64,000 bases of DNA from Actinomycetospora sp. TBRC 11914 (GTDB taxonomy: Bacteria > Actinomycetota > Actinomycetes > Mycobacteriales > Pseudonocardiaceae), in assembly GCF_012933465.1 (NCBI RefSeq), contig NZ_JABBND010000001.1:248001-312000 (forward strand). The letters are read 5' to 3'. The notes beneath the pieces were generated by a model. It ran no database searches. It was not told the DNA's origin and saw only the letters and a list, made by a program, of their open reading frames with translations. The position numbers were made by a program, and so were the translations under genes. Below are positions 1-64,000 of the stretch, one piece after another (the stretch's first letter is position 1; each line of letters starts with the position of its first letter).

Positions 1-111
1 GGCGTCGAGGGCCGTCTGCCCGGAGAGCCAGACGGTGTCCCCGCAGCGCACGGCGTGGGTGAACCCGCTCGGCCGCGCGAGGGAGGCCGGGTTGACGAGG
101 GAGATGGACAC
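1..111 (-). CDS. RidA family protein (partial, N-terminal 37 residues)
   Basis: Only the first 37 codons are inside the window; the gene runs off the left edge. It starts with GTG at 111, preceded by an AGGAG ribosome site. The visible N-terminus (NPASL..PSGFTHAV, then DTVWLSGQTALD) is the usual opening of the RidA/YjgF/UK114 family, which hydrolyses reactive enamines and imines. It is divergent from the CoA-ligase operon, about 100 bp away. The neighbouring 2-aminobenzoyl-CoA monooxygenase/reductase makes products with enamine character, so a housekeeping role in the same pathway is plausible; that is inference. The family call rests on a short stretch. Confidence 0.7.
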   Translation of the reverse strand, partial: MSISLVNPASLARPSGFTHAVRCGDTVWLSGQTALDA

Positions 112-212
112 GGGACTCCTCCTGGTGTCGCGGTCGCCCGCCACGTTAGTGTGGTTTCGTGACCGTCGTAAAGCAGACGCGATAGGACGGTCCGGAGCGC
201 GGAGGTTCCGCC

Positions 213-1598
213 GTGACCGACCAGCCGTACTGGAACCCGAAGACCGAGACCCTCCCGCGGGACCAGCTGCGCGAGCTCCAGCTCGCCAAGCTGCGCCGCA
301 CGGTGGCCTGGGCCAAGGCGCGCAGCCCGCACTACGCCCGCACCCTCGCCGGCGTCGAGCCGGACCGGCTGCGGACGTGGGACGACCTGGCCCGCATCCC
401 GTTCCTCACCCGGGAGGAGTGGATGGCCGGCCAGGACGCCCGCCCGCCCTACGGCGAGCTGCCGGTGGTCGGCCCGGAGGCAGCCATCCGCGTCCACACC
501 ACCTCCGGCACCTCCGGCCGGACCCCGTTGCGGGCGCTCGACTCCCGCAGGGACTGGTCCTGGGCGGCCGAGATGTGGTGCTACGCGCTCTGGGGAGCCG
601 GTGTCCGGCCGCACGACGTCGGCTACGTGGCCTTCGGGTACGGCAGCTTCATCGGCTTCTGGGGCCTGCACGGCGGCCTCGAGAAGCTCGGCGCCCTCAC
701 CGTCCCGGGCGGCGCCCAGACCACCGACAGCCGGGTCCGCCAGATCGTCGACTTCGGCGCGACCGTCGTCGCCTCGACCCCCACCTACGCGCTGCGCCTC
801 GCGCACGAGGCGGAGGCGATGGGCGTCGACCTGCCCTCGGGGCCGGTGCACACCCTGGTCCTCTCCGGCGAGCCCGCGGGGTCGATCCCGGAGACCAGGG
901 CGCTCATCGAACAGCGGTGGGGCGCCCGCGCGGTCGACACGGCCGGGATGACGGAGATCTCGACGATCGTCATGTTCGAGCCCGCCGCGCCGGGGCGCGA
1001 GATCGGCGCCGTCCAGACCGGCGGCTGCCACGTCATCGAGGACCATTTCATCGAGGAGGTCATCGACCCCGACACCGGCCGCGAGGTCCCCTACGGCGAG
1101 CGCGGCGAACGGGTCTGCACCTCGTTCGGCCGCTCGACCACGCCGCTGCTGCGCTACCGCACCGCGGACCTCGTCGTGAAGGTCCCGGCCGCGACCGCCG
1201 GCAACGGACGCACCTTCGACCTGTACCGGGGCGGGATCCTCGGCCGCGTCGACGACATGAAGACCGTCCGCGGCACCAACGTCTACCCCGGGGCGATCGA
1301 GGCGATCGTGCGCGGCGTCGCCGGGATCGAGGAGTTCCAGGTGCGGCTCGAGCACCTCGACGGGCGCGACGAGGTCATCCTCCTGCTCGAGTGCGCCCCG
1401 AGCCTTCCCGACGACGGGTGGGTCCGGCTGGCGGCCGACCTCGGCCGCGCGCTCGCCGACGCCCACGAGGGTCTGCGCTTCCTCCTGCGCCGCGCCGCGA
1501 CCGACGAGCTGCCGCGCTTCGAGCTCAAGGCCAGGCGCCTCACCGACCTGCGGGCCGAGCAGCAGCGCGCGGCCCTGGCCCCGACGGAGATGGCGTGA
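213..1598 (+). CDS. Phenylacetate-CoA ligase family enzyme, probably 2-aminobenzoate (anthranilate)-CoA ligase
   Basis: A 461-residue adenylate-forming enzyme of the PaaK type. The ATP-binding loop reads HTTSGTSGRTPL (about residues 95-106), followed by the LSGEPAG and YRTADL elements and a C-terminal region with a conserved VDDMKTVRGTNVYPG segment. Members activate aromatic acids to CoA thioesters with ATP. The substrate assignment comes from context: two genes downstream lies 2-aminobenzoyl-CoA monooxygenase/reductase, so 2-aminobenzoate is the likely acid, with salicylate the main alternative. The GTG start at 213 has a GGAGG site 9 bp upstream. The stop overlaps the next start (GTGA), so the operon is translationally coupled. 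Confidence 0.88.
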   Translation: MTDQPYWNPKTETLPRDQLRELQLAKLRRTVAWAKARSPHYARTLAGVEPDRLRTWDDLARIPFLTREEWMAGQDARPPYGELPVVGPEAAIRVHTTSGTSGRTPLRALDSRRDWSWAAEMWCYALWGAGVRPHDVGYVAFGYGSFIGFWGLHGGLEKLGALTVPGGAQTTDSRVRQIVDFGATVVASTPTYALRLAHEAEAMGVDLPSGPVHTLVLSGEPAGSIPETRALIEQRWGARAVDTAGMTEISTIVMFEPAAPGREIGAVQTGGCHVIEDHFIEEVIDPDTGREVPYGERGERVCTSFGRSTTPLLRYRTADLVVKVPAATAGNGRTFDLYRGGILGRVDDMKTVRGTNVYPGAIEAIVRGVAGIEEFQVRLEHLDGRDEVILLLECAPSLPDDGWVRLAADLGRALADAHEGLRFLLRRAATDELPRFELKARRLTDLRAEQQRAALAPTEMA

Positions 1599-1807
1599 CC
1601 ACCGTGACCACCGACCTGCTCGGCCGCGAGCTCACCGCCGCCGAGACCGAGCTGCTGGCCGCCCACGACACGCTGCTCGCGCTCCTGCGCACCGGCGACC
1701 TCGCACCGTGCGCGGCGGCCGGCGTCCGCGCCGCGCTGGCCCCGCTCGCCGTCGTCGTCACCGACCTGGGCCTGCGCTTCGACCACCTCCTCGACGACGG
1801 GGTCTGA
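1595..1807 (+). CDS. Small conserved-looking protein in the aminobenzoyl-CoA operon (70 aa)
   Basis: A 70-residue acidic, leucine/alanine-rich, probably helical protein. Its GTG start overlaps the ligase stop codon by four bases (GTGA), and its TGA lies 2 bp before the ATG of the monooxygenase. This tight coupling on both sides, with no other reading frame that fits, is the main support for it being real. I recognise no domain. The single Cys, the absence of a signal peptide and the helical pattern would suit a small cytoplasmic accessory or subunit protein; no function is assigned. Confidence 0.65.
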   Translation: MTTVTTDLLGRELTAAETELLAAHDTLLALLRTGDLAPCAAAGVRAALAPLAVVVTDLGLRFDHLLDDGV

Positions 1808-1809
1808 GC

Positions 1810-4095
1810 ATGCGGATCGCGTCGGTTGGCGGCGGCCCCGCCGGGCTGTTCACCGCGATCCTCGCGAAGCGGTCGGACCCCGGCCGGGAGATCGTCGTGT
1901 ACGAGCGCAACGCCGCCGACGACACGTTCGGCTTCGGGGTCGTCTTCTCCGAGGAGACGCTGCAGAACATCGCCGACGCCGACCCCCCGTCCATCGCGCG
2001 CATCGAGGCCGGGTTCCGGCACTGGTCGGCGATCGACACCGACTTCCTCGGGACCGTCGAGCGCTCCGACGGGCACGCGTTCGCGGCCCTCGAGCGCACC
2101 CGCCTGCTGCAGATCCTCGGCGAGCGCGCGGTCGAGCTCGGCGTCGACGTGCGCTACTCCACCGAGGCGCCCCCGCTCGAGGTGCTGTGCCGCGAGTGCG
2201 ACGTCGTCCTCGGCGCCGACGGGGTGAACAGCCGCACGCGCGAACAGCGGGCCGGACAGTTCGTGCCGCGGCGCGAGGGCCGCACGGCGAAGTACGCGTG
2301 GTTCGCCACCGAGCGGCCGTTCGACTGCTTCACGTTCCTGATCGTCGAGACCCGGTTCGGCCTGTTCTGGGCGCACGTCTACCCGTTCGACGAGCGGCGC
2401 TCCACCTTCATCGTCGAGACCGACGAGGCGACGTGGCGGCGGGCCGGGCTGGACGCCTACGCCGCCGTCGAACGGCGGCCCGGCGAGAACGACGAGGCGT
2501 CGATGCGGTTCTGCGAGGCGATCTTCGCCGAGCACCTGCAGGGGTACGGCCTGATCGGCAACAACTCGGGCTGGCTGTCCTTCACCGTGATGCGCAACGA
2601 GCGCTGGAGCGCCGGCAACGTCGTGCTCGTCGGCGACGCCGCGCACTCCGCGCACTTCTCGATCGGCTCGGGCACGAAGCTCGCCCTCGAGGACGCGATC
2701 GCGCTGGCCGGCGCGCTGGACCGCGAGAATGACGTCGACGCCGCGCTCAAGGCCTACGCCGAGGAGCGTCGGCCGGTCGTCGCGTCGCTGCAGCGGTCCG
2801 CCCAGACCAGCCTGGAGTGGTTCGAGGGCCTGGCGCGCTACCGCCACCTCGCCCCGCTGCAGTTCGTCTTCCAGCTGCTCACCCGCTCGCAGCGGGTCAC
2901 CTACGACAACCTGGCGCTCCGCGACGCCGGGTACGTCGCCCGCCTGGACCGGTGGCTGGCCGAGCAGACCCGGGCGCTCGGCCTCGAGGTCGCCGACGGC
3001 ACCCCGCCGATGTTCCACCCCTGGCGGCTGCGCGGCCGGACCTTCGCCAACCGCATCGTCGTCTCCCCCATGGCCCAGTACTCGGCGGTCGACGGCGTCC
3101 CCACCGACTGGCACCTCGTGCACCTCGGGTCCCGCGCGGTCGGCGGCGCGGGACTGGTGATGACCGAGATGACGTGCGTGACGCCGCAGGGCCGTATCAC
3201 CCCCGGCTGCCCCGGGCTGTGGAACGACGAGCAGGCGCGGGCCTGGCGGCGCATCGTCGACTTCGTCCACCGCGAGACCCCGGCGCTGATCGGCATGCAG
3301 CTCGGCCACTCCGGGCGCAAGGGGTCCACCAAGGTCATGTGGGAGGGCATGGACGATCCCCTTCCCGACGACGAGGCGTGGGAGGTCCTCGGCCCGTCCC
3401 CGGTCCCGTACCGGTCGGACTCGCCGGTGCCGCGGGAGATGACCGCCGAGGACGTTGCGGCCGTCGTCGACGCGCACGTCGCCGCCGCCCGCCGCGCGGC
3501 CGACGCCGGCTTCGACCTCCTCGAACTGCACTACGCCCACGGCTACCTGGTCTCGTCGTTCCTCTCGCCGCTGTCGAACCGGCGCACCGACCGCTACGGG
3601 GGGTCGCTGGAGGACCGCGCCCGGCTGGGACTGGAAATCCTCGACGCCGTCCGCGCCGTGTGGCCGGAGGACCGCCCGATCAGCGTCCGCATCTCCGCGA
3701 CCGACTGGGTGGACGGCGGGTTCGACGGCGACGACGCGGTCGCGCTCGCCCCGATGCTCGCCGCGCACGGCGCCGACGTCGTCGACGTCTCCACCGGCCA
3801 GACCTCCACCGACGCCGACCCGGACTACGGCCGGCTCTTCCAGACCCCGTTCGCGGACCGGATCCGTCAGGAGACCGGCGTCCCCACGATCACCGTCGGC
3901 GCGGTCGCCTCGGTGGCGGACGCCAACACGATCATCGCCTCGGGCCGCGCCGACCTGTGCGCGATCGCCCGCCCCCACCTGGTCGACCCCTACTGGACCT
4001 GGAACGCCGCGCTCGATCAGGACTTCCGCGGGGCGCCGGTGCCGAAGCAGTACCGCCCCGGCCTCACCGCCCGCCGGCGGGAGCAGACCCCCTGA
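1810..4095 (+). CDS. Bifunctional 2-aminobenzoyl-CoA (or salicylyl-CoA) monooxygenase/reductase
   Basis: A 761-residue fusion. Residues 1 to about 385 form an FAD aromatic hydroxylase: the GGGPAGL dinucleotide motif at the N-terminus, GADGVNSR, and GDAAHS near residue 275. From about residue 400 an Old Yellow Enzyme-type NADH:flavin oxidoreductase domain follows (FHPWRLRGRTFANR, HLGSRAVGGAGL, then the barrel with HYAHGYL and SNRRTDRYGGS). This two-domain layout is diagnostic of 2-aminobenzoyl-CoA monooxygenase/reductase and its salicylyl-CoA relatives, which hydroxylate and then reduce the ring of the CoA ester. A longer upstream start is possible in frame, but ATG at 1810 begins directly at the FAD motif and sits 2 bp after the preceding stop. 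Confidence 0.94.
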   Translation: MRIASVGGGPAGLFTAILAKRSDPGREIVVYERNAADDTFGFGVVFSEETLQNIADADPPSIARIEAGFRHWSAIDTDFLGTVERSDGHAFAALERTRLLQILGERAVELGVDVRYSTEAPPLEVLCRECDVVLGADGVNSRTREQRAGQFVPRREGRTAKYAWFATERPFDCFTFLIVETRFGLFWAHVYPFDERRSTFIVETDEATWRRAGLDAYAAVERRPGENDEASMRFCEAIFAEHLQGYGLIGNNSGWLSFTVMRNERWSAGNVVLVGDAAHSAHFSIGSGTKLALEDAIALAGALDRENDVDAALKAYAEERRPVVASLQRSAQTSLEWFEGLARYRHLAPLQFVFQLLTRSQRVTYDNLALRDAGYVARLDRWLAEQTRALGLEVADGTPPMFHPWRLRGRTFANRIVVSPMAQYSAVDGVPTDWHLVHLGSRAVGGAGLVMTEMTCVTPQGRITPGCPGLWNDEQARAWRRIVDFVHRETPALIGMQLGHSGRKGSTKVMWEGMDDPLPDDEAWEVLGPSPVPYRSDSPVPREMTAEDVAAVVDAHVAAARRAADAGFDLLELHYAHGYLVSSFLSPLSNRRTDRYGGSLEDRARLGLEILDAVRAVWPEDRPISVRISATDWVDGGFDGDDAVALAPMLAAHGADVVDVSTGQTSTDADPDYGRLFQTPFADRIRQETGVPTITVGAVASVADANTIIASGRADLCAIARPHLVDPYWTWNAALDQDFRGAPVPKQYRPGLTARRREQTP

Positions 4096-4114
4096 GCCCC
4101 GCCCCTCCCCACCA

Positions 4115-4135
4115 GCGCGAGGGGACCCCTCGTGC
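4115..4135. terminator. GC-rich hairpin between convergent genes
   Basis: GCGCGAGGGG and CCCCTCGTGC form a near-perfect inverted repeat (one G-T wobble) around position 4125. It lies in the 82-bp gap between the convergent monooxygenase and TPP-enzyme genes. A second palindromic CTCGCGCGAG follows at about 4158-4167. There is no U-tract, as is common in actinobacteria. A bidirectional terminator role is inferred from position. Confidence 0.4.
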
Positions 4136-4177
4136 GGCTAGAGCGGCGCATCCCTCCCCTCGCGCGAGGCGTCGGGG

Positions 4178-5782
4178 TCACCGGAACGCCTCGGCGAGCC
4201 ACCACGAGGGCGCGTCGGCGACGACCTTCGCGTCGAGCAGGAGCGGCCGGTCCCGCGGGCCGTCGAGCCAGGGGCGGACGACCCCGAGGTCGGCGCCCGA
4301 GCGCACCACGGCCGCGTCGCACCCGTAGCCGCGGGCGATGGCGGCGAGGTCGGTGTCGGGGAAGCGCACCGTGCCGTGGTCGTCGTCGGTGAAGTGGTGG
4401 AACTCCGCGCCGTACCCGGCGTCGTCGTACACCACGACGACGAGGCCCAGGCCCAGCCGGACCGCCGTCTCCAGCTCGCTGACGCCCATGAGGAACCCGC
4501 CGTCGCCGCACGCCGCGACGGCCAGCCGGTCCGGGCGCGCGAGCGCCGCCCCGATCCCCGTCGCGAGCCCGAGCCCGATCGACTGGAAGCCCTGGGTGAA
4601 GCAGAACCCGGCCTCGTCGGGGACCTGCAGGTAGCCGGCCGGGTAGCCCATGAAGTTGCCGGAGTCGACGGCGACGGTGCGCTCCGCGGGCAGCAGCGCG
4701 TCGAGCGCGGCGGAGAGCGTCCGCGGGTCGATCCGCTCCGAGCCGGGCACGTCCGCCGGGGCGGCGTGCCGCGCGTCGGTGCGGATCCGCTCGCCGACCT
4801 CGGGGCTGCGGTACCCGGTGGACTTGGCGCAGGCGTCGAGGACGTCGGCCGCGGTGGCGGCCACGTCCCCGAGGACGCCGAGGGCGACGGGCCGGTTCGC
4901 GCCGAGCGCTTCGGGGGTGTCGTCGACCTGGACCAGCGTCGCGGCGGCGGTGAGCTCGCCGTGCCGGGTCGTCCACGTCGTCAGCGACGCCCCCCAGGCC
5001 ACGATCAGGTCGGCGTCGGTGATGAGCTCGGCGGCCAGCGGGGTGGAGAAGCCGCCGGAGATGCCGAGCGACCAGGGCGAGCCGGTGAACAGGCCGTGCG
5101 CGACGGCGCTGGTGGCGAGCAGCGCCCCGCACCGGTCGGCGAGCGCCTCCAGCTCGGCGCGCGCGCCGCGGGCACCGCGCCCGGCGACGAAGACCGGGCG
5201 CCGGGCGCCGTCGAGCAGCGCGGCGAGCTCGGCGACGGAGGCGGCGTCGGGGCGGGGCGCGCGCCACGTCGTCCGGCCCGGGGGCGGCCCGTCGACGGCG
5301 GGTGCGGCCTGGACGTCGAGGGGCAGGTTCAGGACGACGGTACGGCGCTGGTCACGCGCGGTGCCGTGGGCGCGCACGACGTCGGCCGCCGCGGAGGCCG
5401 GCGAGTGCACCCGCTCGGGCACCGCGCCGACCGCGCGGACGAGGGCGTCCTGGTCGACACGGAAGTTCGACCGCACCTGGTGGCCCGCGGTGTCGGCGGC
5501 CAGCACCAGCAACGGCGTGCGGGACTTGGCGGCCTCCCCGATCCCGGTGACCGCGTTGGTGAGACCGCAGCCCTGGTGCACCGTCAGCACCCCGACCTCG
5601 CCGCAGGTGCGCGCGTAGGCGTCCGCCATCGTCGCGGCGCCGCCCTCGTGGCGGGCCGCGGTGTAGGCCACCCCCGCCGCGCGCAGCGCGTTGGTGACGT
5701 GGAAGTTCCCGCTCCCGACGACGCCGAAGGCGTGCCCGACGCCGAGCCCCGCCAGCAGCGTCCCGACCTGCCCGGCGACCAT
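4178..5782 (-). CDS. Thiamine diphosphate-dependent decarboxylase/synthase-like enzyme (possible isatinate decarboxylase)
   Basis: A 534-residue protein of the acetolactate synthase/benzoylformate decarboxylase fold. The N-terminal pyrimidine-binding domain carries the cofactor-activating glutamate in RHEGGAATMADAYAR (E46). A central domain follows, then the C-terminal diphosphate-binding domain with GDGGF (426-430). The usual Asn at the end of the ThDP motif is replaced by Asp (YDDAGYG, 453-454). ATG at 5782 is chosen; an in-frame GTG at 5788 overlaps the stop of the upstream cyclase gene, so the two are coupled. Next to an isatin-hydrolase-type enzyme and an anthranilate route, decarboxylation of isatinate to anthranilate is a reasonable hypothesis, but a generic 2-oxoacid decarboxylase or synthase cannot be excluded. 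Confidence 0.87.
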   Translation of the reverse strand: MVAGQVGTLLAGLGVGHAFGVVGSGNFHVTNALRAAGVAYTAARHEGGAATMADAYARTCGEVGVLTVHQGCGLTNAVTGIGEAAKSRTPLLVLAADTAGHQVRSNFRVDQDALVRAVGAVPERVHSPASAAADVVRAHGTARDQRRTVVLNLPLDVQAAPAVDGPPPGRTTWRAPRPDAASVAELAALLDGARRPVFVAGRGARGARAELEALADRCGALLATSAVAHGLFTGSPWSLGISGGFSTPLAAELITDADLIVAWGASLTTWTTRHGELTAAATLVQVDDTPEALGANRPVALGVLGDVAATAADVLDACAKSTGYRSPEVGERIRTDARHAAPADVPGSERIDPRTLSAALDALLPAERTVAVDSGNFMGYPAGYLQVPDEAGFCFTQGFQSIGLGLATGIGAALARPDRLAVAACGDGGFLMGVSELETAVRLGLGLVVVVYDDAGYGAEFHHFTDDDHGTVRFPDTDLAAIARGYGCDAAVVRSGADLGVVRPWLDGPRDRPLLLDAKVVADAPSWWLAEAFR

Positions 5783-5784
5783 CG

Positions 5785-6558
5785 TCACGTCTCCACCAGC
5801 GCCAGCACCCGCGCCGGCGAGCCGGAGCCGCCGACGATCGGCAGCGGGCTGACCACGAGCACCGCGCCGGTGGCCGGGAGGCGCCCCAGGTTGCGCAGGC
5901 TCGTCAGGCCCCAGCGGTGCGCGCCCATGAGGTAGTGGTGGCAGGAGAACGGCGGGTCGAAGCCGGCGGCGGCGCCCGCGTCGGTGCCGACCGTCTCCAC
6001 CCCGAACCCGGTCAGCGGCGACTCCTCGGCGATCCACCGCGCGCACGTGGCCGAGACACCGGGCGTGTGCGGGCCGGCGTCGTCGGCGTTGACGAACTCC
6101 TCCTGCGTGGCGCCCCGCGACTCCCACCCGGTGCGGTAGAGGAGCCACCCGCCGTCGGGAAGGGGTCCGTGCTCGGCCTGCCACGCCTCGAGGTGCGCGA
6201 CCTCGAGCAGGAAGTCCGGGTCCTTGTCGACCTCCGCGCTCATGTCGATGACGGCGGCCGGCGCGACGAGCGTCGACATGGGCACCCGGGACACGTCGGG
6301 GCCCTCACGGCCGGTGACCCAGTGGTTCGGGGCGTCGAGGTGGGTGCCGGTGTGCTCGCCGGTGTGGATGTCGTTCCAGTACCAGGCCGGGCCGCGGTCG
6401 TCGTAGCGCGAGAGCTCCTCGAGGCGGAAGCGTGAGGTGTTCGCGAACGGCTCGGGCAGCTCCAGGATCGGGGTCGACTCCTGCAGCGGCGTGGTGAGGT
6501 CGACGACCTCGACGGCGCCGGTGCGCATCGCCTCGGCGAACGCGGTGAGGACGGACAT
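5785..6558 (-). CDS. Cyclase family metal-dependent hydrolase (isatin hydrolase/kynurenine formamidase type)
   Basis: A 257-residue protein of the cyclase/kynurenine formamidase family. The Mn/Zn-binding signature HTGTHLDAPNH lies at about residues 69-79, and the length matches isatin hydrolases (about 260) better than typical bacterial KynB (about 210). The family hydrolyses cyclic amides or N-formyl groups; isatin hydrolase opens isatin to isatinate. The gene is upstream of and coupled to the TPP enzyme, and faces the 2-aminobenzoyl-CoA genes, which supports a role in making anthranilate. The ATG at 6558 follows a GAGGAGCTGAGC ribosome site. Kynurenine formamidase or another cyclic amidase remains possible. 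Confidence 0.9.
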   Translation of the reverse strand: MSVLTAFAEAMRTGAVEVVDLTTPLQESTPILELPEPFANTSRFRLEELSRYDDRGPAWYWNDIHTGEHTGTHLDAPNHWVTGREGPDVSRVPMSTLVAPAAVIDMSAEVDKDPDFLLEVAHLEAWQAEHGPLPDGGWLLYRTGWESRGATQEEFVNADDAGPHTPGVSATCARWIAEESPLTGFGVETVGTDAGAAAGFDPPFSCHHYLMGAHRWGLTSLRNLGRLPATGAVLVVSPLPIVGGSGSPARVLALVET

Positions 6559-6697
6559 GCTCAGCTCCTCGGGATCGGGATGCCGTCGACCATGGTGCGC
6601 CGCGCGCTCGCGGGCAGGAAGGGCCGCGATCGCCGGCGACCCGTTGACGACGGCCGCGATGAGCGCTCCGAGCCACCGTCGTCGTCAGCAGCCTCGG

Positions 6698-9280
6698 TCA
6701 GAAGGCGCGCTGGACCTTGTTCGACGTCGCGTCGTCGAGCTCGTCGGCGTCGAGGATCTCCGCCTGGACCGTGTAGATCCCGGAACCGTGCTCCTTCACG
6801 ACGGAGGCCAGCTCCAGGCGGTGCTCGAGGCTCCCTCCGGGCTTCGTGGCCGTTTGTCCGGCGAGCACCTGGCGGCCGCTCGGCGCGGTCACCGACACGA
6901 CGACCCGTTGGCCCGGGACCGCGGGGTCCACCCGGCCGAACACGAGGACGTCGAGGTCGCCGAGCGGCTCGAGACCGATCTCGATCCGTGCGCGACGGCG
7001 CACGTGGACCGGGTAGAAGACCCCGCCCACGGGTGCGAACCGGGCACCGGGTTCCTCGTCGAACGGCTGCACGAGCTCGCTGTACTCCCGGGGCACGGTG
7101 CCCGACACGCGCAGCGGCGCGGTGCCCGGTAGCCCTTCCTTCCCGTCGTGCGAGCCGATCGCGTAGGCCGCGAGATCCTCCTCGGGCCAGATGGCGACGT
7201 CGATCTCCTTCTCGGCGAGGCCCTCGAGCCAGATCCAGGCGTGGGGGATCTGCGCGCTCCAGCCCCTCGGCACCCCGTGGAGCGAGACGAACACCGGGCG
7301 GCGCTCGTTGACCGGGTTGCGCACGGCGGTGCGGATCAGCACGGGGTCGCACGGGCTGGAGCCGGCGCTGATGAAGTCCGAGACGTTCTCCTGGGCTCCG
7401 TTGTTCTGGCCACTGATCTCACCGAACTGGGCGGAGACGAAGGCGCGCAGGCAGGTGTGTCGCCCCACGACCGGCACCCAGTTCGAGGTGACGTCGGCGA
7501 AATCGTTCGCCGCGATCGTGGGGATGGTCTGCACGGAGATCGGGGCCCAGTTGCCGTTGTCGCCGACGCCGGGTGGGGTCACCGCGTAGTGGGTCACCTT
7601 CACGTTCGAGGCCCCGAGGGCGCCGCTGACGCGCACCCGCGACACCACGTGGTTGATCTTCGCGACCTGGGGCTTGTCGCCGTTGCCCGTCGGGCGGCCT
7701 TCGCTGTCCGACGGCTTGTCGAACGTGCCGAACGGGTTCCGGTCGACCCAGATGTCGGGCGACTGGAAGGCCGAGTCCCAGGGCTCGATGCGGAGGTCGA
7801 ACGCGCCGGTGGGATCGTCCGCCACGGTCTGCGCCCATTCGACCCGAACGCGGCACACCAGTGGCCGAGCCTGGACCGAGTCGTCGAGAACGGTGATCTT
7901 CAGGGCGCGCGCCGGGTCCTCGGCCGTGCCTCCGGCGCCGAGGACCTCCGGGGTGTGGAGCAGGCTCAGGAAGCGGGTCTGCTGGTTGTTGTTCATGACA
8001 CCGGAGATGGCGCGCGTGACGATGACTCCGCCGTTGTTCGGGGTCGCACCCACGGGTATCTGGTCGTCGAAGACCTGCGCGGTGGTCCCCGGCCGTTGCC
8101 GGACCTGCACGTAGTAGCTGAGCGCGTCGGAGACCCGGACCTTGACCAGGTGGACCCGCGACGACGTGTCCTCGGTGAGGCCGTGCGCCACCACCTCGAA
8201 CGTCTCGCTGAACGGGTTGCGGTCCCAGTCGAGCGTGGTGATGTTCGCGGGCTGGTAGTACCCGAGTTTCTCCAGGTGGTAGCCGGAGAACAGCGGGTGG
8301 GTGTCGTGGGCCCCCATGAGTTCGAACAGCTGGGCGGTGGCGGCGGTCGGGTCCACGAGGTCGCTGCCGTAGACGTCTTCGCCGAGGGTCGCGGACCCAT
8401 CGCCGGACGAGTTGGGCGCGGACACGACGTTGTGCCCGAACTCGTGGGCGAAGCGGCCCCAGTTCGCGGTCTCGTTGATGTACAGCGTGTTGACCTGGTG
8501 GCTGGCCGTCAGGTTGATGTGGATCCGGTTCGGGTCGCCGACGGGCAGGCCGTTGTCGTACGAGAAGGTGCTCTGGGATCCGCCTCCCCACGCGCGGACG
8601 AAGGTCCCGTTCGTGAAGACGACGAAGCACGCCATCGCGTAGTCGTCCAGGTGGAACCCCTGATCGACCGCACCCTGGGCGCCGATGGCCGCGATGCGGC
8701 CCAGCTGGTCACTCCGGAGGTTCTCGACGGCCGGGGACGTGTCGACGAAATCAGCCAGCGGCCCGTCGAGGTCGACGAACTGCGAGAGGTCGGTCTGGAT
8801 GTCGGTCCGCCCGTAGCTCGCCTGGCGGTAGTAGGTGTCGACCCTGGACCAGGCGTCGTCGACCGTGGTGCGCACCGCGGCGGGATCGGGGGGCGAGGTG
8901 TCGTCGGCGCGCATCACGACGACGAGGACCCGGATGGTGCCGATCGGACTGACATCCCCCGGTCGTGGGTCGCCCACCCCACGGCTGACCACCGGTGGAC
9001 CGTCGTCGATCGCTCCGGGGAGCGGGAAGCCGACGACGGTGAAGTCGGTCGGCGAGGTGGCGGGCCCACCGGGGGTCGTCACCCGCACCGACCCGGAATC
9101 CGTGTCGGGGTCGGTGAGGACCCGCAACTCGTTCGGCGAGGCGGACAGGACGAATGCGCCGGCCCCGCCCACCTCGACCTCGTTGTCGAGTCGGGCGGCC
9201 GAGAACCCGGAACCCTCGATGGTCAGCACCGTGCCGCGTGGTCCCTGCACGGGCTCGATGGAGTCGATGACGGTCGCCAC
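6698..9280 (-). CDS. IPT/TIG-domain M6-like zinc metalloprotease
   Basis: An 860-residue protein. Residues about 4-85 look like an IPT/TIG immunoglobulin-like domain (IEPVQGPRGTVLTIEGSGF). A metallopeptidase domain follows with HEFGHN (279-284), then ELMGAHDTHPLFSGYHLEKLGY, a layout like immune-inhibitor-A/M6 peptidases. The C-terminal third is beta-rich and ends in a domain about cell-wall-type substrates or adhesion (not identified). No signal peptide or lipobox is visible at the N-terminus, which is odd for this class: it may act in the cytoplasm, be released by lysis, or use another export route. It stands alone, with 139 bp to the next gene. The start at 9280 directly precedes the TIG domain. 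Confidence 0.8.
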   Translation of the reverse strand: MATVIDSIEPVQGPRGTVLTIEGSGFSAARLDNEVEVGGAGAFVLSASPNELRVLTDPDTDSGSVRVTTPGGPATSPTDFTVVGFPLPGAIDDGPPVVSRGVGDPRPGDVSPIGTIRVLVVVMRADDTSPPDPAAVRTTVDDAWSRVDTYYRQASYGRTDIQTDLSQFVDLDGPLADFVDTSPAVENLRSDQLGRIAAIGAQGAVDQGFHLDDYAMACFVVFTNGTFVRAWGGGSQSTFSYDNGLPVGDPNRIHINLTASHQVNTLYINETANWGRFAHEFGHNVVSAPNSSGDGSATLGEDVYGSDLVDPTAATAQLFELMGAHDTHPLFSGYHLEKLGYYQPANITTLDWDRNPFSETFEVVAHGLTEDTSSRVHLVKVRVSDALSYYVQVRQRPGTTAQVFDDQIPVGATPNNGGVIVTRAISGVMNNNQQTRFLSLLHTPEVLGAGGTAEDPARALKITVLDDSVQARPLVCRVRVEWAQTVADDPTGAFDLRIEPWDSAFQSPDIWVDRNPFGTFDKPSDSEGRPTGNGDKPQVAKINHVVSRVRVSGALGASNVKVTHYAVTPPGVGDNGNWAPISVQTIPTIAANDFADVTSNWVPVVGRHTCLRAFVSAQFGEISGQNNGAQENVSDFISAGSSPCDPVLIRTAVRNPVNERRPVFVSLHGVPRGWSAQIPHAWIWLEGLAEKEIDVAIWPEEDLAAYAIGSHDGKEGLPGTAPLRVSGTVPREYSELVQPFDEEPGARFAPVGGVFYPVHVRRRARIEIGLEPLGDLDVLVFGRVDPAVPGQRVVVSVTAPSGRQVLAGQTATKPGGSLEHRLELASVVKEHGSGIYTVQAEILDADELDDATSNKVQRAF

Positions 9281-9612
9281 GGGAGGCCCCCACTCACTCG
9301 CCCACCCGACGATCCCCGCGCCGGGCGCCCGACAACGCGCCGAGCACTCGTCAACCTGTCACCCTGCGTCACGCGAAGAATCGGACGAACGGGCAAGTTG
9401 TGACGGCTGGAAGGGTGAAGTGACCCAGCCTGAACAACGCCGCGCGACAATGCGCGCCGCCCGACGCACGCCACCTCGCGTGGAGCGTTCCGCGCCGGCC
9501 GGCGCCCTCGCGATGGACAGCCCGCGCGGACCGCCGCTACGTTCCTGGGAGGCCCATTCGTCCAGGCCGTACGGGTCGCCGGGGTCGTGGCGGAGCGGAG
9601 GGAGCCGGACCG
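9281..9612. other. 332-bp intergenic region between divergent genes
   Basis: This holds the promoters of the metalloprotease (leftward) and the FmdB-like gene (rightward, GGAGGGA ribosome site at about 9597-9603). Weak open frames exist but none has a convincing start or coding character. I see no RNA gene or strong repeat. Confidence 0.5.
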
Positions 9613-9897
9613 ATGCCCCTGTACAGCTACCGGTGCGACGAGGACGGCCCCACGGACGCCCACTGGCCGATGGGCACCGCGCCGTCGGTGATCCCCTGCC
9701 CGACCTGCGGCGGCGATGCCGGCCGCGTCATCACCGCGCCGCACCTCGGGCTGGCCGACCGCGGCCGCGTCGCCGCCATCGACCGGGCGGAGGCGTCCGC
9801 CGGCGAGCCCGCCGTGGTCTCGGCACCGCCGCCCCGGGCCCCGCGAGCACGCCCGCCCCGGCTCGACCCCCGGACGGCAGGGCTCCCGCGACCCTGA
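9613..9897 (+). CDS. FmdB-like zinc ribbon protein
   Basis: A 94-residue protein. The N-terminal MPLYSYRC and PCPTCGG segments give the FmdB-type zinc ribbon (C8 and a CPTC pair at about residues 29-32), though the usual first CxxC is reduced to a single Cys. The C-terminal half is Pro/Arg/Ala-rich and probably disordered. FmdB proteins are small regulators named from their place beside formamidase, and here it lies 92 bp upstream of fmdA, consistent with that pairing. The ATG at 9613 has a GGAGGGA site 9 bp upstream. Confidence 0.8.
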   Translation: MPLYSYRCDEDGPTDAHWPMGTAPSVIPCPTCGGDAGRVITAPHLGLADRGRVAAIDRAEASAGEPAVVSAPPPRAPRARPPRLDPRTAGLPRP

Positions 9898-9989
9898 CCG
9901 CTCCCCCTGCGTGCGTCGGTGACCCGCCCGCCGTCGTCCCGACCGTCCCACCGGCACCCGCACGACCGACACCGCAGGGGAGAGTTCCG

Positions 9990-11243
9990 ATGCCGCAGAA
10001 GGTGTTCCCGCTCGACAGCAGCCGGAAGTTCACCGACCAGCAGATCGTCGGGCACAACCGCTGGCACCCCGACGTGCCCGCCCAGGTCCACGTGAGGCCC
10101 GGTGACGTGTTCCGCGTGGACTGTCGCGAATGGTTCGACGGCGCGATCCACAACGACGACTCGGCCGAGGACATCCTCCACGCGCCGCTCAACGGTGTGC
10201 ACGTGCTCTCCGGCCCGATCGCGGTCGAGGGCGCGCAGCCCGGCGACCTCCTGATCGTCGACATCCTCGACGTCGGGCCGATCCCGCAGGAGGACTCCGG
10301 CCCCCTGGCCGGCCAGGGCTGGGGCTACACCGGGGTGTTCGCCAAGACCAACGGCGGCGGCTTCCTCACCGAGCAGTTCCCGGACGCCTACAAGGTCATC
10401 TGGGACTTCCGCGGCGGGAAGGCCACCTCGCGGCACGTGCCCGGCGTCGAGTTCACCGGGATCGTCCACCCCGGCCTCATGGGGACGGCGCCGTCGCACG
10501 ATCTGCTCGCGTCGTGGAACCGCCGGGAACAGGCCCTGATCGACACCGACCCGCAGCGCGTGCCGCCGCTGGCGCTGCCGCCGCAGCCGGACTCGGCGAT
10601 CCTCGGCTCGCTCACCGGCGACGACTTCGAGCGGGCGCGGAACGAGGCCGCCCGCACCGCGCCGCCCCGCGAGAACGGCGGCAACCAGGACATCAAGAAC
10701 TTCACGAAGGGCAGCCGGGTGTTCTACCCGGTCTTCGTCGACGGCGCGAACCTCTCGATGGGCGACCTGCACTTCTCGCAGGGCGACGGCGAGATCACCT
10801 TCTGCGGCGCGATCGAGATGGGCGGGTTCATCGACCTGCACGTCGACCTGATCAAGGGCGGGATGTCCACCTACGGCGTGTCCGAGAACGCGATCTTCGT
10901 CCCGGGCAACACCGACCCGCAGTACAGCGAGTGGATCGCGTTCTCGGGCACCTCGGTGACGCTCGACGGCGAGCAGCGCTACCTGGACTCGCACCTGTCG
11001 TACCAGCGGGCCTGCCTGCACGCGATCGACTACCTGACGACGTTCGGCTACTCGCCGATCCAGGCGTACATGATCCTCGGCGCCGCGCCGATCGAGGGCC
11101 GGCTGTCCGGCGTCGTCGACATCCCGAACTCGTGCTCGACGGTCTACATCCCGACCGGGATCTTCGACTTCGACGTCAAGCCCAGTGCGCAGGGCCCGAC
11201 GCGGATCGACCCGGGGATCGGCGTGCCCCGGTCCGCCGGCTGA
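9990..11243 (+). CDS. fmdA: Formamidase (acetamidase/formamidase family)
   Basis: A 417-residue cytoplasmic amidase that hydrolyses formamide to formate and ammonia. Family landmarks are HNRWHPD near the N-terminus, HAPLNGVHVLSGPI, GVEFTGIVHPGLMG, the GGNQDIKNFTKGSRVFYPV segment and the FSQGDGEITFCGAIEMGG segment with the conserved Cys-Gly. Length matches bacterial FmdA (about 410). The ATG at 9990 follows a GGGGAGAG site. Its last 68 bp overlap the 3' end of alkB on the other strand. With the cyclase-family hydrolase a few kilobases away it might recycle formamide or formyl groups, but the two are separated by the metalloprotease, so that link is weak. Confidence 0.95.
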   Translation: MPQKVFPLDSSRKFTDQQIVGHNRWHPDVPAQVHVRPGDVFRVDCREWFDGAIHNDDSAEDILHAPLNGVHVLSGPIAVEGAQPGDLLIVDILDVGPIPQEDSGPLAGQGWGYTGVFAKTNGGGFLTEQFPDAYKVIWDFRGGKATSRHVPGVEFTGIVHPGLMGTAPSHDLLASWNRREQALIDTDPQRVPPLALPPQPDSAILGSLTGDDFERARNEAARTAPPRENGGNQDIKNFTKGSRVFYPVFVDGANLSMGDLHFSQGDGEITFCGAIEMGGFIDLHVDLIKGGMSTYGVSENAIFVPGNTDPQYSEWIAFSGTSVTLDGEQRYLDSHLSYQRACLHAIDYLTTFGYSPIQAYMILGAAPIEGRLSGVVDIPNSCSTVYIPTGIFDFDVKPSAQGPTRIDPGIGVPRSAG

Positions 11244-11889
11244 ACCCCGACACCCGCAGGGTCAGGTTGATGCGCTCGCCCGGCGCCGTCCCGATCGGCG
11301 GAGCGGGGACGTCGGGCAGCACCCGCGGCACCCCGTGGTGCACGAGGCGGTTCTCACGCCCGAACACGATCAGGTCGCCGGACTCCAGGACGACGTCGGT
11401 CCACGGCCGGCCGCGGTGCTCGGTGTTGCCCACCCGGAACACGCAGGCCGCCCCGAGCGACAGCGACACCACCGGGTCGGGGGCGCGCTCGTCGCGGTCG
11501 GCGTGCATCCCGAGCCGGGCGTCCCCGCGGTAGAAGTTCACCAGGGCTACGTCGGGGCGGTAGGCCGCGCCGTCGCCGTACGCCTCGGTCACCGCGGCGC
11601 CGCCGAGCTCGGCCAGCCACTCCGGCAGTGGGGTGACCGGCGAGCCGTCCTGGTCGTCGCGGGTCGCCGAGTAGCGGTAGGGGATCCAGTGCCAGCCCAG
11701 GCACACCGTCGCGACGCTCATCTCGTGGCCGCTCGGGAGTCGGGCCCGGCGCGCCCCGGGTCCTTCCGCGGCCCAGCCGCGGGCCGCCTCGACGAGGTCG
11801 CGCTGCCGGTCCTCGTCGAGCCAGCCCGGGACGTGCACCACCCCGGGGGCGACCTCGCGGCGCGGCCGCGGGACCAGGTCGAACACCAT
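11176..11889 (-). CDS. alkB: AlkB-type 2-oxoglutarate/Fe(II) DNA repair dioxygenase
   Basis: A 237-residue enzyme that oxidatively demethylates alkylated bases. The iron ligands are visible as MHADRDE (HxD) and the distal His in RLVHHGVPR. The 2-oxoglutarate-binding arginine lies in RINLTLRVSGF, and NFYRGDARLGMHADRDE is the typical AlkB block. ATG at 11889 was chosen because the frame upstream has no family similarity. The C-terminal 20 or so residues (Arg/Ser/Gly-rich) are encoded antisense to the end of fmdA and look like a read-through extension beyond the fold. Confidence 0.93.
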   Translation of the reverse strand: MVFDLVPRPRREVAPGVVHVPGWLDEDRQRDLVEAARGWAAEGPGARRARLPSGHEMSVATVCLGWHWIPYRYSATRDDQDGSPVTPLPEWLAELGGAAVTEAYGDGAAYRPDVALVNFYRGDARLGMHADRDERAPDPVVSLSLGAACVFRVGNTEHRGRPWTDVVLESGDLIVFGRENRLVHHGVPRVLPDVPAPPIGTAPGERINLTLRVSGFSRRTGARRSPGRSASGPAHWA

Positions 11890-12072
11890 GACCTCCCGAC
11901 GTCGGGTGTCCTCGTCCGGGAGGACACCACACGGCCCAGCCCGGTTGCGGGTCGGGCGGGACCCCGCCGCTACCCGGTACCAACGGTCCCCTACAGTGCG
12001 CGCCACACACGACGCGGCCGTCGGCCCCTTCGGGTGTCGCAGAGATGTGCCATTCGCAGGAGGGGACCCGTC

Positions 12073-12936
12073 ATGGGACGTGCACGACGAGCCTGGACAC
12101 TCGCGGCCGCGGTGTCGGCGACGGTGGGACTGCTGCTGGTCGGCCAGGTCGCCTCGGCGAACCCGGCGCCGCTGGAGTACGTGAACCTGGGTGACAGCTA
12201 CAGCGCCGGGAGCGGCATCCTCCCGCCGGCGCCGGGGGCGCCCCCGCAGTGCACGCAGTCGGCGCTGAACTGGGCCCACGACCTGGCCGGGTCGCAGGGC
12301 TACCACCTCACCGACGTGTCGTGCGGCGGGGCGCAGACCAAGGACTTCACCACCTCGCAGTTCCCAGGGGTGGCGCCGCAGCTCGACGCGCTGTCGTCGT
12401 CGACCCGGCTCGTGACGCTGACCATCGGCGGCAACGACAACAACGTCTTCATCAACGCCATCGGCGCGTGCGGCTCGGCGGCCGCCACCACGGCCGGCCA
12501 GGGCAACCCGTGCGAGCGGACCTACGGCAACTCGTTCGTCAACACGATCAACGACAGCACCTACCCGAACCTGCTCAAGGCGCTCGCCGCGGTCCGGCTC
12601 AAGGCGCCGAAGGCCCGCGTCGCGATCTCGGGCTACCTGCAGATCCTCCCGCCGACGCAGGGCTGCTACCCGGTCATGCCCGTGGCGATCGGCGACGTGC
12701 CGTACCTGAACCGCATCGAGGCCACGCTCAACGACGCCGTCCGCCGCGCCGCCTCGCGCACCGGCGTCACCTTCCTCGACGAGTCCGCCACGTCGGCCGG
12801 GCACGACGCCTGCCGGCCGATCGGCACGCGGTGGGTCGAGCCGGTGGTCGGGTCGACCAACTACGTCCCGGTGCACCCGAACGCCCTCGGCGAGCGGGCG
12901 ATGGCCGAACGGGCGCTCGCCGTCCTGGCGCCGTAG
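12073..12936 (+). CDS. Secreted SGNH/GDSL hydrolase
   Basis: A 287-residue exported esterase/lipase-type protein. A Sec signal peptide (GRARR, then a hydrophobic stretch, cleavage near ASA-NP, about residue 29) precedes the SGNH domain. Catalytic blocks are GDSYSAG (block I, Ser), SCGGAQT (block II), IGGNDNN (block III, Asn) and VHPNALGE (block V, His). Four or more cysteines suggest disulphides, as in Streptomyces secreted lipases. The ATG at 12073 has an AGGAGGGGAC site upstream. It is monocistronic, divergent from alkB. Confidence 0.93.
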   Translation: MGRARRAWTLAAAVSATVGLLLVGQVASANPAPLEYVNLGDSYSAGSGILPPAPGAPPQCTQSALNWAHDLAGSQGYHLTDVSCGGAQTKDFTTSQFPGVAPQLDALSSSTRLVTLTIGGNDNNVFINAIGACGSAAATTAGQGNPCERTYGNSFVNTINDSTYPNLLKALAAVRLKAPKARVAISGYLQILPPTQGCYPVMPVAIGDVPYLNRIEATLNDAVRRAASRTGVTFLDESATSAGHDACRPIGTRWVEPVVGSTNYVPVHPNALGERAMAERALAVLAP

Positions 12937-12940
12937 ACGC

Positions 12941-13384
12941 TCAGCCGGTCGCCAGCAGCGGCAGCACGTGCCGGTCGAAGAACCGGCCGTCCGCGGTGTG
13001 CGAGAGCGTCCGCGAGACCGACTCCGGCGCTACCCAGCGGGCCTCCGGGTTCGCGGGGTCGAGGGGGCGCAGGGTGGCCTCCGGGCTGCGGAACAGGAAC
13101 AGCGTGATCGTCTTCCACTCCGGCAGCCCGTGGCGCACCGCGAAGCGCGAGAACGACCCGAGCTCGCGGACCAGCTCCAGCCCGGTCAGGCCGCACTCCT
13201 CGTGGATCTCGCGGCGCGCCGCGTCCAGCACCTCCTCGCCGGGGTCGACGTGGCCCTTGGGCAGCGACCACGTGCGCGACCGCTGCGCGACGACGACGAC
13301 CCGTCCGTGCGGGTCGACGACCACCCCGCCCGCGGCCCGGCTCCGGAACACCTCCGCAGTCTGCCCGGGCGGGGCGCCGTTCAC
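12941..13384 (-). CDS. Nudix hydrolase
   Basis: A 147-residue Nudix protein with a complete Nudix box, GHVDPGEEVLDAARREIHEE (about residues 44-63), followed by CGLTG. It hydrolyses nucleoside diphosphate-X substrates; the exact substrate cannot be read from sequence. The GTG start at 13384 overlaps the TGA of the upstream DHFR-like gene (GTGA), so the two form a coupled pair. The DHFR-like fold plus Nudix pairing suggests nucleotide or flavin/pterin metabolism or sanitising, but this is only contextual. Confidence 0.9.
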   Translation of the reverse strand: MNGAPPGQTAEVFRSRAAGGVVVDPHGRVVVVAQRSRTWSLPKGHVDPGEEVLDAARREIHEECGLTGLELVRELGSFSRFAVRHGLPEWKTITLFLFRSPEATLRPLDPANPEARWVAPESVSRTLSHTADGRFFDRHVLPLLATG

Positions 13385-13986
13385 GCGGGGCGTCGGCCAC
13401 CGACGACGTGCCGGGTCGGGCGGTACACCAGCTCCTGGATGTCCCGGTCGAGCGTGCGGTGCTCGAGCAGCTCGAGGTCGAAGTCGTCCGCGCCGCCGAG
13501 GACGGGGTCGGTGCCCGTCCGGCCGGTGACCACGGGGAAGAGCGTCACCTGCAGGCGGTCGACGAGGCCCGCCTTCAGCAGCGCCCAGTTCATCGACAGG
13601 CTGCCGTGCGAGCGCAGCGGCACGTCGGACTCCTGCTTGAGGCGCCCGACGACGTCGAGGGCGTCCCCGCGCGCGACGGTCGCGTCCGGCCAGTCGAGGT
13701 CGCCGTCGAGCGCCGACGAGACCACCGTGGTCGGCATGGCACGCATGCGGCCCACCCACGGGTCACGCACGTCGGAGTCCTCGGTGCTCTCGGCCAGCAT
13801 CGCCACGAACTGTCGGAACGTGGTGGCCCCGAAGACCATCCGCTGCTCCTCGGCGAAGGAGGCGAAGCGGTGCTCGAGCAGCTCGGGGCCCTGCTTGCCC
13901 CAGTAGCCGCCCCAGTCGCCGTCGCCCCCGTAGGAGCCGTAGCCGTCGAGGCTGGAGAAGACGTCCCAGGTGTAGGTCGCGGTCAT
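13381..13986 (-). CDS. Dihydrofolate reductase-like (RibD C-terminal fold) protein
   Basis: A 201-residue protein of the dihydrofolate reductase/RibD C-terminal superfamily. The N-terminus (TYTWDVFSSLDGYGS) and the middle block (DWPDATVARGDALDVVGRLKQESDVPLRSHGSLSMNWALL) are typical of the many actinobacterial DHFR-family proteins of unknown substrate. It lacks the features of a true FolA (no W/E substrate pocket of folate type visible). The ATG at 13986 follows CGGAGGACACC, a good ribosome site. It is the first gene of a two-gene unit with the Nudix hydrolase. Confidence 0.88.
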   Translation of the reverse strand: MTATYTWDVFSSLDGYGSYGGDGDWGGYWGKQGPELLEHRFASFAEEQRMVFGATTFRQFVAMLAESTEDSDVRDPWVGRMRAMPTTVVSSALDGDLDWPDATVARGDALDVVGRLKQESDVPLRSHGSLSMNWALLKAGLVDRLQVTLFPVVTGRTGTDPVLGGADDFDLELLEHRTLDRDIQELVYRPTRHVVGGRRPA

Positions 13987-14173
13987 GGTGTCCTCCGTGG
14001 GGTGTCGACCGGCCCGTCGCCGGTCCCTCACCCCGACGACGAACGGGCCCCTCCCGGATCGACATCGCCCGGCGACGTCCCGCGACCGGGACTTTGGTCC
14101 CTCGATGCCGGAAAAGTGGTGACCGCCGCCGCCGTCGGGTGCTTCACTGCCGTCCTCGTCGCGAAGAGTCACC

Positions 14174-15730
14174 GTGAACGAGGGTGGGGATGGTCCTGGT
14201 CCTGGTGTGGGTGATGGTCGGGAGACCGTCGTGGTGACCCCGGACGCGCGGGCGCGGGCGCGGGCCGACGTCCCCCTGCTGATCGTCGCCGCCACCGCCA
14301 CCACCGTCCTCGCGCTGGGCGCGAGCCAGCTCCCGGCCGACGTCGGCGCGATGGCCATCCGGGTGGTCCTGCTCGCCGTGGTCGTCGGTGCCGTCCTGGC
14401 CGTCACCGCCCTGCGGCCGGTCGCCGCCGTGTACCTCTACGTCGCGACGCTGCCGTTCCTCGCCGGCATCGACCGGTCCACGCTCCTCCCGCTGGTGCGG
14501 CCCAACGAGGCCGTGCTCGCGCTCGTGCTGACCGGTGCGGTCGCCGGTGGGATCGTGCGCGCCCTCCGATCGGGCACCGTTCCCCGTCCGGTGCTCCACC
14601 CGGTGGACCTCCCACTCGCGGCGTTCGTCCTGCTCGCCACGGTCTGGCCCGTCGCCTCGGAGATGCTGCGCGGCCTCGCGCCGACCGGCGCCGACCTGGC
14701 CTCCACCCTGCCGGTGCCCAAGCTGGCGGCGCTGTACGTCCTGGTCCGCGTGACCGTGCGCCACCGCACGCAGGTCGAACGGCTCACCCGGCTCGTCATC
14801 TGGCCCGCGGTCGCCGTCGCCGTGATCGCCGTGCTGCAGACCCTGCAGTTCGGGCCGGTCCTCGCGGTGCTGCGGGTGTGGTGGAGCTCGGCGCAGGACG
14901 CCCCGTCCGACCTGGCGGAGCGGGGCACCACCACGCTCGGGTCGCCCCTGGCCACCGGCGACGTCCTCGTCATCGCGGCCGTCGTCCTGGCGTGCTGCGT
15001 GGTCCGGGGCCTGCTCGGGCGCCGGGAACGGGTCGTCGCGGCGGCCCTGCTGCTCACCGGCATCCTGGCGACCGGCCAGGTGACCGCCTGGATCTCGGCG
15101 CTGGTGGCGGCCGGGTTCCTGGTCGTCGCGTTCCCGCAGCTCCGCCGTCGCGCCCGGCGGGCGGTCGTGCCCGCCGCCCTGCTCGTGGCCGCCGTGGGTG
15201 TCCCGGCCGTGCTGGCGCGTGCCCAGGACACCGCGTCCTCGGGGGTGCCGATCAGCTGGCTCACCCGCTGGGACAACCTGAGCAGCTTCTACCTGCCCGC
15301 CCTGGGCGACTTCCACTTCGCGCTCGGGGTGCGGCCCAACCCGGTCCTGCCCGCCCCGGAGACGTGGCGCGAGGTCATCTACCTCGAGTCCGGATACCTG
15401 GAGCTGCTGTGGGTCGGCGGCATCCCGTTGCTGCTCGGCTTCGTCTGGCTCTCCTGGGCCGTCCTGCGCACCGCGCAGGAGGGCGCCTCGCGACCGGATG
15501 CGCGGGGGGCCCTCACCCAGGCCCTCGGCATCTGCTGGTGGACGCTGGTCGTGGTGTCGGTGCTCGACGCGCACCTCACCCTCCGCGGCACCGGCGACCT
15601 GCTCTTCGTGCTGCTCGGGGTCGCGGTGGGGGTGGCCCGGTCCGGCGCTCGCAGCACAGCGCCGTGGTTCCCCGGGCTCCGCCGGACCCGTCAGGTCGGG
15701 ACCATCGGCCCTCTCCCCGCCCGCTCTTGA
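14174..15730 (+). CDS. O-antigen ligase/polymerase-like multi-pass membrane protein
   Basis: A 518-residue protein with about 11-12 hydrophobic segments and a large extracytoplasmic loop near residues 340-400 containing LGVRPNPVLPAPETWREVIYLESGYLELLW. The E-S-G-Y-LELLWVGG part matches the late periplasmic loop and helix of Wzy/WaaL O-antigen polymerase-ligase relatives. These enzymes join lipid-linked glycans. The two cell-surface lipoproteins downstream fit an envelope role. GTG at 14174 is the start used; its ribosome site is weak (GAAGAG), so an internal start is possible. Confidence 0.72.
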   Translation: MNEGGDGPGPGVGDGRETVVVTPDARARARADVPLLIVAATATTVLALGASQLPADVGAMAIRVVLLAVVVGAVLAVTALRPVAAVYLYVATLPFLAGIDRSTLLPLVRPNEAVLALVLTGAVAGGIVRALRSGTVPRPVLHPVDLPLAAFVLLATVWPVASEMLRGLAPTGADLASTLPVPKLAALYVLVRVTVRHRTQVERLTRLVIWPAVAVAVIAVLQTLQFGPVLAVLRVWWSSAQDAPSDLAERGTTTLGSPLATGDVLVIAAVVLACCVVRGLLGRRERVVAAALLLTGILATGQVTAWISALVAAGFLVVAFPQLRRRARRAVVPAALLVAAVGVPAVLARAQDTASSGVPISWLTRWDNLSSFYLPALGDFHFALGVRPNPVLPAPETWREVIYLESGYLELLWVGGIPLLLGFVWLSWAVLRTAQEGASRPDARGALTQALGICWWTLVVVSVLDAHLTLRGTGDLLFVLLGVAVGVARSGARSTAPWFPGLRRTRQVGTIGPLPARS

Positions 15731-15792
15731 AAGGGCAACATCCGCCCCCACTCGGGCTCGGGCACCAGGCGTTTCGAGGAGGGGGCCGCGAC

Positions 15793-16632
15793 ATGCTTCT
15801 GGCATGGGGGACCGTGAGGCCCCATCGGTGGGTGGTGCTCGGAGTGACGGTCCTCTCCCTGGTGCTGACCGCGTGCTCGCAGGCGGCGCCCCCGCCGCCT
15901 CCGACCCGGCCCCCCGCCGGCGGCTACCTCCAGCTCAAGCCCGTCGGCGGCTTCCTGACCTTGCCCGACGACGGTGGAGCCGCGACGTTGGTGCACCAGT
16001 CCCCCTGGGAGCCGCGGCCGGACAACATCCCGGCGAACCACGCCGTGCCCCCGACGGACTTCCGCCCCGATGGCTACCCGGGGATGACCAACGGCCCGCA
16101 GGTGTTCAGCCGCATCAGCGGCAACTACGCCGGCACCACCGACGAGGTCCTCCAGTGGTCCGCGGCGAAGTGGGGCCTGCCGGACGACGTGATGCGCGGC
16201 ATCGCGGTCGTCGAGTCGCAGTGGTACCAGAACCACAAGGACACCGTGGGGAAGCCCACCCAGGGCCAGGGCTACGGCGGCTTCGGCACCTGCGGAGGCT
16301 CGCCCCCCGGGGCGCCGTACGGCCCGGACGGCCCGGCCTCGTTCGGCATCACCGGGGTCCCCTGGTGCAGCCTCAACGACCCCAACGCACCCGGCTACGG
16401 CGGGTGGCCCTGGACCGAGAACTCGACGGCGTACGCGGCGGACACCGCGGGGGCGATCATCCGCGCGTGCTACGAGGGCTGGGAACCCCAGTGGGGCCCG
16501 ACCTACCACGCCGGCGACCTCTGGGGCTGCGTCGGGCGCTGGATGACCGGCACCTGGAACACCCCCCAGGCGCAGGCCCAGGTGACCATGGTGCAACAGG
16601 CCATCCAGCAGCGGCCGTGGAACAACTGGTGA
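15793..16632 (+). CDS. Lipoprotein with lysozyme-like domain (paralogue 1)
   Basis: A 279-residue lipoprotein: positively charged start, hydrophobic stretch and a lipobox LTAC (Cys about residue 31), followed by a proline-rich linker. The mature part holds a lysozyme/transglycosylase-like segment in which AKWGLPDDVMRGIAVVESQW could carry the catalytic Glu, then cysteine-bearing GTCGGSP and ACYEGWEPQWGP blocks and GCVGRWMTG. It would act on the cell surface, perhaps on peptidoglycan. The next gene is a paralogue (about half identical by eye) whose start overlaps this stop (GTGA). The ATG at 15793 has a GAGGAGGG site. Confidence 0.85.
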   Translation: MLLAWGTVRPHRWVVLGVTVLSLVLTACSQAAPPPPPTRPPAGGYLQLKPVGGFLTLPDDGGAATLVHQSPWEPRPDNIPANHAVPPTDFRPDGYPGMTNGPQVFSRISGNYAGTTDEVLQWSAAKWGLPDDVMRGIAVVESQWYQNHKDTVGKPTQGQGYGGFGTCGGSPPGAPYGPDGPASFGITGVPWCSLNDPNAPGYGGWPWTENSTAYAADTAGAIIRACYEGWEPQWGPTYHAGDLWGCVGRWMTGTWNTPQAQAQVTMVQQAIQQRPWNNW

Positions 16633-17486
16633 CCCCGACCCCTGCCCCCCGGCGGGGAACTCGCCCGCGCACCCCGCTGCTCGGGGTGCTGCTCGTGCTC
16701 CTGCTCGCGGTGGCGTGTTCGACCTCGCCACCGCCACCGGGCAACGGCGCCTCCGGGGACGACGCCCGGCCCGCCGCGAACGGGCACCTCGCCCTCAAAC
16801 CGGTGGGATCGTTCCTGCTCGACGACGCCCAGGCTGCCGCGATGGTCCAGCAGTCCTCCTGGGAACCGCGACCCGAGAACACGACGCCCAACCACACCGT
16901 CCCGCCTCCGGACTTCCGGCCACGGGAGTACGGCGGGATGGCCAACGGCGACTACGTGTTCAACCGCATCACGGGCAACTACACCGGCACCACCGACGAG
17001 ATCTTCCAGTGGGCGGCCGCGAAGTGGGGACTGCCCGACGAGCTGGTCCGCGCCGAGGCCTCCGTCGAGTCCCAGTGGTACCAGGGCCACAAGGATGCTT
17101 CGGGCAACCCGATCAACCAGGAGGGCTACGGCGACTTCGGGGACTGCGGAGGCTCGCCCCCGCCGTCACCGTTCGGCCCCCAGGGGCCGGCCGCGTTCGG
17201 GGTCATGCAGGTCAAGTGGTGCGCCGTCAACGACATGAGCCAGGGCGGCTACGGCGGCTGGCCCTGGACCGAGAACTCCACCGCCTACTCCGTCGACACC
17301 TACGCCGCGGTCCTGCGGGGCTGTTACGAGGGGTGGGAGCCCTGGCTCGGGCCCAATTACCACGCCGGGGACCTCTGGGGCTGTGTCGGGCGTTGGTACA
17401 CCGGCACCTGGTACTCGCCGACGGCCCAGAACTACATCGCCCGCGTCCAGCACGCCATGCAGACGAAACCCTGGCTCACGTGGTGA
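16629..17486 (+). CDS. Lipoprotein with lysozyme-like domain (paralogue 2)
   Basis: A 285-residue tandem paralogue of the preceding lipoprotein. It has an Arg-rich start, a hydrophobic stretch and a lipobox ending in VAC (Cys about residue 30). The same ordered blocks follow: SSWEPRPEN, NHTVPPPDFRP, GNYTGTTDEIFQW, AKWGLPDELVRAEASVESQW (possible catalytic Glu), FGDCGGSPP, GYGGWPWTENSTAY, CYEGWEP, YHAGDLWGCVGRW. The conserved ends and variable linkers suggest an ancient duplication with both copies under selection. The GTG start overlaps the preceding stop, so the pair is co-translated. Confidence 0.85.
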   Translation: MTPTPAPRRGTRPRTPLLGVLLVLLLAVACSTSPPPPGNGASGDDARPAANGHLALKPVGSFLLDDAQAAAMVQQSSWEPRPENTTPNHTVPPPDFRPREYGGMANGDYVFNRITGNYTGTTDEIFQWAAAKWGLPDELVRAEASVESQWYQGHKDASGNPINQEGYGDFGDCGGSPPPSPFGPQGPAAFGVMQVKWCAVNDMSQGGYGGWPWTENSTAYSVDTYAAVLRGCYEGWEPWLGPNYHAGDLWGCVGRWYTGTWYSPTAQNYIARVQHAMQTKPWLTW

Positions 17487-17624
17487 CGGAACCCGAAGGT
17501 CCGACCGTGCCGGGACCATCGACCCCTTGAGCACGACCCCGACGTCCCCGACGGTCTCCGCGGAAGGGGTGGACCCCGGTGGCGGGGCGCTCGCGGCTGG
17601 TCACCGGCGGGATCGGGGGAACGG

Positions 17625-18005
17625 GTGGTCCAGGACCTGTGGATGCTTCTGGTGTTCCCCCCGGCGCTCATGGTCGTTGTCCTGCTGCTCGAACGCGTGG
17701 AGCGTGCGGCGACCGACCGGACCCGCGCGGCCGCCTCGGCGGGTGGCCGACGACCGGGTCCCGAGGTCGGCGACGGCGTCGATCCCCACGACCGCCGCGC
17801 GGCGACGGACCCGGCCACCGCCGGGTACCGCCACCCGGACACGGAGCTCCTCGAGGCCGTGGTCGACCTCGAACCACGGGCCTGGGCCCGTCTCGTGGTC
17901 GACGGCGTGCCGCACGTCGTCCGCGCCGGCCAGCTGCTGCACCGCGGTTCCCCTCGTCGTCGGGGAACGACCCGACGCCGGGAGCCGGCCGCTCGGGACG
18001 GGTGA
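17625..18005 (+). CDS. Small single-pass membrane protein, unknown
   Basis: A 126-residue protein with one N-terminal membrane segment (LWMLLVFPPALMVVVLLLE, residues about 5-23) and a charged, Arg/Asp-rich cytoplasmic tail. No domain is recognised. GTG at 17625 puts the membrane segment right at the N-terminus, but no strong ribosome site is visible and an upstream start cannot be excluded. It is followed, 99 bp later, by another single-pass membrane protein, so the two may be related in function. Confidence 0.55.
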   Translation: MVQDLWMLLVFPPALMVVVLLLERVERAATDRTRAAASAGGRRPGPEVGDGVDPHDRRAATDPATAGYRHPDTELLEAVVDLEPRAWARLVVDGVPHVVRAGQLLHRGSPRRRGTTRRREPAARDG

Positions 18006-18104
18006 TCCGCGGGTCGCCGTCGCGGCAAACGACCGATCGAGCATGCTCGTGCGTCCGTCCGGGGTAAGGACTCCTCCGAACAGCCCGGACACCCGGAGGT
18101 CGGC

Positions 18105-18770
18105 GTGCTCAGGTTCGTGCTCCTGCTCGGTGCCGCCGTCGCCGTCCTCGTGATCGGGACGGTCCTGGTCGGGATGGTCCGGCGCGTGCAGGAGGGCTCG
18201 GCGCGGCGGGCCCGGCGGGACGCGGCGTCCCGACGACGGGTCGCGGACGCGGCGGAGCGCGCCGACCTCACCGCGGGCACGATCTCGGTGCCCGACCGGT
18301 TCGGCGCGCTCGGTACCGAGGGCCTCGTGCTGCTCACGGCCGAGCCGCAGCCCGGGGACCTCTCGTATTCGCTGGTCGCCCCCACCCCGCCGTTCGACCT
18401 GACCGCACCGGGCGCCGCCGGCACCCTCCAGGACTGGGAGACCGCGTCCCTCCCCCGGCGGCGGGCGCTGGTGCTCCGCGGCTACCTGGCCCACCCGCTG
18501 CCCCGCGTGCGCGCCGAGGCACTCGACCTGATCGGCACGCTGGGCAGCGAGGACGGCCGCACCCCGCACCACCTGGCCCTCCTGCTGCGCGACGACGCCG
18601 AGCCGGTGCGGCGCAAGGCGGCGGCGACGGCGTGGGCCGGCGGGCCGGGCACCGTGGGGGCCGTTGTCGACGCACTGCGCGAGGACCCCGCGGCGGACGC
18701 CGCCGAGCGGGCCCACGCCGAGCTGGTCGCGCACGCCCCGCCCGGCCGCGAGGTCCCGGCCCTGCGCTGA
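18105..18770 (+). CDS. Membrane-anchored HEAT-repeat-like protein
   Basis: A 221-residue protein with one N-terminal membrane helix (about residues 3-24), a basic stretch of RRARRDAASRRR type, then an alpha-helical C-terminal half. Residues about 120-215 show repeated helix pairs of HEAT/PBS-lyase style (LPRVRAEALDLIGTLG, then DAEPVRRKAAATAW and DPAADAAERAHAEL). Such repeats usually mediate protein-protein contacts; no catalytic motif is seen. The GTG start at 18105 has a GGAGG site 7 bp upstream. Confidence 0.72.
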   Translation: MLRFVLLLGAAVAVLVIGTVLVGMVRRVQEGSARRARRDAASRRRVADAAERADLTAGTISVPDRFGALGTEGLVLLTAEPQPGDLSYSLVAPTPPFDLTAPGAAGTLQDWETASLPRRRALVLRGYLAHPLPRVRAEALDLIGTLGSEDGRTPHHLALLLRDDAEPVRRKAAATAWAGGPGTVGAVVDALREDPAADAAERAHAELVAHAPPGREVPALR

Positions 18771-18845
18771 ACCGGCGGTTTCGACCAGCGTGGTCCCGGG
18801 GCACGATCGTGGAGTACCTGTGCTCCCGCGGCCCCCGGAGCGACC

Positions 18846-19877
18846 ATGGCCCGCCATCGTCGTGCGTCGGGGGCCTCGCGTGCGCGGACGGCCTCACTGG
18901 TGACCGCCGGAGCGCTCGCCGGCGGCGCCGCGATCGCGTGGGCGACCGTCTCGGGGTCCCACCCGGCACCGCTGCCGCCGCAGTCCCGGGCGCCGCAGGA
19001 CGACCGGGCCGGCGCCCCACCGACCGGCCCGGCGCCGGCGATCCCGGCCCCCCGCCCCGCGGAGGCGACGCCCCGCGTCTCCGACGTCTCGGCCCCGGCA
19101 CCCGCCCGGACCACCTCGGTCCGGTGGCGGGCCCACGACCCGCAGGCGTTCCGCCCCACCCGGGCCGGGACCACCGCGCCCCACGTCCGGCACGGCGAGG
19201 TGACCTGCCACGTCGGGTCGGGCCGCCGCTGCGAGCTCGAACCCGCCCTTCCCGCGCTGGACGAGGGCGACGAGCACGTGGTCGCGGTCTCGGTGCGGCT
19301 GGACCACCCCGCGACCGGGGGTCACCACGTCGTCGTGCGGTGGGACAACGACGGGCCGGGCGCCGCCCCCGTCGACCTCCGGGTGCGCGACGGCCGGCTC
19401 GTGCTCCACGGCGGCGACGGGCACCCCTCCGGCACGCGGACCGCCAGCCGGGATCTCGGGCCGGCGCCGGTCGGCGAGTGGACGCGGCTCGCCGTCCGGG
19501 TGCGCTTCTCCGCGAACCCCGAGAAGGGCAGCGTCAGCGTGCGGCGGGACGGCCGCACCGTCGTCGACCGCCACCGCCCACCCGGCGGCACCCTCTATCC
19601 CGGCCAGCAGAGCCACCTCAGCGCCGGGGTGCGCCGGGAGTCAGCGGCCGCGCGCCCGCCGACGGTCCGGCTCCGGGACTGGTACGTGGCCGGCGTCCGA
19701 ACGTCCGAGGGGCCCAGCACCGGGGACCGGACCGAGGCGCACCGGAGCACGTCGCACCAGAAGAACTCGTCGCACCAGAGCACCTCGTCGCGCCAGAGCA
19801 CCTCGTCGCACCGGAGCACCGGGCGGCACGCCCGGACGACGGCGACCGACCACGGCTCCGGCCACCGGGGCGACTAG
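18846..19877 (+). CDS. Exported polysaccharide-lyase-fold (heparin lyase I-like) protein with C-terminal repeats
   Basis: A 343-residue protein. An N-terminal signal or anchor (basic start, ASLVTAGALAGGAAIAW) is followed by a Pro/Ala-rich linker to about residue 95. A jelly-roll domain spans about residues 95-285 and resembles the polysaccharide lyase/heparin lyase I-like family (VAVSVRLDHP, GEWTRLAVRVRFSANPEKG, VRRDGRTVVD, TLYPGQQSHLSAGVRRE). The tail has four 6-residue Ser/Thr/His/Gln repeats and is His-rich. It may bind or cleave a surface glycan. Catalytic residues are not evident. The ATG at 18846 is the only good start. Its stop overlaps the convergent STAS gene. Confidence 0.72.
   Translation: MARHRRASGASRARTASLVTAGALAGGAAIAWATVSGSHPAPLPPQSRAPQDDRAGAPPTGPAPAIPAPRPAEATPRVSDVSAPAPARTTSVRWRAHDPQAFRPTRAGTTAPHVRHGEVTCHVGSGRRCELEPALPALDEGDEHVVAVSVRLDHPATGGHHVVVRWDNDGPGAAPVDLRVRDGRLVLHGGDGHPSGTRTASRDLGPAPVGEWTRLAVRVRFSANPEKGSVSVRRDGRTVVDRHRPPGGTLYPGQQSHLSAGVRRESAAARPPTVRLRDWYVAGVRTSEGPSTGDRTEAHRSTSHQKNSSHQSTSSRQSTSSHRSTGRHARTTATDHGSGHRGD
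19752..19823 (+). repeat. Four tandem 18-bp coding repeats
   Basis: Four consecutive 18-bp units, each roughly TCGCACCAGAGCACCTCG, encode S-[HR]-[QR]-x-[TN]-S hexapeptides in the tail of the polysaccharide-lyase-fold protein. Units differ by a few substitutions. Such repeats often vary in number between strains. Confidence 0.85.
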
Positions 19878-20305
19878 CCGCCCTCCGCCCGGGTGTGCCG
19901 GTTCTCCCAGTCCTCCCGGAACCCGCTCCGGCCGAGCTCGAGGACGTGCAGCCCGACGTCCAGCGACCCGGCGCGGTCCTCGGCGACCGCCAGCAGGTCC
20001 ACCAGCTGCGAGCCGTAGGTCTCGACCTCGGTGAGGTCGACGACGATCACCCGGCGGGCGTCGCCGGGTGCGGCGACGGCGCAGTCGGCGAGCTCGGCGT
20101 GCAGGCAACGGCTCAGGACCGCCGCGTCGTGCGCGCCGACGGCGCCCGCGACGGTGAAGACAACGCCCGCCCCCTGACCGAGGTCGCGCCGGTGGACCCG
20201 GGCCGAAGGGCTGGGTACGGGTGTCGGCGGGGGTCGGCGATCCCTGGTCGAGGTCGTCTTCGGGGCACGGTGGTCCGGGTGCAGCGGCGGAGTGGTGAGG
20301 CTCAT
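19874..20305 (-). CDS. STAS-domain protein (anti-sigma factor antagonist-like)
   Basis: A 143-residue protein. The first 35 or so residues are Pro/Thr/Arg-rich and probably disordered; the rest is a STAS fold (GVVFTVAGAVGAHDAAVLSRCL, then RRVIVVDLTEVETYGSQLVDLL). The Ser of the YGSQ turn aligns with the phosphorylatable position of SpoIIAA-type antagonists. No anti-sigma kinase lies beside it. The ATG at 20305 (MSLTT) has a GTGATGAG-like context; a longer start 36 bp upstream exists. It converges on the polysaccharide-lyase-fold gene with a 4-bp overlap. Confidence 0.82.
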   Translation of the reverse strand: MSLTTPPLHPDHRAPKTTSTRDRRPPPTPVPSPSARVHRRDLGQGAGVVFTVAGAVGAHDAAVLSRCLHAELADCAVAAPGDARRVIVVDLTEVETYGSQLVDLLAVAEDRAGSLDVGLHVLELGRSGFREDWENRHTRAEGG

Positions 20306-20405
20306 CACACCACGGTGCTCCTGCCGCGGGCCGGCATCCACGCCGAACGGGTGTCACTTTCGGCAACAGCTCGGTCACCCGCGCGGCGCGGCGGGCACCC
20401 GCCGA

Positions 20406-21350
20406 TCAGCCGATCGCAGGGAGGACGACGACCTTGCCGCGCAGCGTGCCCGCGGCCGCCTCGGCGTGGACCGCGGGCAGGTCGGGCAGCGGCACCCGCC
20501 GGTCGACGTCGACGCGCAGCTCGCCGCGGTCGACCATGCCCACGAGGCGCGCCAGCGTCTCGGCGTCGTCGCGCACGAAGACGTCGACGGCCCGCACGCC
20601 CCGGGCCTCGTCGGCGGGCGCCGGCGTCCGCGGGACGGTGTTCACGACGACGCCGCCGTCGCGGACCCGGCCGGCCAGCGCGCTCAGCTGCTCCGGGGTG
20701 ATCGAGGCCAGGTTGAGCAGGACGTCGACGGGCTCGGTCACCGCGGCCACCACGTCGGTGGTGGTGTGGTCGACGACCTCGTCGGCCCCGGCGGACCGCA
20801 GCCGCTCGGCCGTGCGCGGGCTGCCGGTGGCGACGACGTACGCCCCGGCGTGCTTCGCCAGCTGCACGGCGTACCCGCCGACCGCCCCACCGGCGCCGTT
20901 GATGAGCACGCGCTGCCCGGCCGTCAGCTTCGCGTCCTCGACGACCGCCTGCCAGGCGGTGAGACCCACCATCGGCAGCGCGGCGGCGTCGGACAACGGG
21001 ATGCTGCGCGGCGCCGCCGTCAGGACGTCCGCCGGCGCGACGACGTACTCCGCGGCCGCCCCGTCGGGCACCATCGGCAGGAAGCCGATCACCTCGTCGC
21101 CGACCGCCGGGCCAGCCACGCCCTCCCCCAGCGCGTCGACCGTGCCGGCCACCTCGATGCCGGGGGTGTGCGGCAGCGTCACCGGGAAGGCCTCGCGCAG
21201 CCAGCCGCCGCGGATGCCGTCGTCGACGAGGTTGAACGTCGTCGCGGCCACGCGGACGCGGACCTCCCCGGCGCCGGGGACGGGCTGCGCCACGTCCTCG
21301 TACCGGAGCACGTCCGGCTCGCCGTACTCGTGGAAACGCACTGCCTTCAT
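20406..21350 (-). CDS. NADP-dependent quinone oxidoreductase-like enzyme
   Basis: A 314-residue zinc-independent MDR (quinone oxidoreductase) protein. The N-terminus MKAVRFHEYGEPDVLRYEDV and GIEVAGTVDALG are typical; the nucleotide site is GAGGAVGGYAVQLAK (about residues 152-166). No structural or catalytic zinc cysteines are present. It reduces quinones or enones with NADPH. It is divergent from a MarR regulator, and two matching palindromes occupy the shared promoter, so repression lifted by an electrophile or phenolic ligand is likely. Confidence 0.93.
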   Translation of the reverse strand: MKAVRFHEYGEPDVLRYEDVAQPVPGAGEVRVRVAATTFNLVDDGIRGGWLREAFPVTLPHTPGIEVAGTVDALGEGVAGPAVGDEVIGFLPMVPDGAAAEYVVAPADVLTAAPRSIPLSDAAALPMVGLTAWQAVVEDAKLTAGQRVLINGAGGAVGGYAVQLAKHAGAYVVATGSPRTAERLRSAGADEVVDHTTTDVVAAVTEPVDVLLNLASITPEQLSALAGRVRDGGVVVNTVPRTPAPADEARGVRAVDVFVRDDAETLARLVGMVDRGELRVDVDRRVPLPDLPAVHAEAAAGTLRGKVVVLPAIG

Positions 21351-21383
21351 CGGGGCCGCCGCCTTCGTCGGGAGCTAGGGTTG

Positions 21384-21397
21384 CTTCGAAGTCGAAG
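21384..21397. promoter_or_regulatory. Probable MarR operator 1
   Basis: CTTCGAAGTCGAAG, two CTTCGA/TCGAAG arms around a 2-bp centre, in the 101-bp gap between the divergent oxidoreductase and marR genes. It shares its arms exactly with operator 2, 38 bp away centre to centre. Binding by the adjacent MarR protein is inferred. Confidence 0.75.
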
Positions 21398-21421
21398 TAC
21401 TGGAGCGTGACGCTAGCAGTG

Positions 21422-21435
21422 CTTCGAATTCGAAG
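21422..21435. promoter_or_regulatory. Probable MarR operator 2
   Basis: CTTCGAATTCGAAG, the core of a perfect 18-bp palindrome TGCTTCGAA/TTCGAAGCA (21420-21437). It lies 14 bp before the marR start, so binding here would block marR itself, while operator 1 is nearer to the oxidoreductase gene. Confidence 0.8.
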
Positions 21436-21451
21436 CAAGTAGACTGGGCGG

Positions 21452-21967
21452 GTGCCCGACCCGCCCCATGCCGTCGACCCGGTCCAGCTCGGCGCCTACT
21501 TCGCCCTCATCGAGGTCTCGGGCCTGCTCCGGCACGCGATCGAGCAACAGCTGCGCGAGGCCGGCGACCTGACGTTCACCCGGTTCGAGCTCCTCATGCG
21601 CCTCGACCAGTCGCCCACCGGCAGCCACCGCATGACCGACCTCGCCGACGCCGTCGTCTACAGCCGCAGCGGCCTGACCTACCAGGCCGGTCTGCTCGAG
21701 AAGGCCGGGCTGGTCACCCGCACCCCGTCGGCCGACGACGAGCGCGGGGTCACGATCGCCATTACCGAGGCCGGGCGGGCCCTCGTCGCGCAGGTGCTCC
21801 CGGGTCACGAGGAGGTGGTGAGCCGGATGCTGTTCGACCCGCTCTCCCGCGACGACGCCCGGACCCTCGCCTCGCTCCTGGCCCCCGTGCGCGACCACAT
21901 GCGCTCGGCGCCGCCCCGCTCCGCGACGGCGCGCCGGCGTCGGGGCGACCGGGCCGGCGACCCGTAG
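21452..21967 (+). CDS. MarR family transcriptional regulator
   Basis: A 171-residue winged-helix regulator. The recognition region MTDLADAVVYSRSGLTYQAGLLEKAGLV and the wing segment RTPSADDERGVTIAITEAGRAL are typical MarR. The C-terminal 20 residues are Arg/Ala-rich. GTG at 21452 is the start; it is leader-poor, 14 bp after the palindromic operator, which fits autoregulation. The divergent quinone oxidoreductase is the likely target. Confidence 0.93.
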   Translation: MPDPPHAVDPVQLGAYFALIEVSGLLRHAIEQQLREAGDLTFTRFELLMRLDQSPTGSHRMTDLADAVVYSRSGLTYQAGLLEKAGLVTRTPSADDERGVTIAITEAGRALVAQVLPGHEEVVSRMLFDPLSRDDARTLASLLAPVRDHMRSAPPRSATARRRRGDRAGDP

Positions 21968-22110
21968 CGCGCCGACCGTCACCGCGCGACCGGGTCGCGG
22001 CGACCCGGTCGCGCCGGAGGTGACCGCCTCCCGCACCCGGCGTCCCGAATGACCAGACATTGCCGCCGGGCATATGTAGGGTCAATCGGGACCGACCGGG
22101 AGGAGCCGTC

Positions 22111-22908
22111 GTGGCGTCGAGGTCGCTGGAACGGGCGGGGGCCGCGCCGCTGTGGTCGCAGCTGCAGGACGACCTGCTCGGGCGCATCCACCGCGGCGAC
22201 TTCGCGGCGGCCTTCCCCGGTGAGCTCGCCCTGGTCGAGGAGTACGCGGTCAGCCGCAACACCGTGCGCCAGGCCCTCGCGCAGCTGCGCGCCGACGGGG
22301 TGGTCACCGCCGCGCGGGGCCGCGCGCCCCGGGTGGTCGACGGGCCGGCCCGCCCCGAGATCAGCCAGCCCGTGGGCACCGGATCGACGCTCTTCGACGT
22401 CGTCGAGAGAACCGGGCGCACCCAGACGAGCGTGGTCCGGGCCCTCGAGCGGACCACCGACGGCGTCGTCGCGACCCGCCTGGGGCTCGAGGAGTCCACC
22501 CCGCTGCTGCACCTCGAGCGGCTCCGGCATGCCGACGACGAGCCCCTGGCCTGGGACCGCGTCTGGCTCCCCTTCGCGGCCGCCGCGCCGCTGCTGGGCG
22601 TCGACCTGACCCACACCGCCCTGCACCGCGCGCTCGTGCGCCACACCGGGCTGCGCGTGGACGGCGGCCGGGAACGCATCCACGCCGAGCTCGCCGACCC
22701 GGTCCGCGCCCGCCTGCTCGGCATCGCCCCCGGCGACGCCGTCCTCGCCATGGAGCGCACCGGGTACCAGCGCGGCCTGCCCGTCGAGTGGCGCCGGACC
22801 GTCGTCCGCGGCGACCGGTTCAGCCTCACCGCCGTGTTCGGTCCCGAGCAGGGCCGCGAGCTCGCCCCCGCGACCGACCGCACCGACCGCACCCCCGTCC
22901 CGGCGTGA
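22111..22908 (+). CDS. GntR/HutC family regulator with UTRA domain
   Basis: A 265-residue regulator. Residues about 8-75 form the GntR winged helix (PLWSQLQDDLLGRIHRGDF, then YAVSRNTVRQALAQLRADGVV). Residues about 95-245 form a UTRA ligand-binding domain (LEESTPLLHLERLRHADDEPLAWDRVWLP). GTG at 22111 has a GGGAGGAG site; the frame stays open upstream without a site. It lies 16 bp upstream of the NodA-like gene in the same direction, so it probably controls it. The ligand is unknown; UTRA domains often bind sugar or amino-sugar phosphates or histidine-type ligands. Confidence 0.92.
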   Translation: MASRSLERAGAAPLWSQLQDDLLGRIHRGDFAAAFPGELALVEEYAVSRNTVRQALAQLRADGVVTAARGRAPRVVDGPARPEISQPVGTGSTLFDVVERTGRTQTSVVRALERTTDGVVATRLGLEESTPLLHLERLRHADDEPLAWDRVWLPFAAAAPLLGVDLTHTALHRALVRHTGLRVDGGRERIHAELADPVRARLLGIAPGDAVLAMERTGYQRGLPVEWRRTVVRGDRFSLTAVFGPEQGRELAPATDRTDRTPVPA

Positions 22909-22924
22909 CCCGGAAGGCCAGGCG

Positions 22925-23527
22925 ATGACCACGACGACCGAGTTCTCCGGTACCGCCCGCGCCACCGACGGCGAGCCGCCGGTCCGATGGACGACCCGGT
23001 GGGAGACCTCCCTCGAACCCCGCGAGCACGACGACATCGCGGCCCTGCTCGCCCGCAGCTACGCCTCCACCACCACCGTGTTCACCCACGGGCACAGCTG
23101 GGCCGGTGCCCGTCCGGAGCTGCGGATCCTCGGCCACCACCGCGGCGAGGTCGTCGCCCACGCGGCGGTGATCCGCCGCTTCCTGCGCGCCCCCGACCAC
23201 GACACCTCGGTCCTCGTCGGCGACGTCGGCCTCGTCGCGGTCGACCCCGACCGCCAGGGTCTGGGTCTCGGCGGCGCGCTGATGGACACGGTCGCCGCGA
23301 CCCTGCGCCGCCTCGGGCTCCCCTACGGCTTCCTCACCTGCGGACGCGAGGTCCGGGGGTTCTACCGACGGTGTGGGTGGACACCGCTCTCCGACCACGC
23401 CCTCCGGTCGATCAGCATCGACCTCGCCCTCGAGGATCACCGGCACAACGGCATGCTGCTGCCCGTCCACCGCTCCGCGGACGAGTGGCCCTCCGGGCCG
23501 ATCGAGCGCAACGGCCAGGAGATCTGA
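22925..23527 (+). CDS. NodA-like N-acyltransferase
   Basis: A 200-residue protein that matches the rhizobial NodA family from end to end by eye. SWAGARPELR (58-67) is the NodA hallmark, followed by VVAHAAVIRRFLR, DVGLVAVDPDRQGLGLG (acyl/CoA-type loop), LGLPYGF, and the C-terminal EWPSG (187-191) with ERNGQE. Length equals NodA (about 196). NodA transfers a fatty acyl chain to the free amino group of a de-acetylated chitooligosaccharide. No nodB or nodC lies nearby, so the acceptor here may be another amino sugar or amine. It sits 16 bp after the GntR regulator, with an AAGG-type ribosome site. A generic GNAT acetyltransferase is the alternative. Confidence 0.8.
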   Translation: MTTTTEFSGTARATDGEPPVRWTTRWETSLEPREHDDIAALLARSYASTTTVFTHGHSWAGARPELRILGHHRGEVVAHAAVIRRFLRAPDHDTSVLVGDVGLVAVDPDRQGLGLGGALMDTVAATLRRLGLPYGFLTCGREVRGFYRRCGWTPLSDHALRSISIDLALEDHRHNGMLLPVHRSADEWPSGPIERNGQEI

Positions 23528-23878
23528 GACCTACCCCTGGTCCCAGGTAGCGACGACTCCGCAACGACCTGCGCGCCACGCACACCTCGCGGGAGCCGGG
23601 GAGCCGGTCCGCGGGCGGTGCGCCTGCACCCGGACGCGGAGCGCCCCTAGCAAGATCAGGGAGTCGTTGCGCTCTCTACGGAGATCCGGTCGACGTGGAG
23701 GGGCTCCGTGATCTCCCGGGCAGATCGTGCCGGGCCGTCGCCCCCAAGGGGAGCGCACGGCTGTCCACGACAGGCGCAGCTGTGCGTCACACGTCGGTCC
23801 ACCAGAGCCCGCAAGACCGCACCCCCGATGAGTGTGCGTCCCGCGTCGGTCCGCTCGCGGTGGTCCGGACGAGGGTGC
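23528..23878. other. 351-bp region without a convincing gene
   Basis: This lies between the NodA-like gene and the convergent Gly-Lys-rich protein. It begins with a short hairpin (23531-23550). Short open frames exist in several phases but none has a ribosome site and start that fit, and codon choice does not favour any. I see no tRNA-like fold. Confidence 0.45.
23531..23550 (+). terminator. Short hairpin after the NodA-like gene
   Basis: CTACCCCTGG and CCAGGTAG pair with one bulged base around a 2-nt centre, starting 4 bp after the stop codon. There is no T-tract. It could end the gntR-nodA-like transcript, but the stem is short. Confidence 0.3.
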
Positions 23879-24310
23879 TCAGCCCTTCCCGTTCCCCTTG
23901 CCCTTGCCGTTGCCCTTCCCGTTCCCGTTGCCCTTCCCCTTGCCCGGGCCGCCGTCGTCGTCGCCCTTCGCGTCCCCACCCCGGCCGGCCTTGGCGGCGT
24001 GCGAGGCCGGCGGCGGGTCGGCGCGATCCCGGGTGTCGACGACGGCCCGCTGCGTCACCGCGGGCACGTCGGGCTCGGACCCGGCACGGGCGGCCACCGC
24101 CTGCGGCGCCGGCGCGGTGGACGGCGCCGCAGCCGGCGGTGCCGGCTCGGCCCGGGGCACGATCGCGACCCCGGCGACCGGGGGCTCCAGGACATCGGCG
24201 GTCGGCGACGACGCCCCTCCCTGCGCCGAGAGCAGGACGACGGCCGTCGTCGCGACGAGCGCGAACACCGCCAGCGCACTGCCGGCGAGGCGCGGCCACG
24301 TCCAGGTCAT
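23879..24310 (-). CDS. Single-pass membrane/secreted protein with Gly-Lys-Asn-rich tail
   Basis: A 143-residue protein. One hydrophobic segment (LAGSALAVFALVATTAVVLL, about residues 8-27) is followed by an Ala/Pro-rich, probably unstructured region. The C-terminal tail consists of about 25 residues of Gly, Lys and Asn in GKGNG-type repeats and is strongly basic. The ATG at 24310 has a good GGAGG site. No domain is recognised. A basic exposed tail could bind nucleic acid, teichoic or anionic polymers; that is speculative. It lies downstream of the LuxR-fusion gene in the same direction? No: both are on the minus strand, and this one is 5' of nothing, so it is the last gene of that direction. 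Confidence 0.6.
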   Translation of the reverse strand: MTWTWPRLAGSALAVFALVATTAVVLLSAQGGASSPTADVLEPPVAGVAIVPRAEPAPPAAAPSTAPAPQAVAARAGSEPDVPAVTQRAVVDTRDRADPPPASHAAKAGRGGDAKGDDDGGPGKGKGNGNGKGNGKGKGNGKG

Positions 24311-24406
24311 CGTCCGCCTCCGGGGGCGCGGTCGGGTTCGGTCGGGGCGTCCACGGTGCGACCGGGCCGCCGCGTCCGCAACCCGGTGTCCACCCCGGTG
24401 CGACGC

Positions 24407-26125
24407 TCAGCCCGCCCAGGGCGGCAGGACGAAGTCGCCGTCGGCGTAGGTCGCGGGGCTCACCACCCGCTGGCGGCCGTCCTGGATCTGGTGCACGAGG
24501 TGGGCCTGCGCGAGGGACGGGTCGCCGGTCCCCTCACCCGTCCACGTCTGTGCCGTCTGGCCGGGGCCGTCGAACGCGTAGGCGCCGTTGACGCCCCGGT
24601 GCACCGAGCGGCGCAGGTGGTCGGCGACCGCGGTGAAGTCACGGAAGTCCGCCACCGCCCACGCCCCCGCGACGAGGTGCACGCGGTCGTAGGCGATCCC
24701 GGCGTGCGAGCGTCCCGGCACGGCGCCGAACCGGCGGGCGTAGCGCGCCGCGAAGGCGCGCCCGAGGCGGTCGGGGTAGGTGCCGGTCGTCGTGGCCCAG
24801 AGGACGCCGTCGGCGAGCGGGCCGAGCCGGGCCCGCAGCTCGGGCACCGACGGGGCGTAGATGCCGTAGAGCAGCCCCGAGCCCCGGCTCGCCCGGAACC
24901 CCTCGACGAAGGCCACGTGGTCGTCGACGAGGTAGCTGCCCACCATGACCGCCGCGGGCTCGCCGGCCGCCGCCCGCGCTCCCGCCCCCGACCACCCGTC
25001 CGCCGCCGGGGTCGCGACGACGAGCTCCCACCCGCGCCGGTCGGCCTGCTCGGCGGCCTTCTCGAGCCCCAGGTCGACGAGCTCCCAGGTCGGCCGCACT
25101 GCCAGCAGCCGGCGGGAGCCCGGACGCCAGGCGCCGCGGTCGCGCAGGTCGGACACGTAGTCCACGAAGTGCGGCCCGTAGTGGACGTCGCTCGGACAGA
25201 CCTGGAAGACGCGGGCGAACCGGCCCGGCTCCCCGGCCGCGAGCCGTTCCATGAGTCCCGACGTGGCGGCGTGCAGGTAGGGCACGCCCGCCTCGGCCGC
25301 CAGGTGGTGGGCGAGGTCCTGCGGGGCCAGGTAGCCGGAGGTCAGGACGTCCACGTCGGCGGCGAGCAGGCCGGCGAACCCCGCCCGGACGGTGGCGGCG
25401 TCCTGCGGGTCGACGTCGGCGATGCGGAGCTCCAGGAGGCGTCCGGCGACCCCGCCGGCGGCGTTGAGCTCCTCGATCGCCAGGCGCGCCCCCTGCTCCA
25501 TCTCCCGGGCGTCGGCGGTCGCGGCCCCGGTGTGCGGGAGGAGGGCACCCACGCGCAGCGGGCGCCGGCGCAGGAGCCGGGGCGACGGGACCCGCCGGGC
25601 CGGGGCCTCGTCGGCGGCGGCCAGCGCCTTGCCGAGGCGCATCTGCTCGAAGCCGGCCGCGCCACCGGGCGGCGGCACGACGACGAGGCCCTCGTCGAGC
25701 GCGCGGGCGGCCGCCGCCCCGCGGGAGGCGACGTCGAGCTTGGCGAGCACCCGGTCCACGTGGGTGCCGACGGTGCGCGCGCCGATCTCGAGCCGCGCCG
25801 CGATCCCCGCGTTGGTCAGCCCGGCCACCAGCAGCGTCAGCACCTCGAGCTCGCGGCGGCTGAGGCCGTGCGGGAGCGCCTCGAGCGGGTCGACCGACAC
25901 CAGCGCCGTCGTCTCCTCGGCCCGCACCAGCGCGGCGACGGGCGCGCCATCGAGGTGGACCGCGCGGAGCTCGCCGACGGCGGCGCGCAGCGCCCCGGCC
26001 GCGAGCCGGCGCAGCTCGGCGGGCACGTCGTCGGCGGTGCCGTGCTCGACCACGCGCACGTCCCCGGACGCGTCGACCCGCAGGGCGGCGGGGCTGGGTG
26101 CCCGTCGCGGGCTGGTCAGGTCCAT
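24407..26125 (-). CDS. LuxR-type HTH fused to a type 1 periplasmic-binding-protein (amide/branched-chain amino acid) sensor
   Basis: A 572-residue fusion regulator. Residues 1-85 are uncharacterised; residues 88-135 are a LuxR/GerE helix-turn-helix (LSRRELEVLTLLVAGLTNAG, then ARTVGTHVDRVLAKLDVASR). From about 189 to the end lies a full type 1 substrate-binding domain of the LivJ/AmiC class (PLRVGALLPHTG, GARLAIEELNAAGGVAGR, VMVGSYLVDDHVAFVEGF, GIAYDRVHLVAGAWAVADF). There is no signal peptide, so it should sense a cytoplasmic ligand directly. AmiC-like domains bind amides or amino acids, which suits the divergent amidase/monooxygenase operon. An N-terminal HTH with a C-terminal binding domain of this class is uncommon. 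The start at 26125 is the first ATG. Confidence 0.88.
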   Translation of the reverse strand: MDLTSPRRAPSPAALRVDASGDVRVVEHGTADDVPAELRRLAAGALRAAVGELRAVHLDGAPVAALVRAEETTALVSVDPLEALPHGLSRRELEVLTLLVAGLTNAGIAARLEIGARTVGTHVDRVLAKLDVASRGAAAARALDEGLVVVPPPGGAAGFEQMRLGKALAAADEAPARRVPSPRLLRRRPLRVGALLPHTGAATADAREMEQGARLAIEELNAAGGVAGRLLELRIADVDPQDAATVRAGFAGLLAADVDVLTSGYLAPQDLAHHLAAEAGVPYLHAATSGLMERLAAGEPGRFARVFQVCPSDVHYGPHFVDYVSDLRDRGAWRPGSRRLLAVRPTWELVDLGLEKAAEQADRRGWELVVATPAADGWSGAGARAAAGEPAAVMVGSYLVDDHVAFVEGFRASRGSGLLYGIYAPSVPELRARLGPLADGVLWATTTGTYPDRLGRAFAARYARRFGAVPGRSHAGIAYDRVHLVAGAWAVADFRDFTAVADHLRRSVHRGVNGAYAFDGPGQTAQTWTGEGTGDPSLAQAHLVHQIQDGRQRVVSPATYADGDFVLPPWAG

Positions 26126-26244
26126 GGGCCGTCCGTCTCCTGCGTGCCGAACCCCCGACGACCGCGTTCGCCACCGGACTCTAGCCCGGAGCCGCCGGAT
26201 CCCGGGCCGGCGTCACGTGATGGCCCCGCAGCGGAAACACGGGG

Positions 26245-26260
26245 TCCGTCGTTCTACGGA
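26245..26260. promoter_or_regulatory. Inverted repeat in the divergent promoter
   Basis: TCCGT and ACGGA, 6 bp apart, in the 197-bp gap between the LuxR-fusion gene and the RutA-like gene. A TCACGTGA palindrome also lies nearby at about 26213-26220. LuxR-type regulators favour short dyads of this kind; assignment is tentative. Confidence 0.3.
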
Positions 26261-26322
26261 TTCGCCGCGGGCGCCGCGGACCTAGCGTCCTGCCACCGAT
26301 TCCCGACACCGTGGAGGCAGGC

Positions 26323-27375
26323 GTGCGCCTCGGAATCTTCGCCCCGACCCTGTCCGGCGGCTGGGTCATCTCGACCACGGCCCCGTGGTGGAAGCCCGAC
26401 TGGTTCCTCATGCAGGAGACCGCCCTCAAGGCCGAGAACTACGGCTTCGACTTCCTCCTCGCCCCCAACAAGTACAAGGGCATGGACGGCGAGATCCACT
26501 TCTGGAACTACGCCCTCGACTCCTTCACGACGATGGCCGCGCTCGCGGCCGTCACGCGCAAGGTCATGCTGATCCCGTCGATCTCGCTGCTCTCGGTGCC
26601 GCCGGTGTACGCCGCCAAGCAGTGCAAGACGATCGCCGACATCGCCGGGCCCGGCCGCTTCGGCGTCAACATCATCAGCGGCTGGGAGAAGCCGGAGTGG
26701 GAGTCGATGGGCCTGTGGCCCGGCGACGAGTACTTCGGCTACCGCTACGACTACGCCGCCGAGTACATGACGGTCATGCGGGAGCTCTGGGAGACCGGGC
26801 AGTCCGACTTCGACGGGCAGTTCTTCCACATGCGCGACGCCCGGCTCGAGCCGTGGTTCGACGACGGGAACATGCCCAAGGTCATCTGCGCCGGCCAGTC
26901 CGACCGCGGCATGCAGTTCACCGCCGAGCACGCCGACTACCAGTTCATGGGCGGCAAGCTCGACATCGACGAGCTGACCGGGCAGATGGGCCTGGTCCGG
27001 GCGGCGTCGGAGCAGGCGGGCCGTCCCATGGAGGCGTTCCCGCTCTACCAGTGCGTGGTGCGCGACAGCCTGGCCGAGTGCGACGACGTCATCGGCCGGT
27101 GGCGCGAGACCCAGGAGCTCGAGGTCGTCAAGACGATGACCGGGCACGCGTCGATGAACTCCGAGGCCGACGAGAACTCACTGCACGCGACGCTGCTCGG
27201 CAACGACAACTTCATGCTCTGGGAGATCATCAAGGGCGACCCGAAGAGCGTCGCCGAGCAGCTGCGGGCGATCTCCGAGGTGGACGGCGTGAGCGGCGTG
27301 ATGTTCACCTTCCAGGACTACCTCACCGACATCGACCGGTTCGGCACGCAGGTCATGCCGCTGCTGGCCGACTGA
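26323..27375 (+). CDS. RutA-like LLM-class flavin monooxygenase
   Basis: A 350-residue luciferase-like FMN monooxygenase closest by eye to RutA (pyrimidine amide monooxygenase): LGIFAPTLSGGWVIST at the N-terminus, GRFGVNIISGWEKPEWESMG, WPGDEYFGYRYDYAAEYM, PKVICAGQSDRGMQFTAEHADY and the final MFTFQDYLTDIDRFGTQVMPLL. RutA-type enzymes use a flavin peroxide to cleave amide or C-S/C-Cl bonds. GTG at 26323 was chosen because GGAGG sits 5 bp before it; an earlier in-frame GTG at 26311 overlaps that site. It starts an operon with the acylase. No rutB-F neighbours are present, so uracil is an unlikely substrate. Confidence 0.88.
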   Translation: MRLGIFAPTLSGGWVISTTAPWWKPDWFLMQETALKAENYGFDFLLAPNKYKGMDGEIHFWNYALDSFTTMAALAAVTRKVMLIPSISLLSVPPVYAAKQCKTIADIAGPGRFGVNIISGWEKPEWESMGLWPGDEYFGYRYDYAAEYMTVMRELWETGQSDFDGQFFHMRDARLEPWFDDGNMPKVICAGQSDRGMQFTAEHADYQFMGGKLDIDELTGQMGLVRAASEQAGRPMEAFPLYQCVVRDSLAECDDVIGRWRETQELEVVKTMTGHASMNSEADENSLHATLLGNDNFMLWEIIKGDPKSVAEQLRAISEVDGVSGVMFTFQDYLTDIDRFGTQVMPLLAD

Positions 27376-27390
27376 CCAGGAGGCCCGCCG

Positions 27391-29679
27391 ATGGCCGCGC
27401 TCCCCAGCAGCGAGCTCCCGGTCGCCGGGCTGCGCGGCGAGGTCGAGGTCCTCGTCGACCGGTGGGGGATCCCGCACGTCTACGCCGGATCGGCCCACGA
27501 CGCCTACGTCGCGCAGGGCTTCCAGGCGGCCCGCGACCGGCTCTTCCAGATCGACCTGTGGCGGCGCCGGGGCCTGGGCCGGCTCGCCGAGGTGTTCGGT
27601 CCCCGTCACCTCGACGGGGACCGGGCGCGGCGGCTGTTCCTCTACCGGGGCGGGATGGACGCCGAGTGGGCGTCCTACGCCGAGGGCACCCGCGAGATCG
27701 TCGAGGCGTTCGTCGCCGGGGTGAACGCCGGCGTCGACTGGGCGCTCGCGGCCCCCGAGGAGCGGCTGCCGCCGGAGTTCGCGGCGCTCGGCCACCTCCC
27801 GGCCCGCTGGTCGCCCGACGACGTGGTGCGCATCCGCACCCACGGGCTGCTCTACAACGCCGAGCAGGAGCTCGCCCGGGCCCTGACGGTGCGCGACCTC
27901 GGGCCGGCGGCCGAGGAGCTGCGGGCGATCCGGGAACCGGGCGGCCCGCTCACCGTCCCGGACGCCGGGATCCTGGACGCCCTGCGCGACGAGGTCCTCG
28001 ACGTCTACCGGCTGGCGTTCGCGCCGGCCGAGCTCGCGCCGGAGCCCGCCGTCGCCACCGCACCCTCCGGGAGCAACAACTGGGTGGTGTCCGCGGCGCG
28101 GTCGGGCACCGGGCGGCCGCTGCTGGCGAACGACCCGCACCGCGCGGTCACCGTGCCCTCGCTGCGCTACCTCGCCCACCTCGAGGCACCGGGCCTGTCG
28201 GTGATCGGGGCCGGGGAACCGAACCTGCCCGGGATCTCCCTCGGGCACAACGACCGCGTCGCCTTCGGCCTGACGATCTGGCCGATCGACCACGAGGACC
28301 TCTACGTCTACGACCTCCACCCCACCGACGACGACCGCTACGCCCACGACGGCGGGTGGGAGGCGTTCGACGTCGTCGCGGAGCGGACGCCGGTGGCCGG
28401 CGGGGAGGACGCCGCGCTGCGGCTCGCGTTCACCCGCCACGGACCCGTCGTGCACGTCGACCCCGAGGCCCGCGTCGCCGTCGCCGTGCGTGCCGCCTGG
28501 CTGCAGCCGGGCATGGCGCCCTACCTGGCGAGCCTGGGCTACCAGGACGCGGCCGACACCCGGGAGTTCCGCGACGCGCTGGCCCGGTGGGGCGCGCCCG
28601 GCGTCAAGCAGGTCTTCGCGTCCGTCGACGGGCGGATCGGCGTGCAGGCCTGCGGGCGGGTGCCCCGCCGGACCGGCTGGGACGGCGCCCTGCCGGTGCC
28701 CGGGGACGGGCGCTTCGAGTGGGACGGCGCGGTCGACGCCGGGGACCTCCCCGGGGAGGTGGACCCGGCGTCGGGCTGGGCCACGACGTCCAACCAGGCC
28801 GACGGGCCGGGCGAGGTCGTCGCGACGACCGACTGGTACTCGAGCGCCCGCCACGAGCGGTTGAGCGCGTGGCTCGGCAGCGGCGCACGCGTCGACGTCG
28901 GGTCCAGCCTGGCGATGCAGACGGACGCGACGAACGTCCACGCGCGGCGGCTGCTGGACCGGCTCGCCGCCGTCGGGGTACCCGACGATCTCCGGGAATG
29001 CTGGGCCGAGCTGCAGGCCTGGGACGGCGTGGAGGGGACCGACTCGCGCCCGGCCCTCGTCGTGCAGCTCTGGCTGCGGCGGCACTGGCGGCCGTGGCTG
29101 GCCGACCGGTGCCTCGCCCGTCTCGGGGTGGCGGCCGACCCGGCCGCCCGCGCCCGCCTGGTCCGCGAGGACACGCTGTTCTCCGACCTGCGCCCCGACC
29201 TGCGGATGCTCACCGTGGTCGACCCCGACCGCGACGACGACCGCGCGCTGCTGGCCGAGGGCCTCGGTGCCACGCTGCGCGCGGCCCTCGCCGAGATCGA
29301 GGCCCGGCTGGGGCCGGACCGCTCCGGGTGGACCTGGGGCGCCCTGCACCGCACCGAGCTCCGGCACCCCGTCCTGGGGCCGGCCGGGTCCCTGCCCCCG
29401 CAGCCCCGGGCCGGCAGCGGCGACACCGTCGGTCTCTCCGGGCACGACGCCGACTTCAACGCCGTGATGGGCTCGAGCTTCCGCATGGTCCTCGACGTCG
29501 GCGACTGGGACGCGAGCCGTGTCGTGACCGCGCCCGGTCAGTCCGGCGACCCCCGCTCCGAGCACTACGCCGACCTCCTCGGGCTCTGGGCGCAGGGCGG
29601 CTCCTTCCCGCTGGCCTACAGCCGGGCGGCCGTCGAGGCGGTGGCGACGGCGCGGCTGGTCCTCACGCCGCTCGCCTGA
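27391..29679 (+). CDS. Penicillin acylase family protein, cytoplasmic
   Basis: A 762-residue Ntn-hydrolase. The N-terminal region (VLVDRWGIPHVYAGSAHDAYVAQGFQAARDRLFQIDLWRR blocks) corresponds to the alpha chain. The nucleophile of the beta chain is Ser228 in GSNNWVVS, followed by PLLANDPHR and the LPGISLGHNDRVAFGLT segment. Members are usually exported and cleaved; here no signal peptide is seen, so it should mature in the cytoplasm. It hydrolyses an amide bond in an N-acyl compound. It is 15 bp after the RutA-like gene with an AGGAGG site, and both probably attack the same amide substrate. Confidence 0.9.
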   Translation: MAALPSSELPVAGLRGEVEVLVDRWGIPHVYAGSAHDAYVAQGFQAARDRLFQIDLWRRRGLGRLAEVFGPRHLDGDRARRLFLYRGGMDAEWASYAEGTREIVEAFVAGVNAGVDWALAAPEERLPPEFAALGHLPARWSPDDVVRIRTHGLLYNAEQELARALTVRDLGPAAEELRAIREPGGPLTVPDAGILDALRDEVLDVYRLAFAPAELAPEPAVATAPSGSNNWVVSAARSGTGRPLLANDPHRAVTVPSLRYLAHLEAPGLSVIGAGEPNLPGISLGHNDRVAFGLTIWPIDHEDLYVYDLHPTDDDRYAHDGGWEAFDVVAERTPVAGGEDAALRLAFTRHGPVVHVDPEARVAVAVRAAWLQPGMAPYLASLGYQDAADTREFRDALARWGAPGVKQVFASVDGRIGVQACGRVPRRTGWDGALPVPGDGRFEWDGAVDAGDLPGEVDPASGWATTSNQADGPGEVVATTDWYSSARHERLSAWLGSGARVDVGSSLAMQTDATNVHARRLLDRLAAVGVPDDLRECWAELQAWDGVEGTDSRPALVVQLWLRRHWRPWLADRCLARLGVAADPAARARLVREDTLFSDLRPDLRMLTVVDPDRDDDRALLAEGLGATLRAALAEIEARLGPDRSGWTWGALHRTELRHPVLGPAGSLPPQPRAGSGDTVGLSGHDADFNAVMGSSFRMVLDVGDWDASRVVTAPGQSGDPRSEHYADLLGLWAQGGSFPLAYSRAAVEAVATARLVLTPLA

Positions 29680-29718
29680 TCACCAGCACGCCGGGCCGGC
29701 CCGCGTGCGCCGCCAGCC

Positions 29719-29738
29719 CTTCCGCATCTCCTCGGAAG
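29719..29738. promoter_or_regulatory. Inverted repeat upstream of the glutamine synthetase gene
   Basis: CTTCCG and CGGAAG separated by 8 bp, with a further TTTCC half-site at about 29747-29751, just before the glnT-like start. It could be the site of the cupin-XRE regulator encoded at the end of this operon; there is no second copy in the window to support that. Confidence 0.3.
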
Positions 29739-29775
29739 AGATTACGTTTCCTGCCAAGACCCGAAGGGAGCCACG

Positions 29776-31146
29776 ATGACGCTCGACGCCTCACCCGTCG
29801 TCCGGCCCGAGCCGAGCCGCACCGCCGCGGTCGGCGACGCCGCCGAGCCCTCGCTGGCCGAGCTCGCCCGCGCCGACGGCGTCCGGTTCCTGCTCGCGAT
29901 GTTCGTCGACCTCACCGGCAAGCCGTGCGCGAAGCTCGTGCCGGTCGAGTCCGCGGACGAGCTGCAGCACGAAGGTGTCGGGTTCGCCGGTTACGCAGTG
30001 GGGGCGATCGGCCAGCAGCCGAGCGACCCGGACCTCATCGTCCTGCCCGACCTGGCGAGCTACACGCCGCTGCCGTGGGTGCGCGAGGGTCTCGCGCTGG
30101 TGCACTGCGACCCGCACGTCGAGGGCCGGCCCTGGCACTTCGCGCCGCGGGTGATCCTCAAGAACGTCCTGGCACAGGCCGCGCAGCGAGGCCTCGATCT
30201 GTGCGCCGGCGCCGAGATCGAGTACTTCCTCGTCCGGCGCGACGCCGACGGCTCCCTCGCCCCGGCCGACGTCAAGGACACCGAGGCCCAGCCCTGCTAC
30301 GACGCCCGCGGCCTGACCCGGATGTACGACCACCTCACCGGCATCTCGACGGCGATGAACGCCCTCGGCTGGGGCAACTACGCCAACGACCACGAGGACG
30401 CCAACGGGCAGTTCGAGCAGAACTTCGCCTACGCCGACGCGCTGACCACGGCCGACCGCGTCATCACCGCGCGCTACCTCATCTCGGTGCTCGCCGAGCA
30501 GCGCGGCATGACCGCGACCTTCATGCCCAAGCCCTTCGCCGACCGCACCGGGTCCGGGATGCACCTGCACCTGTCGCTGTGGGGCGACGGGGCCTCCCGC
30601 TTCCCCGACGACGCGGACGCCCGCGGCTTCGGGCTCTCCGAGCTCGCGTACCGCTTCCTCGGGGGGATCCTCGAGCACGCCTCGGGCCTGCAGGCCGTCC
30701 TGGCGCCGACCGTGAACTCCTACAAGCGCACCCGGGCGTCGGCGCCCCGGTCGGGCGCGACCTGGTCGCCGAACCGCCCGACCTACGGCGGCAACGACCG
30801 CACCCACTACGTGCGCATCCCCGACGGGAACCGCATCGAGCTGCGCGGCGGCGACGGCGCGGCCAACCCCTACCTCGCGCTCGCGGTGGCGCTCGGCGCC
30901 GGGCTCGACGGGATCGCCCGCGAGGTCGACCCCGGCTCCCCCGGGTCGGCCGAGCGTCCCGAGCTCCCCCCGACGCTGCTCCACGCCGTCGAGGCCCTCG
31001 GCGCCGACCCCGTGGTCACCGCCGCCCTCGACGCCGCCGGCCCCGGCGTCGCCGAGTACTTCGGGGCCGCGAAGCGCGAGGAGTTCTTCGAGTGGCACGC
31101 CACCGTCGGCTCCTGGGAGCACGACCGCTACCTGACCGCGTTCTAG
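29776..31146 (+). CDS. Type III glutamine synthetase family protein (GlnT / gamma-glutamylmethylamide synthetase-like)
   Basis: A 456-residue enzyme of the GlnT group: VRFLLAMFVDLTGKPCAKLVP, GAEIEYFLV (metal-binding Glu pair), NDHEDANGQFEQNF, RTGSGMHLHLSLW, APTVNSYKRTRASAPRSGATW and IPDGNRIELRGGDGAANPYL (ATP and glutamate sites). This group includes gamma-glutamylmethylamide synthetase, which ligates methylamine to glutamate. The N-methylglutamate-synthase-like genes that follow favour that reading over ordinary ammonia assimilation. The ATG at 29776 has an AAGGGAG site. It is separated from the next gene by 82 bp holding a strong hairpin. Confidence 0.88.
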   Translation: MTLDASPVVRPEPSRTAAVGDAAEPSLAELARADGVRFLLAMFVDLTGKPCAKLVPVESADELQHEGVGFAGYAVGAIGQQPSDPDLIVLPDLASYTPLPWVREGLALVHCDPHVEGRPWHFAPRVILKNVLAQAAQRGLDLCAGAEIEYFLVRRDADGSLAPADVKDTEAQPCYDARGLTRMYDHLTGISTAMNALGWGNYANDHEDANGQFEQNFAYADALTTADRVITARYLISVLAEQRGMTATFMPKPFADRTGSGMHLHLSLWGDGASRFPDDADARGFGLSELAYRFLGGILEHASGLQAVLAPTVNSYKRTRASAPRSGATWSPNRPTYGGNDRTHYVRIPDGNRIELRGGDGAANPYLALAVALGAGLDGIAREVDPGSPGSAERPELPPTLLHAVEALGADPVVTAALDAAGPGVAEYFGAAKREEFFEWHATVGSWEHDRYLTAF

Positions 31147-31150
31147 GGCT

Positions 31151-31205
31151 GCGCCCATGTGAACGGATGTGGTCGTCCTGGCGACCACATCCGTGCACAT
31201 GGCGC
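31151..31205. repeat. Long palindromic hairpin between glutamine synthetase and amidotransferase genes
   Basis: A 13-bp perfect arm, ACGGATGTGGTCG (31163-31175), pairs with its complement at 31182-31194 across a 6-nt loop TCCTGG. After one mismatch the stem continues for 7 bp (CCATGTG with CACATGG), and with one bulged base a further 5 bp GCGCC/GGCGC. There is no T-tract. It might be an intergenic repeat element, an attenuator that lowers expression of the distal genes, or an operator. Confidence 0.75.
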
Positions 31206-31228
31206 CGACGAAGGAGGGCCTCTCCCCG

Positions 31229-32098
31229 ATGTGCGGAATCGTCGGACTCCACCTGCGCGACCCGGGGCTGTACCCGCAGCTCGGGCGGCTGATGGTCTCG
31301 ATGCTGGACGGCGTCGCGGAGCGTGGCCCGGACTCGGCCGGGGTCGCCGTCTACGGCGACACCCGCCGGGTGCCCGAAGGACACGCCGCCGTGTCGGTGC
31401 TCCTGCCGCCGGACGCCGACACCGGCGGGCTGGACGCGGTGGTCACGCGGGCCGGTGACACCACGGTCGTCGCGGCCCCGACCGGCCTCGACGAGCTGGT
31501 GGCACGGGTGACGACGGCGTTCCCGACGGCGCTGGTGGTCGGCACCGGGCACGACCTCGCGGTCTACAAGGGGACCGGGCACCCCGGCGCCCTCGCCGCA
31601 ACCTACGACCTCGCGGGGGCGTCCGGGTGGCAGGCCCTCGCCCACACCCGCATGGCGACCGAGTCCGCGGTGACGCCGGAGGGCTGCCACCCGTTCTCCG
31701 TCGGCCCCGACCAGTGCCTGGTGCACAACGGCTCCTTCTCCAACCACGCCACGATCCGTCGCGAGCTCGAGCACGCCGGCGTGCGCTTCGACTCGGAGAA
31801 CGACTCCGAGGTCGGCGCCCGGTACGTCGCCTCCCGGCTGGCCCAGGGCGAGGACCTGGAGAAGGCCCTGCTGGCGCTCCGCGAGGTCTTCGACGGCTTC
31901 TACACGCTGCTCGTCACCAGCGCGGAGGGCTTCGCCGTCGTCCGCGACCCGATCGCCTGCAAGCCCGCGATCGTCGCCGAGACCGACGCGTGGGTCGCGA
32001 TGGCCTCGGAGTTCCGCGGTCTCACCGGCCTGCCGGGGATCGAGTCCGCCCGTCTCTACGAGCCCGAGCCCGGGAGGGTCTACGCATGGCAGCGCTAG
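31229..32098 (+). CDS. Class II glutamine amidotransferase, MgsA/GlxB-like
   Basis: A 289-residue Ntn glutaminase domain. The start is fixed by the catalytic cysteine: ATG TGC at 31229 gives MCGIVGLH, with Cys as residue 2 after Met removal, and AAGGAGGG lies 10 bp upstream. Further family signs are RGPDSAGVAVYG, HTRMATESAVTPEGCHPFS and HNGSFSNHATIRRELE. In N-methylglutamate synthase (MgsABC) and the related GlxBCD set this unit matches the amidotransferase part of glutamate synthase. Its stop lies 13 bp inside the next gene, so the subunits are coupled. Confidence 0.9.
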   Translation: MCGIVGLHLRDPGLYPQLGRLMVSMLDGVAERGPDSAGVAVYGDTRRVPEGHAAVSVLLPPDADTGGLDAVVTRAGDTTVVAAPTGLDELVARVTTAFPTALVVGTGHDLAVYKGTGHPGALAATYDLAGASGWQALAHTRMATESAVTPEGCHPFSVGPDQCLVHNGSFSNHATIRRELEHAGVRFDSENDSEVGARYVASRLAQGEDLEKALLALREVFDGFYTLLVTSAEGFAVVRDPIACKPAIVAETDAWVAMASEFRGLTGLPGIESARLYEPEPGRVYAWQR

Positions 32099-32778
32099 GC
32101 ACGGAGACGATCACCGTCGACCTCGCCTCGGGGTCGGTGCGGGCGCTCAACGCCGAGCTGCACGATCCGTCGGCGAAGCTCTACGAGGTGCGCAACCCGG
32201 CCGGCGCGCACGCCGTCGCCGCCGGGATCGACCGCGGGATCACCGTGGACGTCCGCGGCCACGTCGGCTACTACGCGGCCGGCATGAACGACGGCGGCAT
32301 CGTGACGATCCACGGCAACGCGGGCACCGGGGTCGCCGAGAACATGATGTCCGGGACGGTCCGGGTCACCGGCGACGTCTCGCAGTCGGCCGGGGCGACC
32401 GCGCACGGCGGGCTGCTCGTGATCGGCGGCAGCGCCTCGATGCGGTGCGGCATCTCGATGAAGGGCGTGGACATCGTCGTCGGCGGCTCCGTCGGCCCGA
32501 TGAGCGCGTTCATGGCGCAGGCCGGCCGCATGGTCGTCTGCGGCGACGCCGGCGACGGGCTCGGCGACTCGATCTACGAGGCCCGCCTCTACGTCCGCGG
32601 CACCGTCGGGGCCCTCGGCGCGGACTGCGTCGAGAAGGAGGTGCGCGACGAGCACCGCTCCGAGCTCGCCGAGCTCCTCGCGGCGGCCGGCCTGGAGCAC
32701 GACGTGGCGCAGTTCCGCCGGTACGGCTCGGCGCGCCGGCTCTACCACTTCCACTCCGAGCAGGCAGGGGCGTACTGA
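32086..32778 (+). CDS. GXGXG-domain glutamate synthase subunit, MgsB/GlxC-like
   Basis: A 230-residue beta-helix protein equivalent to the C-terminal domain of the glutamate synthase large subunit: GHVGYYAAGMNDGGIVTIHGNAG, then VTGDVSQSAGATAHGG, then VVCGDAGDGLGDSIYEA show the repeated G-x-G spacing. As a separate polypeptide it is typical of the three-subunit N-methylglutamate synthase/Glx assemblies. The ATG at 32086 overlaps the amidotransferase end by 13 bp, and its stop overlaps the next start (ATGA). Confidence 0.9.
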   Translation: MAALGTETITVDLASGSVRALNAELHDPSAKLYEVRNPAGAHAVAAGIDRGITVDVRGHVGYYAAGMNDGGIVTIHGNAGTGVAENMMSGTVRVTGDVSQSAGATAHGGLLVIGGSASMRCGISMKGVDIVVGGSVGPMSAFMAQAGRMVVCGDAGDGLGDSIYEARLYVRGTVGALGADCVEKEVRDEHRSELAELLAAAGLEHDVAQFRRYGSARRLYHFHSEQAGAY

Positions 32779-34145
32779 TGGCGCTGGAACATTCCCCGTC
32801 GCTGCGAGAATCAGCGACCTTCGACCGCGGGGTCATCGCCGAGATCCAGCGCGCCGCCGAGACCGGCGTCTACGACATCCGCGGCTGGGGCGCCAAGCGC
32901 GCCGTCCCCCACTTCGACGACCTGCTCTTCCTCGGCGCCTCCATGTCGCGCTACCCGCTCGAGGGCTACCGCGAGCGCTGCGACACCGACGTCGTCCTCG
33001 GGACCCGCAACGCCCGCTACCCCCTGCACCTGCAGACCCCGGTGACGATCGCCGGGATGAGCTTCGGCGCCCTCTCCGGCCAGGCGAAGGAGGCCCTCGG
33101 GCGGGGCGCCTCCGAGGTCGGCACCAGTACGACGACGGGTGACGGCGGCATGACGCCCGAGGAACGCGGCCAGTCGAAGACGCTCGTCTACCAGTACCTG
33201 CCCAGCCGCTACGGCATGAACCCGACCGACCTGCGCAAGGCCGACGCCATCGAGGTCGTCCTCGGGCAGGGCGCGAAGCCCGGCGGTGGCGGGATGCTGC
33301 TCGGCCAGAAGATCTCCGACCGGGTCGCCGGCATGCGCACCCTGCCCGCGGGCATCGACCAGCGCAGCGCCTGCCGCCACCCCGACTGGACCGGCCCCGA
33401 CGACCTCGCCATCAAGATCCTCGAACTGCGCGAGATCACCGACTGGGAGAAGCCGGTCTACGTCAAGGTCGGCGCCACCCGCACCTACTACGACGTCAAG
33501 CTCGCGGTCGCGGCCGGCGCGGACGTCGTCGTCGTCGACGGCATGCAGGGCGGCACCGCCGCCACCCAGGACGTGTTCATCGAGCACGTCGGCATCCCGA
33601 CCCTCGCCGCGATCCCGCAGGCCACGGCGGCCCTGCAGGAGCTCGGCCTGCACCGCCACGGCGTCCAGCTCATCGTCTCCGGCGGCATCCGCAGCGGCGC
33701 CGACGTCGCCAAGGCCATGGCCCTGGGGGCCGACGCGGTGGCGATCGGGACCGCGGCGCTGATCGCGCTGGGCGACAACTCCCCGGAGTACGCGGCGGAG
33801 TACGAGGCCCTCGGGACCGCGGCCGGCTGCTACGACGACTTCCAGGACGGCCGCGACCCGGCCGGGATCACCACCCAGGACCCGGAGCTCGCGTCCCGGC
33901 TCGACCCGATCCGCGCGGGGAAGCAGCTCGCGAACTACCTGCGGGTGCTGACGATGGAGGCGCAGACGATCGCGCGGGCCTGTGGCAAGTCGCACGTGCG
34001 GCACCTGGAGCCCGAGGACCTCGTCGCGCTCACGGTCGAGGCCGCCGCGATGGCCCGCGTACCGCTCGCGGGTACCGACTGGATCCCGGGAGCCGGACAC
34101 GGAGCGGAGCGGAGCTGGACCCAGGGAAGGGGCCACCATGCCTGA
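32778..34145 (+). CDS. FMN-binding glutamate synthase-type subunit, MgsC/GlxD-like
   Basis: A 455-residue alpha/beta barrel equal to the central FMN domain of glutamate synthase: TPVTIAGMSFGALSGQAKEAL, STTTGDGGMTPEERGQSK, QGAKPGGGGMLLGQK, VVVVDGMQGGTAATQDVF, and IVSGGIRSGADVAKAMALGADAVAIGTAAL (phosphate site). It would use glutamine-derived ammonia, or an amine, with 2-oxoglutarate to form (N-methyl)glutamate. Iron-sulphur cysteines are few but some are present (CRHP, GCYDD, ACGKSH). Starts at the ATGA overlap; ends 8 bp inside the next gene. Confidence 0.92.
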   Translation: MALEHSPSLRESATFDRGVIAEIQRAAETGVYDIRGWGAKRAVPHFDDLLFLGASMSRYPLEGYRERCDTDVVLGTRNARYPLHLQTPVTIAGMSFGALSGQAKEALGRGASEVGTSTTTGDGGMTPEERGQSKTLVYQYLPSRYGMNPTDLRKADAIEVVLGQGAKPGGGGMLLGQKISDRVAGMRTLPAGIDQRSACRHPDWTGPDDLAIKILELREITDWEKPVYVKVGATRTYYDVKLAVAAGADVVVVDGMQGGTAATQDVFIEHVGIPTLAAIPQATAALQELGLHRHGVQLIVSGGIRSGADVAKAMALGADAVAIGTAALIALGDNSPEYAAEYEALGTAAGCYDDFQDGRDPAGITTQDPELASRLDPIRAGKQLANYLRVLTMEAQTIARACGKSHVRHLEPEDLVALTVEAAAMARVPLAGTDWIPGAGHGAERSWTQGRGHHA

Positions 34146-35316
34146 GGTCGTCATCGTCGGGGGCGGCCTCGAGGGCTGTGCCACCGCGTGGGCGCTGGCG
34201 CAGCGCGGCGTGACCGACGTCGTGATCGTCGAGCGCGCCACCGTGGGCGCCGGCGGCACCGGGAAGTCGTCGGGCGTCGTCCGCTGCCACTACGGCGTCT
34301 CCTCGCTGGCCGCCATGGCCGACCGCGCGCTCGACGTGCTCGAGAACGCCGAGGAGGTCCTCGGCACCGACGTCGGCTTCCACCAGACCGGCTACGTCGT
34401 GGGCGTCGGGCCGCAGAACGTCGACGCCCTGCAGGCCTCGCTGGCCGACCAGCGCGCCGTCGGGGTCCGCACCGAGGACATCGACCGCGACGAGGTGGCG
34501 CGGCTGTGGCCGGTCGCCGACCTCGAGCCCTTCGCGGCGTTCGCGTACGAGCCCCGGGGCGGGTACGGCGACGCCTACCGGACCGCCCAGGCGTTCGCCG
34601 CCGCCGCCCGCGGTCAGGGTGTCCGGCTGCGGCAGGGCGCGACGGTGGCCGAGATCCTCGTGACCGGGGGCCGCGCCCGCGGCGTCCGGCTCGCCGACGG
34701 CGAGGAGATCCCCGCCGGCCACGTCGTCGTCACCGCCGGGCCGTGGTCGGTGCCGCTGCTCGCCGCCCACGGGATCGACCTCCCGATCACGGTGCACCGC
34801 GAGCAGATCGTGCTCATCGACCCCGGCCAGGACCTCGGCCCCGTGCCGGTGTTCTCCGACCTGGTGTCGCTGCAGTACGTCCGCCCGGAGAGTGGCGGGG
34901 AGATCCTCTTCGGCAACTCCGACCTCTCGAGGCTCGAGCCCGCCGACCCCGACCGGTACTCCAACCAGGCCGACGAGCACGCCCTCGACGTGGCGGTGGA
35001 GAAGGTCGGGACCCGGTTCCCCGGCCTCGTGGACGCCGCGATCAGCTCCAGCTACGCCGGCTGCTACGACGTCACCCCGGACTTCAACCCGGCGATCTCC
35101 GAGACCCCGGTCGAGGCACTCGTCGTCGCCGCGGGGTTCTCCGGGCACGGATTCAAGATCTCGCCGTCGGTGGGGCGCCTGGTCGCCGATCTCGTCGTCG
35201 ACGGCAAGAGCAGCGACCCGGACGTCCCCGAGTCGGACTTCCGCCTGTCCCGCTTCGCCGAGGGGAACCTGCTGACGAGCCCCCACCCCTACGTCGGGGC
35301 GGGACAGATGCGATGA
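34138..35316 (+). CDS. FAD-dependent amine oxidase/dehydrogenase (sarcosine oxidase beta-like, DAO family)
   Basis: A 392-residue DAO-fold flavoprotein. The N-terminal FAD motif is VVIVGGGLEGCATAWALAQRG; SGVVRCHYGVSSL follows the usual SSG(G)xxR flavin-adjacent block, and FSGHGFKISPSVGRL near the C-terminus is the typical closing motif. It resembles sarcosine oxidase/dehydrogenase beta subunits and could oxidise N-methylglutamate or a similar secondary amino acid. The four-subunit N-methylglutamate dehydrogenase (MgdABCD) is absent, so this protein may act as a one-subunit substitute. Overlaps its neighbours at both ends. Confidence 0.9.
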   Translation: MPEVVIVGGGLEGCATAWALAQRGVTDVVIVERATVGAGGTGKSSGVVRCHYGVSSLAAMADRALDVLENAEEVLGTDVGFHQTGYVVGVGPQNVDALQASLADQRAVGVRTEDIDRDEVARLWPVADLEPFAAFAYEPRGGYGDAYRTAQAFAAAARGQGVRLRQGATVAEILVTGGRARGVRLADGEEIPAGHVVVTAGPWSVPLLAAHGIDLPITVHREQIVLIDPGQDLGPVPVFSDLVSLQYVRPESGGEILFGNSDLSRLEPADPDRYSNQADEHALDVAVEKVGTRFPGLVDAAISSSYAGCYDVTPDFNPAISETPVEALVVAAGFSGHGFKISPSVGRLVADLVVDGKSSDPDVPESDFRLSRFAEGNLLTSPHPYVGAGQMR

Positions 35317-35963
35317 CCGACGGACCGGACACCGGCCCGGCGACCCGGGAGGTCAGCGCGGCCCGGTCCCAGGAGGGGAAGCTCGAGCGGGCCATCGGCC
35401 ACCGGGTGCGCCGGCTCCGCCAGGAGTCCGGGGCCACGCTCGCCGAGATGGCGGTGCGGACCGGCATCTCCAAGCCGATGCTCTCGAAGATCGAGCACGC
35501 CCAGACCTCCTGCAGCCTCACCACCCTCGCCCGCCTCGCCGACGCCCTCGACGTGCCCGTCACCTCGTTCTTCCGCGGCGCCGACGGGGAACGGGAGGCG
35601 GTGTACACCCCGGCGGGCGCCGGGCCGCGCATCGTCGCCCGCGGCACCCGCGTGGGCCACGACTACACGCTGCTCGGCTCGCTGCGCGGACCGCACAAGC
35701 GCCAGGAGGCCCACCTGGTGACGCTGACCGAGCAGAGCGAGGTGTTCCCGCTCTTCCAGCACCCCGGCCACGAGCTGCTGTACATGCTCGAGGGCGTGAT
35801 GGTCTACGCCCACGGCGAGTCGAGCTACACGATGCGCCCGGGCGACGCGCTCCAGCTCGACGGCGAGGGTCTCCACGGTCCGCAGGAGCTGGTCGAGCTC
35901 CCGATCCGCTTCCTCTCCGTCCTCGCCCACGGCGACGACGGTGCCGATCCGTGCGACGAGTAG
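35313..35963 (+). CDS. XRE-family regulator with C-terminal cupin domain
   Basis: A 216-residue regulator. Residues about 22-80 form the XRE helix-turn-helix (IGHRVRRLRQESGATLAEMA, GISKPMLSKIEHAQTSCSLTTLARLADAL). Residues about 110-205 form a cupin (HELLYMLEGVMVYAHGESSYTMRPGDALQLDGEGLHGPQEL). This architecture is common in regulators of amine and polyamine use (PuuR-like). Its start overlaps the amine oxidase stop (ATGA), making it the last gene of the glutamine synthetase operon, and it probably autoregulates it. Confidence 0.93.
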   Translation: MTDGPDTGPATREVSAARSQEGKLERAIGHRVRRLRQESGATLAEMAVRTGISKPMLSKIEHAQTSCSLTTLARLADALDVPVTSFFRGADGEREAVYTPAGAGPRIVARGTRVGHDYTLLGSLRGPHKRQEAHLVTLTEQSEVFPLFQHPGHELLYMLEGVMVYAHGESSYTMRPGDALQLDGEGLHGPQELVELPIRFLSVLAHGDDGADPCDE

Positions 35964-36014
35964 GGCGCGCTTAGGGTTCCCGGGTCGGCGGCGTTCGTCC
36001 GCGCGGGGACAGGG

Positions 36015-36746
36015 GTGACGGTGCACGGGTACGGACCGCTCTTCGCGCTGCTCTCGGTGGCCTCCACCGCGGCGGGCGGGTTCCTCGCGCTGCGCCTGCG
36101 AAGCCGGCTGGGTGCGGTGATGGCCTTCACCGGGGGCGTCGTGCTCGGTGTCGCGCTGTTCGACCTGGCGCCCGAGGCGATCGAGCAGCTCGGGTCGGCC
36201 GGCACGCCGCGCACGGTCGGGCTCGCGATGGGCATCGGCTACCTCGGGTTCCTCGTGCTCAGCCGGCTGGCCGTGCTCCACCACCGCGACGCGCCCGACG
36301 ACGCGGCCGCCCACCGCCCGGTCGGCGGGCTGGGCGCGGCCGCGCTGTCGTTCCACAGCCTCCTCGACGGGTTCGGCATCGGCGCCGGGTTCGCCATCTC
36401 CCCCGAGGTCGGGGCGTTCGTGCTGGTCGCGGTCGTCGCCCACGACTTCGCCGACGGCATGAACACGGTGACGTTCGTGCTCTCCCAGCACCAGCGGCCG
36501 AGCCGCGCCCGGGCCTGGCTGGCGGTCGACGCGATCGCCCCCGAGATCGGCGCGCTCATCGGCGCCGCGGTCCCGCTGTCCGGCCAGGCCTACGCGCTGG
36601 GGCTCGCCGCGTTCGCCGGCGTCTTCCTGATGATCGGCGCGGGCGAGCTGCTGACCCAGGCGCACGAGGAGTCGTCGCTGCCGCGGCTGGCGCTGACCGT
36701 CGTCGGTGCCGCCTTCATCTTCGTGGTCACCGGGCTCGTCGGCTGA
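36015..36746 (+). CDS. ZIP-family-like metal transporter
   Basis: A 243-residue membrane protein with about eight hydrophobic segments. Two adjacent polar motifs inside helices, SFHSLLDGFGIGAG and VAVVAHDFADGMN, match the metal-binding helices 4 and 5 of ZIP (zinc/iron permease) proteins (HS..DG and H-[ED]..DG). GTG at 36015 starts the frame. It is 51 bp after the XRE gene and followed by a hairpin; a functional link to the amine operon is unlikely. Metal specificity cannot be read. Confidence 0.82.
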   Translation: MTVHGYGPLFALLSVASTAAGGFLALRLRSRLGAVMAFTGGVVLGVALFDLAPEAIEQLGSAGTPRTVGLAMGIGYLGFLVLSRLAVLHHRDAPDDAAAHRPVGGLGAAALSFHSLLDGFGIGAGFAISPEVGAFVLVAVVAHDFADGMNTVTFVLSQHQRPSRARAWLAVDAIAPEIGALIGAAVPLSGQAYALGLAAFAGVFLMIGAGELLTQAHEESSLPRLALTVVGAAFIFVVTGLVG

Positions 36747-36765
36747 GACGTCGGGCCCGCCCGGG

Positions 36766-36791
36766 CGAGGGGCACTGGACGCGACCCCTCG
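36766..36791. terminator. Hairpin after the ZIP-like gene
   Basis: CGAGGGG (36766-36772) pairs with CCCCTCG (36785-36791) around a 12-nt loop, and GC-rich flanks could extend the stem. It starts 20 bp after the stop codon. No T-tract. Confidence 0.45.
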
Positions 36792-36892
36792 GGCCGCGCG
36801 GGCTGCCCGGTGTGCTCCTGATCAACGCGCGCCGGCGCGGGTGACCCGCGCGACGAACGCTCCCGTTTGAGGTCCCGCCGCGGGGCTACCCC

Positions 36893-36906
36893 GGGGTCGC
36901 GACCCC
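36893..36906. promoter_or_regulatory. Perfect 14-bp palindrome upstream of the mys operon
   Basis: GGGGTCGCGACCCC lies 74 bp before the HAD gene, in a 233-bp gap that otherwise holds only the terminator-like hairpin and promoter space. It may be an operator for the mycosporine operon; no regulator gene is encoded in the operon. Confidence 0.4.
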
Positions 36907-36979
36907 CGGCGGAACGACGTCGGGCGCCGGTCGCCCGCGCCTTCCTGCCGCATCCTCCCTCTCCTCCCGAGGTGCCCTC

Positions 36980-37657
36980 GTGCCTGCTCCGTCCGCGCTC
37001 CTGCTCGGCTCCATCAGCTCCGTCGTCGACACCTCGGAGCTCCAACGCCGCGCGTTCAATGACGCCTTCTCCCACCACGGCCTGGACTGGGAGTGGGACC
37101 GCGAGCGCTACGCGGCCATGCTGACCAGCAACGGCGGCCGCGACCGCATCGCCGAGTACGCGCGGTCGACCGGCGAGTCCGTCGACGCCGACGCCGTGCA
37201 CGCCACGAAGTCGCGGATCTTCCAGCAGCTGCTCGGGGCGTCGACCCTGCACCCGCGGCCGGGCGTCGCCGAGACCGTCCGGGCCGCGCACGAGCAGGGA
37301 CTGCGCGTCGGGCTGGTCACCTCGACCTCGAAGGAGAACGTCGCGGCGCTGCTCGAGGCGGTGCGCGACGACCTCGCGGCGGGCGAGTTCGACGTCGTCG
37401 TCGACTCGTCGCGCGTCGAGCGCACCAAGCCCGACCCCGCCGCGTACACGGTCGCGCTCGACGAGCTCGGCCTGTCCGCCGGGCAGTGCGTGGCCGTCGA
37501 GGACAACCCGGGCGGCGTCGAGGCCGCGGCCGCCGCCGAGGTCCCCTGCGTCGCGTTCCCCAACGAGAACACGGCGTCGGCCGACTTCGGTGCCGCGCTC
37601 GCCCGCGTCGAGGCCCTCGACCTGGCCCAGCTGCGCGACCTCGTCGAGAACCGCTGA
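36980..37657 (+). CDS. HAD superfamily protein lacking the catalytic aspartates
   Basis: A 225-residue HAD (CbbY/beta-phosphoglucomutase-like) protein. Motif II (VTSTSK), motif III (VERTKPDP) and motif IV ([11 protein letters not shown]) are intact. The first motif, normally DxDGT, reads GSISS (about residues 9-13), so both the nucleophile and the acid/base aspartate are gone. It probably cannot be a normal phosphatase and may bind a sugar phosphate or act as a scaffold. It is 31 bp upstream of mysA in the same direction. The GTG start at 36980 has a GAGG site. Earlier starts do not restore the motif. Confidence 0.85.
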
Positions 37658-37688
37658 GCCCGCCGATCCCCACACCAGGAGATTCCCG

Positions 37689-38915
37689 ATGGCCGCCCCA
37701 CCCCAGCCGACGCTGACCGCGACCGAGACCGCCTTCCACGTCGAGGCCTACGAGCGGATCGACTACACGCTCCGCTACGTCGACGGCGTGTTCTCCCCGG
37801 AGAACACCGAGGTCGCCGACGCCTACCGCCCGTACGGCCGCTGCCTCGCCGTCGTCGACCGGGCCGTGCACGCCCACCACGGCGCGGCGATGCAGGCCTA
37901 CTTCGACCACCACGGCATCGCCCTGACGGTGCTCCCGCTGACCATCCGCGAGCCGGACAAGTCGATGCGCACCGTCGAGCGGATCGTCGACGCGTTCGGG
38001 GAGTTCGGCCTCGTGCGCACCGAGCCCGTGCTGGTGGTCGGCGGCGGCCTGATCACCGACGTCACGGGCACCGCGTGCTCGCTCTTCCGGCGCGCGACGA
38101 ACTACATCCGCATCCCGACGACGCTCATCGGGCTCATCGACGCCAGCGTCGCGATCAAGGTCGCGGTGAACCACGGGAAGAACAAGAACCGCCTGGGCGC
38201 GTTCCACGCGTCGCAGCAGGTGATCCTCGACTTCTCGTTCCTCGAGACCCTCCCGGTCGACCAGGTCCGCAACGGCATGGCCGAGCTGGTCAAGATCGCG
38301 ACGGTCGGCAACGCCGGCATCTTCGACCTGCTCGAGAAGTACGGCGAGGACCTGCTGCACACCCGGTTCGGGCACCGCGACGGCACCGAGGAGCTGCGCG
38401 AGATCGCGCACCGGCTGACCTACGACGCGATCCACACCATGCTCGCGCTCGAGGTCCCGAACCTCCAGGAGCTCGACCTCGACCGCGTCATCGCCTTCGG
38501 GCACACCTGGAGCCCCACCCTGGAGCTCACCCCCGACCCGCCCTACTTCCACGGGCACGCCATCAGCGTGGACATGGCGCTCTCGACGACGCTGGCCGAA
38601 CGCCGCGGCTACCTCACCGCCGGCGAGCGCGACCGCGTCTTCGCGCTGCTGAGCCGGCTCGGACTGACGCTCGACAGCCCGTACCTGACGGTCGAGCTGC
38701 TGACCAGGGCGACGGACTCGATCGTCCAGACCCGCAACGGGCAGCTCCGCGCCGCCGTGCCGCGCCCCATCGGGCACTGCGTCTTCGTCAACGACCTCTC
38801 ACCCGAGGAACTGGCGGCCACCCTCGACACCCATCGCGAGCTGGTGGCGCAGTACCCCCGCGGCGGCGAGGGCGAGGACATGTTCGTCGTCCCCGACGAG
38901 GCGGGCGTCGCGTGA
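37689..38915 (+). CDS. mysA: Demethyl-4-deoxygadusol synthase (sugar phosphate cyclase)
   Basis: A 408-residue member of the 3-dehydroquinate synthase/sugar phosphate cyclase superfamily. NAD and metal blocks are [74 protein letters not shown], and the zinc ligands in [10 protein letters not shown] and [11 protein letters not shown]. It would convert sedoheptulose 7-phosphate to demethyl-4-deoxygadusol. The neighbours (O-methyltransferase, ATP-grasp, D-Ala-D-Ala-ligase-like) decide this over 2-epi-5-epi-valiolone synthase. The ATG at 37689 has an AGGAG site. The stop overlaps mysB (GTGA). Confidence 0.92.
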
Positions 38916-39754
38916 GCGCGCCGGCGCCCCCGGTCACGGCGCCGCACGCGCCACGCCCGGTGACCCCGGTCGGGATCCTCGCCGCGGAGCTCGACGCGGT
39001 GCTCGCCCACGCTGAGGCCGGCGGGCTCGACGCGGCCGCGCTCGAGCGGCTGCGGGCCGCGCGCGACCTGGCGGCCGGGCTGGACCCCTACCTCGAGCGG
39101 GCCACCTCCCCGGAGTCGCCGGCACTGGCCGATCTCGCGCGCCGCACGGCCGCCCACGACTGGCGCGCCCACCCCGGCGACACCGGCCTGGAGCAGGAGA
39201 TGCTCTCCGGGCACGTCGAGGGGCAGCTGCTGCGCCTGCTCGTGCACGCCACCCGCGCCCGGTCGGTGCTCGAGGTCGGCATGTTCACCGGCTACTCCGC
39301 GCTGGCGATGGCCGAGGCCGTCGGCGACGACGGCCGCGTCGTCGCCTGCGAGGTCGACGCCGAGGTCGCCGCGTTCGCGAAGGAGTCGTTCGCCGCGTCG
39401 CGGGCCGGCGCGCGGATCGAGGTCCGGGTCGGGCCGGCCGCGGACACGCTGCGCGCCCTCGCCGGAGCCGGCGAGACGTTCGACCTGGTCTTCGTCGACG
39501 CCGACAAGGCCGGGTACCGCGACTACCTCGACCTGCTGCTCGGCAGCGACCTGCTCGCGCCGCACGGCCTCGTCGTCGTCGACAACACCCTCATGCAGGG
39601 GCAGCCGTGGCGCGGGACCACACCGACCGCCAACGGCGCCGCCGTCGCGGCGTTCAACGACGCGCTCGCCGCCGACCCCCGCGTCGAGCAGGTCCTCGTC
39701 CCGCTCCGCGACGGCCTCACGCTCGTCCGTCGCGTCCCCGAGGAGCCCCGGTGA
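38912..39754 (+). CDS. mysB: O-methyltransferase of 4-deoxygadusol formation
   Basis: A 280-residue class I SAM methyltransferase of the caffeoyl-CoA/catechol OMT type: [19 protein letters not shown] (SAM site), [34 protein letters not shown] (metal-binding Asp pair) and [14 protein letters not shown]. It would methylate demethyl-4-deoxygadusol to 4-deoxygadusol. The first 50 residues are a family-typical helical extension. Starts at a GTGA overlap with mysA and ends with a GTGA overlap with the dioxygenase. Confidence 0.9.
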
Positions 39755-40542
39755 TCACGGCACAGCCCCTCGACCCCGTCGGCGCCGAGATCAGCGGCCT
39801 CGCCGTGGGGCCGCTCACGCCCGAGCAGGTCGGCACCCTGCGCGACCTGCTCGCCGAGCACGGCGTCCTCGTCCTGCGCGCCCAGGACGCCGACGACGGG
39901 GCCGATCACGCGTTCACCGCGTTCCTGCGCAGCCTCGGCGAGCTGGCGTTCACCACCGGGGAGACACCGCTGCCCGGCCACCCCGACCTCAACCTGATCT
40001 CGAACGTCGGGCGCACCACGCCGCCGCGCAGCAACTTCCACATCGACACCGGCTACGTCGCCCGGCCGCCCGCCTACACCGCGCTGCGGGCGGTGGAGAT
40101 CCCCGCCCAGGGTGGCCAGACGCTGTTCAGCAACCAGTACCGGGCGCACGACACGCTCCCGGCCGACCTGCGTGACCGCGTCGCGGGCCGCACCATCCGC
40201 CACGTCGTCACCGGCCTGGACCTCGGGCCCGACGACGAGGCCGCCGCCGACCACCCGGTGCTGCGGCCCCACCCCGTCTCGGGCCGGGTCGCGCTCTACC
40301 TCGACGCCCCGAAGCGCTGCGCGGCGGTGAGCGGGATGGACGACGACGAGTCCGCCGCGACGATCGGCGCGCTCCTCGCGCACTCCACCCGCGCGGACAA
40401 CGTGTACCGGCACACCTGGCGCCCCGGCGACGTCGTCGTCTGGGACAACGGCGCCGTGCTGCACCAGGCCGACCACTCCGGGGTCGTCGGGGACCGCGTG
40501 ATGCACCGCGGGATGGTCGCGGCCTACCCGGGGGTGGCGTGA
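39751..40542 (+). CDS. TauD/TfdA-family 2-oxoglutarate dioxygenase inside the mys operon
   Basis: A 263-residue Fe(II)/2-oxoglutarate oxygenase. Iron ligands are visible as FHIDTGY (HxD) and the distal His in VLHQADHSG; the 2-oxoglutarate arginine is in VMHRGMVAAYPG. It is joined to mysB and mysC by GTGA overlaps on both sides, so it is translated with the pathway. Cyanobacterial pathways use a phytanoyl-CoA-type dioxygenase (MysH) to trim the amino acid side of mycosporine-like amino acids; this enzyme is of a different subgroup but could do a comparable tailoring step. That role is inference. Confidence 0.88.
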   Translation: MITAQPLDPVGAEISGLAVGPLTPEQVGTLRDLLAEHGVLVLRAQDADDGADHAFTAFLRSLGELAFTTGETPLPGHPDLNLISNVGRTTPPRSNFHIDTGYVARPPAYTALRAVEIPAQGGQTLFSNQYRAHDTLPADLRDRVAGRTIRHVVTGLDLGPDDEAAADHPVLRPHPVSGRVALYLDAPKRCAAVSGMDDDESAATIGALLAHSTRADNVYRHTWRPGDVVVWDNGAVLHQADHSGVVGDRVMHRGMVAAYPGVA

Positions 40543-41876
40543 GCACGCGCTGGGGCACCGCGGCCCGCACGCTCGGCACCCAGGCGCTGCTGCTCGCCGC
40601 GCTGCCCGCCACCGCCGCCGTCACCGCCGGGGCCCTGGTGCGCTCCGCCGTCGTCGGGACGCCGGCGCGCGGGGTCCCGGAGCGGCCCCGGACGGTGCTG
40701 GTCAGCGGCGGGAAGATGACCAAGGCGCTGACCCTGGCGCGCGCGTTCCACGCGGCCGGGCACCGCGTCGTCCTCGTCGAGTCCGGGCGCTACCGCCTCA
40801 CCGGGCACCGGTTCTCCCGTGCCGTGGACGCCTTCCACGTCGTCCCGCCGCCGGAGGACCCGGGCTACGCCGACGCCCTGGTCGACGTGGTGCGCCGCGA
40901 GGGCGTCGACGTGTACGTGCCGGTGTGCAGCCCGGCCTCGAGCCGCTACGACGCGCTCGCCAAGCCGGTGCTCGAGCAGTGGTGCGAGGTGCTGCACGGC
41001 GACGCCGAGGCGATCGACACGGTCGACGACAAGGCCGCCTTCGCCGAGGCCGCCCGGGCCTCCGGGCTGTCGGTGCCCGAGACCCACCGCGTCACCTCGC
41101 CCGACGAGGTCGCGGCGTTCGCGTTCCCCGACGACGGCACCCGCTACGTGCTCAAGAGCATCCCGTACGACGCGGTGAACCGTCTCGACCTCACGCCGCT
41201 GCCGCGCCCGACCCGCGAGGAGACGGCCGCCTTCGCCCGTTCCAAGCCGATCGGACCGGACACGCCCTGGATCCTGCAGGCGTTCGTGCCGGGCCGGGAG
41301 TACTGCACGCACGGCACCGCCCGCGACGGCCGGCTCCGGGTGTACTGCTGCTGCGAGTCGTCGGCGTTCCAGGTCAACTACGCGCCGGTCGACGTGCCCG
41401 CGATCGAGCGGTGGGTCGAGACCTTCGTCGCCGAGCGGAAGCTCACCGGGCAGTACTCGTTCGACGTCATGGTCGGCGAGGACGGCGAGCCGGTCGCGCT
41501 GGAGTGCAACCCGCGCACCCACTCGGCGATCACGATGTTCCACGACCAGCCCGGGGACCTCGCCCGCGCCTACCTCGAGCACGCCTCCCCCGGCCGCGAC
41601 GACTCCGTGCTGCGGCCGAGCGCGACGGGCCGCCCCACGTACTGGCTCTACCACGAGCTGTGGCGGATGCTCCGCCACCCGACGAGCGCCCCGGAGCGGC
41701 TGCGGGTGGTCCTGCGCGGCACCGACGCGATCTTCGACCTCGACGACCCGCTGCCATTCCTGCTGGTGCACCACCTCCAGATCCCGGTGCTGCTCTGGCA
41801 CGCGCTGCGCGAGGGCCGCCGGTGGGTGCGGATCGACTTCAACATCGGCAAGCTCGTCGAGCCTGCCGGAGACTGA
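40539..41876 (+). CDS. mysC: ATP-grasp mycosporine-glycine synthase
   Basis: A 445-residue ATP-grasp ligase that attaches glycine to 4-deoxygadusol. N-terminal hydrophobic segment (about residues 12-37), then TVLVSGGKMTKALTLARAFHAAGHRVVLVE, VDDKAAFAEAARASGLSVPET, YVLKSIPYDAVNR, ILQAFVPGREYCTHG, and GQYSFDVMVGEDGEPVALECNPRTHSA (ATP and Mg site). Length and blocks fit MysC. Starts at the GTGA overlap with the dioxygenase; 18 bp before mysD. Confidence 0.92.
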   Translation: MSTRWGTAARTLGTQALLLAALPATAAVTAGALVRSAVVGTPARGVPERPRTVLVSGGKMTKALTLARAFHAAGHRVVLVESGRYRLTGHRFSRAVDAFHVVPPPEDPGYADALVDVVRREGVDVYVPVCSPASSRYDALAKPVLEQWCEVLHGDAEAIDTVDDKAAFAEAARASGLSVPETHRVTSPDEVAAFAFPDDGTRYVLKSIPYDAVNRLDLTPLPRPTREETAAFARSKPIGPDTPWILQAFVPGREYCTHGTARDGRLRVYCCCESSAFQVNYAPVDVPAIERWVETFVAERKLTGQYSFDVMVGEDGEPVALECNPRTHSAITMFHDQPGDLARAYLEHASPGRDDSVLRPSATGRPTYWLYHELWRMLRHPTSAPERLRVVLRGTDAIFDLDDPLPFLLVHHLQIPVLLWHALREGRRWVRIDFNIGKLVEPAGD

Positions 41877-41894
41877 GAACGGAGTGGACTGACC

Positions 41895-42953
41895 GTGCGG
41901 GTGCTGCACCTCGTCGGGTCGCCCACCGGCGAGTTCCTCGCCGAGCTGTCCCGGCTCTACGCCCGCGACGCGCTCGAGACCCTGGCCGACCCGGAGCGCT
42001 ACGAGGTCGCGATCGCACACGTCGCGCCTGGCGGCCGGTGGTCGTTCCCGGCCGACCTGACCGGGCCCGGGCTCGACGCGGCCCCGGCGCTGGAGGTCGA
42101 CGAGGCCGTGTCGCACCTGCGCGCGCTCGCGCCCGACGTCGTCGTCCCCCAGATGTTCTGCCGACCCGGCATGACGTCCTACCGCGCCCTGTTCGAGGTG
42201 CTCGGCGTCCCGGTCATCGGCAACCCGCCGGACGTCATGGCCGTCGGCGCCGACAAGCCACGGGCCCGGGCGGTCGTCGCGCACGGTGGGGTGGCCGTCC
42301 CGGAGGGCGTCGTGGTGCACCCCGGGGAGCACCCGGCCCTGCCCGCGCTGCCGGTCGTCGTCAAGCCGGCCGACTCGGACAACTCCCTCGGGATCACCCT
42401 CGTTCGCCGGCCCGAGGAGGTCGGGCCGGCGCTCGCGGCGGCGTTCGAGCACGCGTCGGCGGCGCTGGTCGAGACCTACGTGCCCGCGGGCCGGGAGGTG
42501 CGCTGCGCCGTCGTCGAGCGCGACCGGGCCGGGGGCGGCACCGAACTGGTCTGCCTGCCGCTCGAGGAGTACCCGGTGGACGCCGAGGCGGCGCCGATCC
42601 GGCTGCCCGCCGACAAGCTCGCCCGCGACGACGACGGCGGGCTCGGCCTGGTCGCGAAGGGCGCCGGCCGGGCGTGGATCGTCGACCCGACCGACCCGGT
42701 GACGCCCGCGGTGTGGGAGGCCGCCCGGCGCTGCCACGTCGCGCTCGGGTGCCGCGACTACGGGCTGTTCGACTTCCGCGTCGACCCCGACGGCCGGCCC
42801 TGGTTCCTCGAGGCCGGCCTGTACTGCTCGTTCGCGCGCTCCAGCGTGGTCACGACGATGGCCGTGGCGGCCGGGACCGGACCCGAGGAGCTGTTCGCCG
42901 AGATGGCCGGCCGCGCCGGCCGCCGTCGGCAGCCCGAGCGATCGCTCCCGTAG
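41895..42953 (+). CDS. mysD: D-Ala-D-Ala ligase-like mycosporine ligase
   Basis: A 352-residue ATP-grasp enzyme of the D-Ala-D-Ala ligase type: FEVLGVPVIGNPPDVMAVGADKPRARAVV, VVVKPADSDNSLGITLVR, VETYVPAGREVRCAVVE, LPLEEYPVD and CRDYGLFDFRVDPDGRPWFLEAG. In mys clusters this enzyme adds a second amino acid to mycosporine-glycine to give di-substituted products such as shinorine. GTG at 41895 has a weak GGAG site. The 3' end also carries a perfect palindrome that looks like an operator for the downstream SMR-tetR pair. Confidence 0.9.
   Translation: MRVLHLVGSPTGEFLAELSRLYARDALETLADPERYEVAIAHVAPGGRWSFPADLTGPGLDAAPALEVDEAVSHLRALAPDVVVPQMFCRPGMTSYRALFEVLGVPVIGNPPDVMAVGADKPRARAVVAHGGVAVPEGVVVHPGEHPALPALPVVVKPADSDNSLGITLVRRPEEVGPALAAAFEHASAALVETYVPAGREVRCAVVERDRAGGGTELVCLPLEEYPVDAEAAPIRLPADKLARDDDGGLGLVAKGAGRAWIVDPTDPVTPAVWEAARRCHVALGCRDYGLFDFRVDPDGRPWFLEAGLYCSFARSSVVTTMAVAAGTGPEELFAEMAGRAGRRRQPERSLP
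42936..42947. promoter_or_regulatory. TetR-type operator 1 (inside the end of mysD)
   Basis: GAGCGATCGCTC, a perfect 12-bp palindrome ending 6 bp before the mysD stop. Its outer GAGC/GCTC arms match operator 2, 24 bp downstream centre to centre, on either side of a TAGAAT box. Confidence 0.65.
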
Positions 42954-42956
42954 AAT
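42951..42956 (+). promoter_or_regulatory. -10 box of the SMR-tetR promoter
   Basis: TAGAAT fits the actinobacterial -10 pattern (TAnnnT). It overlaps the mysD stop codon and sits between the two palindromes, 39 bp before the SMR start. No good -35 box is seen. Confidence 0.55.
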
Positions 42957-42959
42957 CTG

Positions 42960-42971
42960 GAGCGAGTGCTC
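42960..42971. promoter_or_regulatory. TetR-type operator 2
   Basis: GAGCGAGTGCTC: GAGC and GCTC arms around a 4-bp centre, directly after the TAGAAT box. With operator 1 it would let a TetR dimer pair cover the promoter of the SMR-tetR operon. Confidence 0.7.
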
Positions 42972-42994
42972 AGGTTGTCGGAAGGAGACCGGCC

Positions 42995-43324
42995 GTGGCG
43001 TACGTCTTCCTCGCGGTCGCGATCGTGTCGGAGGTCCTGGCCACCGTGTCGCTGAAGCTCTCCGAGGGCTTCAGCCGGCTCGGTCCTTCGGTCCTGGTGT
43101 GCGTGGGCTACGCCGTCGCGTTCGTCATGCTCTCCCAGGCGCTCGTCCGCGGCCTCGGCGTCAGCCTCGCCTACGGGACCTGGTCGGCCGCGGGCGTCGC
43201 CCTCGTCGCCCTCATCGGGGCGGGATTCCTCGGCGAGCGGCTCTCCGGGATCCAGATCGGCGGCATCGTCCTGGTCATCGGCGGCGTCCTCGCCCTGGAG
43301 CTCGGCGCGGAGCACGGCCCGTGA
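42995..43324 (+). CDS. Small multidrug resistance (SMR) family transporter
   Basis: A 109-residue protein with four membrane helices. The essential helix-1 glutamate is in IVSEVLATVSLKLSEGF, and SLAYGTWSAAGVALVAL in helix 3 keeps the SMR tryptophan. Members exchange protons for cationic drugs or guanidinium. The GTG at 42995 has a GGAAGGAGA site. It is coupled (GTGA) to a TetR gene, which with the operators marks an inducible efflux module. Confidence 0.93.
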   Translation: MAYVFLAVAIVSEVLATVSLKLSEGFSRLGPSVLVCVGYAVAFVMLSQALVRGLGVSLAYGTWSAAGVALVALIGAGFLGERLSGIQIGGIVLVIGGVLALELGAEHGP

Positions 43325-43872
43325 CCGGCACGACCGACGGCCGCCTCCGCAAGGGGGAACGGCGGCGTCGGGCGCTGATCGACGCCACCGTGCGCGTCAT
43401 CGGCCGGGCCGGGGTGGCGGGGGTGAGCCAGCGCGTCGTCGCCGCCGAGGCCGACGTGCCGGCCAGCGCGGTGACCTACTACTTCCCCACCGTCGACGAC
43501 CTCCTCCTCACCGTCCTCAGCGACGTCAACGCCGCCTACCTGGCCCGGCTCGACGACGCCGCCCGCGCCGACGACCCCCTCGACGCGCTCACCGACGTGG
43601 TCGTCGCCGCCGGCCGCGGCGACGGTGGCGCCCGCGCCGCGGCCGAGCTCGAGCTGTTCGCGCTGGCGGGGCGGGGCGGGCCCTGGCAGGCGGAGTACGA
43701 GCGCTGGACGGCCGGCCTCGAACGGTTCCTCGGCCGCTACGACCTCGACGGCGAGCACCTCGCCCTGGCCTCGGTGACCGTGGACGGGCTGTTCCTGCGG
43801 GCCTACTGCCTCCCGCACCTGGTCCGGCCGGCGACGGTGCGCGCGGTGCTGCGGACCCTCACCGGCGCGTGA
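43321..43872 (+). CDS. TetR family regulator of the SMR gene
   Basis: A 183-residue TetR protein. Residues about 10-56 form the helix-turn-helix (RRRALIDATVRVIGRAGVAG, VSQRVVAAEADVPASAVTYYFPTVDDLL), with YYF in the recognition helix. Starts at a GTGA overlap with the SMR gene. Binding to the two GAGC-N4-GCTC palindromes upstream of the pair is the natural inference. The last 14 bp overlap the convergent alpha/beta hydrolase gene. Confidence 0.92.
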   Translation: MTGTTDGRLRKGERRRRALIDATVRVIGRAGVAGVSQRVVAAEADVPASAVTYYFPTVDDLLLTVLSDVNAAYLARLDDAARADDPLDALTDVVVAAGRGDGGARAAAELELFALAGRGGPWQAEYERWTAGLERFLGRYDLDGEHLALASVTVDGLFLRAYCLPHLVRPATVRAVLRTLTGA

Positions 43873-44764
43873 GGTCCCCGGCCTCCCGGGCCAGGAACCC
43901 GGTCAGCGTGGCCACGAACCAGTCCGGTTCCTCCTCGGCGACGAAGTGCCCCGTCGGCGCGACGACGTCGGTGAGCCGCGGCGCGTGGGCTCGCAGGGCA
44001 TCCGCGACCGCGTGGCCCATGCGCCCGCCGCCGCCGACGGCGAGCACCGGCATCGCCAGGGGCCGGCCCGCGAGGAGCGAGCGGTTGTCGGCCCCGTCGG
44101 CGAGGAGGTCGCGGTACTGGGCGAAGCCGGCCCGCAGCCGCTCCCGGCCGCGGTAGGCCCGCGCGTACCAGGCGAGATCCGCGTCGGTGAAGGTGCCGGG
44201 GTTGCTCAGGGCGGTGAACGAGTCGGTGAAGAACTCGAGCTCGTGGCCGTCGAAGAGCATCTCCGGGACGCCGGGCTGCATGAAGAACCCGAAGTGCCAC
44301 ATGCCGCCGCGGGCGACGTCCATGGCCTCCTCGAGCCCGAGCCCGGGGAACACGACGTCGAGGACCACCAGGGCGGCGACCTCGTCGGGGAACTCGGCCG
44401 CCCAGGCCAGGGCGATCATGCCGCCGATGTCGTGGCCGACGACCACCGACGGCCCGGTCAGCCCGAGCGCCTCGAGCACGCCGCGGAGGTCGCGGACCTG
44501 CTCGGTCTTGCGGTACCCGTCGTCGGGGAGGTCGCTGTCGCCGGCGCCGCGCAGGTCGGGGACGACGAGCGTGTGGTGCTCGGCCAGCGCGGGCAGGACC
44601 CGCCGCCAGGCCCGACCGGTCTGGGGCCAGCCGTGGAGCAGCACGAGCGTCGGGCCGTGCCCGCCGACGGCGACGGCGAGGGTGGTGCCGTGGGTCGCGA
44701 CGCGGTGCAGGGTGAAGGACCCGGGCAGCCAGTCGTGGAACTCGGCGGTCTCGGTCGTGGTCAT
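43859..44764 (-). CDS. Epoxide hydrolase-like alpha/beta hydrolase
   Basis: A 301-residue alpha/beta hydrolase. HGWPQT gives the oxyanion hole, VGHDIGGM (about residue 115) places an Asp nucleophile at the elbow as in epoxide hydrolases and fluoroacetate/haloalkane dehalogenases, and APTGHFVAEEEP holds the catalytic His. The ATG at 44764 has a GAGGAG site upstream. It is downstream of a short-chain dehydrogenase in the same direction and probably in the same TetR-controlled unit. Confidence 0.92.
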   Translation of the reverse strand: MTTTETAEFHDWLPGSFTLHRVATHGTTLAVAVGGHGPTLVLLHGWPQTGRAWRRVLPALAEHHTLVVPDLRGAGDSDLPDDGYRKTEQVRDLRGVLEALGLTGPSVVVGHDIGGMIALAWAAEFPDEVAALVVLDVVFPGLGLEEAMDVARGGMWHFGFFMQPGVPEMLFDGHELEFFTDSFTALSNPGTFTDADLAWYARAYRGRERLRAGFAQYRDLLADGADNRSLLAGRPLAMPVLAVGGGGRMGHAVADALRAHAPRLTDVVAPTGHFVAEEEPDWFVATLTGFLAREAGDLTRR

Positions 44765-44849
44765 CGGGACTCCTCGGGGGTGCGGACGGCGAGCCGGCGG
44801 AGCCGCGGCTCGCCGACGGTGGTGAGCGACGGCCTCGGCGATCCACCGG

Positions 44850-45614
44850 TCAGGCCGCGGCCGGGTGGCGCTCGCCGCCGTTGGCGACGACGACCGAGCC
44901 GTTGACGTAGCTGCTGTGCTCGCCCACCAGGAACGCGACCACGCCCGCGATCTCCTCGGGCTCGGCGGCCCGCCCGCGCAGGGTGACCTGGCCGAGGACA
45001 CCGACGTCGTCGCCGAGCATCGTCGTCGTGCCGAGGGTGCGGACGGGACCGGGCGAGACGGCGTTGACGCGCACGCCCGCCCCGCCGAACTCCAGCGCCC
45101 ACGACCGCGTGAGCAGCTCGAGGGCGGCCTTGGACGCGCCGTAGGCGGTGCCGACGGGCGACGGCGAGCTCGCCGCGGTGGAGGTGACGTTGACGACGGC
45201 ACCCCAGCCACGCGCCGCCATCGCCGGGGCCAGGGCCCCGACCAGCAGGAACGGAGCGCGGGTGTTGACCGCCAGGTGCCGGTCGAACAGCTCGGCGTCG
45301 GTCTCCGGGGTCCCGGTGAACGCGTAGACGCCGGCGTTGTTGACCAGGACGTCGACCTCGCCCGCCTCCCGCGCGAGCCGGGCGACCTCGGCGGGGTCGG
45401 CGAGGTCCGCGGCCACGAACCGGGCCGCGCCGCCGGCGCCCTCGATCTCGGCGACGAGCTCGGCGCCCCGGGCCCGGTCGCGGCCCTGCGCCACGACGAG
45501 GGCGCCGCGCGCGGCGAGCTCGACGGCGACGGCCCGCCCGATGCCGGCCGTCGCGCCGGTGACCAGCGCGGTCCGGCCGGTGAGCTCGGCCGGGTCGTTG
45601 TTTCTGGGTTCCAT
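44850..45614 (-). CDS. Short-chain dehydrogenase/reductase
   Basis: A 254-residue classical SDR: TGATAGIG cofactor motif (about residues 19-26), NNAG at about 91, catalytic Ser in VTSTAAS and YGASK (Tyr-Lys) near 160. The conserved C-terminal region ends in VNGSVVVANGGERHP. Divergent from a TetR gene across a perfect palindrome that overlaps the promoter; a second imperfect dyad (CTGGGT/ACCCAG) lies at its start codon. Confidence 0.94.
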   Translation of the reverse strand: MEPRNNDPAELTGRTALVTGATAGIGRAVAVELAARGALVVAQGRDRARGAELVAEIEGAGGAARFVAADLADPAEVARLAREAGEVDVLVNNAGVYAFTGTPETDAELFDRHLAVNTRAPFLLVGALAPAMAARGWGAVVNVTSTAASSPSPVGTAYGASKAALELLTRSWALEFGGAGVRVNAVSPGPVRTLGTTTMLGDDVGVLGQVTLRGRAAEPEEIAGVVAFLVGEHSSYVNGSVVVANGGERHPAAA

Positions 45615-45637
45615 GACCCAGTTCTTAGCAACGAACT

Positions 45638-45655
45638 ATGGGTTGCGCAACCCAT
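45638..45655. promoter_or_regulatory. Perfect 18-bp TetR operator
   Basis: ATGGGTTGC followed by its exact complement GCAACCCAT, in the 58-bp gap between the divergent SDR and tetR genes. Placement allows repression of both. A related dyad, CTGGGT-N6-ACCCAG, lies at 45604-45621. Confidence 0.82.
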
Positions 45656-45672
45656 TCCGGTACGGTGACGAC

Positions 45673-46287
45673 GTGATCGAGCCCGCCACCCGCCCCCGCC
45701 TCACCCGCAAGGGACAGGCAACGCGCGACCGCATCGTGGCGGCGGCCGCCGACCTCATCGCCGCGCACGGGGTCGCCGGGCTGAGCCTCGACCAGGTGCG
45801 CCGGAGCGCCGCGGTGAGCGGCTCGCAGCTCTACCACTACTTCGACTCCAAGCAGTCCCTCATCGGCGCCGTCATCACCCGGCAGGCGACCGCGGCGACG
45901 GAGACCGAGCTCGGCGCGCTCGACAGCCTCGAGGCACTGCGGGCGTGGGCGGACGCCGCGGTCGAGCACCAGGCCCGCAACGGTGGGCGCGGCGGGTGCA
46001 CCCTGGGGTCGCTCGCCGGCGAGCTCAGCGCCAGCGACGAGACCTCCCGCGCCGGGCTCGCGGACGGGTTCCTGCGCTGGCAGGGAGTGCTGCGCGACGG
46101 ACTGGGAGCGATGCGCGAGCGCGGCGAGCTGCGCGCCGACGCCGACCTCGACGCGCTGGCGCTCACCCTGCTGGCGGCCCTGGCGGGCGGCAACGTCCTG
46201 AGCCAGACGATGCGGGACACGGCGCCGTTGCGCGCGGCGCTCGACGCCGCCCTGGCCCGGGTGTGCTCCTGCCTGACGACCCCCTGA
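45673..46287 (+). CDS. TetR family regulator
   Basis: A 204-residue TetR protein with helix-turn-helix at about residues 10-60 (GQATRDRIVAAAADLIAAHG, LSLDQVRRSAAVSGSQLYHYF) and an AcrR/TetR_C-type ligand domain containing GCTLGSLAGELSASDE. GTG at 45673 begins 18 bp after the palindrome. Probably controls itself and the divergent SDR/hydrolase pair. Confidence 0.92.
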   Translation: MIEPATRPRLTRKGQATRDRIVAAAADLIAAHGVAGLSLDQVRRSAAVSGSQLYHYFDSKQSLIGAVITRQATAATETELGALDSLEALRAWADAAVEHQARNGGRGGCTLGSLAGELSASDETSRAGLADGFLRWQGVLRDGLGAMRERGELRADADLDALALTLLAALAGGNVLSQTMRDTAPLRAALDAALARVCSCLTTP

Positions 46288-46318
46288 GCTCCCGAGCCGC
46301 AGGACGCGTTGCGCTGTG

Positions 46319-46346
46319 GTGTCGGCGACACTAGTGTCGCCGACAC
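46319..46346. promoter_or_regulatory. Perfect 28-bp palindrome (PadR operator)
   Basis: The half-site GTGTCGGCGACACT is followed directly by its exact reverse complement, ending one base before the PadR start codon. Each half contains an inner GTGTCG/CGACAC dyad, so two dimers could bind. Autoregulation by PadR is the likely role. Confidence 0.85.
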
Positions 46347-46347
46347 T

Positions 46348-46962
46348 ATGACGCAGCGCTCCGGTCTCGCCCTCGCCGTCCTCGCCCTCGCGGCCGAGGC
46401 GCCCATGCACCCGTACCGGATGCAGCAGCTCATCCGGGAGCGCGGCAAGGACCAGGTGGTCAACGTCGGGCAGCGCTCGCAGCTCTACAAGACGATCGAC
46501 CGGCTCGTCCGCGACGGGCTGCTCGTCGCGCAGGGCACCGAGCGGGAGGCGACCCGCCCGGAGCGCACCGTCTACGCGGCCACCGACGCCGGGCGGGAGC
46601 TGGCGGTCACCTGGACCCTCGACATGCTCACCGCGCCCCGGCACGAGTTCGCGGAGTTCATCGCCGCCCTGGCCTACCTGCCGCTGCTCACCCCCGAGGT
46701 CGCCGCGGACGCGCTGGCCCTGCGGCTCTCCGACCGCCGCGGCGAGCTCGACCGCATGCGCCACGAGATCCGGTGGGTGGCGCAGGACCTGCCGCGCATC
46801 GTGCTGATCGAGAACGAGTACGCGATCGCGCACCTCGAGACCGACGTCGCCTGGCTCGCGAAGGTCCTCGAGGACCTCCACGGCGGCGCCCTCACCTGGA
46901 CCTACGACGAGCTCGTCGACACCGCACGCCGGATGCACCCCGGCGGGGAGGACCCCTCATGA
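46348..46962 (+). CDS. PadR family transcriptional regulator
   Basis: A 204-residue PadR regulator: N-terminal winged helix (LALAVLALAAEAPMHPYRMQ, VGQRSQLYKTIDRLVRDGLLV, VYAATDAGRELAV) and a long helical C-terminal dimer domain. The ATG at 46348 is fixed by the adjoining palindrome; an earlier in-frame ATG would place the operator inside the gene. Its stop overlaps the start of the FAD monooxygenase (ATGA), the probable target gene. Confidence 0.93.
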   Translation: MTQRSGLALAVLALAAEAPMHPYRMQQLIRERGKDQVVNVGQRSQLYKTIDRLVRDGLLVAQGTEREATRPERTVYAATDAGRELAVTWTLDMLTAPRHEFAEFIAALAYLPLLTPEVAADALALRLSDRRGELDRMRHEIRWVAQDLPRIVLIENEYAIAHLETDVAWLAKVLEDLHGGALTWTYDELVDTARRMHPGGEDPS

Positions 46963-48326
46963 AGGTGATCGTCATCGGCGCCGGGACCGGCGGCATGTGC
47001 CTGGCCCACGGCCTGCGTCGGGCCGGCATCGAGGTCGCGGTCCACGAGCGCGACCGCACACGCAGCAGCGGGCTGCACGGCTACCGCGTCGGGATCTCCC
47101 CCAACGGTGCCCGCGCCCTCAAGGCGTGCCTGTCCCCCGAGCTGTTCGCGACGTTCGTGGCCACCACCGCGGCGCCCTACGACACGCTCGCCATGCTCAC
47201 CGAGCGGTACCGCACGCTCCTGCGGATGCGCATGACGGACCTGCCGCACACCGGCGGGGGCCCCGAGGACCGCGAGCACAACGTGAGCCGCATGACGCTG
47301 CGCCAGGTCCTGTTCACGGGCATGGAGGACGTCATCACCTTCGACCACTGCTTCTCCCACCTCGAGCAGCACGACGACGCCCGGGTCACCGCCCACTTCG
47401 AGGACGGGAGCTCGGACACCGGCGACCTGCTCGTCGGCGCCGACGGCGCGAGCTCCCGGGTGCGCCACCAGCACCTCCCGCACGCCACGCACACCGACAC
47501 CGGGCTGGTCGCCCTCGGCGGCAAGACGCTGCTGACCCAGCGCTCCGAGGCGCTCCTGCCGGAGGTCGTCCGCCACGGCTTCGGGATGTACTTCGACCGC
47601 CGCGGCCAGTTCGGCATCACGCACGCGGTGCGGATGCCGTGGGGTCGCGACGGCGGGCCGCGCGAGGGGGCGGGCGCGAGCGAGCGGGAGCTGGTGGAGC
47701 GCTGGCCGGGCCTGCGGTTCGACAACACCACCGACTACATCTCGTGGGCGATCACGACGTCCCGGACGATCGCGCCGAGCGACCTCCTCGAGCGCACCGG
47801 GCCCGAGGCGCTCGCCCTGGCCGCCGAGCTCAGCGCCGGCTGGGACCCCCGCTGGCTGGACCTCATCGCCACGGCCGACCCGGGCTCGACGGTCGCCCTG
47901 GCCATCCGCACCGCCGACCCCGTCCCGGCCTGGGCCCCGAGCACGGTCACGATGGTCGGGGACGCGATCCACACCATGACCCCCGGGCGCGGCGCCGGCG
48001 CCAACACCGCGCTGCGCGACGCCCGGGAGCTGCGCGACCGGCTCGTGCGGGTGCGCGACGGGGAGATGTCGCTGCTCGAGGGGGTCGGCGAGTACGAGGA
48101 CCTGATGCGCCGGTACTCGTCGCTCGCCGTCCGGGAGTCCCTCGAGTTCATGAACGACGACGGCACGGCCCGCCGCCCGGTCATCGGTCCCCTGTCGGTG
48201 GCGGCGCAGCGGACGGCGCTGCGGTTCGTCGACCACTTCCCGCCGGCCAAGCGACGCATGGCCCGCGGGTTCCAGAAGGTCCGGGACTCCGAGCTGGTGC
48301 CCTCGACCGGCCGCGGCTCGGGATGA
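46959..48326 (+). CDS. FAD-dependent monooxygenase (group A type)
   Basis: A 455-residue flavoprotein hydroxylase. FAD motifs: VIVIGAGTGGMCLAHGLRRAG at the N-terminus, VGADGASSRVRHQ, and VGDAIHTMTPGRGAGANTAL near residue 330. It resembles aromatic-polyketide or tetracycline-modifying monooxygenases more than small-phenol hydroxylases. Coupled to PadR (ATGA), a pairing common for inducible detoxification of phenolics or antibiotics. Ends exactly where the convergent DUF1330 gene ends. Confidence 0.92.
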   Translation: MKVIVIGAGTGGMCLAHGLRRAGIEVAVHERDRTRSSGLHGYRVGISPNGARALKACLSPELFATFVATTAAPYDTLAMLTERYRTLLRMRMTDLPHTGGGPEDREHNVSRMTLRQVLFTGMEDVITFDHCFSHLEQHDDARVTAHFEDGSSDTGDLLVGADGASSRVRHQHLPHATHTDTGLVALGGKTLLTQRSEALLPEVVRHGFGMYFDRRGQFGITHAVRMPWGRDGGPREGAGASERELVERWPGLRFDNTTDYISWAITTSRTIAPSDLLERTGPEALALAAELSAGWDPRWLDLIATADPGSTVALAIRTADPVPAWAPSTVTMVGDAIHTMTPGRGAGANTALRDARELRDRLVRVRDGEMSLLEGVGEYEDLMRRYSSLAVRESLEFMNDDGTARRPVIGPLSVAAQRTALRFVDHFPPAKRRMARGFQKVRDSELVPSTGRGSG

Positions 48327-48659
48327 TCAGTCGGGGGCGGCGAGCCCTTCCACGCCGACCATGTTCGCCGTGCTCGTCTCGTCGCGGATGACCTTGATGC
48401 CCTCGTACTCGGCGCCGCGGTAGAACGACTCCCACGCCTCCCGGGACGGGAACTCGAGCAGCACGAGGCGGGCGGGTTCCCAGGTCCCCTCGTAGACCGT
48501 GTACGCCCCGCCGCGGACGAGGTAGCGGCCACCGGCCGCCTCGAGCGCCGGCCGCACCTTCTCCATGTAGGTCAGGTAGCGGGGCACGTCGGTGATGTCG
48601 ACGTCGATGACGACGTAGTAGGAGCCGTCGCTGCCCGGCGCGAGGAACGGTCCGGTCAT
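48327..48659 (-). CDS. DUF1330 family protein
   Basis: A 110-residue dimeric alpha/beta-barrel protein: YYVVIDVDITDVPRYLTYMEKV, GGRYLVRGG, LVLLEFPSREAWESFYRGAEY, and KVIRDETSTANMVGVEG. This is the DUF1330 pattern; its biochemical role is not established. The ATG at 48659 has a GGGAGGCAGCC context. It lies 20 bp downstream of the DUF2182 gene on the same strand and could be co-transcribed. Confidence 0.88.
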   Translation of the reverse strand: MTGPFLAPGSDGSYYVVIDVDITDVPRYLTYMEKVRPALEAAGGRYLVRGGAYTVYEGTWEPARLVLLEFPSREAWESFYRGAEYEGIKVIRDETSTANMVGVEGLAAPD

Positions 48660-48679
48660 GGCTGCCTCCCGGACAGGAT

Positions 48680-49495
48680 CTACATCATGGGCATGGTGGT
48701 GGCGCCCGGGATGGTGAGGCCGGGAACGGCGGTCGGGGCCACGAGGACGAGGACACCGAGCACGACCAGGACGGCCGCGATGCCGTAGGTGGCGGCCCAC
48801 CGCCAAGGGACGGTCTTCTCGATCGCGATGAGGGCGGCGACGAACGCCATCCACACCACGCTCATGACGCCGAGGGCGAAGAGCGCGAGCATGAGCGCCC
48901 AGCAGCACCCGAGGCACCAGCCGCCGAGCCGCACCCCCATCCGGAGCCCACCCACCGGGCCGTCGCGCCACGAACCGAAGAGGAAGCCGAGCGGACTGCG
49001 GCATTTGCTCAGGCAGACGTTCTTCCAGGGCGTCAGCTGGTAGGCCCCGGCGAGCACAAGGGCGGCGGCCGCCACGGCGCGGCCGGAGTGGTCCCAGGCC
49101 AGGGGATCACCGGGGAGCAGGCCGACCCCGGAGGCGAGCAGCCAGGCCACCACGCCCGCCGCGGTCCACGTCAGCAGGTACCCGGCCGTGAACAGCGGCG
49201 AGGACAGCGGGGCCCGGCCCCTGGTCATCCGGGCGTACAGCGCGACGGTCGGCGCGACCGACGGGAACATCATCGCGGCCATCATCACGAGCCAGACCAG
49301 CACGAACCAGCCGAAGGCCCCCAGCGCGGTCCACGGACCGTCGTCCATGCCGCGCATCTGCCCGACGGTCCACCACCAGCCGACGCCGGCGAGGACGAAC
49401 AGCACGACGACGAGCCCGAGGCGCACCCGGACCGCCCGCAGGGCCGGACGCGGTCCGTCCTCGAGCACCGACCGTGGGGCCGACCCGGCGGTCAC
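48680..49495 (-). CDS. DUF2182 membrane protein
   Basis: A 271-residue membrane protein with about seven helices. Met-rich and Cys-bearing patches are notable: VMMAAMMFPSVAP, TPWKNVCLSKCRSP, and WCLGCCWALM, plus a GATTMPMM tail, features expected of copper or other soft-metal binding. DUF2182 proteins are often predicted metal-binding. It is directly downstream (4 bp) of a DUF1326 gene. GTG at 49495 is the start. Confidence 0.85.
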   Translation of the reverse strand: MTAGSAPRSVLEDGPRPALRAVRVRLGLVVVLFVLAGVGWWWTVGQMRGMDDGPWTALGAFGWFVLVWLVMMAAMMFPSVAPTVALYARMTRGRAPLSSPLFTAGYLLTWTAAGVVAWLLASGVGLLPGDPLAWDHSGRAVAAAALVLAGAYQLTPWKNVCLSKCRSPLGFLFGSWRDGPVGGLRMGVRLGGWCLGCCWALMLALFALGVMSVVWMAFVAALIAIEKTVPWRWAATYGIAAVLVVLGVLVLVAPTAVPGLTIPGATTMPMM

Positions 49496-49499
49496 GACC

Positions 49500-50102
49500 T
49501 CAGGCCGCCCAGGAGAAGTCCGAGGTCGACAGCCCCGTCCGGCCTTCGTACTCGATCCCGAAGGCGTTGATGCGGGAATGCTTCGCCTCGGCCATCGTCA
49601 GGTCCGACGCGACGGGGTGGAACATCCCGTCGAACTTCACCGGCCGGCCGGTGTCGACGCCGAACGGGACGATGTCCTCGATCTCGAAGTCGATCCCGCC
49701 GGACACGCGGACCCCGTGGCGCAGCCCGTCGTGGTCGATCTCGATGGTGGCCCGCTCGGCGCCGAGCACGTCGCCGATCAGCGGTGCGAGCCCCGCCATC
49801 GGCCCACCCAACTGACCGCTGAACACGCGGACGAGCTGGTCGAACTGCGTGTCGTCGGCCTCGTCGCCCACGAACACCCCGACCCGCCAGTTCCCCTCGG
49901 TCATGACCTTCGGGGTGTCGGCGATGATCACGACCTTGCAGCCCGCGATGTCGGTGCCCTCGACCGCACCCTCGTGGATGTCGAAGGCGAAGGTCACGCG
50001 ACAGAAGTCGTACGTCGCGCCGTGATCGAGGGAGAGACTGCACGGGCACATCAGGTCGCACGAGCAGGTCTCGACGTAACTGCCACGCAGATTCCACGAC
50101 AT
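49500..50102 (-). CDS. DUF1326 family protein
   Basis: A 200-residue protein with the family N-terminus WNLRGSYVETCSCDLMCPCS, a C-x-C-x4-C-x-C cluster that looks metal-binding. The rest is a beta-rich domain ending in HSRINAFGIEYEGRTGLSTSDFSW. It is always or often found beside DUF2182 genes, as here. ATG at 50102 was preferred because GGGGA lies 6 bp upstream; ATG at 50108 (two residues longer) sits directly on that site. Function unknown. Confidence 0.85.
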   Translation of the reverse strand: MSWNLRGSYVETCSCDLMCPCSLSLDHGATYDFCRVTFAFDIHEGAVEGTDIAGCKVVIIADTPKVMTEGNWRVGVFVGDEADDTQFDQLVRVFSGQLGGPMAGLAPLIGDVLGAERATIEIDHDGLRHGVRVSGGIDFEIEDIVPFGVDTGRPVKFDGMFHPVASDLTMAEAKHSRINAFGIEYEGRTGLSTSDFSWAA

Positions 50103-50237
50103 CGTCATTCCCCGTTTTCCGACACCGCCCCAAGAAACGACGACTGTCCTGCGACCCCCAGGGGCTGTCAAGGAACGTCCGGCCCCATTCCCGACCCCTT
50201 TCCCGCCCGCGTCCGGGCCGGCACGGACCGTCACGGA

Positions 50238-51620
50238 TCACTCGTGGGGCGCCTCCGTCGCGAAGTCGACGTCGCGCGTCTCGGGGCCGGCGGCCGCGCC
50301 CGCCGCGCCGAGCAGACCGCCGAGCGCCAGCAGGACGACCGACGCGGCGGCGTAGGGCACGACGCTGCCGAGGCCCTCGACGAAGAACGCGTAGAAGGAC
50401 GGGATCACCACGGACACGCTGAAGCCGAGCCCGAAGCCCGAGGCGCGCACGTCGGTGCGGAACCGCTCGGTGATGTACGGGAGCACCACGCCCCAGGGTG
50501 CGGTGACGACCACCGAGAAGGCGCAGACCACCACGACGACCACCCCGAACGGCAATCCCTTCCCGGTGACCAGGACCCCCAGGAGTGCCGACCCGAACAC
50601 GGCGATCGCCACGCCCGCGATGACGAAGAAGCGCCGGCGCCCGACGCGCTGGCCGAGCACCCCGGACCCGATGTAGCTCGCCACGAGACAGACGTAGGAG
50701 ACGAGCAGCACCACGGTGACCTGCGAGTTGGACAGCCCGACGAGCTGGCGCAGCACCGTCGTCGGCAGGAACAGCGTGACCAGGTTCTGGGTGAGCCAGA
50801 AGCCGGTCATCATCGTGAATACCTGCAGGAACGCGCGGCCGCTCGGCCCGCGCAGCACCGCGAGCAGCGGACGGGCCGCGCTGCCCGCCGAGGTGCCCTC
50901 GGCCTTCGCGGCCTCGGCGGCCTCCCAGACCTCGGACTCGGCGACGCTGCGGACGTAGTAGACGACGAGGCACCCGGCCAGGACCGCCCCGAGCACGAAG
51001 GGCACCCGCCAGCCCCAGACCGCGTAGGCCGACGTCGCGCCCGCCAGCGGGAAGATCGCGAAGCACGCCATCGCGACGAGCGTGATCACGACGTAGGCCA
51101 GCGGGAAGGCGGCGAGGATGACCCCGCCGAGCAGGCCGCGGCGGTGCTTCGGGGCGTACTCCATCGCCAGCGGCAGGGCGCCGGTGTAGCCGCCGCCGAG
51201 GCAGACCCCGTCGAGGAAGCGCAGCACGATCAGCAGCCAGTACGACGCGATGCCGATCGTGGCGTGGCCGGGGATCAGCGCGATGAGCAGGGTGATCACG
51301 CCGAAGCCGCTCACCGAGGTGATCGTCGCGCGCCGCCGCCCGACGCGGTCGGCCAGCGCCCCGAAGACGGCTGCGCCCACCGGCCGGCCGAGCAGCGTCG
51401 TCACGAACACCAGCGAGGTGAGGATCGCGGCGGTGCCCGGGTCGAGCCCCGCGGGCTGGAAGTAGACGAGGGCCGGCGTGAGCACGACCGTCGGCAGGTA
51501 GATGTCGAACATGTCGACGAACTCGGCGAAGAACGCGCCCCGCGTCGCCGAGCGGCGCTTGGCCGCCCGTTCCGGGGTCTCGACGTCGGGCCGGGGTGCC
51601 GCCCGCTCGGGACTCGTCAT
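50238..51620 (-). CDS. MFS transporter (metabolite:H+ symporter type)
   Basis: A 460-residue, 12-helix major facilitator. The RVGRRR loops after helices 2 and 8 (LADRVGRRRATI, GQRVGRRRFFVI), RFLDGVCLGGGYTGALPLAMEYAP in helix 4-5, and the early DMFDIYLP are typical of sugar-acid/aromatic-acid metabolite:proton symporters. ATG at 51620 has a GAGGAG site. Divergent from the catabolic operon that starts at 51727 with a shared 106-bp promoter, so it probably imports its substrate. Confidence 0.92.
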   Translation of the reverse strand: MTSPERAAPRPDVETPERAAKRRSATRGAFFAEFVDMFDIYLPTVVLTPALVYFQPAGLDPGTAAILTSLVFVTTLLGRPVGAAVFGALADRVGRRRATITSVSGFGVITLLIALIPGHATIGIASYWLLIVLRFLDGVCLGGGYTGALPLAMEYAPKHRRGLLGGVILAAFPLAYVVITLVAMACFAIFPLAGATSAYAVWGWRVPFVLGAVLAGCLVVYYVRSVAESEVWEAAEAAKAEGTSAGSAARPLLAVLRGPSGRAFLQVFTMMTGFWLTQNLVTLFLPTTVLRQLVGLSNSQVTVVLLVSYVCLVASYIGSGVLGQRVGRRRFFVIAGVAIAVFGSALLGVLVTGKGLPFGVVVVVVCAFSVVVTAPWGVVLPYITERFRTDVRASGFGLGFSVSVVIPSFYAFFVEGLGSVVPYAAASVVLLALGGLLGAAGAAAGPETRDVDFATEAPHE

Positions 51621-51651
51621 CGTGCCCACTCCTCGTGCCCCGCCGATTTTC

Positions 51652-51666
51652 GTCTGGCTGTCAGAC
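51652..51666. promoter_or_regulatory. Inverted repeat in the MFS/catabolic operon promoter
   Basis: GTCTG and CAGAC around a 5-bp centre, between the divergent MFS and alpha/beta hydrolase genes. FadR-type GntR proteins bind short GTnnnAC-like dyads, and a GntR gene closes the operon, so it is the best candidate operator. Confidence 0.45.
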
Positions 51667-51726
51667 AATCGAGAACGTAAGCTGGGTCACCTCCGGCGTC
51701 AACCAGTCGGGGGGAAGGGGACGGCG

Positions 51727-52965
51727 ATGCCGCTCGACGAGGAGCAGATGGCCGCGGCACTGGGTGACCACCTGCTCGCCGGGCTGCCGCCGGGACCACC
51801 GGCATCCCTGCTGCTCGACGTGGCCGGCGCACGGCTGCTCGTCGACGTCGCCGGGCGCCACCTCACCCCCCGCGGCGCGCCGGGGATCAACGACACCTGG
51901 GACGTGGCGCTCACCCTCACCGCGCAGGACTGGGCCGACGTCTGCGCCGACCCGCCGCCGCGCGGCGCCACGTCCGCGCAGGCCCTCGTCGCCACCCGGG
52001 GCTCCGACCGGGTGGGCGGACGGCGCGAGGTCTGGGCCCGCACGGCCGGGCTCCTCGACCGGATCGTGGCCGCGCTGCGGGCCACGGCGCTCGATCCGGC
52101 GCCGCGCCGCCCCGATCCCGCTCCCCCGCCGCTCGGGCTCGGGCCCGCCGTCGGGCGGGATCTGCACGTCGAGGTCGACGGGCGGCGGCTGCGCCTCCAC
52201 GTCGAGACCGCGGGCGAGGGCGTCCCGCTGCTCTGCCTGCACACCGCGGGCGCCGACTCGCGGCAGTTCCGGGGCCTGCTCGAGGACCCGCGGGTCACGG
52301 CCCACCACCGGGTGGTCGCCTTCGACATGCCCTGGCACGGGCGCTCCGACCCGCCGGACGACTGGCAGGTCCGCCGCTACACCCTCGACACCGCGACCTA
52401 CGCCGCCACGGTCCTCGCGGTGGCCGACGCCCTGGAGCTGGAGCGTCCGGTGCTCGCCGGGTGCTCGATGGGCGGCGCGATCGCGCTCTACCTCGCGTCC
52501 CGCCACGGCGAGCGGTTCCGCGGGGTGTGCGCGCTCGAGGGCGGGCTGGGCAGCCCGGGGCGGTTCGTCGAGTGGACCCACCGCGCGGACGTCGACCACT
52601 CGGCGTTCCTCGCCAGTTGGGTCGGGGGGCTCATGGCCCCGGGCAGCCCCGCCGGCCCCCGCGCGCAGACGCTGTGGGGGTACGCGAGCACCGGTCCCGG
52701 CGTCTACCAGGGCGACACGTACTTCTACTCCGTCGACTTCCCGAAGGTCTCCGGCGAGCTCGGCCCGGCGTCGTGCCCGCTCTACGTGTTCAGCGGGGAG
52801 TACGACTACTCCGCCACCACCGAGATGAGCCGCGAGGCCGCCCAGCGGCTCGGCGGCGAGCTCGTGGTGATGCCCGGGCGTGGCCACTTCCCGATGTCCG
52901 AGGACCCGGAGGGCATGGCCGAGTACCTGCTGCCCGTGCTCGCGACGCTGCGGGAGGCGCCGTGA
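51727..52965 (+). CDS. Alpha/beta hydrolase with an N-terminal extra domain
   Basis: A 412-residue protein. Residues 1 to about 135 are a separate domain that resembles sterol-carrier (SCP2)-like folds in pattern (LLLDVAGARLLVDVAGRHL, TLTAQDWADVC); residues about 140-412 are an alpha/beta hydrolase with nucleophile GCSMGG, acid in SGEYDYSA and His in PGRGHFPMSE, a complete triad. It likely opens an ester or lactone. First gene of an eight-gene unit; its stop overlaps the MBL gene (GTGA). Confidence 0.88.
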   Translation: MPLDEEQMAAALGDHLLAGLPPGPPASLLLDVAGARLLVDVAGRHLTPRGAPGINDTWDVALTLTAQDWADVCADPPPRGATSAQALVATRGSDRVGGRREVWARTAGLLDRIVAALRATALDPAPRRPDPAPPPLGLGPAVGRDLHVEVDGRRLRLHVETAGEGVPLLCLHTAGADSRQFRGLLEDPRVTAHHRVVAFDMPWHGRSDPPDDWQVRRYTLDTATYAATVLAVADALELERPVLAGCSMGGAIALYLASRHGERFRGVCALEGGLGSPGRFVEWTHRADVDHSAFLASWVGGLMAPGSPAGPRAQTLWGYASTGPGVYQGDTYFYSVDFPKVSGELGPASCPLYVFSGEYDYSATTEMSREAAQRLGGELVVMPGRGHFPMSEDPEGMAEYLLPVLATLREAP

Positions 52966-53762
52966 GCGGCGGGGAGGTGCTCGCGGTCCGCTACGGCACC
53001 CGGACCACCACGTGTGCCGAGAGCTACCTGAACTGGCACGTGTACCGCGAGCCCGACGCCGCGTTCACGATGGACTACTTCTTCTGGGTCGTCCGCGACG
53101 CGACCGGCCGCACCACGCTGCTCGACTGCGGCTTCGCACCCGACGTCGGGCGGCGGCGGAACCGGGACCTGCTCGCCGACCCGGTGGCCGTCCTCGACGC
53201 CCTCGGGATCGACCCGGGGAGCCTGGAGCGCCTCGTCGTCAGCCACGCGCACTACGACCACATCGGCAACCTCGACCGGTTCCCGGCCGCCGAGGTGGTG
53301 ATGACGCGCCGCGAGCTGGAGTTCTGGAGCGGCCCGCACGCCGCGCGGGTGCAGTTCGCGCACTCCACCGAGCCCGACGAGCTCGCCACCCTCGCCCGGG
53401 CCCGCGACGACGGGCGGGTGACGACCTTCGACGGCCACCTCGACCTGGGCGGCGGGGTCGAGCTGATCGAGGTCGGCGGGCACACGCCCGGCCAGCTCGT
53501 CGCGCTGGCCCCGGTGCCCGGCGGCCGCGCGGTGCTCGCCGCCGACGCCCTCCACTTCTACGACGAGCTCACCGCCGACCGTCCGTTCTTCGTCGTGGCC
53601 GACCTGGCGGCGATGTACGCCGGGTTCGACCTGCTCGGCGAGCTCGCCGCCCCCGCGGACCACGTCCTGGTCGCGGGCCACGACGCCGAGGTCGGGCGCC
53701 GCTTCCCGGGGCGCGTGCCGGGCACCGACGACCTCGCGATCCGGATCGAGGTGGACGCATGA
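52962..53762 (+). CDS. Metallo-beta-lactamase fold hydrolase (AHL-lactonase family)
   Basis: A 266-residue MBL protein with the dinuclear metal motif SHAHYDHIGN (HxHxDH, about residues 91-100), GGHTPGQL, ADALHFYDEL and the final AGHDAEVGRRF. It belongs to the N-acyl homoserine lactonase group, which opens lactone rings. In this operon it more likely acts on a catabolic lactone than on a quorum signal. Coupled at both ends by overlaps. Confidence 0.92.
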   Translation: MSGGEVLAVRYGTRTTTCAESYLNWHVYREPDAAFTMDYFFWVVRDATGRTTLLDCGFAPDVGRRRNRDLLADPVAVLDALGIDPGSLERLVVSHAHYDHIGNLDRFPAAEVVMTRRELEFWSGPHAARVQFAHSTEPDELATLARARDDGRVTTFDGHLDLGGGVELIEVGGHTPGQLVALAPVPGGRAVLAADALHFYDELTADRPFFVVADLAAMYAGFDLLGELAAPADHVLVAGHDAEVGRRFPGRVPGTDDLAIRIEVDA

Positions 53763-54685
53763 CCGGCCCCGTGGGCTTCGTCGGGCTGGGCAACATGGGC
53801 GGGCGGATGGCGCGCCGCCTCGTCGCGGCGGGGACACCCGTCGTCGGGCACGACCCGGTGGCCGGACGGGCCGAGGCCGCGGGCGCCGCGCCGGCGGCCG
53901 ATCCGGCGGCGGTGGCCCGCGCGTGCCGCGTCGTGCTGCTCTCGCTGCCCGACTCGGGCGTCGTCGAGCCCGTCGTCCGCGGCCCCGACGGCGTGCTCGC
54001 CGGCGCCGCGCCCGGCAGCACCGTGGTCGACCTGTCGACCGCGGACCCGTCGTCGACGGCGGCCCTCGCCCGGGAGGCCGCCGCCCAGGGGGTGACCTTC
54101 CTCGACGCGGGCATCTCGGGCGGCGCGGCCGCCGCGGAGAAGGGGACGCTGATCATCACCGCGGGCGGCGACCCGGAGGCCGTCGACGCGGTCCGCCCGG
54201 TGCTCGCGGCGTTCGCGGCGACCGTCCACCACCTCGGGCCGGTCGGGGCGGGGCACACCGCGAAGCTGCTCAACAACTTCCTCAACGCGGTGACGCTCGC
54301 GGCCACCGCGGAGGTGATGGTCGCCGGGACGCGGGCCGGGCTGGACCTGCGCACGCTGCTCGCGGCGATCAACGGCGGCAGCGGACAGTCGTTCGCGTCG
54401 GTGAACCGGTTCCCGCGCATCGTCGAGGGCGACTACCTCGAGGGGGGCCTGACCACTCGGCTGATGACCAAGGACGTCACGCTCTACACCGAGCTGCTCG
54501 GCCGGCTCGGCGTCCCCTCGCTCAACGCGGCCGGCCCGCTCGCGAGCTTCGGCCTCGCCGCGCACCTCGGATACGGCGACGTCATCTCGAACCGGGTCGT
54601 CGACGCGCTCGGCGACCTCGCCGGCGGCACCCGCATCCAGCAGAGCCGGCACACCCGGCACGACCGGCCCGACCAGGAGGGATGA
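53759..54685 (+). CDS. Beta-hydroxyacid dehydrogenase family NAD(P)-dependent oxidoreductase 1
   Basis: A 308-residue 3-hydroxyisobutyrate/tartronate semialdehyde reductase-type enzyme: FVGLGNMGGRMARRLVAAG, VVLLSLPDSGVV, FLDAGISGGAAAAEKGTL (substrate loop), and GAGHTAKLLNNFLNAV with the catalytic lysine. It oxidises a hydroxyacid or reduces its semialdehyde. A second, diverged copy lies three genes downstream. Starts at an ATGA overlap. Confidence 0.93.
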   Translation: MTGPVGFVGLGNMGGRMARRLVAAGTPVVGHDPVAGRAEAAGAAPAADPAAVARACRVVLLSLPDSGVVEPVVRGPDGVLAGAAPGSTVVDLSTADPSSTAALAREAAAQGVTFLDAGISGGAAAAEKGTLIITAGGDPEAVDAVRPVLAAFAATVHHLGPVGAGHTAKLLNNFLNAVTLAATAEVMVAGTRAGLDLRTLLAAINGGSGQSFASVNRFPRIVEGDYLEGGLTTRLMTKDVTLYTELLGRLGVPSLNAAGPLASFGLAAHLGYGDVISNRVVDALGDLAGGTRIQQSRHTRHDRPDQEG

Positions 54686-54689
54686 CACC

Positions 54690-55076
54690 GTGCACATCGT
54701 CCACGGACGCGCCGCGGGCGCGAGCGCCGAGGCGCGGGGCGGGACGTTCACCGGCACCGTCTACGGCGACCCGGTGCTGCCGAGCACCGACGGCACCACC
54801 GTCAACTCGGTGACCTTCACCCCGGGCGCCCGGACGTACTGGCACCACCACGAGCGCGGCCAGCTGCTGGTGGTGACGGCGGGCAGCGGCTGGGTGTGCG
54901 CACACGGCGAGGCCCCGCAGCCCCTCACGGTCGGCGACCTGGTCTGGACCGCCCCGGGCGAGCGGCACTGGCACGGCGCCGGACCGGGCACGATCATGAC
55001 CCACCTCGCCGTCTCGCTCGGCACCACGACGTGGCTCGACGAGGTCTCCGCGGCCGAGTACGGGGAGGCCCGGTGA
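54690..55076 (+). CDS. Cupin domain protein
   Basis: A 128-residue single cupin: PGARTYWHHHERGQLLVVTAG (His-His-Glu metal ligands) and VGDLVWTAPGERHWHGAGPG (second His). Such small cupins act as dioxygenases, isomerases or lactonase helpers in ring cleavage pathways. GTG at 54690 is 4 bp after the previous stop; its own stop overlaps the CMD gene (GTGA). Confidence 0.9.
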   Translation: MHIVHGRAAGASAEARGGTFTGTVYGDPVLPSTDGTTVNSVTFTPGARTYWHHHERGQLLVVTAGSGWVCAHGEAPQPLTVGDLVWTAPGERHWHGAGPGTIMTHLAVSLGTTTWLDEVSAAEYGEAR

Positions 55077-55483
55077 GCACCGTGAGCGGCAGCAACGGCG
55101 CCGATCCCCGCCTCGAGCAGGGGATGGCGGTGCGCAAGGAGGTCCTCGGCGCCGCCCACGTCGAACGCTCGATGGCGAACACCAGCGAGTTCTCCCGGCC
55201 GGTGCAGGAGTACGTGACCCGGGCGTGCTGGGGCGACGTGTGGAGCCGCCCGGGACTCGACCGCCGCACCCGCAGCCTGCTGAACCTCGTCATGCTCACC
55301 GCGCTCAACCGCTCGCACGAGCTCGCGGTGCACGTGCGCGGCGCGGTCACCAACGGGGTGACCGTCGAGGAGATCCAGGAGACGCTGCTGCAGGCGACGG
55401 TCTACTGCGGGGTGCCGGCCGGGCTCGAGGCGTTCCGGGTGGCCGAACGGGTGCTGTCCGAGATCGCCGAGGAGCAGCGATGA
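55073..55483 (+). CDS. Carboxymuconolactone decarboxylase family protein
   Basis: A 136-residue protein close in pattern to 4-carboxymuconolactone decarboxylase (PcaC): GMAVRKEVLGAAHVERSMAN, YVTRACWGDVWSRPGLDRRTRSLLNL, HVRGAVTNGVTVEEIQETLLQATVYCG. Length fits PcaC (about 130). It could decarboxylate a lactone made upstream in this pathway. It is joined to its neighbours by overlaps. Confidence 0.92.
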   Translation: MSTVSGSNGADPRLEQGMAVRKEVLGAAHVERSMANTSEFSRPVQEYVTRACWGDVWSRPGLDRRTRSLLNLVMLTALNRSHELAVHVRGAVTNGVTVEEIQETLLQATVYCGVPAGLEAFRVAERVLSEIAEEQR

Positions 55484-56373
55484 CCGCCGACCTGGCCGGG
55501 CGGACCGTCGGCTTCGTCGGCCTCGGGCACATGGGCACCCCCATGGCGGCGCAGCTCGCCGCGGCCGGGGTGCACGTCCGGGGCCACGACGCCGCCGACG
55601 CCGCCCGGGACGCGTTCGCGGCGCAGGTCCCGACGGCGGAGGTGGTCCCGACGCCGGAGGCGGTCGCCTCGGGCGCGGAGGCGGTGCTGCTCTGCCTGCC
55701 GGACTCCGACGTCGTCGGGACGGTCGTCGGCGGGGGCCTGCTCGACGCGCTGGAGCCCGGTGCGGTGCTCGTGGACATGAGCTCGTCCGAACCGCTGCGC
55801 ACGCGCGAGCTCGCCGAGCGGGCCGCGAAGGCCGACCACGTGCTCCTCGACGCCCCCGTCTCGGGCGGGGTGAGCGGCGCGCGGGCGGGGACGCTGTCGG
55901 TGATGGTCGGCGGCGACGACGACGCCGTCGCCGCGGTGTGGCCGCTGCTGTCCGCGATCGGGCGGCCGCGCCACGTCGGACCCACCGGGGCGGGGCACGC
56001 CCTCAAGGCGCTGAACAACCTCATGAGCGCGGCGCACCTGCTCGCGAGCTCCGAGGCGCTGCTCGTCGGCGAGGCGTTCGGGCTCGACCCCGAGGTGATG
56101 CTGGAGGTGGTCAACGCCTCCACCGGGCGCAGCGGGTCCACCGAGGTGAAGTGGCCCCGCGACGTGCTGCCCGGCACGTTCGCGTCCGGCTTCGGGCTGG
56201 GCCTGATGCTCAAGGACATCCGGATCGCGCTCGACCTCGCGCGGACCACCGGGTCGGCCTCCCGGCACGCCGCGAGCACCGTCGGGCTCTGGGCCGAGGC
56301 CGCGGCCGCCCTGCCGCCCGACGCCGACCACACCGAGATCGTCCGCTGGCTCCGACGCGGGGAGGACCGATGA
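55480..56373 (+). CDS. Beta-hydroxyacid dehydrogenase family NAD(P)-dependent oxidoreductase 2
   Basis: A 297-residue second member of the family: FVGLGHMGTPMAAQLAAAG, VLLCLPDSDVV, LLDAPVSGGVSGARAGTL, and GAGHALKALNNLMSAA with the catalytic Lys. It differs widely from the first copy outside these motifs, so the two probably act on different hydroxyacids or opposite faces of one step. Overlaps both neighbours (ATGA). Confidence 0.93.
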   Translation: MTADLAGRTVGFVGLGHMGTPMAAQLAAAGVHVRGHDAADAARDAFAAQVPTAEVVPTPEAVASGAEAVLLCLPDSDVVGTVVGGGLLDALEPGAVLVDMSSSEPLRTRELAERAAKADHVLLDAPVSGGVSGARAGTLSVMVGGDDDAVAAVWPLLSAIGRPRHVGPTGAGHALKALNNLMSAAHLLASSEALLVGEAFGLDPEVMLEVVNASTGRSGSTEVKWPRDVLPGTFASGFGLGLMLKDIRIALDLARTTGSASRHAASTVGLWAEAAAALPPDADHTEIVRWLRRGEDR

Positions 56374-57137
56374 CCACCACCGAGCTCACCGACGAGCAGG
56401 AGGCGCTCAAGGCGGAGTTCGTCCGGGTGCGCGGCACCTGGGGCGAGCCGTGGCAGCGGATGCTCGAGCTCGACCCGGCGTTCCTGCGTGCCTACCTCGG
56501 GCTCTCGTCGGTCCCGCTGCGCCGCGACCCCGGTGCGCTGGAGCCGAAGGTCCGCGAGCTGCTGTTCATCGCGGTCGACGCCGCCGCGACGCACCTCTAC
56601 ACCCCGGGCATCCGCCAGCACGTGGCCGCGGCCCTCGACGCCGGCGCCACCCCGGCCGAGGTGATGGAGGTGCTCGAGCTGACCAGCACGCTCGGCATCC
56701 ACGCGGCGAACATCGGCGTCCCGCTGCTCGTCGAGGTGCTCGAGGAGGAGGGCCTGCGCGACGGGCCCGCCCCGCTCGACGAGCGCCAGGAGCGCCTCAA
56801 AGCCGAGTTCACCGCGACCCGCGGGTACTGGCACGACTTCTGGGACGAGATCCTCGAGCTCGACCCGGACCTCTTCGAGGCCTACGTCGCGTTCTCCTCG
56901 GTGCCCTGGCACACCGGCACGCTCGAGGCCAAGGTCAAGGAGCTCGTCTACTGCGCGTTCGACGCGTCGGCGACGCACCTCTACGTGCCCGGCCTCAAGC
57001 TGCACCTGCGCAACGCGCTGCACCAGGGCGCGTCGGTCGCCGAGATCCTCGAGATGTTCGAGATCGCCAGCGTCGTCGGGATCCACGCGGCGACGGTCGG
57101 GGCGCCGATCCTCGCCGAGGTCGCGTCCACGCGCTGA
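56370..57137 (+). CDS. Fused double carboxymuconolactone decarboxylase-like protein
   Basis: A 255-residue protein made of two similar halves (about 1-125 and 133-255). Each has W..M/I-LELDP..F..AY, SVP, LE.KV.EL, ATHLY.PG...H, and a G.....E.LE..E...+.GIHA segment. The halves look like CMD/AhpD-type folds, but neither shows a CxxC. One half may have lost catalysis. It is the last enzyme gene before the GntR regulator. Confidence 0.85.
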   Translation: MTTTELTDEQEALKAEFVRVRGTWGEPWQRMLELDPAFLRAYLGLSSVPLRRDPGALEPKVRELLFIAVDAAATHLYTPGIRQHVAAALDAGATPAEVMEVLELTSTLGIHAANIGVPLLVEVLEEEGLRDGPAPLDERQERLKAEFTATRGYWHDFWDEILELDPDLFEAYVAFSSVPWHTGTLEAKVKELVYCAFDASATHLYVPGLKLHLRNALHQGASVAEILEMFEIASVVGIHAATVGAPILAEVASTR

Positions 57138-57140
57138 GCC

Positions 57141-57172
57141 GGACGCGGGTGGGACTCGGACGCGGGTGGGAC
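57141..57172 (+). repeat. Two direct repeats before the GntR gene
   Basis: GGACGCGGGTGGGAC occurs twice with a 17-bp period (57141-57155 and 57158-57172), ending one base before the ATG of the GntR gene. The GTGGGAC end could serve as ribosome site; the duplication may be recent or a binding array. Confidence 0.6.
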
Positions 57173-57173
57173 C

Positions 57174-57866
57174 ATGGGCACCGTGACGTCGTCGGTGTGG
57201 GGGTCCGAGCCGCTGCCGCGGGTCGCCGCCCCGCTGCGCGAGGTGGCGACCGACCGGGTGCGGGCGGCGATCCTGGACCTGCGCCTGCGGCCGGGACAGC
57301 GGCTCATCGAGCGCGAGCTGGTCGAGAACCTCGGCGTCTCCCGCGCGACGATCCGCGAGGTCATCCGCCAGCTCGCCACCGAGGGCCTCGTGACCGTCGT
57401 CCCGCAACGCGGGGCGGAGGTCACGTCGCTGTCGGCCTCCGACGCGGCGGACCTCTACGAGATGCGCGCGGCGCTGGAGGCCCTGGCGGTGCGACGGTTC
57501 GTGCAGCGCGCGTCGGACCGCGACGTCCGGGCGCTGCGCCGGGCGGTCGACGCCATCGCCCGATCCGCCGAGGACGACGGCGGGGCGCAGTCCCAGCTGG
57601 CCGCGAAGGACCGCTTCTACGAGGTCCTCATGGCCGGGTCGGCCAGCGGTCCGCTGCAGCAGACCCTCGCCGGGCTGCAGGCCCGGGTCCGGCTGCTGCG
57701 CGCGACGTCGTTGTCGGTACCGGGCCGGCCGCGCGAGGCCGCGGCGGAGCTGCGCGCGGTGGTCGACGCCGTCGAGGCCCGCGACGCCGACCGGGCCGCC
57801 GAGGCCTGCGTGGAGCACATCCGCCACGCCGCGGAGACGGCGACCCGGGCCCTCGGGCACGTCTGA
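57174..57866 (+). CDS. GntR family (FadR/VanR type) regulator
   Basis: A 230-residue regulator: GntR winged helix at about residues 20-90 (DRVRAAILDLRLRPGQRLIE, LGVSRATIREVIRQLATEGLV) and an FCD-type helical ligand domain (LYEMRAALEALAVRRF, AKDRFYEVLMAGSASGPL, EHIRHA). FCD proteins usually bind carboxylic acids. It closes the catabolic operon and probably controls it and the MFS gene. Confidence 0.93.
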   Translation: MGTVTSSVWGSEPLPRVAAPLREVATDRVRAAILDLRLRPGQRLIERELVENLGVSRATIREVIRQLATEGLVTVVPQRGAEVTSLSASDAADLYEMRAALEALAVRRFVQRASDRDVRALRRAVDAIARSAEDDGGAQSQLAAKDRFYEVLMAGSASGPLQQTLAGLQARVRLLRATSLSVPGRPREAAAELRAVVDAVEARDADRAAEACVEHIRHAAETATRALGHV

Positions 57867-57867
57867 C

Positions 57868-58692
57868 TCAGGCGGCGACGCCCGCGACGAGCCCGGCGAG
57901 GTGGTCGGGCCGGTCGAGCATCGAGAACGTGCGGGCGCCCTCGACCACCTCGAGCCGGGCGCGCGGGATGACCCGGGCGAGACGGTGGGCGTCGTCGAGG
58001 GGGAAGAACACGTCGTCGGCGGACCAGGCGATCAGCGTCGGCAGGGTGATCTCGCCCAGCCGGTGCCCGACCTCGATGGACGTCGCGGCGTCCAGTGAGG
58101 CGGTGAGGCGGCGGAGGTCCTCGACCACGCCGGGGTCGGCGAGGGCGGGCCGGACCCAGGCGGCGGTGAGCGCGTCGATGTCGGTGTGGGCGAGCCCGCC
58201 GAAGGCGCGCCGGCGCACGGCCGCGAGGCGCAGCGGCCACACCGCCGCGCGGAAGGTGGCGCGGCTCCGCGACGCCAGGACGAAGGGGCGCAACACCGGC
58301 GGTGGGAAGTGCTCGAAGGCGTCGCAGCTGGTGAGCACGAGGGCGCCGAGCCGCTCCGGGTGGTGGACGGCGACCAGCTGGGAGACGAGGCCGCCGGTGT
58401 CGTTGCCGACGAGCACCACGTCGCGCAGGTCCAGCGCGTCGAGGAGCTCCGCGACCGTGCGGGCGACCGCGGGGAGGTCCGACGGCGCCCCGGGGTGCAG
58501 CGGCTCGGGGTGGGCGCCCAGCGGCCACGTCGGGGTCAGGCACCGGAACCCCTGGTCGGCGAGCCGTGCGGCCAGCGGCTCCCAGAGGGACCCGCCCATG
58601 GCGTAGCCGTGGACGAACACGACGGGGCGCCCGCCGTCGGGCCCCCGGGACTCGTAGTGGATGTTGGCCGTGCTCACCGCGGCGATCGGCAT
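57868..58692 (-). CDS. Alpha/beta hydrolase (haloalkane dehalogenase-like) without the usual catalytic His
   Basis: A 274-residue alpha/beta hydrolase. HGYAMGG gives the oxyanion region; VGNDTGGL (about residue 96) puts Asp at the nucleophile elbow, and AWSADDVFFP supplies the acid. The C-terminal block where GH-F normally holds the catalytic histidine reads GARTFSMLDRP, with no His, so normal hydrolysis is doubtful. The ATG at 58692 is divergent from a TetR gene and abuts the GntR gene (2-bp gap). Confidence 0.88.
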   Translation of the reverse strand: MPIAAVSTANIHYESRGPDGGRPVVFVHGYAMGGSLWEPLAARLADQGFRCLTPTWPLGAHPEPLHPGAPSDLPAVARTVAELLDALDLRDVVLVGNDTGGLVSQLVAVHHPERLGALVLTSCDAFEHFPPPVLRPFVLASRSRATFRAAVWPLRLAAVRRRAFGGLAHTDIDALTAAWVRPALADPGVVEDLRRLTASLDAATSIEVGHRLGEITLPTLIAWSADDVFFPLDDAHRLARVIPRARLEVVEGARTFSMLDRPDHLAGLVAGVAA

Positions 58693-58713
58693 CGGACGCC
58701 TCCTGGTGTGGAT

Positions 58714-58747
58714 ACTTACGTGCAGGCTGTTCGCAACTTACCGGCAG
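58714..58747. promoter_or_regulatory. Direct repeats in the hydrolase/TetR promoter
   Basis: ACTTACGTGCAG (58714-58725) and ACTTACCGGCAG (58736-58747) lie 22 bp apart in the 60-bp gap between the divergent genes. They share 10 of 12 bases and fall on the same helix face; binding by the adjacent TetR is possible. Confidence 0.45.
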
Positions 58748-58752
58748 GATGT

Positions 58753-59367
58753 ATGGAAAACAAGCGACGGACCCAGGCGGAGCGCTCGGCCGCCACGAGC
58801 GCCGCCCTCCGGGCGGCAGCCCGGCGGCTGTGGGCCGAGCGCGGGTACGCCGAGGTCGGCACCCCGGAGATCGCCACCGCCGCCGGCGTGACGCGCGGCG
58901 CGATCTACCACCAGTTCGCCGACAAGACCGCGCTGTTCGTCGCGGTGCTCGACGACGTCGAGCGCGACGTCGTGGCGCGGCTGGCGGCGGCGGTGGTCAC
59001 CGCCGGCAGCACCACGCCCGCGGCCGCGCTGCGGGTGGCCCTGGACGAGTGGTTGTCGGTGTGCCTCGACCCGGAGGTGCACCGCCTGCTCCTGCTCGAC
59101 GGGCCGAGCGTGCTCGGGTGGGCCCGGTTCCGGGACCTCGCCCAGCAGCACAGCCTCGGCATGACCCAGCAGCTCCTGCAGGCCGCGATCGACGCCGGCG
59201 AGCTGCGTCCCCAGCCCGTGGGCACGCTGGCGCAGATCCTCACCGGCGCCCTCGACGAGGGCGCCCTGGTCATCGCGACCGCCGCCGACCGGGACCGCGC
59301 GCACGCCGAGGTCCACGAGGTGCTCCACCACCTCGTGGACGGGCTGGTCGGCCCCGCCCCGGGTTGA
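58753..59367 (+). CDS. TetR family regulator
   Basis: A 204-residue TetR protein with helix-turn-helix at about residues 8-56 (RSAATSAALRAAARRLWAER, VGTPEIATAAGVTRGAIYHQ F) and a C-terminal domain with LLLLDGPSVLGWARFRD, a block common in actinobacterial TetR proteins. Divergent from the His-less hydrolase, its likely target. ATG at 58753. Confidence 0.92.
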   Translation: MENKRRTQAERSAATSAALRAAARRLWAERGYAEVGTPEIATAAGVTRGAIYHQFADKTALFVAVLDDVERDVVARLAAAVVTAGSTTPAAALRVALDEWLSVCLDPEVHRLLLLDGPSVLGWARFRDLAQQHSLGMTQQLLQAAIDAGELRPQPVGTLAQILTGALDEGALVIATAADRDRAHAEVHEVLHHLVDGLVGPAPG

Positions 59368-59392
59368 GCCCGCGTTCGGTCCATGATCGCGA

Positions 59393-59438
59393 TCCGTGTG
59401 ACGAAACCAGGCGGGGACCGAACGGTCCGTCACACGGA
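59393..59438. repeat. Nested inverted repeats before the CMD remnant
   Basis: TCCGTGTGACG (59393-59403) pairs with CGTCACACGGA (59428-59438); inside is GGACCG-AA-CGGTCC (59415-59428). A further TTCGGTCC half-site lies at 59375-59382. The set looks like regulator sites for a promoter whose original gene has decayed. Confidence 0.5.
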
Positions 59439-59482
59439 CGTCGAACACGGCGCCGGCCGCGGATCGCCCGCTCGCCCGCGCT

Positions 59483-59662
59483 GCGCAGCGCGCGGTCCCG
59501 GGCGGTGCGGCCCACGCCGCGCTGCGGCAGGGTGCGACCCGGGAGGAGATCGCCGCGGCGATCGCGCTCGCGGTGCCCACCGGAGCGAGGACCCTGGAGC
59601 TGGGCATGGCCGCGCTGCACACCCACCGGGCCGGGCCGGACACCGACGACGAGGGGACGTGA
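59483..59662 (+). pseudogene. C-terminal remnant of a carboxymuconolactone decarboxylase/AhpD-like gene
   Basis: The frame ending at TGA 59660-59662 reads GGAAHAALRQGATREEIAAA, then IALAVPTGARTLELGMAAL, the usual C-terminal half of CMD/AhpD domain proteins (H..AL..GAT.EEI). No start codon or N-terminal half with CxxC is present upstream; the frame there is only Arg/Ala-rich. Its stop overlaps the GTG of the acyl-CoA dehydrogenase (GTGA), so the two once formed an operon. Probably a 5'-deleted gene. Confidence 0.6.
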
Positions 59663-60828
59663 GGGACGTGGCTGCGTTGGACACCGAGGAACGGTTCGTC
59701 GTGGAGACCGTGCGGGCGTTCGTGGACAAGGACGTCCGCCCCGTGGTGCGCGAGCTCGAGCACGCCAACACCTATCCCGAGGCGCTGATCGAGGCGATGA
59801 AGGAGCTCGGGATCTACGGGCTGGCGATCCCCGAGCCGTGGGGCTCCGCGCCGGTGTCGATGCCCTGCTACGCCCTGGTCACCGCCGAGCTCGCCCGGGG
59901 CTGGATGTCGCTGGCCGGCGCGATGGGCGGCCACACCGTCGTCTCCAAGCTGCTCGTCGAGTTCGGCACCCGCGCCCAGCAGGACCGCTACCTCCCGCGG
60001 ATGGCCACCGGGGAGCTGCGCGCCACGATGGCGCTGACCGAGCCGGGCGGCGGGTCGGACCTGCAGGCCATGACGACGACGGCCCGCCGCGACGGCGAGC
60101 ACTACGTGGTGAACGGCTCCAAGACCTGGATCTCCAACGCGCGCCGCTCCGGACTGATCGCGCTGCTGTGCAAGACCGACCCCGCCGCGGAGCCGAAGCA
60201 CCGCGGCATCTCGATCCTGCTCGTCGAGCACGGCCCCGGCCTCGAGATCTCCAAGGACCTGCCCAAGCTGGGCTACAAGGGCGTCGAGGCCTGCGAGCTG
60301 GCCTTCACCGACATGCGCGTGCCCGTCGACGCGGTGCTCGGCGCGCAGGAGGGGCGCGGGTTCGCGCAGATGATGCGCGGGCTGGAGACCGGGCGCATCC
60401 AGGTCGCCGCCCGCGCGCTCGGCGTCGCGACCGCCGCGTTCGACGACGCCCTGCGCTACGCCCAGCAGCGCGAGGCGTTCGGGAAGCCGATCTGGCAGCA
60501 CCAGTCGGTCGGGAACCACCTCGCCGAGATGGGCACGAAGATCACCGCGGCGCGGCAGCTGATCCTGCACGCCGCCGAGCGCTACGACGCCGGGCGGCGC
60601 GCCGACATGGAGGCCGGGATGGCCAAGCTGTTCACCTCCGAGATCGCCATGGAGGTCGCGCTCGACGCCGTCCGGATCCACGGCGGCTACGGCTACTCCA
60701 CCGAGTACGACGTCGAGCGCTACTTCCGCGACGCCCCCCTGATGATCGTCGGCGAGGGCACCAACGAGATCCAGCGCAACGTCATCGCCTCCCAGCTCGT
60801 CTCCCGCGGGGGACTCGGCGAACCCTGA
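59659..60828 (+). CDS. Acyl-CoA dehydrogenase
   Basis: A 389-residue flavoprotein: LGIYGLAIPEPWGSAPVS, MALTEPGGGSDLQAM (FAD/substrate), KTWISNARRSGL, RGLETGRIQVAARALG, QREAFGKPIWQHQSVGNHLAEM and the C-terminal HGGYGYSTEYDVERYFRDA with NEIQRNVIA. It oxidises an acyl-CoA at the alpha-beta position. GTG at 59659 overlaps the CMD remnant stop; GTG at 59668 is the alternative start. Stands near no other beta-oxidation gene. Confidence 0.92.
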   Translation: MRDVAALDTEERFVVETVRAFVDKDVRPVVRELEHANTYPEALIEAMKELGIYGLAIPEPWGSAPVSMPCYALVTAELARGWMSLAGAMGGHTVVSKLLVEFGTRAQQDRYLPRMATGELRATMALTEPGGGSDLQAMTTTARRDGEHYVVNGSKTWISNARRSGLIALLCKTDPAAEPKHRGISILLVEHGPGLEISKDLPKLGYKGVEACELAFTDMRVPVDAVLGAQEGRGFAQMMRGLETGRIQVAARALGVATAAFDDALRYAQQREAFGKPIWQHQSVGNHLAEMGTKITAARQLILHAAERYDAGRRADMEAGMAKLFTSEIAMEVALDAVRIHGGYGYSTEYDVERYFRDAPLMIVGEGTNEIQRNVIASQLVSRGGLGEP

Positions 60829-60969
60829 GCCGACCATTCTCGGATCGGCCTTGCGTTTCCCGGACAGTTCCCGTTCGGGGGACCCACCCTGGAATCCCTG
60901 CCATTCCTCCCTCGGTAGCCTCCCGCCGAACACCCGGTGAACGAGGAGTGTTTCCCAGGAGGATCGACC

Positions 60970-62496
60970 ATGGCGACGGAACACGACGAATTCGACAATC
61001 TGTCGCGAATGGTGCGGTTCGCCCTTCTCCCCACCGCGGTCGGGTTGGCCGTGGTCCTCACCGGCTGGGCCGTGAGCCACCGGTCCGGCGGGCACGTCGT
61101 CGCGTTCCTGCTCGGCGACCGCGACACGGGTGACCAGGGCTCGGAGTGGACGGGCTTCTTCAAGTTCCTCGGTTCCGAGGCGCTCCTGGCGGCCACCGGG
61201 ATGCTGCTGTTCGCCGTCGGGCTGGCCCACGCCTGGCGCCGCCGGGGCGGGACGGCACCATCGGCAGGCCGGGCGGACCTCGCGATCGCGGTCGGCGTGG
61301 TCGTCCTGGTGCTGGACGACCTCTTCGTGCTCCACCACACCGTCCTCCCCGGTGTCGGGATCCCCGCGAGCGTCGGCACCGCCTGCTACCTCGTCGTCCT
61401 GGGCCTCCTCGGGGTGCTCGGAAGGGGGCCTGCGCGCGACGCGGGCCTCGGACTCGCGTTCTGGACCGCGCTCACATGCCTGGCCGTGGCGGCGGTCGTC
61501 GTCGCCGTCGCCGCCCACCTCGAGGGGACGCACGAGCCCGCCGGACTGCTGGCGAACACCGGCGGCGTCGTGAAGTTCCTCGGGGTGGCGGGGCTGTGCT
61601 GGGTGCTCGTGGCGCGGGCCCGGAGCGTCACCGGCCGCGTCGTGCGCCCGGCCGGGGCGGCGACGGTGGAGGAGGCGGTCACCGGACCGGTGCTCGGCGC
61701 CGGCGCGGCCCTCGGGGACGCCACGCCGCCGACGGAGCCGCTGGCCCGCCCCGCCGGGGACCTCTGGACGGTCCGCGGGGAGCTCGGGGAGCTGTGGCGC
61801 ACCGTGTCGAGGGCGGTGGTGCCGGCGGGGATCGGGTTCGCGGTCGTCCTCACCGCGTTCGCCGCGAGCGGCCACGCCATCGAGATCGCGCTCCAGGACC
61901 AGGACACCTCACCCGGCTCCTCGGCGTGGTCGGGCCTGTTCACGTTCGTCTGCTGCGGCGCGCTCGTCGTCGCGGCCGGCGTGCTGCTCGGGGCGCTCGA
62001 CCTCGCGCGGACCCGACCCGGGGCGGACCGGCGCGCGCTCCGCGCCGGCCTCGGCGTCGTGGTCCTCGTCCTCCTGGTCGCCTTCGACGATGTCTTCATG
62101 ATCCACGACTCGATCCTGCCGAGCTTCCGCATCCCGGAGATCGTCGGCAACGGCTTCTACGTCGTCGTCGGCGCCGCGATCCTGCTGTGGGTCGCGCTGC
62201 CGGTGCACCGCCTGGGCCTGCTGCTGCCGATGCTCCTGGGCCTCGCGGGGCTGGCCGTGTCGGTGGCCGGCGACAAGCTCGAGGACGTGTTCGAGGTGAC
62301 CGACCCGTCCCTGTCGCACCTGCTGGGCAACGCCGAGGACGTCACCAAGTACCTCGGCTACGCCGCCCTCTGCTACGTCCTCGTGGCGTTCGCGCGCAGC
62401 GTCACGAACCGGACCGTCCGCGACGTCCCGCTCGCGCGGGTCCCCGGCACGCACCCGACGGGCGCCCCCGACAGGTCCATGATCACGTCTTCGTAG
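60970..62496 (+). CDS. Internally duplicated membrane protein with DDxFxxH motifs, unknown
   Basis: A 508-residue membrane protein built of two similar halves (about 15-225 and 275-495), each with about six hydrophobic helices. Both halves share the block ...LDDLFVLHHTVLPGVGIP (116-133) and FDDVFMIHDSILPSFRIP (about 372-389), a DD-x-F-x-x-H motif in a membrane helix, and AARSVT/FARSVT ends. The polar DD...H cluster suggests metal or proton handling or catalysis within the membrane. I do not recognise the family. ATG at 60970 has an AGGAGG site. Confidence 0.8.
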   Translation: MATEHDEFDNLSRMVRFALLPTAVGLAVVLTGWAVSHRSGGHVVAFLLGDRDTGDQGSEWTGFFKFLGSEALLAATGMLLFAVGLAHAWRRRGGTAPSAGRADLAIAVGVVVLVLDDLFVLHHTVLPGVGIPASVGTACYLVVLGLLGVLGRGPARDAGLGLAFWTALTCLAVAAVVVAVAAHLEGTHEPAGLLANTGGVVKFLGVAGLCWVLVARARSVTGRVVRPAGAATVEEAVTGPVLGAGAALGDATPPTEPLARPAGDLWTVRGELGELWRTVSRAVVPAGIGFAVVLTAFAASGHAIEIALQDQDTSPGSSAWSGLFTFVCCGALVVAAGVLLGALDLARTRPGADRRALRAGLGVVVLVLLVAFDDVFMIHDSILPSFRIPEIVGNGFYVVVGAAILLWVALPVHRLGLLLPMLLGLAGLAVSVAGDKLEDVFEVTDPSLSHLLGNAEDVTKYLGYAALCYVLVAFARSVTNRTVRDVPLARVPGTHPTGAPDRSMITSS

Positions 62497-62539
62497 CGGA
62501 TCCGGACGCCCAGCCCCCGAATCCGCCACCGGAAGACGA

Positions 62540-62922
62540 TCACGGTCCGGTCGCCGACGCGCCACTGCCCCGGAACGGCACGTCCAGGTACTCGAAGACG
62601 GCCCCGTCGGGATGACGGGCGATCATCCGCGACCGTTCGGCCCCGGAGCGGGGTCCTCGAGGACCTCTCCCCCGGCGGCGGCGATCTCCTCGGCGACCGC
62701 GTCGAGGTCGTCGACGAGCACCGTCGCGGCGCGGTCACGGAAGGGCGCGAGCTCCTCGGGCGTCCCGGCGAGCAGCAGGAACGGCCCCACCCACGCGAGC
62801 TCCACGCCGCCGAAGGCGAACCGGCGGACCGGGGCGCCCTCGGCGAGGCGGGAGTAGAGCGGCAGCGCCGCGTCCAGATCGACGACGTAGACCCGCGCGA
62901 GGACCTGCTCGATGCGCGCCAC
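62540..62922 (-). pseudogene. VOC/glyoxalase-like protein with a frameshift
   Basis: From ATG at 62922 the frame encodes a VOC domain (VYVVDLDAALPLYSRLAEG, LLLAGTPEELAPF, VLVDDLDAVAEEIAAAGGEV) and stops at 62623 after GPNGRG. Inserting one base near 62627-62631 restores the normal continuation R-MIARHPDGAVFEYLDVPF to a stop at 62540, giving a 127-residue protein of usual VOC length. A one-base deletion, real or a sequence error, is the best explanation. Convergent with the membrane protein gene. Confidence 0.75.
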
Positions 62923-62943
62923 GCGTCGAGTGTCGCCCCGCGC

Positions 62944-63216
62944 TCAGATCCGCGCGCGACCCCTCCGGCCGGCGACGAGCCGGTAGATCAGGAGCAGGAC
63001 GAGCGCGCCGATCAGGGCGATGACCCAGGTGCGCAGGTCGAAGAAGGTCCCCGTCGTGACCCCGAAGAACCGGCCGCCGATCCAGCCGCCGAGCAGCCCG
63101 CCCACGATGCCGATGAGGGTCGTGACGATGATCCCGCCCGGGTCCCTGCCCGGCATGATCGCCTTCGCGAGGAGCCCCACGACCAGACCGACGACGATCC
63201 ACCCCAGAATGCCCAT
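62944..63216 (-). CDS. GlsB/YeaQ/YmgE family membrane protein
   Basis: A 90-residue protein with three hydrophobic helices: GILGWIVVGLVVGLLAKAIMPG, GIIVTTLIGIVGGLLGGWIG and WVIALIGALVLLLIYRLV. This is the transglycosylase-associated/GlsB pattern; the role in stress is unclear. The ATG at 63216 has a GAGGAG site. Not linked to neighbours. Confidence 0.93.
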   Translation of the reverse strand: MGILGWIVVGLVVGLLAKAIMPGRDPGGIIVTTLIGIVGGLLGGWIGGRFFGVTTGTFFDLRTWVIALIGALVLLLIYRLVAGRRGRARI

Positions 63217-63315
63217 GGCGAGCTCCTCACGCTGCGGGCCCGCACTCCGGGCCCCGCTACCCCAGTGTGACAGCGACCACAAGAGGCCGAACGGTCCCGC
63301 GCCGCGGGCACCTCG

Positions 63316-63780
63316 TCACGCGGGATAGGCCGCCGTCCGCTCGCCGACGGCGTCGGCGCGGGCCACCCGCCGCCCGTCCGCGTCGACGAAGGCCACCTCC
63401 AGGAGCTCGCCGGTCTCGCGGTGGCGCCAGAGCACGGTGGGTCCGCACTCGGCGGGCAGGTGGGCGTCGCCCCACTGCTGCAGCGCTGCGAGGACCGGCC
63501 TGAGCTCGTCGCCGGCCTCGGTGAGGCGGTACTCCTCGCGCGGCCGGCTCCCGGCCTCCCGGTAGTGCTCGCGCACCAGCACACCCGCCGTGACCAGCGC
63601 GCTCAGCCGGTCGCTCAGCACGTCGCTCGCGATGTGCAGCCGCGCGCGGAAGTCGGAGAAGCGGGTGACGCCGCCGAAGGCCTCGCGCAGGACCAGGAAG
63701 GCCCACGGGTCCTTCAGGACGTCGACGGTGCGGGCGATCGAGCAGGTCTCGCCGCCGCGGATTCCCCGGGCCACGACCAC
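63316..63780 (-). CDS. HxlR family transcriptional regulator
   Basis: A 154-residue winged-helix regulator: CSIARTVDVLKDPWAFLVLREAF (HxlR N-terminal Cys at residue 13), FSDFRARLHIASDVLSDRL, LVREHYREAGSRPREEYRLTEAG. The C-terminal 45 residues form an extra small domain. Divergent from a short-chain dehydrogenase, its probable target, across a promoter with a GTTGG/CCAAC dyad. GTG at 63780; GTG 63774 is possible. Confidence 0.9.
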   Translation of the reverse strand: MVVARGIRGGETCSIARTVDVLKDPWAFLVLREAFGGVTRFSDFRARLHIASDVLSDRLSALVTAGVLVREHYREAGSRPREEYRLTEAGDELRPVLAALQQWGDAHLPAECGPTVLWRHRETGELLEVAFVDADGRRVARADAVGERTAAYPA

Positions 63781-63820
63781 CAGCGTACGCGTGGTTGGCG
63801 ATCCGGTTTCAGCATGCTAG

Positions 63821-63835
63821 GTTGGATATACCAAC
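63821..63835. promoter_or_regulatory. Inverted repeat in the HxlR/SDR promoter
   Basis: GTTGG and CCAAC around ATATA, 14 bp before the SDR start, with another GTTGG half-site near 63794. AT-rich centre stands out in this GC-rich sequence. Probable HxlR operator. Confidence 0.55.
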
Positions 63836-63849
63836 TCAGGAGGTCCTCC

Positions 63850-64000
63850 ATGACCCTCGACCTCGGTGCCGCCACCGTCCTGGTCACCGGCGCCAACCGC
63901 GGCTTCGGCCGCCACCTCGCCGAGCAGCTCCTGGCGCGCGGCGCCACCGTCTACGCCGGCGCCCGCGACCCTCGCTCGGTCGACCTCCCCGGCGCCCGGC
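63850..64000 (+). CDS. Short-chain dehydrogenase (partial, N-terminal 50 residues)
   Basis: The gene runs off the right edge. ATG at 63850 follows an AGGAGG site. The visible part, LGAATVLVTGANRGFGRHLAEQ, holds the SDR cofactor motif TGANRGFG, then LARGATVYAGARDP. Divergent from HxlR. Confidence 0.9.
   Translation, partial: MTLDLGAATVLVTGANRGFGRHLAEQLLARGATVYAGARDPRSVDLPGAR

Follow-up and report, generated by a model that had tools for sequence, protein, structure and literature searches.

A NodA-family protein with a coenzyme A loop and an AAC(2')-type tyrosine, encoded beside a GntR/UTRA regulator gene in Actinomycetospora

NodA carries out the step that turns a chitin fragment into a symbiosis signal, and the origin of this step is an open question. 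According to the available text of PMC5080398, NodA acylates a terminal sugar that was previously de-acetylated by NodB, and its donor is acyl-ACP. In six of seven rhizobial reference records nodA is followed by nodB, mostly together with nodC, and in the Paraburkholderia sabiae record nodS and nodU follow in their place. NodA-like genes across the actinobacterial phylum were reported in 2015, as stated in the available part of that paper (Persson et al., PMC4447401). The second described system of relevance is AAC(2'), which, in the portions of the literature consulted, acetylates the 2' amino groups of aminoglycosides. In the accessible text on AAC(2')-Id (PMC7725843), the alpha1-alpha2 loop is described as the substrate gate, the C-terminal Trp210 of the 210-residue chain binds the drug via its carbonyl, and the Tyr150Ala variant is active on sisomicin only, at a level ∼100-fold lower (∼1%).

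The window (the whole stretch of DNA analysed here, 64,000 nucleotides of Actinomycetospora sp. TBRC 11914, contig NZ_JABBND010000001.1, positions 248,001 to 312,000) contains a gene that the original prediction described as encoding a NodA-like N-acyltransferase, with no nodB or nodC nearby. The gene and the parts of its product that are compared with NodA and AAC(2') below are, in window coordinates:

22925..23527, + strand: NodA-like GNAT, 200 aa (PF02474 148.7 bits; TIGR04245 112 bits; AF2 mean pLDDT 90)
23096..23125, + strand: SWAGARPELR loop, residues 58-67, common to true NodA and putatively at the place of the AAC(2')-Id alpha1-alpha2 substrate gate
23255..23272, + strand: QGLGLG, residues 111-116, CoA pyrophosphate loop of GNAT type, counted at positions 111 and 116
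23363..23365, + strand: Tyr147 of FYRRCGW, aligned with Tyr150 of AAC(2')-Id
23486..23524, + strand: WPSGPIERNGQEI, residues 188-200, C-terminal motif common to NodA, from the alignment and column counts

Family scores, distribution and phylogeny

The 22925-23527 product covers positions 4-195 of the 195 in the PF02474 profile (148.7 bits, E 2e-43), in keeping with the predicted likeness to NodA along its length, and the motifs on which that prediction was built (SWAGARPELR, VAH..IRRF, the QGLGLG loop and the EWPSG..ERNGQE C-terminus) are all present in the 200-aa open reading frame. As the curated 22-bit cut-off of PF02474 is lax (65 of the 67 Streptomyces genomes with a match reach at most 41.4 bits, over part of the profile only), the margin over other models weighs more than the passing of the cut-off. 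The runner-up Pfam model, Acetyltransf_9, scores 44 bits, and the best AAC(2') NCBIfam model, AAC(2')-Ib, 41.6 bits. The original prediction was to be given up if the profile scored no better than generic GNAT families, or if a phylogeny placed the protein outside NodA-like proteins; on the first count, PF02474 stands far above such families. To the NodA model TIGR04245 the protein scores 112.4 bits against a curated subfamily cut-off of 175 bits, and to the curated AAC(2')-I models at best 41.6 bits against cut-offs of 375-400. Since the lax Pfam model is the only named family model tried that holds the protein, we set it apart as a variant within a wider group that is already known.

A tblastn search of plasmids with the window protein returned 234 records, nearly all from rhizobial genera and with 37.1% identity across 94% of the protein in the top row; among the matches listed that cover at least 90%, identity to NodA is ∼30-38%. 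Simple NG86 estimates of dN/dS are 0.22 against the closest orthologue (G010) and 0.45 against the G008 orthologue, with 0.50 for gntR, and by these estimates the nodA-like gene is evolving under purifying selection. A spurious reading frame or chance resemblance is ruled out by the PF02474 match, the tblastn rows and dN/dS, and the window protein is a real gene product of the NodA family, yet it does not qualify as a NodA in the tests applied. A defence role was dropped, as PADLOC matched neither the NodA-like protein nor the GntR regulator, and one scan with a single-sequence query confirmed no viral relatives.

PF02474 is matched in 14 of 18 genomes of Actinomycetospora, and two of the four without a match are only 83-84% complete. 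By alignment, nine of the 14 carry a gene of the window's kind (group A) and seven a second kind (group B), two of them having both; the labels A and B are our own. In G012, the group A gene is found in two pieces on two contigs (L014 and L017), broken at the contig ends, which reflects either an assembly break or a disruption. The nearest relative by identity among the best 80 of 187 stretches belongs to an Actinomycetospora MAG (86%). In a survey of the family, a match is present in 33 of 297 genomes, and those beyond the genus comprise 15 above 100 bits and four weak ones. A class-wide draw gave a match in 11 of 394 genomes, with only two Frankia-type proteins (304-310 bits) and one from Cryobacterium (134 bits) above 100 bits besides that of the window, and in Streptomyces 67 of 392 genomes match, only two of them above 100 bits. 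Such NodA-like proteins occur scattered among actinobacteria, which agrees with the available text of the 2015 report (PMC4447401). The highest score to NodA met outside NodA proper is 230.7 bits, for a protein of G827 (L173, 9091-9645) that keeps FYxxxGW and whose neighbours are, by eye, of thiamine type.

In the tree, for which seven outside GNAT rows served as outgroup and three duplicate rows were left out of alignment and tree alike, the 15 rhizobial and two Frankia NodAs are united in a single clade (100/99) that sits at the end of a long branch (0.97) and excludes the window protein. The latter lies within Actinomycetospora group A (94/84), and A joins group B (92/88). With two AAC(2')-like rows included, the 55 NodA-like and NodA rows come together at 91/89, which is not firm. 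As to the second count of the original prediction, the protein is thus placed inside the wider NodA-like group and outside NodA proper. The basal order of the actinobacterial lines is unsettled, and the base of the tree is not trustworthy because the long branch G791 meets the NodA clade (program warning). An attempt to place NodA beside one particular actinobacterial lineage failed, since topology tests rejected neither a single clade of the actinobacterial rows (p 0.48) nor a grouping of NodA with Actinomycetospora (p 0.16). An actinobacterial origin of NodA, on which the gene had been proposed to bear and for which it proves relevant, would fit this tree and is unproved by it.

The genome search for nodB- and nodC-like genes that had been suggested as a check gave, in a genome that is 97% complete, no match to the NodC model above its cut-off (best 90.9 bits vs 550) and 13 matches to the polysaccharide deacetylase family PF01522, none of which falls within the window. 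A nodABC-like cluster in the window was dismissed on these grounds; the gene does not stand with nodB and nodC partners, and the predicted setting, a NodA-like protein in an actinobacterium free of an adjoining nodB/nodC cluster, is confirmed. At two places in G000 (C63:158063-159565 and C1:672517-674001), a polysaccharide deacetylase match lies close to a NodC-like glycosyltransferase match; as the two matches of a pair share one open-frame length (983 aa in one pair, 1317 aa in the other), these pairs are probably fused proteins.

Acceptor loop, donor side and predicted fold

Conserved residues were counted in two samples. The first is a survey of the best 80 of 187 confirmed stretches, all 80 of which were scored (30 actinobacterial, 50 NodA); these are loci and not species (Rhizobium altiplani is counted four times). 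Because W[ATV]GARPE[LR]R and [SDE][VQL]LVG[DH]VGLV served as the patterns for retrieving them, the invariance of residues 63-67 among these loci is partly selected. The NodA of S. bottropensis, where nodABC is reported according to the available text of PMC4447401, lies outside the sampled NodA loci. The second sample is a 62-row alignment of 38 actinobacterial proteins, 15 rhizobial and two Frankia NodAs and seven outgroup GNATs, in which the 55 NodA-like and NodA rows include rows found by the Pfam profile.

In this alignment E27, W59, R63, P64, E65, R67 and R84 are present in all 55 NodA-like and NodA rows. In the outgroup, E27, W59, R63, P64, R67 and R84 each occur in 3-5 of the seven rows (W59, R63, P64 and R67 in 3-4), and E65 in none. 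The SWAGARPE.R loop, the RR of the VAH..RR strand and the WP.G...RNG C-terminus are held in common with NodA. As the GARPE loop falls at the place of the AAC(2')-Id substrate gate, it would sit on the acceptor side.

The donor side sets NodA apart from its actinobacterial kin. The QGLGLG sequence conforms to Q/RxxGxG, which we take to be the CoA pyrophosphate-loop motif of GNATs. At position 111, 38/38 actinobacterial rows have Q, H or R and 2/2 Frankia NodAs have Q, whereas 15/15 rhizobial NodAs have E; Gly116 is present in 38/38, 2/2 and 4/15 of these, respectively. Among the best 80 of 187 stretches, position 111 is Q or H at 30/30 actinobacterial loci and E at 48/48 proteobacterial NodA loci. 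Tyr147 is found in all 38 actinobacterial rows as well as in the seven outgroup GNATs, and in none of the 17 NodA rows. Among the best 80 of 187 it is present at 29/30 actinobacterial and 0/50 NodA loci, the sole actinobacterial exception (L081) ending at a contig end before that residue. The two Frankia NodAs among these 80 have Q at the loop and lack the tyrosine (2/2). In 15-residue blocks, identity between the actinobacterial proteins and NodA is highest at 50-64 and 95-109 (0.50-0.53) and lowest at 110-124 and 140-184 (0.14-0.20).

The structure comparison that had been proposed was carried out on predicted models. For the AF2 model of the window protein (mean pLDDT 90), AAC(2')-I fills the first 29 Foldseek rows against the PDB, at E 7e-14 to 2e-11 and a TM of 0.64-0.72 normalised to the query, with 7crm, 1m44 and 5us1 as the closest solved fold over 183-207 columns, and the first other row is the GNAT YhbS (E 1e-8). 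A model of Mesorhizobium NodA, at a lower confidence (mean pLDDT 78), likewise retrieves AAC(2')-I as rows 1-29, with E from 1e-9 to 1e-6 and the following row at 3e-5. Both proteins are, by prediction, AAC(2')-fold proteins. The window protein further resembles AAC(2')-I in its CoA loop and in the alpha4-helix tyrosine (Tyr150 in AAC(2')-Id, with which Tyr147 is aligned). In contrast, identity in the structural alignments is 13-23%, and AAC(2')-I has no GARPE loop and ends in Trp, whereas the window protein terminates in NGQEI. It is related to NodA, and its mode of action most likely resembles that of AAC(2'), but by the tests above it belongs to neither family. The NodA chemistry implied by the original prediction is thus not supported, given the CoA loop and tyrosine that are absent from the 50 scored NodA loci, the TIGR04245 score, the position outside the NodA clade and the nearest solved fold.

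That NodA-like genes exist in actinobacteria is already known from the available text of PMC4447401, and the window gene is of the same kind. The words Actinomycetospora, GntR, tyrosine, coenzyme A and acetyltransferase do not occur in the main text of that paper, so that the paper describes no GntR operon and does not put the donor-site difference in such terms. We found no statement of a donor-site difference between NodA and its actinobacterial kin in the available text of the open-access literature searched, including PMC4447401, PMC4619719, PMC5080398 and PMC6804068, and, judged by title, no open-access paper on nodA of Actinomycetospora. Within that literature, the split between a loop held in common and a donor side that has changed appears to be new.

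The gntR gene and its presumed promoter

Two further features lie directly upstream of the nodA-like gene:

22047..22087, + strand: presumed promoter/operator, a GAATGACC-N25-GGTCAATC inverted repeat, 7 of 8 matching
22111..22908, + strand: GntR/HutC-type regulator with a UTRA effector domain (UTRA 110.6 bits, GntR 40.2 bits, both from the longer ORF starting at 22060)

The regulator carries the GntR HTH and the UTRA domain that define GntR/HutC regulators, and its nearest solved chains are PhnF-like 3f8m, DasR and YvoA/NagR. Its gene is separated from the nodA-like gene downstream by 16 bp, as originally noted, and is presumed to be the first gene of a two-gene operon. A homologous GntR gene lies directly upstream in five of the nine group A genomes (the window, G010, G008, G013 and G005), which upholds the view that the two genes belong together. 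In A. chiangmaiensis it is one gene away, and in A. soli, A. succinea and the G012 contig none was found beside the nodA-like gene. With assumed start codons, the intergenic gaps in four group A genomes are 16, 16, 10 and 10 bp; the G010 MAG gives no value because its gntR frame has no stop ahead of the next gene. The five pairs are found in at least three different surroundings.

A -10-like TAGGGT (22077-22082, read by eye) lies inside the inverted repeat. Upstream of the gntR genes, ATGTAGGGTCAATC is conserved in five of six cases and GAATGACC or AAATGACC in four of six. With one mismatch allowed, ATGTAGGGTCAATC occurs a single time in the 6.5 Mb genome, and the inverted repeat occurs once in the window vs 0 in 100 shuffles. 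This uniqueness of the motif in the genome and of the repeat in the window suggests a local self-repressor with one target. A scan for sigma-70 promoters and terminators found nothing.

In NagR, Arg133 and Arg135 clamp the sugar phosphate, and this arginine pair is kept as LERLR in 6/6 of the regulators. The window regulator thus shares with NagR (YvoA), DasR and PhnF the GntR and UTRA domains together with the arginines of the NagR phosphate clamp, but differs in other pocket residues (by eye, at NagR Glu145, Ser165, Tyr167 and Tyr228) and in having its presumed site only at its own gene. With those other residues changed, a sugar phosphate is not required as the ligand; the kept clamp makes a ligand plausible that is anionic and perhaps phosphorylated. 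Through the ligand of its regulator, the conserved gntR pair opens a route to the substrate.

Candidate function, gene surroundings and the origin of NodA

The results above establish the family, the predicted fold, the pattern of conserved residues, the pairing of the two genes and the motif at the promoter; on the donor, the acceptor, the action of the repressor, its ligand and the direction of evolution we infer the following. The reading that we prefer, with a probability of roughly 0.5, is that of a CoA-dependent N-acetyltransferase of a 2-amino sugar, encoded in a two-gene operon under a ligand-released GntR/UTRA repressor. The repressor (22111-22908) would occupy its own promoter (22047-22087) until released by a small anionic ligand. 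The AAC(2')-fold GNAT would then N-acylate the 2-amino group of a glucosamine-type sugar with acetyl-CoA or another short acyl-CoA as donor, the QGLGLG loop and Tyr147 holding CoA and the sugar resting against the SWAGARPE.R loop. The acceptor would most likely be a foreign or waste amino sugar or an aminoglycoside-like compound. The amino-sugar acceptor is our best guess, which a lipid donor is not, although an enzyme that uses CoA could instead accept a long-chain acyl-CoA. In favour of this reading are the split at Tyr147 and position 111, the AAC(2') fold, the shared acceptor loop, the pairing with gntR, the unique motif and the NagR arginine pair. Against it stand the 13-23% identity to AAC(2'), a score of 41.6 of 400 bits and the missing C-terminal Trp, as well as the occurrence of acceptor-loop residues W59, R63, P64 and R67 in 3-4 of seven outgroup rows, the changed NagR pocket residues, and the position of the GntR gene, which is one gene away in A. 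chiangmaiensis and was not found next to the nodA-like gene in A. soli, A. succinea or G012.

The surroundings of the gene also bear on its function; gene calls were made by our own script, in which the nodA-like gene itself went uncalled at 10 of 40 loci. Genes for EutB and for a permease of amino-acid type, likely for ethanolamine use, lie 1-6 kb upstream in G013, G005 and A. soli (loci L034, L035 and L031; Pfam on G013), and sarcosine-oxidase-like genes follow the nodA-like gene in G010. In the window, an amine-type cluster begins ∼6 kb downstream and contributes glutamine-synthetase-like, glutamate-synthase-like and FAD-oxidase genes at a distance of 6-12 kb; one glutamine-synthetase-like gene is common to the window and G010. 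Amine-breakdown genes are thus found within 9 kb at five of eight group A loci, which fits an amine substrate equally well and favours an alternative in which the GNAT acts on a non-sugar amine (an amino alcohol, methylated amine, amino acid or peptide) in connection with amine breakdown, its likeness to NodA reflecting shared ancestry only. GNATs also switch substrates readily. However, the first 29 Foldseek rows are AAC(2') only, the acceptor-side loop is invariant over the 55 rows, NodA included, and the amine genes lie outside the operon of the pair and vary in kind by locus. We consider this alternative unlikely.

Transfer of a fatty acyl group, with acyl-ACP or acyl-CoA as donor and a de-acetylated piece of chitin or another amino sugar as acceptor, yielding a lipo-sugar signal as a NodA-type enzyme would, is distinctly improbable. 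PF02474 is matched along its full length, and the loop and C-terminus are common to NodA. In Streptomyces sp. CBMA291 (L084, 4854-11639), the nodA-like gene lies amid genes of lipid type, namely those for an acyl-AMP ligase, a protein that matches NodS weakly (28.7 bits) and a family 2 glycosyltransferase, as well as a gene for a WD40 protein, and G013 and G005 have a convergent gene for an 872-879 aa protein that in G013 contains an AMP-binding and a borderline acyltransferase domain. Yet the window protein keeps the CoA loop and tyrosine that the 50 NodA loci among the best 80 of 187 lack, misses the TIGR04245 cut-off and falls outside the NodA clade (100/99); its genome has no NodC match above cut-off, and no acyl-carrier gene is present among the scanned window neighbours. 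The amino-sugar acceptor of the original prediction therefore survives as the best guess, but fatty acyl transfer to a chitin-derived signal does not.

A housekeeping N-acetylation of peptidoglycan glucosamine or of GlcN-inositol, as a cell-wall or mycothiol precursor, would suit group B, whose genes lie between an oligopeptide-type ABC operon and a gene for a PIG-L/MshB-like de-N-acetylase, 26-66 bp from the latter, at four of seven loci (those with gene calls; Pfam on one locus), and a cell-wall link of actinobacterial nodA genes is suggested in the available text of Persson et al. (PMC4447401), but this is very doubtful for the window copy, which belongs to group A and has no de-N-acetylase neighbour, and the 4/18 genomes without a match (two of them 83-84% complete) would be odd for such a step, while a dedicated regulator favours an inducible role.

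Returning to the amino-sugar acetyltransferase, true NodA would represent a sister or daughter line in which the sugar side was retained and the tyrosine lost, and rhizobial NodA would additionally have lost the CoA loop upon adopting acyl-ACP. We regard it as possible, if tentative, that NodA descends from an actinobacterial AAC(2')-type amino-sugar acetyltransferase in this way, the tyrosine going first and the loop later, with Frankia NodA halfway. Under such a descent, the kin of the window protein would retain the older state, a NodA sugar site joined to the CoA site of an antibiotic acetyltransferase, and Frankia NodA (Q at the loop, no tyrosine; 2/2) would be an intermediate form. A relative that unites the NodA loop motif with an aminoglycoside-acetyltransferase CoA site is a concrete candidate for the ancestral state, and in a soil actinobacterium, with the parts of an antibiotic-type acetyltransferase intact and a switch gene of its own, it hints at what the ancestors of NodA did before root nodules. 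The split between loop and donor side makes the origin of NodA testable, and donor specificity and the role of one tyrosine are simple tests that the window protein offers.

Several minor observations concern neighbouring genes. In Cryobacterium, one of four nodA-like copies lies 39 bp after an APH-family kinase gene and another 57 bp after a LysR-like gene (by eye). In the nearest relative (L030), a regulator similar to the XRE-cupin regulator of the window directly follows the nodA-like gene. In the window itself, the region 26311-35963 encodes a luciferase-like monooxygenase, a penicillin-amidase-type protein, glutamine-synthetase-like and glutamate-synthase-like parts, an FAD oxidoreductase and the XRE-cupin regulator, and presumably resembles an amine pathway of the N-methylglutamate type. 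On the minus strand, a predicted 143-aa open reading frame (23879-24310) has repeat codons of a Gly-Lys/Gly-Asn-like kind near 23890-23980 (by eye), and a 572-aa protein (24407-26125) combines a LuxR-type HTH and a periplasmic-binding-protein domain in one chain, a pairing that appeared unusual.
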